Shown: positions 1-26,694 of the stretch, in pieces | Layout of the letters: the number at the start of each line of letters is the position of its first letter | Position numbering within the stretch: position 1 is the stretch's first letter | IMG/VR virus record: IMGVR_UViG_3300030419_004225 | Location: 1-26,694 of that record | Length of the DNA stretch: 26,694 nt | Reading direction: 5' to 3' (one strand) | Source: a virus | Position numbers and translations under genes: made by a program | Notes under the pieces: generated by a model | Databases searched by the model: none | The model's input: the letters and a program-made list of their open reading frames with translations, nothing else | What the model was told of the DNA's origin: nothing

Positions 1-708
1 GCCTTGGGTACAAGTAGCGTTGAAGCCAGCTGCACGGAGTGACATGGCGTCTAAAGGACCTTCCGTAACCATTACATACTCTAGAGATTTATCGAACGGG
101 TACAATATCTCTGACGTTTTAATTCCGTACAAGTTTTTGCTCGGGTTTAGGTATTTGGGGTCACGATTAATAAGGGTTCTGGCTTGAAAATAAAATGGTT
201 TGCCTTCGTAGAAATAAGGAATAACAATTCGTTGGTGATACCTTCCTTTTAATCCTACATAGAACTTAAAACCTCCAAGTTTACGTTCCAAGGCAAACCG
301 AGAAGCCATGCGCACCAAGTAATTTGGTGAGTTAATATCTTTCTTCGGTTGAATCATTTTAAATTCTTCAACATCACCGGCTATGGTACGAGACACCTCA
401 ATCGCTTTATTTTCTACATTGAGGGTAGATACATCAAACAGACTTGCACCTGCATCAAACGCTAACCGTTTAACAAAGCTTCTCGCTGCGGTGTAAGGAA
501 CGTTCTCAATATGAGAAATCAACTGATAGAAGTTCCCTTTTTCATTGGACTTGAAATCAGTCCACAAACCGGTATCTAAATTGACGTATAACTTTTGCTT
601 AACATCATCCGTAAATATTGAATTTATGCGGAATTCTCGACCAGACTCAGAAAAGTCGGTAAATTTTTTGCACAAATAGTCTTTAATAACAATTGGAGGT
701 ATATGCAT
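1..708 (-). CDS. DNA primase, toprim (DnaG/gp4-like) type, C-terminus cut by window edge; zinc ribbon degenerate
   Basis: The complement strand is open from an ATG at 708-706 to base 1, giving 236 residues with no stop. This would be the phage primase that makes RNA primers at the replication fork. Residues 21-84 follow the layout of a CHC2-type primase zinc ribbon: SGREFRIN, then YVNLDTGLW, then NEKGNFYQLISHIEN. The catalytic core follows: QRIVIPYFYEGKPFYFQAR (about 159-177), KYLNP (185-189) and the toprim start motif VTEGPLDAMSL (214-224, E216 being the metal-binding glutamate). The DxD part of toprim and any helicase domain lie beyond the edge. Oddly, all four positions where the ribbon should have cysteine hold S30, T33, D51 and S54. 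The start codon overlaps that of the divergent nuclease by two bases. A helicase-fused primase is possible; the family call is firm. Confidence 0.85.
   Translation of the reverse strand, partial: MHIPPIVIKDYLCKKFTDFSESGREFRINSIFTDDVKQKLYVNLDTGLWTDFKSNEKGNFYQLISHIENVPYTAARSFVKRLAFDAGASLFDVSTLNVENKAIEVSRTIAGDVEEFKMIQPKKDINSPNYLVRMASRFALERKLGGFKFYVGLKGRYHQRIVIPYFYEGKPFYFQARTLINRDPKYLNPSKNLYGIKTSEILYPFDKSLEYVMVTEGPLDAMSLRAAGFNATCTQG
695..700 (+). promoter_or_regulatory. Shine-Dalgarno site of the nuclease gene, inside primase codons
   Basis: GGAGGT lies six bases before the ATG at 707 and fixes that start. On the other strand the same bases encode the Pro-Pro of the primase N-terminus (residues 4-5), so the site is embedded in a coding region. 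The primase itself shows no comparable ribosome binding site upstream of 708. Confidence 0.75.
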
Positions 709-1510
709 GTTTATTAATAAGGTATCACCCAGTAAGATTAAAGTCTACGACGAGTGTAAATTGAAGTATAAATTTAAATATATTGATTATTTACCAGAAA
801 AAGAGACAAATACGGACGCGCTTCAATTCGGCTCCTTTATTCACAAGGTGTTGGAAGAAGGTGTAACCGCTACTACTGAAGAAGAGCTTTTTGAGATTGC
901 CGAAATAGTAAAAAGCCAATACAAGTTTGATGAGGACGCCCGAGAAAGGCAAACCGTAAAATGCATTAAGAATTTTGTAAATTTTAACAATAGTCTGTCT
1001 TCTTGCGAACAAGTCTCAACAGAACAAATGTTCGCTGTAGAGCTCAAACAAGGGTATGCCGTAAATGGTATTATTGACCGTGTAGTAAAAAGCCAAGACG
1101 GGAACTACTTAGTCATTGACTACAAAACTAGCAAACGTGCGTCTACCAAGAGACAATTATTCCATGACCCTCAAATGTTACTGTACGCCTATGCAATCTC
1201 GGTACTATACAAAGTCCCAATTGCGTCAGTAACGTTAGCTCATTATTACCCTCATCTAGACAAGCTAGTAAACATTAAGTTTTCTGAGCCTCATGTTTTA
1301 ATGTACATGAAGAAGCTGACACAGAAAATTTGGGAGATTAGGAAGAAAAAAAAGGATGACTTCTTTCCTCAAGTAAACCAGTTTTGTGACTGGTGTGGAT
1401 ATAGAGATATGTGTCCTAAACAAAACCCGACTACTCACTTAGCTGAGTATGCTGAAGCAGTAAAGAATAAGAAACCTAGGAAAAAGACTTCTTCATCTCA
1501 AAGTACTTAG
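707..1510 (+). CDS. PD-(D/E)XK nuclease, Cas4/RecB-like with iron-sulfur-type cysteines
   Basis: This 267-residue protein is of the Cas4/AddB/RecB nuclease group, which cuts or resects DNA ends; in a phage it probably serves recombination or replication. Visible landmarks, in order: SPSKIKVYDECKLKYKF with C17; FGSFIHKVLEEG with H46; GIIDRV with D124; VIDYKTSK with D138 and K140 as the catalytic D-x-K; QMLLYAY with Q156; and FCDWCGYRDMCP with C227, C230 and C236. One N-terminal plus three C-terminal cysteines is the arrangement that binds a 4Fe-4S cluster in Cas4 and AddB. The tail is lysine- and serine-rich. The start is supported by a strong Shine-Dalgarno at 695-700. It is divergent from the primase and converges on the next gene with a 35-base overlap. 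No CRISPR or cas1 is nearby, so an adaptation role is not suggested. Confidence 0.86.
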   Translation: MFINKVSPSKIKVYDECKLKYKFKYIDYLPEKETNTDALQFGSFIHKVLEEGVTATTEEELFEIAEIVKSQYKFDEDARERQTVKCIKNFVNFNNSLSSCEQVSTEQMFAVELKQGYAVNGIIDRVVKSQDGNYLVIDYKTSKRASTKRQLFHDPQMLLYAYAISVLYKVPIASVTLAHYYPHLDKLVNIKFSEPHVLMYMKKLTQKIWEIRKKKKDDFFPQVNQFCDWCGYRDMCPKQNPTTHLAEYAEAVKNKKPRKKTSSSQST

Positions 1511-1784
1511 GGTCTTCATATATCAGAGGATAGTATTCCTCAATACTTACCAGGTCAAAGAAGTTACGAACTTCTATTATACTGTATTTATGTTTTTTAG
1601 TATATGCTGATACTAGGGTAGATATCTTTAGCGGTCTTTGAGTCTCTAAAGCTTTAAGTACCTTTTCTTGAAAGATTTCTATAAAGTGAGTACTGAACCT
1701 GTATCTCCATTTTTCTTTAAACTTTAAAGATAAGCAGTAGTTTATTTGCTCCATGAACTCGCTAAGCTGTACTGAATCGTCCAT
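1476..1784 (-). CDS. Small protein of unknown function (102 aa)
   Basis: I do not recognise this protein. It fills the space between the nuclease and the divergent promoter region, reads leftward and overlaps the nuclease 3' end by 35 bases. The protein is charged and rich in predicted helix, with aromatic residues throughout (for example FKEKWRYRFSTHFIEIF at about 22-38). The part around residues 45-80 (RPLKISTLVSAYTKKHKYS) has the feel of a small helical DNA-binding domain, but no signature is visible. A transcription accessory protein would fit the size and position; that is a guess. The case for a real gene is that it is the only long frame in the stretch 1511-1784, its codons match neighbours, and an AT-rich promoter-like region precedes it. 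No good Shine-Dalgarno is seen. Confidence 0.6.
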   Translation of the reverse strand: MDDSVQLSEFMEQINYCLSLKFKEKWRYRFSTHFIEIFQEKVLKALETQRPLKISTLVSAYTKKHKYSIIEVRNFFDLVSIEEYYPLIYEDPKYFEMKKSFS

Positions 1785-1836
1785 AATTATATTTTATATA
1801 TAATATAGTAAATCCTTCTCAAATTCTGACACAAAA
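1785..1836. promoter_or_regulatory. Divergent AT-rich promoter region, probable start of the tail/baseplate operon
   Basis: These 52 bases separate a leftward and a rightward gene and are the largest true gap in the window. TATAAT, a perfect sigma-70 -10 hexamer, sits at 1799-1804 on the + strand about 32 bases before the ATG at 1837. No -35 box is seen 17 bases upstream. On the complement strand the stretch contains TATAAAATA, one insertion away from the T4 late consensus TATAAATA. A late-type promoter that needs only the -10 element is plausible. Simple AT-richness could also produce these hexamers. Confidence 0.45.
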
Positions 1837-2220
1837 ATGGTAAAAAATAAAAAAAGTAAATTTTTAGGAACCACAAAAAGGCTTCCTGACCAGAGAGATG
1901 TGCAAAAACAACCTGAAAAGATTGTAACCGGGTGCCTTTTCTCCTTTCAGTATCATTCTGCAACAGCTACTGACCCTAGACCTTTTATAATAATGATTTC
2001 TCCTAAATGGACAGCTAAAAAAGGAGGTACATATTTCACAGGAATCAATCTGAACGATATCTCAGTAAAAGCGAGAGATACAATCATCAACCAATTTGGG
2101 AGTCTTCCTGTAGGCTCAGTGTCTTATGAGGACATTAAAGGGGTAACTAGAGACCCAGGATGTTGTGTAAGGACGTATAATGTAAGAAAGGTACGAGCCC
2201 TACATAAAGTAGAGGTATAA
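1837..2220 (+). CDS. Conserved-looking small protein of unknown function, first gene of the tail operon (127 aa)
   Basis: The function is not recognised. After a basic N-terminus (about 30 residues) comes a compact domain: GCLFSFQYHSA, DPRPFIIMISPKW, YFTGINLNDI and VRTYNVRKVRA. The layout 'Phe/Tyr-rich strand, Pro-rich strand, Gly-Ile-Asn-Leu' resembles small unnamed proteins that I recall near the tail genes of T4-like phages, but I cannot name the family. Its place just before the tape measure gene makes a tail or hub assembly role reasonable. There is no Shine-Dalgarno before 1837; the start is chosen because it is the first ATG after the promoter-like region. Its TAA is followed by one base and then the next ATG, so the two genes are probably translationally coupled. 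Confidence 0.65.
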   Translation: MVKNKKSKFLGTTKRLPDQRDVQKQPEKIVTGCLFSFQYHSATATDPRPFIIMISPKWTAKKGGTYFTGINLNDISVKARDTIINQFGSLPVGSVSYEDIKGVTRDPGCCVRTYNVRKVRALHKVEV

Positions 2221-2221
2221 T

Positions 2222-3907
2222 ATGGCTGACCAATCCAACTCAGAACAGAACGAGAAAATTATTGAACTGCTAGGACAAATAGCAGATAAAGGTAAGACTC
2301 GTGATGAAGAAGACAAAGCTAAAAAAGAAGCTGATAGTAGAAAAAAATTGGCTGGAAAAATAGCCGAAAATACGGTTGGTCTTATTGGTTTAACTAAAAG
2401 TATGTTCAGCCTTAAAGGAATGGCTGGCAACATCCTCAGTATGGGCAGTGATTTAGCCAGAAATTTAGGTCAAGTCGGTCAAGCAACTGAAGGTATGACC
2501 GCTGCTACCGACAGGTTCATTAAAGGAGCCCAAGGCACCGAACAATCTATTAAAGTTTTTGCTGACGCCGTAAGTTTAGGTATGGTAGGCTTTACTGACC
2601 GAACCCTTCAGTTTGGTGCATCTTTAAAAGTCCTCGGTGTTCAGAACAAAACTGCATTTCAGTTAATGAGAGCTAATACTCAAGCTCTTGGATTATCAGA
2701 AGAATCGTCATTAACGATGACAGACTCTTTAATCTCCACTGCAATTGCTAACAAAGATTCTATTGAAGGTTTGATTGGCGCCCTTAACTCAATGAGAGAC
2801 GCAATGGTGTCTACCACGGTTGAGTTAGGTCCAAAAGCAGCCTTGAACGCTCAAAAAATAGCCGCACGTATGTCTCAGGGAAATACCGAGTTACAAGAAG
2901 CATCGGCTAGGTTCGTTAAATCGTTTTTAGCGGGTACTGATGGGTTTATGAAAGCCGCTAAGCTTGGCGTCGTGTTTACTGGGCAAGAGGGCGAAGAAGA
3001 AATGGCTCAAAAGTTCGAGGAAATTCTTATGAAGATTGGAGAGCTGGGAGGAGGGCGACAAGGAGCCGGTTCTCAGTTCTTGTTTGACGCATTTGAGCAA
3101 AGTTTAGGCATCACCAGAGAGGATTTTATGCTTCAACAGCGTATAGGTTCAGACATCAAAGCCCTGTCAGAAGGTCAAGTCGCTCAACGCGCTGCGGAAA
3201 GTGCAAGTATTAACCTGGAGCAACAAATGCTTAACAATACCAACGTTTTCCAAGACAGTTTACTGCAGATAAATGAAGGTATGGCTAGAGGTATAGCGGG
3301 TATAAGTGATGGCATCGGACAGTTAGACAAGTTACTCAACGATTTGTTTGGTACGGATTTCTTCAGTATGAAAGATTGGTTCCTCCCAGCAATAGGGGCT
3401 ATTATGAGTGGCGCCGGACTCGCGGTTGGCGCAGGAGCTACCGCAGCCGCAGCCCGAGTTATAAAACCCGGTATGTTGGGTAAAGTAGGAAAGTTTGCAA
3501 AAGGATTTTTAGGTAAAGTAGCACTTCCGGTTACTGCGGTTATGGCTGTAGTTGACGGGGTTCAAGGTGGGCTAGCTGACCCTAACGCTGGGTTGGGAGG
3601 CACTCTTAAAAATGTCGGTAATTCAATACTAGACGGTCTAACTTTTGGGATACTAGGTGAGAGTCCTGAAGAAATAAAAGCTAGAGCGCAAAACGCTTCG
3701 ATACAAGCCGCAGGAGGCGTTGAACCTCCTAGTGTAGCAGGGGCAGGCGCTAATGCCGGGCTTTTGGGAGCGATAAACGAAAACACAGCTGTCCTTAGAG
3801 AAATACTTGAGACCAATCAAGAAGGTAATAGCCTTACAGAAACCCAAACTACAGCACTTTCGGATGGAGGGTACATACCTATAGGAGCCGGTAGGAGGAT
3901 GAATTAA
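2222..3907 (+). CDS. Tail tape measure protein (T4 gp29-like in size)
   Basis: A tape measure protein sets tail length and leaves the tail at injection. The 561 residues show a charged, coiled-coil-prone N-terminus (1-45, many Glu/Lys), a long Ala/Gly/Ser-rich helical middle, and a hydrophobic segment beginning at W386 and running to about 457 (FLPAIGAIMSGAGLAVGAGA and a second stretch VALPVTAVMAVVDG) that could insert in the host membrane. Then come DGLTFGILGESPEEI and a short helix NENTAVLREILETNQ. The size is close to T4 gp29 (590 residues), so by the usual 0.15 nm per residue the tail would be around 80-100 nm. A good AGAGGT six bases upstream supports the start. It is followed by baseplate genes as expected. 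Assembly chaperones with a frameshift are not seen upstream in this window. Confidence 0.82.
   Translation: MADQSNSEQNEKIIELLGQIADKGKTRDEEDKAKKEADSRKKLAGKIAENTVGLIGLTKSMFSLKGMAGNILSMGSDLARNLGQVGQATEGMTAATDRFIKGAQGTEQSIKVFADAVSLGMVGFTDRTLQFGASLKVLGVQNKTAFQLMRANTQALGLSEESSLTMTDSLISTAIANKDSIEGLIGALNSMRDAMVSTTVELGPKAALNAQKIAARMSQGNTELQEASARFVKSFLAGTDGFMKAAKLGVVFTGQEGEEEMAQKFEEILMKIGELGGGRQGAGSQFLFDAFEQSLGITREDFMLQQRIGSDIKALSEGQVAQRAAESASINLEQQMLNNTNVFQDSLLQINEGMARGIAGISDGIGQLDKLLNDLFGTDFFSMKDWFLPAIGAIMSGAGLAVGAGATAAAARVIKPGMLGKVGKFAKGFLGKVALPVTAVMAVVDGVQGGLADPNAGLGGTLKNVGNSILDGLTFGILGESPEEIKARAQNASIQAAGGVEPPSVAGAGANAGLLGAINENTAVLREILETNQEGNSLTETQTTALSDGGYIPIGAGRRMN
3893..3898 (+). promoter_or_regulatory. 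Shine-Dalgarno of the tube initiator gene
   Basis: AGGAGG lies eight bases before the ATG at 3907 and inside the last codons of the tape measure gene. It supports 3907 as the start even though that ATG shares one base with the preceding TAA. Confidence 0.7.
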
Positions 3908-4890
3908 TGGATAAAGGGTTGATAAATGAAGTTTTAAGCGAAACTGAACGTTTTCAAATTAACCAAGCTCTCGAAAAGAGAGGTGGGTTACGGTTCAAGT
4001 ATGCATCAACCAACGAATATAAAATGACTCGTGTAGAATGGATTCCCTTTTTCGAAAACCCTATGATTTCCGAGTCTAGAAAAGCAAACTATGCCAGCCA
4101 AAAAATATTTTTACGAAATGAACCTGTCCGTTTGTACACTGGTAGTGATGCACGTAAATTTAAAGTAGATATCCATTACAGTTTAATTCATATGGCTTAC
4201 ATGGTTGGACAGCAAGATATTACCGAACTGTTTAGTATGAATAACACTCGAGGAGATGCTTATCGAGATGTAATCGCTATAAACACATATCTTCAGGATG
4301 TTCTAGAACGAGATACTAATAGTGCTCCTGGTAACCCTGCTGGAGGAGCATCAGACTTGGTAAGTGAGATGAATGACCGTGCCAATGTAGCGGATGGTCC
4401 GTGGGGTCCGAACAGATGGTGGAAAGATACTTCCCAATCACGACAAGGTTCTAACTACTGGAACTTTGCTTTGTTGTGGGTCGCTAGAACTTCTCCGCAC
4501 TGGCTACGATATCATGCATTAATACAAAAAATAATTAATAATATTAGAAGCTCCGTCATAGGTACACAACAAATGCCTGTAAAAGGACCTCCTATAGTTG
4601 AGTTGAAATGGGGAACCACTTACGACTTTACTCCGTGTATTATCACTGACTATAAAATTCAACCTATTGAATCAGCTGGTTATGACACGAAATCCCTAAC
4701 CGCTCAGAGATTAAAAGTAACTCTGAGCTTAGAAGAGTTCGTTAATGTTAACGGAAACTTACAAGGTAAACCAGTCCCTACCACTCCTCGCGGATGGGAC
4801 AACATATTCGAAACAAGTCGTATAGACCCAGAACCTATGGCTCTCCCACGCAGCCCGATAACATCGAACGATATGGGAGGTAGGTCATAA
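3907..4890 (+). CDS. Baseplate tail-tube initiator-like protein (tail-tube fold, gp48/gp54 role)
   Basis: The 327-residue protein probably forms the ring joining hub and tail tube. Two conserved-looking parts are visible. The first, residues 46-100, reads ENPMISESRKANYASQ, then RNEPVRLYTGSDARKFKVDI and HYSLIHM. The second, about 227-281, reads GPPIVELKWGTTYDFTPCII, then SAGYDTKSLTAQRLKVTLSL and EEF. This 'PP-x-V-x-L-x-W-G ... GYD ... LT-L-x-E' ending is typical of tail-tube-fold proteins next to LysM-like gp53 proteins. There is no clear full-length similarity to T4 gp48 or gp54, so the role is assigned from fold-like motifs and place between tape measure and gp53. AGGAGG at 3893-3898 supports the start. 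The TAA overlaps the next ATG by one base. Confidence 0.62.
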   Translation: MDKGLINEVLSETERFQINQALEKRGGLRFKYASTNEYKMTRVEWIPFFENPMISESRKANYASQKIFLRNEPVRLYTGSDARKFKVDIHYSLIHMAYMVGQQDITELFSMNNTRGDAYRDVIAINTYLQDVLERDTNSAPGNPAGGASDLVSEMNDRANVADGPWGPNRWWKDTSQSRQGSNYWNFALLWVARTSPHWLRYHALIQKIINNIRSSVIGTQQMPVKGPPIVELKWGTTYDFTPCIITDYKIQPIESAGYDTKSLTAQRLKVTLSLEEFVNVNGNLQGKPVPTTPRGWDNIFETSRIDPEPMALPRSPITSNDMGGRS

Positions 4891-5189
4891 TGGCACTAAA
4901 TGGTGATAGACAAAATATTTTTGCTGGGGTAACCGTTTCTCATCGAGGAAAGACTATAACGGATATAGGACAGTCTTCAAAATATAGAACTTTTGTTAAC
5001 GGACTAGAAGATGTAAATCAGTCCCGCTTAGCTGTGGTTCCTAATGATATGGAAGGACGTCCAGATTTACTAGCTTATGCCGCCTACGGAAACGAAATGT
5101 TATGGTGGGTTTTGGTAGAAGCAAACAACGCATACGATTATGAAGTAGACTTTAAAGCAGGGACACAAATCCTAGTACCAATATTATAA
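4890..5189 (+). CDS. gp53: gp53-like baseplate wedge protein, minimal LysM-type form
   Basis: The 99-residue protein belongs to the gp53/LysM-like family that clamps wedges to the hub at the baseplate. The second half carries the family signature: RPDLLAYAAYGNEMLWWVLV (residues 57-76), then EANNAYDYEVDFKAG and TQILVP (the LysM-like 'G-x-x-I-x-V-P' end). T4 gp53 is 196 residues, so this version is essentially the core domain without the extra C-terminal part. GGAGGT at 4876-4881, eight bases upstream, and a one-base overlap with the preceding stop support the start. It precedes the hub gene by one base. Confidence 0.82.
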   Translation: MALNGDRQNIFAGVTVSHRGKTITDIGQSSKYRTFVNGLEDVNQSRLAVVPNDMEGRPDLLAYAAYGNEMLWWVLVEANNAYDYEVDFKAGTQILVPIL

Positions 5190-5190
5190 A

Positions 5191-8100
5191 ATGACTCAAA
5201 CAGCCGCGTATAATGCAAACGAGGTTGCGGCAGTTTATATGTCGTTAAACCGTGATGATTTATTGTCGGTAGAAGAAGGAGGACAAAGGCTAGGGAAAGA
5301 CGCAAGTTTACAGAATGGGTTTTACGGTTTATCTGACCCTCTGAATTTAAGAGGGGTATTAGAATCTTTCGAAGGTGATTTTTCTCAGGGCAGTAAATCC
5401 TGTTCTTATAAAGTACGTATTTTAAATCCGACCACGGAATTAGAAAATATTTTAATTGGTTTTTACTCTCAAGTATTTCCTGCGAATAGTTCTGTGTTTA
5501 ATACTTTTGAAGATGCAACGGAACGTCAAAAAAGGATGAACCGTGCATACGAAATAACAGGTGACCAAACCTCTGCTTTTGCAACATCTGGTGCGAATAC
5601 AGTTAAAGCTCAGTTTCCTATTATTTATTTGCGTTTTGGGTATGGTACAAATGCCAACGAAGGACTGTCACGAATTCACAAAGCTCAAGTATTTGATATA
5701 AAGTACATCATTCAAGATAACAAAGATAAAATGATTGAGTTGAATGCTGTGGACCAATTTACTTTTACAAACCAAAACCCATCCTTTAACAAACGCCCTT
5801 ACAGAGCTCGTGTAAAGATTTCGGAAGAAGTACAAGACGGTTCTTTTTCCTTGAAACTACCATCAGAGATTTTAAGTAACGTCATAACTGAGTATTTGAA
5901 TGTTTTTCAGCAATGTGTGCCGTATATTGACCTGTCGTATTATAAAGATGACATTGATAATTTAGTTTTTTCTTACGCGGCAAGGTTAGCTGAAGCAGAT
6001 TATATCACTAAAACTCAATTAGCTTTGAAGGATGAGGGAGTGGTTATAGATAATCCAGAACCCAAACCTTTAACTTCAGCAGAAAAGGAAGCTATAAAAA
6101 ATTTACTGGACAGACCTTTAACCACCCATGCCAATGTGGACCGAGGGGTGAACGGGGTAATTACTCCTTCTATTTTGTTTATTTCTTATAAAGAAGTATT
6201 TAACCAAATCGGTTTGAAATGGGAGTTAAATCCAGTAGGAGCGCCCAAACCTATAACTGGTCCGTTATCTGCTGAACAATTAACTCCTCTCAACACTCCT
6301 ATTGGAGGTTCTGCCGCTAAAAACGCTCAAGGTAAAGTGGGAGACTCGGTAATTGGGTTGGACACTGAAGTACTTAACCTTAAAACGGAGTTTTTACACG
6401 AACCACCTTTAAACGGAGACGTGCGAACAAAAATCTCAGGAGTCACTAACAGTAATCGTTTAAGTTTTTGGCCAATGGCGTTAGAAGATAGTCCACGACA
6501 AACGGAATCAGAAGAAGATGCAGGTCAAGTCTTAGGAAACATTTCTAAAATAGAAACGTATGGAGAAATACAAGTAACTCAAAGCTGGGCTGGATTACCC
6601 GACTCAGCAGGGTGCCCTTCTTTTAACCCTGGTCCTCCTCCTGTAAATGGGTGCGGTACTCAAGGAGTGCCTGGAAAGCCCGCGTTAACAACAGTTACCA
6701 AGAAAGGATTGGTAGTTCATTTTCGAGAATCCGCGGAACAGATAAGAGCCGCTGCCAAACCTATCACCCGTTCTTATTACAACAACACAGCGACTAGATT
6801 TAATCAACAAGGTTCGATTACACCCGTCAATAATGAGTACGATACACAACAACAACTTTACCATCCTCCTCAATGGTATGCCTACGGGTCTGATACCCCC
6901 ACAGAACAAAACAACGACCCTATAAAAATAAAAATAGTGAACGTTCAAGGTACTGTCCCCTTAAACAATGAGGATTTCTATCTTTATGAGGCTGATTCTG
7001 ATGGTTCTAACGGCAGTAAATTTTTACTTGTAAAAGAGAAGCCAGGATTAAGCGCTTACAATGAATTGGAATGGGTTAACAATGATGGGACAGAATTTTT
7101 CCCAGATTATGAAGGTGGGGGTGTAATTTTAATAGCGGACTCCCCTTTACGTGCCCCACAACCAGAAAGTGGTCGCGCTATCAGACCCTTAACAGTTGAA
7201 GAAAAGAAAGTTGCTACGGAACAAGGTATTGCTCCTTTATGGTTAGACGCAGGTTACATGAATATTTCTCACCATACGTTAGGCGTGGCTATTGCAGATG
7301 ATGAAAATTACAAATACTCCTTTACTGTAGGGGACATTAAATCTTCAGTTAATGCTCAACAAACCTTAGATGCCCGATTAGCTATGAGAGGGTCAGCGAC
7401 AGCCGGGGACGGTAACCTTCCACCTTTAAATGTTAATTTCCCGGTATCCGACAACCAAAAACCGATTGGTAATGTCCCTCTTATGGGTCCGTCTACCTCC
7501 GTCAAAAGAATGAGAACCGATGTAATTACTATCGGGGAAGAGGGTCCGGTAGGGGAATCATTAACCATTCCATTATTAGACCTTGAAACCCAAGATTATT
7601 TTGATATTACAAAATATAATGACCTTCCACGCCGGTCTTCGTGGCAAAACTGGGCTAACTGGGCAACTTTAAATCAAGTGGACACCGCGAAAGCCTTTAA
7701 CACAGGAGACCATGATGGGATTGTACGGTCTGATGAACGTGGGTTAAATCCCTACCCCCTTCAACTAGAGCCTACGACGGAAACTAGCTTCTATCTTTTG
7801 GATTTAGCTACAAATCTTCAAGTTAAAAAAGACGAACTTCAAGCTTTTGCCGAAGCTGAACAATTAAGATTAGAGCAGGAAGCTTTAGAGGCAGAGAACG
7901 CTCAAAAAACTCCTGAAGAAATTGAACGAGACGCTTTTATTAGAGAAGTGGGGAGATATCAAAACGCTTATGTAACAATGGCGGATGATGGAGCTCACCC
8001 GCACATCAGTTCTTTCTTAGAAACTACATTAAATAACATTAATCGTTTGGTGGTTGGGAGAAACTCAAAAATGAGAGTTCAACAAATCCAAGTAAACATG

Positions 8101-9273
8101 TTATCTCCGGAAGACAAGAAAAAATTAAAACAGTTAACTCCCGGGTTTCAGACTGTCAACTGGGACAGTGATGAGTTTGCATTAAAAGATAAGACGCTGC
8201 TTATTTTAGCACCTGGGGATACAATCGACACCAACTTTACTAAGAACCTTATACGTCCAGTAAAATCTTTTCCTCAAACATTTGATGCGAGCGCAGGTAA
8301 CAGCGTTATTTATCTGGATTACGGAACGCCAAACTCTATTGTAGCCAAAGTTGATTTCACTGGGGATAACCGTGTACTCGTTAACTTAGCTCAACAGCAT
8401 TATTCTGTCAGGCAGTTTAACGATATAAAAGCTTTGTTTGATGGAATGGAAACTTTTAATAGAGATATGCTTACCAATGCTATCTCAGATATTTTAGCAG
8501 ACAGAATTAGATTGTTGTCTGAGAAAAAAATAAATACAGCAACCCTAAAAAGAGACCAGGAAGAGTTAGCGTCTTTAAGACGACAGCGGGAAACGGTAAT
8601 ACAATCTACTCAAATTGAAAATGGTCAGGTAAGAAGCGGTAAATCTACGGCACTTATTAACGATGATATTCTTAAAATGTTACCAACACTTATCGATGCT
8701 TATGATGAACCTTCTGAGCTTGCGAATGTGTTAGGGAAAAGCACTGCTGAAGATATATTAAAAATTGCTAGTGTGGTAGATGACCCAGCCATGTTAGAGC
8801 TTATATTCCCGGACGCAAACGTAGACGGACAAAACAACACAACTAAAAATGAAACGTTTGAAATATTAGACGGTGTACCTCCGAGAAAAGAAACCCAAGG
8901 CACAGTTCTTAGACGACGTGTTGATTTCGATAGTATACGAGCACGTATATCAGAAAAGGACAGAATCGACAAGATGCAGGACATGAAATTTAATTTCGAC
9001 AAAGCTATGTCGCAAGAAGTATTTAATTTAAATATAACCACGTTGGGTATACCAGAAATTGACGAACCTGCGTCTGAATTTCTTACCAGACGAGTATTTT
9101 TTAAATTTTATGACCCTCGTTTAGCCTCTGGAGAGCTTCATTGGTTGAGCGGAGCTTACCAAATCATAGGATTTAAGCATAGAATCAACCCGACGCAAGG
9201 GTTTTTGACTGAGTTAAATTTAGTAAGAGATGTGACAGTAAATATAAATGAGGTGAGGGACTTACGAGTATGA
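5191..9273 (+). CDS. Giant gp27-like baseplate hub protein with large central insertion
   Basis: This 1360-residue protein has the ends of a central hub protein (T4 gp27 is 391 residues). The N-terminal part has DPLNLRGVLESFEGDF (about 48-63), YKVRILNPTTELENILIGFY, and FPIIYLRFGYGTNANEG followed by KAQVFDIKYIIQDNKDK. The later part has FLETTLNNINRLV and ASAGNSVIYLDYGTPNSIVA, and the C-terminus has GELHWLSGAYQIIGFKHRIN (about 1314) then a Leu-rich strand, all usual for hubs. Between about residues 270 and 930 lies material I cannot assign: a Pro/Cys loop CPSFNPGPPPVNGCG near 474-490, beta-rich stretches and a coiled coil near 883-914 (LRLEQEALEAENAQK). A second coil lies near 1115-1140. There is no lysozyme motif. 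It overlaps the spike gene by four bases (ATGA), consistent with hub-spike coupling. Confidence 0.75.
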   Translation: MTQTAAYNANEVAAVYMSLNRDDLLSVEEGGQRLGKDASLQNGFYGLSDPLNLRGVLESFEGDFSQGSKSCSYKVRILNPTTELENILIGFYSQVFPANSSVFNTFEDATERQKRMNRAYEITGDQTSAFATSGANTVKAQFPIIYLRFGYGTNANEGLSRIHKAQVFDIKYIIQDNKDKMIELNAVDQFTFTNQNPSFNKRPYRARVKISEEVQDGSFSLKLPSEILSNVITEYLNVFQQCVPYIDLSYYKDDIDNLVFSYAARLAEADYITKTQLALKDEGVVIDNPEPKPLTSAEKEAIKNLLDRPLTTHANVDRGVNGVITPSILFISYKEVFNQIGLKWELNPVGAPKPITGPLSAEQLTPLNTPIGGSAAKNAQGKVGDSVIGLDTEVLNLKTEFLHEPPLNGDVRTKISGVTNSNRLSFWPMALEDSPRQTESEEDAGQVLGNISKIETYGEIQVTQSWAGLPDSAGCPSFNPGPPPVNGCGTQGVPGKPALTTVTKKGLVVHFRESAEQIRAAAKPITRSYYNNTATRFNQQGSITPVNNEYDTQQQLYHPPQWYAYGSDTPTEQNNDPIKIKIVNVQGTVPLNNEDFYLYEADSDGSNGSKFLLVKEKPGLSAYNELEWVNNDGTEFFPDYEGGGVILIADSPLRAPQPESGRAIRPLTVEEKKVATEQGIAPLWLDAGYMNISHHTLGVAIADDENYKYSFTVGDIKSSVNAQQTLDARLAMRGSATAGDGNLPPLNVNFPVSDNQKPIGNVPLMGPSTSVKRMRTDVITIGEEGPVGESLTIPLLDLETQDYFDITKYNDLPRRSSWQNWANWATLNQVDTAKAFNTGDHDGIVRSDERGLNPYPLQLEPTTETSFYLLDLATNLQVKKDELQAFAEAEQLRLEQEALEAENAQKTPEEIERDAFIREVGRYQNAYVTMADDGAHPHISSFLETTLNNINRLVVGRNSKMRVQQIQVNMLSPEDKKKLKQLTPGFQTVNWDSDEFALKDKTLLILAPGDTIDTNFTKNLIRPVKSFPQTFDASAGNSVIYLDYGTPNSIVAKVDFTGDNRVLVNLAQQHYSVRQFNDIKALFDGMETFNRDMLTNAISDILADRIRLLSEKKINTATLKRDQEELASLRRQRETVIQSTQIENGQVRSGKSTALINDDILKMLPTLIDAYDEPSELANVLGKSTAEDILKIASVVDDPAMLELIFPDANVDGQNNTTKNETFEILDGVPPRKETQGTVLRRRVDFDSIRARISEKDRIDKMQDMKFNFDKAMSQEVFNLNITTLGIPEIDEPASEFLTRRVFFKFYDPRLASGELHWLSGAYQIIGFKHRINPTQGFLTELNLVRDVTVNINEVRDLRV

Positions 9274-10397
9274 CAAATTTACGAAAAGCGATAGACGCCA
9301 TGGGCGATGAAGCTACCCTAGCACGTGCAATGCTGGATAGCATGGCTCCTTTTGGTACTGAGACTCCGGTTCAAGAGGAAGTGGCTGCCGAAATAAGTCC
9401 AGGTAATGGGTTTTTCGCTTTTGGTACTGTAATTCAATGTTTAGATGAGCAAAGAGCAGGAAGATTGTTAGTAGCTTCACCCGCTTTTCCTGACGGTCCA
9501 CAAACTTGCGATTACGTATCACCGGTAGGTGGTGCAGGGTATGGATTTTTTGCTCTTCCAGGTATAGGAGCCACAGTTTTGATAGGAAAAGTACCTTACG
9601 CTGACCCTGCTACCCAAAATTTTTGGTTCGGCTGTTTGTACACAGGCAGTCAAAGCGATTTACCTAACACAAAGGCTCAGCCGTACGTCAGAGGAGAAGC
9701 GGAACAACTTACGAAGAATGAGGTTTTGGATAATGGGGAGCCTATTCCCAACGAACCTACGGTCGGATTTGGTATTCCCGATGAAAATGATGTTTATCGT
9801 GACAATGATTTACCTGACTCGTTTGTTTTAAAACATCCAGCAGGACATAGTGTTACTTTGACTGACAAGAAAACTCCAGACCGCCAGATAAATGAAATAA
9901 AATTAAAGAGCGCTGGTAATAAACGATTAATTTTAAGTGATGCACCCGCTGAAGCTGGTGGAGATATGATTACGTTAGCGGACGAAAACAAAAATGGTAT
10001 GCAGATTGTAACAACAGGTTACGCTGGAACCAGCGATGACTCTATAAATATAAACGCAAAAGGTGATATAGACACTTACTCAGAAAAAGGCGCTATTCAA
10101 CATATGATAGGTCCCCTCAGTATTGGGGATATAGAGTTGGAAAACGCCGGTCGTGGGGATATAAACCTGGAAGCGTTAGAAGGAGAGGTTAAAATATCTG
10201 CACAACAAAGAATTACAATAGAGTGCGGTAGCTGTAGTATTGAACTTACACCTGACGCTATCAATATTAACGCACCTAAAATTAATATAAAGGGCGGTGG
10301 AGGAGACGCGACAATCGCGGGTATATCCTTATTGAACCACCGACACTACGATACTCCTGGTGATAGTAAAGGAGCTACTTCCAAACCATTAATGTAA
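9270..10397 (+). CDS. Baseplate spike protein (gp5/gpV-like), OB-fold plus beta-helix, no lysozyme domain
   Basis: The 375-residue protein should form the trimeric membrane-puncturing spike under the hub. Residues 45-130 resemble the OB-fold domain: FAFGTVIQCLD, AGRLLVASPAF, ALPGIGATVLIGKVP and NFWFGCLYTG. Residues 180-365 are repetitive beta-strand of the triple-helix kind: SVTLTDKK, NEIKLKSAGNKRLILSD, DSININAKGDIDTYS, DINLEALEGEVKISAQQRIT, CSIELTPDAININAPKINIK. The tip reads ISLLNHRHYDTPGDSKG, with an H357-R-H359 motif like the iron-binding HxH of P2 gpV-type spikes. No lysozyme catalytic domain is inserted, unlike T4 gp5. A four-base overlap with the hub gene and an upstream GAGG support the start. 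Confidence 0.87.
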   Translation: MTNLRKAIDAMGDEATLARAMLDSMAPFGTETPVQEEVAAEISPGNGFFAFGTVIQCLDEQRAGRLLVASPAFPDGPQTCDYVSPVGGAGYGFFALPGIGATVLIGKVPYADPATQNFWFGCLYTGSQSDLPNTKAQPYVRGEAEQLTKNEVLDNGEPIPNEPTVGFGIPDENDVYRDNDLPDSFVLKHPAGHSVTLTDKKTPDRQINEIKLKSAGNKRLILSDAPAEAGGDMITLADENKNGMQIVTTGYAGTSDDSININAKGDIDTYSEKGAIQHMIGPLSIGDIELENAGRGDINLEALEGEVKISAQQRITIECGSCSIELTPDAININAPKINIKGGGGDATIAGISLLNHRHYDTPGDSKGATSKPLM

Positions 10398-10398
10398 G

Positions 10399-11493
10399 AT
10401 GAATATAGTTACCAAAGAAATTTACGGAAGCTCCTTAGTATTTTATACAGGTGATAAACCTTCGGACACCACTCCAGCACTTCCGTACACAGAATCCTAC
10501 TCCCTTGATGAAGGAGCAGTTACGATATACCGTAACAATGGTCCTAAAGAAGACGGGTCTTTTCCACCAACTTCAAAACTGTTTCGAGGGTTTACCATAG
10601 ACCCAATTTGGGAAGTAAATGATATTAGTCCGAGCACCGTCGGGGCGTATCAAGCATTTTTTAAAGAATGTGTTTCTCAGATTTTTATTGCGACTAAACC
10701 AGCCAACGATTTATCCCAAAACTTTTTTGCGCTCTCATCCACCGCTGCTATTACACAAACGGTTAATCAATACGGACCCGCTACACAGAAAACTATAACA
10801 AATGATTTTAATTTGTCCTACCCTTTCTTACTCAAGCCCAACGAAACGTTAAAATTTAAATTACGAGACGTGACCTTGGATAATAATTTACCTGTTGGTG
10901 GAATTGGACCGGCTGCACGATATAATTTTTGGAATGACCAATGGAGCCCCAACCCTGTTTTAAAAGTTCGTACCCAGTGGGAGGAGTTTGACGGGGAACG
11001 TCAATACTACGAACGAATCAGCCTTAACGATTTAACGTTAACAGATGCGGACCTAATAGAAGGGGACCCGGAAGTAATGCTTCTGGATTTGCGCGATACC
11101 TCCCCTACAGTACAGGAAAAACCCTTCACTAATATGGGGGCTGAGGATTCTTTTACCTTGTCCGAAATAAATTTATATGGAGGCTACCCTTACTACGGAA
11201 GCTCGTCTAGATTTATGTTTTCTCTTATTCTGAAAACCGAAGGAAGAAGTACGAGCTCCGATATTACTATCAGGAAGTACGCGAGATGGACCAATTTAAA
11301 TGAGTGGGTTGAATGCTTGCACCAAGGGGGTGGGGGTAATGTCAACGACAACGTTCCTAAAGTAACTATGAAACGCGGACAATATTTGGTCGCAAAAATA
11401 TTTTCACATGAATCTGATATTGAAGAGAATCCCAAACTTGTTCAAACAAATAGACAGTTTCCTGGATTTTGGCTATACGGCACTGTGACCTAA
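10399..11493 (+). CDS. Structural baseplate-associated protein of unknown function (364 aa)
   Basis: I do not recognise this protein. It is beta-rich, lacks a signal peptide or membrane segment, and lies between the spike and a LamG-containing protein, so it is probably a virion component near the hub. Two stretches share a spacing of aromatic residues: ARYNFWNDQWSPNPVL (about 172-187) and RKYARWTNLNEWVECL (about 292-307). Similar Tyr/Phe-Asn...Trp elements occur in the gp7-like protein and the adhesin further down, which hints at related beta-sandwich modules. Other visible parts are LKPNETLKFKLRDVTLDN and the C-terminal KRGQYLVAKIFSHESDI. One base separates it from the spike gene; no Shine-Dalgarno is apparent, so translation is likely coupled. 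It could be a peripheral fibre or a collar around the hub. Confidence 0.6.
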   Translation: MNIVTKEIYGSSLVFYTGDKPSDTTPALPYTESYSLDEGAVTIYRNNGPKEDGSFPPTSKLFRGFTIDPIWEVNDISPSTVGAYQAFFKECVSQIFIATKPANDLSQNFFALSSTAAITQTVNQYGPATQKTITNDFNLSYPFLLKPNETLKFKLRDVTLDNNLPVGGIGPAARYNFWNDQWSPNPVLKVRTQWEEFDGERQYYERISLNDLTLTDADLIEGDPEVMLLDLRDTSPTVQEKPFTNMGAEDSFTLSEINLYGGYPYYGSSSRFMFSLILKTEGRSTSSDITIRKYARWTNLNEWVECLHQGGGGNVNDNVPKVTMKRGQYLVAKIFSHESDIEENPKLVQTNRQFPGFWLYGTVT

Positions 11494-11506
11494 ATACAAC
11501 AGAAGA

Positions 11507-14500
11507 ATGAGTTTATTTTCACCCACCTCGTTAAACCTAATACCAACTAATGCGTTGACCTCGTTGTCCAATGCTATGACGGTAGACCGTGAAGAAAAAC
11601 AAGTTGAGCTTGCGTCCACAAACTCTAAAATCTCTAAACTTCAGGGTACGTCAACCTTACGTACTCCGGTACAGGGACGTATATCGGTCTCAAATGCTGG
11701 GACCCCTGCTGCAAGACAACAACAAGAAGCTATGTTAGAGCCAGCGACTAGTGTATCTAACAGCGCTGCCCTTTTGAATGATTCGGAAACAAACCCTAGT
11801 GGAGCCCCTGTATATGTTGAAGGGTCAGTTCCCCCAGAAACCTCCTCGCAAGATGTAAACACGATGAGCACTGAGATTAACGACTATCTCAGCACGGCTT
11901 CGAAAGCAGCTCTGAGCATTAGCGTTATTAATAAAGTAGCAGCACTTCAACAAAAGAGCTCAGCTTTGCAGGTCGAGATTGATAATTTAACTAACACGAT
12001 AGATTCTGCAAATGATATAATTCAAAAAAGGGCTACAGGAGAGTTACCAAACCCTCAGTTAAATATATCTGCGTTAAACACTAATGACCTTCCACCATCC
12101 GTAGCTAATAAAATTGAAACTGCTGCTGCACAGAACGATAAGTATATTGAAACTCAAATCATAGCTCCTTATATTGAAAACCAAAAAATAATCCAATCCC
12201 TCGTAGCTCAAGCCTCAGGAGTTATGTCAGATGTAGAACCAACGTTTGATTTAGATTTTGGTCCTCCTATATCAACTAACGAAAAATTTATATTATCCAA
12301 AGATGGTTTGTATTACGATTCGAGAAGTGGGGATGTACCCGATGTCATACCTTATCCGGTTTCGGCTGATATGTGGAACTTACAATACCCGTCAAATAGA
12401 GGAGGTAGAGGTTTATCATTTACAGAACAGGATGCGGAAAGTACAGTAAACACTATTTTTGATTTAAATGTTCCTTACCAAGAAGAAAACCCTAGAGTTC
12501 AACAATTCGAGCTTTACGACGATGTTTTACAACAATTCGAAGATGATAAACAATCTCACATGACCCAAGTTTCTGGATACATCGCAGAAATATTAGCTAA
12601 TGGGTACGGAGCTACTGATGCTATTGTTCAATCCTACACAGCTCAGTTAGGAGCGGTGGCTTCTGTATATGATGGTAAAATAATAAAAAGAAAAAGACAG
12701 TTAACCATAGCTGCTCTATTTGGACGAGACACTTTTGTAGTGACTAATCGTCAACACCCTCTTGGAGAAGGACTGTTTTTTCAGTACGAACCTCCAACAG
12801 GAAAAGCCTTTGAGTACAAACTTCAATACAAAGATTTACCTGACGCTATTAAAACAATAAACTTGTATCAGTTAGACGGAGGTCAGACGGTTGCGTATAA
12901 TACCAAAACTAAAAAAGTGGTGGATGAAGTAGAATCCGAAAACATTTTAGCAAAGGTCGGTTTTTGGAAAGAGATTCCTCGCATTCCTATAAATGATTTC
13001 TCTTACCTAAAACAAAGCGATATTCCTTTAAACTTACAAAAACAAATTACTCTCTTTTCGGAAGATTTAGATACGATTATTGCTCCTTTCCAAGCCAAAT
13101 ACGTTGTTGGTCCGGATGATGTTCCTTCAACTAGTGTGGATAGTTTAGCTGTAGACCCGATAGGGTTTGGGGATTGGGTTCATAGAGAGACTTCTGGAAG
13201 CTTGAGTGCCACCACCCCTCTCCGAAAATCTCTTACTGATGATATTGTTAGGGATAAGCTTCTTGTCTGTTACAATTTTCTTGACCCGGACGCCGTAACA
13301 CAACCATCAGGAACTTTGTATGCATTAAACAACGCCGCAGAAGGCTCAGACCGGTTAGACGGAAAGCTAGTAGGTTATGATAAATCATTTGTATTCCCTT
13401 CTGGTGTAGGTCAAGCTTATTTTGGAGGTACAATATTTGATGAACGCAGTGCACAAAGCGCTTTATGGCAAAACATAAAAGGTTCTTATGTGAGATTACC
13501 TAACTCTACTAAAAATTACAACACACTCCAACCAAACATACCTTTTAATGGGGTGCGACCTTTGGATAATCTGTTTTATAGTAAAGAAGGTATTACAATT
13601 GATTTCTGGGCGTATGTACCTAAAGTCTACAGGGACATGACTGACGAACATAGGTACCGACTTGTATTCGCTAACGAAAATAGCGGACCCGTACGTTCCG
13701 ATTACGTTACAGCTGCTTCTCAATCCAAAGCGTCCCCGGGTCCAGGGTTACTTCCGGGAGGAACTAACTTTAATCGTACCATAGGTATGATAATGGGATG
13801 GAGGGACCGCGGTTCTCCTGCGGTAGCTGGAGCCAACACCAGTGGACTTGAGTTTTGTATTGCTCCAACGGTTGGTCAAAACCAAAGTTACGACACTACT
13901 CCAACAACAACATGGGGACATAGTGTCTGCATCGCTGAAACATGGGATACCTCAGCAGGAAACTCTCCTTCAGCAGTACAAACTAAACAAGTAGGTATGT
14001 TTGTTCCTAGTTCCGTATTAAATTCAAGTGGAACTGGTATACAAGATGTTAGCTCTGGCTATCATCACATTAGTATTGCTTTTGATTACACAAAAGAGAA
14101 GGTTAATTTTCATTTAGACGGGGAGCTATTAACAACCTCTTCTCTAAGTGATGTTTTGGGAGGTAACCCCGACGACACCGTTTTACCAACCAGCGTCAGT
14201 ATGGATTTAGAAGACCGGTCAGACGTTATATTTTTTAACGACCCAACGACGGAAAGCTTTTTAGGTAATACAATTTATGATGAACGTTGTACTCCTGAGC
14301 GAGTGGCTTTCCCGGTGTTTACGCCATGGATTATTGGCGGTGGATACACCGACACAATCCCTAAAATACCTGGAACGGATTACAAACCTCAAGGTTTCTT
14401 AGGAAGTAATACAAATAACACCCACCAAGGCACGACTAAAGGTGATGCTTTGGCTACAACAACTATCGGTGGGGAGATTTACCCCATAGGACAGCACGAC

Positions 14501-14677
14501 CCACCACTCTCGGCTCCAAGAGGAGGAGCAACCCCAACGCGAATAATCCCTAGAAGTGGTTTGGATGGATATATTGGAAGTTTTAAGATTTACACAAGAG
14601 CTCTAACTACTACTGAGGCTACTAAAAATTACAATAGCCAAAAAGGGTTTTTCAAAAATATTCTCTTGTCTAGTTAA
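11507..14677 (+). CDS. Large structural protein with coiled coil and C-terminal LamG-like (concanavalin A-like) domain
   Basis: The 1056-residue protein has a low-complexity, Ser/Thr/Ala-rich start, a coiled coil at about 134-176 (NKVAALQQKSSALQVEIDNL), and an unassigned middle. From about 583 it has the usual elements of a LamG-like jelly roll: LLVCYNFLDPDA, EGITIDFWAYVP (about 695), YHHISIAFDYTKEKVNFHLD, and the C-terminal YIGSFKIYTRALTTTEATKN (1022-1041) followed by Tyr-Asn and GFF. Such domains bind glycans or act as oligomerisation units in phage fibres. The domain is larger (about 460 residues) than the usual 150-200, with insertions. A short sequence recurs: GGTIFDER (641-648) and GNTIYDER. 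It lies between hub genes and gp25, where T4 has no counterpart. AGAAGA just upstream may serve as the ribosome binding site. Confidence 0.7.
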   Translation: MSLFSPTSLNLIPTNALTSLSNAMTVDREEKQVELASTNSKISKLQGTSTLRTPVQGRISVSNAGTPAARQQQEAMLEPATSVSNSAALLNDSETNPSGAPVYVEGSVPPETSSQDVNTMSTEINDYLSTASKAALSISVINKVAALQQKSSALQVEIDNLTNTIDSANDIIQKRATGELPNPQLNISALNTNDLPPSVANKIETAAAQNDKYIETQIIAPYIENQKIIQSLVAQASGVMSDVEPTFDLDFGPPISTNEKFILSKDGLYYDSRSGDVPDVIPYPVSADMWNLQYPSNRGGRGLSFTEQDAESTVNTIFDLNVPYQEENPRVQQFELYDDVLQQFEDDKQSHMTQVSGYIAEILANGYGATDAIVQSYTAQLGAVASVYDGKIIKRKRQLTIAALFGRDTFVVTNRQHPLGEGLFFQYEPPTGKAFEYKLQYKDLPDAIKTINLYQLDGGQTVAYNTKTKKVVDEVESENILAKVGFWKEIPRIPINDFSYLKQSDIPLNLQKQITLFSEDLDTIIAPFQAKYVVGPDDVPSTSVDSLAVDPIGFGDWVHRETSGSLSATTPLRKSLTDDIVRDKLLVCYNFLDPDAVTQPSGTLYALNNAAEGSDRLDGKLVGYDKSFVFPSGVGQAYFGGTIFDERSAQSALWQNIKGSYVRLPNSTKNYNTLQPNIPFNGVRPLDNLFYSKEGITIDFWAYVPKVYRDMTDEHRYRLVFANENSGPVRSDYVTAASQSKASPGPGLLPGGTNFNRTIGMIMGWRDRGSPAVAGANTSGLEFCIAPTVGQNQSYDTTPTTTWGHSVCIAETWDTSAGNSPSAVQTKQVGMFVPSSVLNSSGTGIQDVSSGYHHISIAFDYTKEKVNFHLDGELLTTSSLSDVLGGNPDDTVLPTSVSMDLEDRSDVIFFNDPTTESFLGNTIYDERCTPERVAFPVFTPWIIGGGYTDTIPKIPGTDYKPQGFLGSNTNNTHQGTTKGDALATTTIGGEIYPIGQHDPPLSAPRGGATPTRIIPRSGLDGYIGSFKIYTRALTTTEATKNYNSQKGFFKNILLSS

Positions 14678-14679
14678 TT

Positions 14680-15090
14680 ATGGCACCATATGATTTAAAT
14701 TACGTTAAAATACCTTCTAAGGAAAGAATCTTAGGAGTAGCTTTCCCCATGATGAATGAAGGGGTGGGTGGATATGTTGCACAAAACGAAAATCTTAGGT
14801 CATTACGAGATTGTGTAGTGCAGTTAATCCTAACAGGACGAGGCTCTAGAGTTTTCAGACCTGATTTTGGTACAGATTTAAGAGCGTCCGTTTTTGAACC
14901 ATTAACTGACGACATGATAAATGTTCTAAGAGAACAGATTTTAGACTCGATAGCCACATATGAACCTAGGGTTATTGTGGACAGGCTAGAACTAATTCCT
15001 GATTTTGAAAACAACAAACTCAGAATACAACTTTATATCAAATCAAAAGATGATTTACTAACCGCAGAACTTGTGGAGGTTCTTGTATAA
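14680..15090 (+). CDS. gp25: Baseplate wedge protein gp25 (GpW/gp25 family)
   Basis: The 136-residue protein is a clear gp25 homologue, close to T4 gp25 in length (132). It nucleates the wedge and contacts the sheath initiator ring. The signature runs NENLRSLRDCVVQLILTGRG (37-56), SRVFRPDFGTDLRASVFEPL and the diagnostic E95-P96-R97-V98 in ATYEPRVIVDRLEL. Despite the 'lysozyme-like' label sometimes attached to this family, no catalytic activity is expected. Two bases separate it from both neighbours, and it lies directly upstream of the gp6-like gene, the usual wedge order. No strong Shine-Dalgarno is present, so coupling to the previous stop is likely. Confidence 0.95.
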   Translation: MAPYDLNYVKIPSKERILGVAFPMMNEGVGGYVAQNENLRSLRDCVVQLILTGRGSRVFRPDFGTDLRASVFEPLTDDMINVLREQILDSIATYEPRVIVDRLELIPDFENNKLRIQLYIKSKDDLLTAELVEVLV

Positions 15091-15092
15091 TT

Positions 15093-16724
15093 ATGGCAAC
15101 TAACACCGACTATTCCCGTTTTTTCCAAGGTCTGTATAATATATCAGGCTTCGATGGCACTATTGAGTCAGACTTTTTAAAATTAGGTGAAGTCCCGAAT
15201 GATAAAAAAGAGGATTTGATTGATTATAACATTAACGGGTTTGACCAGTATAGAGCTGCCTTACAAAACTATTTGAAGAGCGTCTACCCCACAGATTATA
15301 ATAACTTCGCAGCTTCAGATTTAGGTCAAATGTTGTTAGAAATGTACGCCTACATGGCGTCGGTGCTTGCTTTGCGAGCTGATATGACGGCTAATGAAAT
15401 GTATATCGATACTGTAAAAAGCGAAGACAATCTCCAACGTCTACTTCAGCTTATCGGAGTCAGTATGAAAGGACCGACAGCGTCTAAAGCTACAGGATTA
15501 CTTACTTTTCCATCGACGGCTACTCCTACAGGAAATATTATAATTGAGGCTGCTAACAGAACCGTACAAGTAAACAATCAAAGAAGCAATACTCCTCTTA
15601 CTTACACCATCACTAAACAAACAAGTAATGGTGATTTGGATTTATTTAATAAAGATTTAACGTTAACAGCGGCTGCGGACTTCGCAGGAGGACAATACGC
15701 AAGCGGTTTGTTTTTGTTAGAAGGTACATTCAACACAGCCCAAGGAACTTTTAGAGGAGGTGTAAAAACTAGACAGACTTTTGAGATTACCGACGGTCCT
15801 GTTATTGAAGGAAGTATAGGAGTTTCATCCACAGAAAATGGTGGAACGCAATACAATGAGATTTCAAATTTATTTTTGGCGTCCGGAGGCTCACAGCCGG
15901 TATTCCAAAAAGATTACACTGGAGGGTTTGGCGCTATTCTTACATTTGGTGACGGAGTTAGAGGACGTCTCCCAACTCCCGGAAATGATTTTGTAGTTAC
16001 GTACAGAACTGGAGGAGGTGGTAACGGAAACATCGCACAAGGAAGTTTAAATACAACCGTGACTGTTTTAAATAATGGGTCTACGGGTGTGGATGCAACT
16101 TTAACCAATAGTACAAAAGGGTCTGGAGGAACCCCCGCGGAATCGGTAGCACACGCTAAGAGATACGCACCATATTTCTTCAGAACACAATACCGAGCAG
16201 TGACCGGAGAAGATTATAACGCTTTAGCTAATTCTTTTGTGGGAACTGCTGGGACGACTGCTAAATGCATGGCATCTCTGAGAAGCAACGGCGCAGCCGC
16301 GAACGTTATCGATTTGTTCGTTCTATCTAAAGCATCTTCTAATCAGTTAGAAAGAGCTTCGGTAGCGATGAAGAAAGAGCTGTTAGATTATTTTAAAAAT
16401 TATAAAATGTTAACAGATGATATCGTTATATCTGATGGTGTAGTAAGAACGTTGGATATAGTAGCAACGCTTTACATCGATAAATCCAATAAACGTTTTA
16501 TTGATGCCATCCAACAAAAAGCAGCAGACAAGTTACAAGAATATTTCAACGTCGATAATTTATCTTTTGGACAAAAAATAAGTATGGCGGACGTCAACAA
16601 TTTTATGTTAACAGTTCCTGAAATTAGATTTTTTAAAGTAGATAATCTTCCGGAAGACATTTATGTTAACTTTAATGAGATTGTGCAATTAAACAACTTT
16701 GAATTTAATACGGAGCTAGTATAA
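15093..16724 (+). CDS. Baseplate wedge protein, gp6/gpJ-like
   Basis: The 543-residue protein is the dimer-forming wedge component that builds the inner baseplate ring. The N-terminal third shows the typical helical part: YPTDYNNFAASDLGQMLLEM (about 69-88) followed by AYMASVLALRADMTANEM and YIDTVKSEDNLQRLLQLIG. The middle is a beta domain with LTFGDGVRGRLPTPGNDF (about 283-300). Then comes the family hallmark RTQYRAVTGEDYNALAN (about 364-380), equivalent to the 'R-A-V-T-x-x-D-Y' motif of P2 gpJ and T4 gp6. The C-terminus has alternating helices and strands as expected. T4 gp6 is 660 residues, P2 gpJ about 300. A GGAGG about 13 bases upstream may help initiation. It sits between gp25 and the gp7-like gene as in other contractile phages. 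Confidence 0.88.
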   Translation: MATNTDYSRFFQGLYNISGFDGTIESDFLKLGEVPNDKKEDLIDYNINGFDQYRAALQNYLKSVYPTDYNNFAASDLGQMLLEMYAYMASVLALRADMTANEMYIDTVKSEDNLQRLLQLIGVSMKGPTASKATGLLTFPSTATPTGNIIIEAANRTVQVNNQRSNTPLTYTITKQTSNGDLDLFNKDLTLTAAADFAGGQYASGLFLLEGTFNTAQGTFRGGVKTRQTFEITDGPVIEGSIGVSSTENGGTQYNEISNLFLASGGSQPVFQKDYTGGFGAILTFGDGVRGRLPTPGNDFVVTYRTGGGGNGNIAQGSLNTTVTVLNNGSTGVDATLTNSTKGSGGTPAESVAHAKRYAPYFFRTQYRAVTGEDYNALANSFVGTAGTTAKCMASLRSNGAAANVIDLFVLSKASSNQLERASVAMKKELLDYFKNYKMLTDDIVISDGVVRTLDIVATLYIDKSNKRFIDAIQQKAADKLQEYFNVDNLSFGQKISMADVNNFMLTVPEIRFFKVDNLPEDIYVNFNEIVQLNNFEFNTELV

Positions 16725-16726
16725 CG

Positions 16727-19700
16727 ATGAGGATGTCGGACAAGGGACCCGGACAAGAACATTTTAAAGCGAATTACATAGAAGTAATTCAGCGGATTAT
16801 CCCTGATTTTTATGAAGAGAATGAGTACAACTTGTTCGGACAAGAAGAAGATTTACAGTACAGAGTTCTAGGTTCTATTTTGTACCTAGCGTCCAACACC
16901 TCAGCCTTGATTGGCAAACCCACCACTTATAATTTACAAGTATCTTCTTTTAGTAGTAACGCTTCTTACACTCCATACTACGTTCCTTTTAATGAGTTAA
17001 CAGATGTTACCCCAACCACGTACGAAAATTACGTACTGCGTCCACTAGGGAAAACGTTTGCGAGCTTTCCCAACCGAGAAGAGTTTGAGGCTTTCCTTCT
17101 TACGTCTGCCCTACCGTCCACACACCCTAATTATGTAACTGAAACGTTCGCTCAGGGCTTTAGCGCCACAGTCGGGTCCACCTTCTCTTCCGTCTCAGCA
17201 GTCAGTAACGAATTGATTGATAAATTAGGGTGGGTGTATTTTCAAAATACGTCGGGAACTGTTGTCGATTCGAACTCTATTCCAGTAAGTTCTTATGTTT
17301 ACAGCTCAATTGTTGATAATCTTTATTACGGAAAAAGTATCCTAACCTCGGATGGGGTAAGGAATATGTTCAAATGGATGTATCGAAATGCTGTCGGCGG
17401 TGGAGCGGCTTGGGAAGATGTTAGAGCTAATTATTTACCCGCACCTTTTAGCAGCCCATCCTCTACGTATGTTGTTGCAAATGGTAAGACGGAAAATTAT
17501 TACGCTTCCGGAGCCCAACTGGTAAGCGCATTAGACACTTTAGTAAATGTTTGGGTGAATGAGGATGACCCCAACTCTCTGTATTTTAGGGATATTGTAA
17601 ATGCGTCACTCATGGGGTTAGATGTAAACCGTATGGAAAACGCAGGTCCTATGAGCAAAATGCTCAAAGCTATCGCATACGGGTTTTATGATGTAAAAAC
17701 TTCTATTAGAGATATTCAATACTTGTTAGATATTGAACAATGTCCAGACGAGTTCCTACAGTACTTAGGAAGATATCTGGGGTGGACCTTTTTTACTGAG
17801 GAACCTGATAAATGGAGAGACCAACTTAAACAAGCCATTTATCTTTACAAAGCCAAAGGAACTAGACAAGCATTAGCTAACGCGGTCAACATGGTGATTC
17901 CATCATCAGTTTATAACCCGGTCGCTGAAACTTCAGGTCTACAAGAACTGTGGGAGTCTTATGTTCCTAACCTCATCTACTATACTTTAAAAACCGAAAC
18001 AAATTTAGGTAAAGAGAATTCATCATACCTTTCGTTTAAATCAAATTGGAATGAAGCTCTAGAATCGTCAGGCATCCCAATGTCCGTTCGTAATTTTGAC
18101 CCTAACGACAAAGATAAAAATGTTAGGTTTGCGACTGATGCTGTTTTAGAACTCCTAAATGAGTATTATAATTATTTGTACATTGGGGGTCTTCCTTACA
18201 AAGAAACAGACTTTTGGAAATCACAAGAAGTACGTAAATTTAGAAACAAAACTAATGGGTATGAATATCGAGGTGCTCTTCTGCGGATACCTCCGTGGGA
18301 AGAAAGTAGATTTTATCAAAATTGTCGTATAGGTCCTAACGTTGATAACTTTGTGAGAAGCTTATCATCCGTTCTTTCTCGTAACTTTGAAGAAGCAGGT
18401 TGTGGGGTTGAGGTCTCTGCTGCTAATAATGTTGCTAAGTATATCCTTAGTGGAGTCGAGATAAAAACAGGAGAAGGTATTGACGAACCGGGATGGGGAG
18501 CAAATAATCATTTTAAATTTTTTACATCGTCTCTAAAACTTCCTTACAATTACCAACACGTTATTAGAGCAGGTGATTTGGAAAGCATGAGCGTCTTCGA
18601 TTATTGGAACTCCAAATCATCAGAAGTACACTCTAAGTTTTTTGCTTCTGCTATAGATTTTTCTTCTGATGGGCTTACTAACGTTGCTAAAACCAAAATT
18701 GGTAAAAAAGGTCTTCCCGCTGTAATTGATATATTCAGACAATTCGCTCCATTCCATACATTAAACAAAATATTTGTAGGTTCTGGAATCACAGATTATT
18801 ATTATCGCACTCGTCAAGACGGCACCTTACCTGGTGTAGCCTGGTCAGGTATACAAAACATTGAAGTTATAAACACCATTCAATCAGATATGGACCAGCT
18901 TCACAGTACGTATACCACATCGGCTTTCCCAGGCGCATACGACTCATTTGGGACGTTTAGTGGTGTAGGGGTGTTCCCATCCATATTTAACCCGAAAGAC
19001 GGTAGATGGCTACCTTCTGCGACTCTGTATGGAAGTAAAGGTACTGGACCCCAAGGATACTTCTGGAGTGGTGGTGGTAAAGTTGAACCTGCGGGCAAAG
19101 CTAGTGTAGCATATAAAGCTTTGTTGGCGCGGAGAACCGCAGGACGAAGAAGAAATTTAAAATATAAATTTACTGGCTGGGCTCAAAACAGAGAAGGTTT
19201 GAACCAACCTATAGCGACTGATTGGTTTGGTGTCAGTGGAGTGTCCATACAACCAGTATTAAAAGCACGTGGACTCAACTTACCAGGGTTTGTACCTAAA
19301 GGTTTTAACTTCTCCTCTCAACAATTTGTCGATACAAGTGGAAGTCTCTCTTCTGTTTACTCATACTACAATTCATCTGCAACTCCATTCTTTGAATTCC
19401 ACGGGTCTTCTTTCTTTCCTCAACGAAATATCCCTGGTTTTGAAACTAACGCATCTAGCTTTAATCAATTGAGAGACGTGTTTGGCTCTCAAATATTAAG
19501 AGCTATGACGAACATTTTTATCCGACGTGGTAAAGAAGATTCGCGATGGTTGAGATTTACTAACCCAGGATTCGATAATTTTAAATTTGGAACGGGAGTA
19601 CAATCCCTGTACCAAGAATACAATACGAAGTTTGGTAGGAACTTACAATGTTGGATTGACCAAAACACTCAAGTGGATGGAGACCGTTATGCTGGTGGGT

Positions 19701-21616
19701 TTAATATTATAGCTCACGTGTTTGGTCCATTACTATTCAATCATAATTTTTCTATAAAAGGTAATCTTCAAAACTCTTTAGGTTCGCAAGCATTTGCTAC
19801 GGCGTTTGGCGGTTCTATTTCTTCTACACACCCTGATTGGAGTGGGGTAATAGCAACCCCAGCTGTCACTCAAAACAATGTTTACTTAAACGCGTCTGGA
19901 GGACGTGTTGATTTAACCGAAGGTATCTTATCTCCAGGAGCCTTTGGAACCTACTCAAACTATTTGGATGTGTTTGAAAATCCTTCTGACGTAATACTTG
20001 CAAATAAAACTGTTTTGTCAGGCATTGAATTTGCTGCTGGAAACGTAAACAGTATTGCAGTTTGGAACAATTCCAATAACGTAGGGTACAATATGGATTT
20101 GATTTCTCCTAGTGGGATTACATTCCTTCAACGTCACGTTACCGACAACCCTATTAGAACTGTACGTGCTAGATTTGCATTAGATGGTAATACTAATTAT
20201 TCGTACAACGGCAAATTATTATATGCACCGCGAGACCGTGCGCGTGAGAATGTATCAACGTCAGCCGTTGCGGGATGGGCTATGTTCAGTGACACCAGAA
20301 CGCCGATAATTAATAGCGGTGGAAATGCAGGACATTCTTCTAGAACGATTTACTTTAGAGACGATTTAGGAGGTAGCTCCTTACCGTATGTGGGAATGGT
20401 TGGTAGAGGTGGAACTTCTGGAACCGGCACCCATGGCGTTCTTTCAGGTGTATTAGGAACTAAACAAAGTGTTGCCTTTGGAACGGTATCTGACCCGTCC
20501 GAAAGGCTTACTCCACCTAACTTACGTCCTCTAACCCCTTCCAACAGGTATAAGATTTCTCTAGAAGCTTCTTGTATACATTTGGCTAACAACAGACTTA
20601 CTTATGCTTTGTTTAACGAAACCAAACTTAAACAGTGGGACCAACCTAATGGTAGGTGGAGGGATAAAAATACAACCACTTTCTCATCTAATCTGGTAAA
20701 TGTTTTAACTAGCGGTGGTCCGACAAGTGGTTACGCTCCAGAACCCGGGTTCAGAGTTTTCACAGGAGTTATCACTCCTTCGTCAGTGTTCGAACAAGGT
20801 GATAATTATCGATTAATGATTGCCCCTGCTTCCCGAGCTAAAACAACTATAAATGGTTATCAAATTAAAAATATAAAAATAGAAGACTTTGAAATACCGT
20901 CTAAATTGGCGGGAGGAAAACAAGGAAACAAATTATTTAAAAACGAAGAGTATCATTTAGGGATAACTGCTCGTGTGGCAAAGATTGCAGCCGCGGGCGC
21001 AGGAATAAGAGATGAGGACTTGTATGTTAGGTTGGTAACAGACCCCAAACCTTTTGTAGGTAATGGGTGGACTGATGTTGCTAGAAATTGGTGTTTTAAT
21101 TGGAACTCATTGGCTTGGTCTGATGCAAGAGAAACTGCTAACTCCGACCAATGGAAAAAATTAACTTTCGAAGGGAGTTCAATAGACAGCCAACGACACA
21201 TACTAGAGTTCAACACTATGAACCGTAGAACCCCTTTAAAATACGGTTCGTTATCTAAAGACGGTCCTTTGGGAGGTTACTTCGCATCCGCAGGTCCTGT
21301 CCATAATGATGAGACTGTTTATTATGTTGAAATCGGAAAGCCGGATGCAACAGGGGAGTTTAATGGAGTAACATTATTAAGCGTAGATATTGTCAACAAA
21401 CGCTATAATATTTATGCACAAGACTATATCCGAAAAGACTTTGCGGACATATTCGATTTCTTTGATGATTTAAATGTAAGTAAATCGTCCAGAGATGCGC
21501 AAGATTCGTCGGGAACCTACCTACTATCAGGTGGTAGCCGAAACGAGTATCTGGAGTGGTGGGGAGGAAGCCATTCTGCTACTAACGGAGTATACGGATT
21601 TAAAGAAAATGATTAA
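16727..21616 (+). CDS. Very large baseplate wedge protein, gp7/gpI-like N-terminal part with beta-sandwich modules C-terminally
   Basis: The 1629-residue protein (T4 gp7 is 1032) links the inner wedge to the periphery. The recognisable gpI-type block is at about 339-385: CPDEFLQYLGRYLGWTFF, then DKWRDQLKQAIYLYKAKGTR and QALANAV. The N-terminus (IEVIQRIIPDFYEENEYN) and the region near 640-690 (RQFAPFHTLNKIFVGSGITD) also fit. A basic stretch LLARRTAGRRRNLKYKF lies near 799-815. From about residue 1270 two beta-sandwich-like modules appear, with NRYKISLEASCIHL...LFNETKLKQWDQPNGRW and EYHLGITARVAKIA...NWCFNWNSLAWSDARET. These are like modules in the next protein. An alternative start is the ATG at 16733. 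The gene overlaps the next by eight bases if that gene starts at 21609. Confidence 0.8.
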   Translation: MRMSDKGPGQEHFKANYIEVIQRIIPDFYEENEYNLFGQEEDLQYRVLGSILYLASNTSALIGKPTTYNLQVSSFSSNASYTPYYVPFNELTDVTPTTYENYVLRPLGKTFASFPNREEFEAFLLTSALPSTHPNYVTETFAQGFSATVGSTFSSVSAVSNELIDKLGWVYFQNTSGTVVDSNSIPVSSYVYSSIVDNLYYGKSILTSDGVRNMFKWMYRNAVGGGAAWEDVRANYLPAPFSSPSSTYVVANGKTENYYASGAQLVSALDTLVNVWVNEDDPNSLYFRDIVNASLMGLDVNRMENAGPMSKMLKAIAYGFYDVKTSIRDIQYLLDIEQCPDEFLQYLGRYLGWTFFTEEPDKWRDQLKQAIYLYKAKGTRQALANAVNMVIPSSVYNPVAETSGLQELWESYVPNLIYYTLKTETNLGKENSSYLSFKSNWNEALESSGIPMSVRNFDPNDKDKNVRFATDAVLELLNEYYNYLYIGGLPYKETDFWKSQEVRKFRNKTNGYEYRGALLRIPPWEESRFYQNCRIGPNVDNFVRSLSSVLSRNFEEAGCGVEVSAANNVAKYILSGVEIKTGEGIDEPGWGANNHFKFFTSSLKLPYNYQHVIRAGDLESMSVFDYWNSKSSEVHSKFFASAIDFSSDGLTNVAKTKIGKKGLPAVIDIFRQFAPFHTLNKIFVGSGITDYYYRTRQDGTLPGVAWSGIQNIEVINTIQSDMDQLHSTYTTSAFPGAYDSFGTFSGVGVFPSIFNPKDGRWLPSATLYGSKGTGPQGYFWSGGGKVEPAGKASVAYKALLARRTAGRRRNLKYKFTGWAQNREGLNQPIATDWFGVSGVSIQPVLKARGLNLPGFVPKGFNFSSQQFVDTSGSLSSVYSYYNSSATPFFEFHGSSFFPQRNIPGFETNASSFNQLRDVFGSQILRAMTNIFIRRGKEDSRWLRFTNPGFDNFKFGTGVQSLYQEYNTKFGRNLQCWIDQNTQVDGDRYAGGFNIIAHVFGPLLFNHNFSIKGNLQNSLGSQAFATAFGGSISSTHPDWSGVIATPAVTQNNVYLNASGGRVDLTEGILSPGAFGTYSNYLDVFENPSDVILANKTVLSGIEFAAGNVNSIAVWNNSNNVGYNMDLISPSGITFLQRHVTDNPIRTVRARFALDGNTNYSYNGKLLYAPRDRARENVSTSAVAGWAMFSDTRTPIINSGGNAGHSSRTIYFRDDLGGSSLPYVGMVGRGGTSGTGTHGVLSGVLGTKQSVAFGTVSDPSERLTPPNLRPLTPSNRYKISLEASCIHLANNRLTYALFNETKLKQWDQPNGRWRDKNTTTFSSNLVNVLTSGGPTSGYAPEPGFRVFTGVITPSSVFEQGDNYRLMIAPASRAKTTINGYQIKNIKIEDFEIPSKLAGGKQGNKLFKNEEYHLGITARVAKIAAAGAGIRDEDLYVRLVTDPKPFVGNGWTDVARNWCFNWNSLAWSDARETANSDQWKKLTFEGSSIDSQRHILEFNTMNRRTPLKYGSLSKDGPLGGYFASAGPVHNDETVYYVEIGKPDATGEFNGVTLLSVDIVNKRYNIYAQDYIRKDFADIFDFFDDLNVSKSSRDAQDSSGTYLLSGGSRNEYLEWWGGSHSATNGVYGFKEND

Positions 21617-24600
21617 AGGTAATATAGAAATTTTTCAAAGCTATGGTAATAGCCACAAGAGCTTGTACAAAGGCTCCAATATGGTTGTAGATGGTTTTAG
21701 AAAAACAGTTGCTGATGTAATGACGTATATGCCAAATCCTAGTGGTGGTCCTATCGGAGGGGCTGGTCCTATTGGAGCCAGCTCAGTGTCCAGTTATCAA
21801 ATACAAGCGATGACCTTGGGAAGCGCTAAAGAAAGTTATAACCAAAGAGGTTCTCGTTATTGGTACAGCTCCATTGCCACGTCAGGAAACAATTATCAAT
21901 TAGCACCTCTTAACGACAATTCTGTGTTTGAAATGTGGGATTGTTATTCAGGTATAGGGTTTAATCAGTGGAAGTATGATAACGTGGTAGATGCCAACTT
22001 GCTTACCAACCCAACTCTCAAAAATTTAAATGGTTGGACCGTAAACTACCTCAATAATGTTAGTGGTGCGATACAACCCCAAACGGACATTACATCAGAA
22101 GGCGAAATTGATATTACTAAGTTTGAACTTCTAAAAGGTCAACAACAAGTAACCCTGCGTCAATCTCTTCCCACAATGGAGTTGGGAGGAGTGTACACTT
22201 TTTATACCAACGGAAAGGCTTACAATGCTACGATGGATATAAGAATTAGTCGAGGACGTAATGACGTTCCAGTCGAATACTATAATTTTTCTACGGAAAA
22301 ATTTGAAAGTTTAGACAGAGACAACAAAAATTTTAATCACACTATATCGTTAAAAGATTATTATGATGTGAATGAGTTTCGTGTTAAGCTAAGAGGTAAC
22401 AAAAGAGACCAAGCGTTCTCTGAATACCAACAGTTTTTTGTCGAGTATGTCTTCCCTTCTTTCGGGTTTATCGACACGACTTTCGCACCTTGGGAACAAA
22501 ACTACGTAAACCCTTACATAAATATTATCAGGTTAGAAGTTTGTGATGAACGTAACCAAATACTGAGAAACCCTAACTTCTTAGAACATCAAAGCCAGCT
22601 GGTTAACAACGATTTTGATATCACTGCGCAGTTCCCAAGCACTGAAGCAGCAAACCCGACCGCGTGTACCCAGGCAGGTCTCTTCAAACTTCCAGGATGG
22701 AACCAACTCAATCCGTTGGTAAAATATTCAAACGACCCGGGAAATAGAGAAACCGCTAACGGATTGGGAGCTGTGTTTCCTTTAGCGACCGATTCAGGAA
22801 GAATATTTTCGGGAGTTCAAGGAGTGTCTCTGTACACTTCATCAAATGATTTGGCTTCTAGTGGTACCGCATTCATTGAACAAACTTTTAATTTAGGAAA
22901 TGATTTTAGAAACAAATTTGCATTTACCACCCCTCTTACACCAGACCCTAATTTATTAGACCAAGCTAACACGCAGTACGATAACAACGCTACTATGATG
23001 CTTTCGTTCGATACCATGGTGTCAGGTCAATCAACAGCTGCTAATTGTGGTAATTTAGAAATAACATTAGTACGAGATAGTGATGGGTTTGAGTATAATT
23101 TTGCGGCTGACCCTGTAACTCAAATAAACAATGTTTTTTCTCCTAACGGCTCACCGTTAAAAATTTCTTACGACGCTAAAGAGACTTGGTACCAGAACGG
23201 CGTCCAAGTTATGTTACCCGCAGACGCTTCTCAACAAACTTACAGTTTAAATATTAGAGGAACTGGTCGGACGGACGCGAATGGATTCTGTTATTATTCT
23301 ATTAGAAACTTTTGTTTTGGTCCGTTAGCTGGCTGGAGAACATACGTGTTTGACCAAAGTGGTGTAGCAAAATGGTCACTTAGCTCTACCGGCTGTAGGG
23401 TATCGTCAGGAAATATTTACTCTGGGCTGATGTTAAGTTCGACTCGTTATGCAAGCTTACCAACGGATAGCTATGCGAAGGTTAGAAACTCCATAAACTT
23501 AACCCAAGCTCCTACCAAAACTCAACTCGTTCAAAACTTTGCAGGATTAGAACCAACAAAAACTTATCGATTAGCTGTAAAAGGTACAATGAGAAATACC
23601 GCACAGGTTCCTGGGTTTAGTTATATCTTAAAAGCTAAAGCCCGAACATCTAATCCAAATAACTACAATCTTTTATCGTTATGGATGAGGGATTCTTTAG
23701 ATTTTAGTGCTACCAACACACCTACTAATCTTAATCCGTATTCAACAAACTCTTTAGCGACCAGAGCGACTCACCCGTTTTTCTGTAATGACCTAGCCTC
23801 TAACAACACTACTCCTTTAGATTGGGGATTGTATGTGGGAGCATCGGACTCAGGAGAACAGAATTACATCGTGTCAGAAGATTTGCGAGCTAATCCTGGA
23901 GAATATACATTGTCTATGAACGTTTTTAACGAGACAGATGCGGGTTCTTACTTTGTACTTAGTTCTACAAACCAACTGACTTCGGTATTCTTTAATTGGG
24001 ATACAGGAGAATGGGAAGACATTGTATCAGGGGAAGTTCCTTCGTATAGAAACTCTACGTCAGGCTCATATTTCTTGAAACTTCCTGACCAAGCTACGAC
24101 CGAGAAAGGTACAAAATATACGTATCCTAAACCTATTGTTTTCCCTGAGGTTGAAGACAACGCATTAACGTTTTTTGACGATAAGACTTTAGATGGAGAA
24201 GGGAGTCGCGGAGCCTATAAATTTACTGCTGCGCTATATGGACCCAATGCTGAAGCAGGACGAACTTTGGTTAGCGACTTAGCGTTGGATGGCCCAGGTT
24301 TAGGTCCAGCGGTAGATGTGTGGAAAGAGTTGTATTATAACTTTACAGGTCAAAACTGGCAACCCACACCTGTATCCGCCAATGATTATTATTCCCAAGA
24401 CTTAGAAACGTCCCCAGAAAGTTTTATATCTACTCCTCAATCCTTAATTTCTAAAATGTGTTTGTATGGATTAGACCGCGATACTGAGTACCAACTTAAC
24501 ATCGTTGATACGTCAGGAGGGATTTATTGTATTCATGATGTAAGCCTTCAAGACGCTGCGTTAGTTAACAACAGTGGTAGAAGTAGATGGATTAGAGACC

Positions 24601-26123
24601 CTAAAGTTTGGACAACCGAGCCTTATGGTCAAACTCATTATGATGATTATTTGGATGGCGCTGTTTTTAAACTCAGTAACATTACTACAGGAACTACCAA
24701 ACTTCTAAGTAACACTACCTCACCTTCAGCTATGACAGCATGGACTGTTAACGGAAGTATGATGTTTAGAGCTACTTCAGGAGACACGGGAACAGCCACC
24801 GACCCAGGTATTATCGTTCCTACTACGAGAGTGCTTAAAACCCGTAGTACCGCGTTTGCTCCATGGCTCACTCAAAACTTTACGTTGGATGAGTACGGGT
24901 TAAGTGCAGGAAGTATGTTCGCTGTAGGTTTAGAGGCTATCGGTATAGACTCAGCTACGGACAAAGTATCAATGTCAATTGCTGCGAAGTATAATGGGGT
25001 AAGATACACTTATAATCCCGTATCACAAGAATGGAACCCGGGCGTTGAACGTGAAGTTGTAACTACCACTTTGTATGATAGAGGAGCACAAAGTGCTGAT
25101 GAATTTTATGCGGATGCTAAGACATGGAATCAACTGTTGTCTCCTAAAATCCCTGTTCCTACTTTTGGACCTGCTACCAAGATAACTGCTAGTTTTAGAA
25201 TGGAATCAGGAGGAGCTGCTCTTCGTAGTATGGATATAAAAGATTTTAAAGTCTACAAATGGACGGACGCCACTCCTCATGTGTATCGAGTATCGGGGGA
25301 TACGTTTAACTTCCCTGAGTTCCCGAAACCTGCGGACACCACTTTACAACCTGTACAAGTTCCTGGAAAACCAGGAGAGCTTGGACATTTTTTGAACAGA
25401 ATAAATTTCTTTAAGCAATACCCAGCCAAATTAAAAAGCCAAGCGACCGGAGCGAATCCTGATGTTAGTGGTATAAGAGCAATTAATAACCCTATGTCTC
25501 CATCCGTAACCGGAGAAAAAACTTTGGAAGAGGCTGTGACCATGGGAGCGTACCTACCATCAGCAGGACTCTTCTTTGGCTCAGGAACTTTCGGTGTAAG
25601 AAACACCCAACAAGCTTATGGACTATCACCAAGTGCTGGTTTGGTATCCGGAGTTTTAAATCAAATGGGAGTAGTTAATAGCGATGGGTATATTTACCGA
25701 CACCCTCATGCTCCTACAAATAATGATGCACGTGATGCGAGTGCTGGGTTCTTAGTATCCTCATTCTCTTCTACAGTCGGAGCCTCTTATGGAGGGTATG
25801 GCAAAAAGACTTTGCGTTACATTCTCAAATTACATAAAGACGATTGGCGTTTCCTAGATTATTACATGGGAGGTCTTGGTGCAATAGGATTAAACTCCTT
25901 AGATTACAAGAAAACTTACGCCAAATTAGGAACCGGATATCAGATAAGTGGAACCGGAGCATCATATTCAGCGGGTTCTCGTGTGAGACTATATAAAATA
26001 GCAGACCCAACCAAAAACCCTATTTTTAATTTAACGAACAAGAAAGTAACTTTCCCTCCCGGATTAAAAATAGACTACGATAACACAGACCATATAACTA
26101 TAATATGGGATATTAATTATTAA
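21609..26123 (+). CDS. Giant adhesin-like baseplate/fibre protein with tandem carbohydrate-binding-like modules (1504 aa)
   Basis: I place the start at 21609; an ATG in the same frame exists at 21495, but it would add 38 residues that overlap the gp7-like gene and have no counterpart in the next gene, whereas MIKGNIEIFQSYG matches the start of that gene. The protein begins with a short attachment-like domain (GNIEIFQSY, LYKGSNMVVDG, YQIQAMTLGSA at 64-74) and ends with GAIGLNSLDY (1424) and DHITIIWDINY. Between lie many beta-sandwich-type modules: NLLTNPTLKNLNGW (near 129) and ILRNPNFL (near 316) are openings typical of galactose-binding/CBM-like domains. Strand pairs with the Tyr/Phe-Asn...Trp motif occur at about 220, 791, 907 and 1131. 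A receptor-binding or surface-glycan-binding role is inferred. No enzyme motif is visible. Confidence 0.68.
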   Translation: MIKGNIEIFQSYGNSHKSLYKGSNMVVDGFRKTVADVMTYMPNPSGGPIGGAGPIGASSVSSYQIQAMTLGSAKESYNQRGSRYWYSSIATSGNNYQLAPLNDNSVFEMWDCYSGIGFNQWKYDNVVDANLLTNPTLKNLNGWTVNYLNNVSGAIQPQTDITSEGEIDITKFELLKGQQQVTLRQSLPTMELGGVYTFYTNGKAYNATMDIRISRGRNDVPVEYYNFSTEKFESLDRDNKNFNHTISLKDYYDVNEFRVKLRGNKRDQAFSEYQQFFVEYVFPSFGFIDTTFAPWEQNYVNPYINIIRLEVCDERNQILRNPNFLEHQSQLVNNDFDITAQFPSTEAANPTACTQAGLFKLPGWNQLNPLVKYSNDPGNRETANGLGAVFPLATDSGRIFSGVQGVSLYTSSNDLASSGTAFIEQTFNLGNDFRNKFAFTTPLTPDPNLLDQANTQYDNNATMMLSFDTMVSGQSTAANCGNLEITLVRDSDGFEYNFAADPVTQINNVFSPNGSPLKISYDAKETWYQNGVQVMLPADASQQTYSLNIRGTGRTDANGFCYYSIRNFCFGPLAGWRTYVFDQSGVAKWSLSSTGCRVSSGNIYSGLMLSSTRYASLPTDSYAKVRNSINLTQAPTKTQLVQNFAGLEPTKTYRLAVKGTMRNTAQVPGFSYILKAKARTSNPNNYNLLSLWMRDSLDFSATNTPTNLNPYSTNSLATRATHPFFCNDLASNNTTPLDWGLYVGASDSGEQNYIVSEDLRANPGEYTLSMNVFNETDAGSYFVLSSTNQLTSVFFNWDTGEWEDIVSGEVPSYRNSTSGSYFLKLPDQATTEKGTKYTYPKPIVFPEVEDNALTFFDDKTLDGEGSRGAYKFTAALYGPNAEAGRTLVSDLALDGPGLGPAVDVWKELYYNFTGQNWQPTPVSANDYYSQDLETSPESFISTPQSLISKMCLYGLDRDTEYQLNIVDTSGGIYCIHDVSLQDAALVNNSGRSRWIRDPKVWTTEPYGQTHYDDYLDGAVFKLSNITTGTTKLLSNTTSPSAMTAWTVNGSMMFRATSGDTGTATDPGIIVPTTRVLKTRSTAFAPWLTQNFTLDEYGLSAGSMFAVGLEAIGIDSATDKVSMSIAAKYNGVRYTYNPVSQEWNPGVEREVVTTTLYDRGAQSADEFYADAKTWNQLLSPKIPVPTFGPATKITASFRMESGGAALRSMDIKDFKVYKWTDATPHVYRVSGDTFNFPEFPKPADTTLQPVQVPGKPGELGHFLNRINFFKQYPAKLKSQATGANPDVSGIRAINNPMSPSVTGEKTLEEAVTMGAYLPSAGLFFGSGTFGVRNTQQAYGLSPSAGLVSGVLNQMGVVNSDGYIYRHPHAPTNNDARDASAGFLVSSFSSTVGASYGGYGKKTLRYILKLHKDDWRFLDYYMGGLGAIGLNSLDYKKTYAKLGTGYQISGTGASYSAGSRVRLYKIADPTKNPIFNLTNKKVTFPPGLKIDYDNTDHITIIWDINY

Positions 26124-26124
26124 A

Positions 26125-26694
26125 ATGGACTTTTTCGATAAATCAAATCCTCAAGGACACTTAGAAATCTGGAAACATTATCCAGATGGTAGCAAGGAGC
26201 TGCATTACAAAGATGATAACGTAATTTGTAGTGGTATGGGAGCAACCCTTTCTCAAATGTTTGACGCTGACCCAAATACGGACGTCGAAAATTTTCAAAT
26301 GGTATATTTTCGTTGTGGCTCTGGTGGAACTGCTGGAGCCCAAGTTTCTAGTACTTCTGATGTTGTTACACCTTTTGTAAGAGCGCAGTATGGAACTGGC
26401 AACTTAGACATGAGTATTCATAACTTGATTGCGAACGGAGCCAAAACTACTAACAAAGCTTTTGGCAGAATACCTTACGGGTACATCAAACGAGTTAGTG
26501 ATACTAAATGTATGTGGCAAATTGTTTTAGATGAACAAACATTAAACGTGGGGGATGCCACCGCTTCTTACCCCGCTGGATATATAAACGAGATAGGATT
26601 GTATAGTAAAAATCCTTTTGTAGAAGGGACAGACGCTTCTATGTTATGCGCGTATCGGTTTTTCAAACAAATAGCAAAGACCGACGCATTTATT
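26125..26694 (+). CDS. Short baseplate/fibre protein paralogous to the preceding gene's scaffold, cut by window edge
   Basis: The frame is open from the ATG at 26125 to the window end, 190 residues without a stop. The N-terminus GHLEIWKHYPDGSKELHYKD, then NVICSGMGA and FQMVYFRCGSGG, matches in order and spacing the N-terminus of the 1504-residue protein (GNIEIFQSYG, NMVVDG, YQIQAMTLGSA). Near the edge, YINEIGLYSKNPFVEG (153-168) and AYRFFKQIAKT match that protein's C-terminal GAIGLNSLDY and following strands; the usual ending '-I-x-W-x-I-x-F/Y' should come soon after the edge unless more domains follow. It probably attaches to the baseplate periphery as a fibre or fibre-base protein. It follows the previous stop by one base, with no clear Shine-Dalgarno. 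Confidence 0.7.
   Translation, partial: MDFFDKSNPQGHLEIWKHYPDGSKELHYKDDNVICSGMGATLSQMFDADPNTDVENFQMVYFRCGSGGTAGAQVSSTSDVVTPFVRAQYGTGNLDMSIHNLIANGAKTTNKAFGRIPYGYIKRVSDTKCMWQIVLDEQTLNVGDATASYPAGYINEIGLYSKNPFVEGTDASMLCAYRFFKQIAKTDAFI

Follow-up and report, generated by a model that had tools for sequence, protein, structure and literature searches.

The window, that is, the whole stretch of DNA analysed here, comprises 26.7 kb from an uncultured marine virus and contains a contractile-tail baseplate operon, in which genes for gp53, a spike protein, gp25, gp6 and a Tail_P2_I protein are followed by the gene for a 1504-residue protein (B) and by that for a second, shorter protein (S). The first part of the operon comprises gp53 (PF11246/phrog_7145) and a spike with a Phage_base_V OB domain, located before gp25. 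A gp25-like baseplate wedge subunit (14680..15090, + strand; PF04965, E 1.6e-13), a gp6-like baseplate wedge subunit (15093..16724, +; phrog_219, E 3.8e-35) and a gpI/gp7-like protein with a Tail_P2_I domain (16727..21616, +; PF09684, E 2.4e-6) are encoded directly upstream of B. About 1,200 residues of the latter protein lie outside the Tail_P2_I domain and have no family match, possibly representing more binding modules. Between the spike region and gp25, the window also encodes a 1056-residue protein without a family match (11507-14677), the C-terminal part of which resembles, by eye only, a LamG/concanavalin-type domain. The reading frame of B starts at the ATG at 21609 and contains 1504 codons; its start overlaps the end of the Tail_P2_I gene by 8 bases, and a single base separates its stop from the start of S. 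The S gene (26125..26694, +) is truncated by the window edge after 190 of ~199 residues, and complete copies are present in the related loci L002-L017.

Relatives of these genes were collected by pattern-plus-tblastn scans of IMG/VR and subsequently by profile scans for remote ones, and B followed by S was found in many contigs (loci numbered L...). S is always ~190-220 residues long across these loci. B, at the same gene position, comprises compact orthologues of 336-427 residues, which contain no additional module, as well as forms of 591-650, 1198, 1440-1579 (including the window protein with 1504), 1691, 1952 and 2132-2161 residues. When 50,697 phage records were searched with B by tblastn, no match was obtained, and S matched only three Vibrio phages among the phage records, with 29% identity. 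A compact-B profile (373 HMM positions), built from 37 compact proteins with no giant included, matches window B in exactly two collinear pieces, with HMM positions 1-82 aligning to residues 2-86 (E 6.8e-13) and positions 131-329 to residues 1233-1454 (E 2.1e-8). In profile-profile comparison, the second piece reaches the C terminus, with compact residues 218-382 corresponding to window residues 1345-1504 (E 3.9e-11).

B divides into four segments, all on the + strand. The N-terminal scaffold half (residues 1-86; 21609..21866) contains strands 1-2, a helix and strand 3, and is followed by a giant insertion of 1,146 residues (approximately 87-1232; 21867..25304), which has no counterpart in compact B and stands in place of ~48 HMM positions. 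The B-specific scaffold middle (residues 1233-1384; 25305..25760) is present in compact B and absent from S, and the C-terminal scaffold half (residues 1385-1504; 25761..26120) ends with the last core strand. An earlier note, made from the sequence alone, had described B as a ~200-residue scaffold shared with the next gene and split by a huge insertion between residues 110 and 1380. The insertion between strands and the shared core are borne out, but the boundaries move to 87 and 1232. Furthermore, since compact B carries ~150 additional residues between its halves that have no counterpart in S, the 200-residue scaffold corresponds to the shared core, and the uninterrupted form of B itself has ~340-420 residues (336-427 in the compact orthologues).

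Both genes and all motifs cited in support of the duplication are present as described, with QIQAMTLGS at residue 64 and GAIGLNSLDY at residue 1424 of B, and FQMVYFRCGS at residue 57 and YINEIGLYS at residue 153 of S. The N-terminal ends of B and S align by BLASTP over 42 residues with 31% identity (E 3e-5), a score that was reached in none of 1000 shuffles. Contrastingly, the C-terminal ends are at chance when compared pairwise as single sequences (shuffle p 0.50), so relatives were needed to judge the proposed similarity. A first hhalign comparison with 11 close relatives missed the C-terminal match, as the alignment was too shallow. Deep profiles recovered it (score 35.6, E 2.7e-5, compared to 19.6 for the best of 100 column shuffles), and profile comparison of the N-terminal half of B with S gave an E value of 5.7e-10. 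Profile-profile comparison, which had been suggested as a check, thus places a block shared with the N-terminal half of B at S residues 10-66 (26152..26322, +; also found by BLASTP) and a block shared with its C-terminal half at S residues 128-190 (26506..26694, +), with the last strand of S lying past the window edge. Conversely, a profile of compact B residues 96-262, which make up the B-specific middle, did not match S. In many loci, a third gene, encoding the protein M, is located between B and S, and M is a full-length paralogue of S (probability 100%, E 2e-50). In relatives, S stops after ~199 residues, and its final strand resembles the one at the end of B; S is therefore complete at this length and does not continue into a different fold. 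At the level of sequence comparison, these results support that B and S are paralogues, and the proposed duplication of a scaffold common to the ends of the large protein and to its neighbour holds in both halves and in the structure models described below.

Structures were predicted with AlphaFold2 for compact B (L068, 386 residues; pLDDT 74, pTM 0.82), which yielded a moderate model, and for S (L012, which shares 94% identity with window S across the part present in both; pLDDT 90.8, pTM 0.87). The order of core elements is identical in both models, consisting of two strands, a helix, a strand and then four C-terminal strands. These correspond to residues 2-10, 16-23, 29-37 (helix) and 61-65, followed by 271-278, 294-300, 338-345 and 372-380, in compact B, and to residues 10-18, 24-31, 36-47 (helix) and 59-65, followed by 128-135, 154-161, 171-183 and 190-198, in S. 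Foldseek alone found nothing significant in the PDB for either model, and its candidates were realigned with VIA-align, upon which the leading chains were the same for compact B and S. The HFTV1 tail chain 9h4p_BD aligns with residues 1 to 384 of the compact B model through its residues 387-510 (121 residues, 2.8 A, Z 6.2) and with S through residues 379-507 (128 residues, 2.7 A, Z 9.2). Additional matches include phiKZ gp139 (9xpg; Z 6.3 with compact B and 8.5 with S), the phi812 arm segment (9fko_A; Z 5.0 and 6.5, respectively) and A511 gp105 (6hhk_C; Z 6.6 over 110 residues with S). The Z scores of around 6 for compact B, being moderate, carry weight only through their agreement with S and with the sequence profiles. 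Since residues 1 and 384 of compact B map to one contiguous HFTV1 domain of ~125 residues, both ends of B lie in a single domain, in agreement with the earlier proposal that the two termini of the large protein share one anchor. The structure comparison that had been suggested for the large protein, made here through the compact B and S models, gave the same core order and matches to the same solved domains for both. A BFVD search with the S model also returned predicted proteins from tailed viruses of haloarchaea and from filamentous viruses of archaea (such as B2CRN3 of Betalipothrixvirus uzonense, TM 0.74), a spread that would be unexpectedly wide.

The comparisons demonstrate a two-piece scaffold, its paralogy with S, compact orthologues without the insert, and inserts of varied size and site. 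Based on these results, we consider it very likely that B is a baseplate-wedge attachment protein in which ~1,150 residues were taken up by the loop that connects core strand 3 with the B-specific middle, so that the ends form one anchor domain and the insert a tethered projection, most likely for host binding. The N-terminal (1-86) and C-terminal (1385-1504) strands would co-fold into a small beta-rich domain like S. This anchor domain would occupy a baseplate position adjacent to the wedge proteins of gp6/gp7 type, as we infer from gene order and from the fold of known relatives, and the two scaffold halves would be kept together on the wedge by their common core. As the insert exits and re-enters at one loop, it would be displayed as a tethered projection, which would most likely present a host-binding surface.

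Searches of Pfam, PHROG and PDB sequences assigned no family to window B. In particular, none of the three returned a carbohydrate-binding or lectin family within the insert, and the carbohydrate-binding-like modules that the earlier note proposed there are without a match. Module-level internal repeats were not found in the insert. Mean identity to 18 homologues is 50% in the insert and 64-70% in the scaffold parts, and a lower conservation of the insert is what would be expected for a host-binding surface; dN/dS is uninformative for B because synonymous sites are saturated. The insert is probably the receptor-binding part of B, whereas carbohydrate as its ligand would be a guess made by analogy. 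A less likely reading, although one that retains some weight, accepts the scaffold and the insertion as described but regards the insert as structural (bridging or arm-forming) or enzymatic (e.g. a depolymerase) rather than as an adhesin. The lack of a carbohydrate-binding or lectin family in the sequence searches is consistent with this, as are the weak Pfam matches to the glycosyl hydrolase family 36 C-terminal domain in two of 11 homologues (E 0.0029) and the fold relative A511 gp105, which is the part of an arm that attaches other receptor-binding proteins (PMC11406892). However, the insert is both the fastest-changing part of B and optional, and comparable inserts in Vp4 Gp119 and, in the examples described, evolved Dit proteins serve cell binding, which argues for the host-binding interpretation. 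A hairpin-like pattern (Y/F-N-aromatic-or-P-x(4)-W/F), chosen after inspection of the sequence, occurs at residues 224, 794, 909 and 1135 of window B, and a similar motif is present at residue 1457 of the product of the preceding gene.

Insert sites on the compact-B HMM are located near positions 50/58, 82-86/99-131, 181/186 and 316/318, with an additional wide gap at ~199/270 in L055, L056 and L075; those sites that were placed on the compact model fall in loops. The window-type giant insert uses the second site (82/131). Single modules of ~220-250 residues occupy the second site in L063-L065, L076 and L095, site 181/186 in L140-L145 and site 316/318 in L123, L127 and L128. The second-site module of L095 and the 181/186 module of L140-L145 are related (E 4.5e-10 over 217 columns). 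In an unrooted S tree, the giants group together, with the long-branched L039 apart, the one-module forms cluster yet use three different sites, and the compact forms make up the remainder. The B protein of L095, a locus outside this tree, has its closest relatives among compact B proteins. This distribution fits repeated gains of modules. M carries a long C-terminal extension (862-1355 residues in total) in L063, L065, L076, L123, L128, L141 and L144 and has ~217-272 residues elsewhere; growth thus took place at the end of M but in the loops of B. One one-module relative (L154, QCKN01000003.1) is contained in a Prochlorococcus single-cell assembly. Window B residues ~1380-1439 (25746-25925) share ~97% DNA identity with L008, as opposed to ~70-82% over most of B, which suggests recent recombination inside the C-terminal scaffold half, judging from the nucleotide comparison.

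The unrooted tree, which places the window-type giants in a single clade alongside the compact proteins, is also compatible with an ancestral giant form from which compact B arose by loop losses, and parsimony is the basis for preferring gain of the insert over its loss. We regard an ancestral giant form as improbable, since inserts of this kind are absent from S, from M and from the fold relatives with solved structures. Moreover, both the use of three sites by close one-module sisters and the presence of a module in L095, despite its B being closest to compact B, fit gains better than many partial losses. That the terminal regions of B are unrelated, sharing no more than a common short phage motif or chance similarities, is highly implausible. 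Pairwise comparison does find only the N-terminal motif and places the C-terminal one at chance, but the independent profiles match in two collinear pieces and the models agree, contradicting unrelated terminal domains.

Going beyond the insertion in a single protein, the B scaffold might act as a general plug-in platform, an idea that we put forward tentatively and hold to be somewhat short of an even chance. At least four surface loops would take foreign modules, with related modules at different sites, the conserved halves would serve as recombination handles, and the main host-recognition organ of an uncultured marine phage lineage would be built by loop insertion and not by fibre-tip addition. 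With lengths ranging from 336 to 2161 residues, the proteins encoded at this syntenic position illustrate in natural variants how loop insertions can convert a baseplate part into a candidate adhesin. Furthermore, the approximate boundaries at 86/87 and 1232/1233 allow the scaffold and the insert to be expressed separately, and families of unknown function (phrog_5417-like proteins, B, M and S) become tied to one baseplate fold of phiKZ, phi812 and an archaeal virus.

Among known systems, B is similar to T4 gp8 in following gp6- and gp7-type genes (6-7-8 in T4; gp25-gp6-Tail_P2_I protein-B in the window), and T4 gp8 is close to compact B in size. Despite this gene order, T4 gp8 reached a probability below 1% when aligned by hhalign to profiles of B, M and S, so that the sequence gives no support for naming B as gp8, and KP1 gp8 (9f4a_A4) aligned only weakly with the compact B model (Z 3.9, 4.8 A, 136 residues). 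T4 gp6, gp9, gp10 and gp11 likewise showed no profile match. By structural alignment, phiKZ gp139, the phi812 arm segment and the HFTV1 tail domain (9xpg, 9fko, 9h4p) appear to have the same core fold as B and S, with scores below Z 8 for the phi812 arm segment and A511 gp105 chains, and without a detectable sequence family in common with them, and the matched HFTV1 domain is contiguous (~125 residues) and lacks a giant loop. No chain of the A511 gp105/phi812 arm segment family was retrieved from the PDB by the S or compact B profiles at E values up to 10.

A close parallel is baseplate wedge protein 3 of the Bacillus phage Vp4 (Gp119, 831 residues), which contains two carbohydrate-binding folds and binds host cells, while Gp177 of Deep-Blue (341 residues) and gp105 of the Listeria phage A511 lack these folds (PMC11406892). 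Like B, this family includes wedge proteins with and without extra modules; however, the extras of Gp119 are two recognised carbohydrate-binding folds of ~490 residues, whereas the insert of B has ~1,150 residues and no recognisable domain. The two are not recognisably related in sequence. In the evolved Dit proteins of lactococcal skunaviruses, internal carbohydrate-binding inserts have been reported to change host range, and the N- and C-terminal ends align to the full classical protein, with the internal insertion adding host binding, as we infer for B (PMC10688798, in the sections drawn on here). B has the same organisation, with both of its ends matching the uninterrupted form in the two-piece compact-B alignment. 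In contrast to B, evolved Dit is a siphophage protein encoded by another gene at another position, its inserts comprise 168-319 residues in the examples given, and those sections describe no neighbouring paralogue (PMC10688798). B is encoded among contractile-tail wedge genes, and the matches of the B and S models described above are to other baseplate domains. With Gp119 and evolved Dit as precedents, the principle of loop insertion is already known, and the architecture that the earlier note called unusual is uncommon but has counterparts. What this lineage adds, to our knowledge, is an insert of this size, the variety of sites, the graded set of forms and the neighbouring paralogues.
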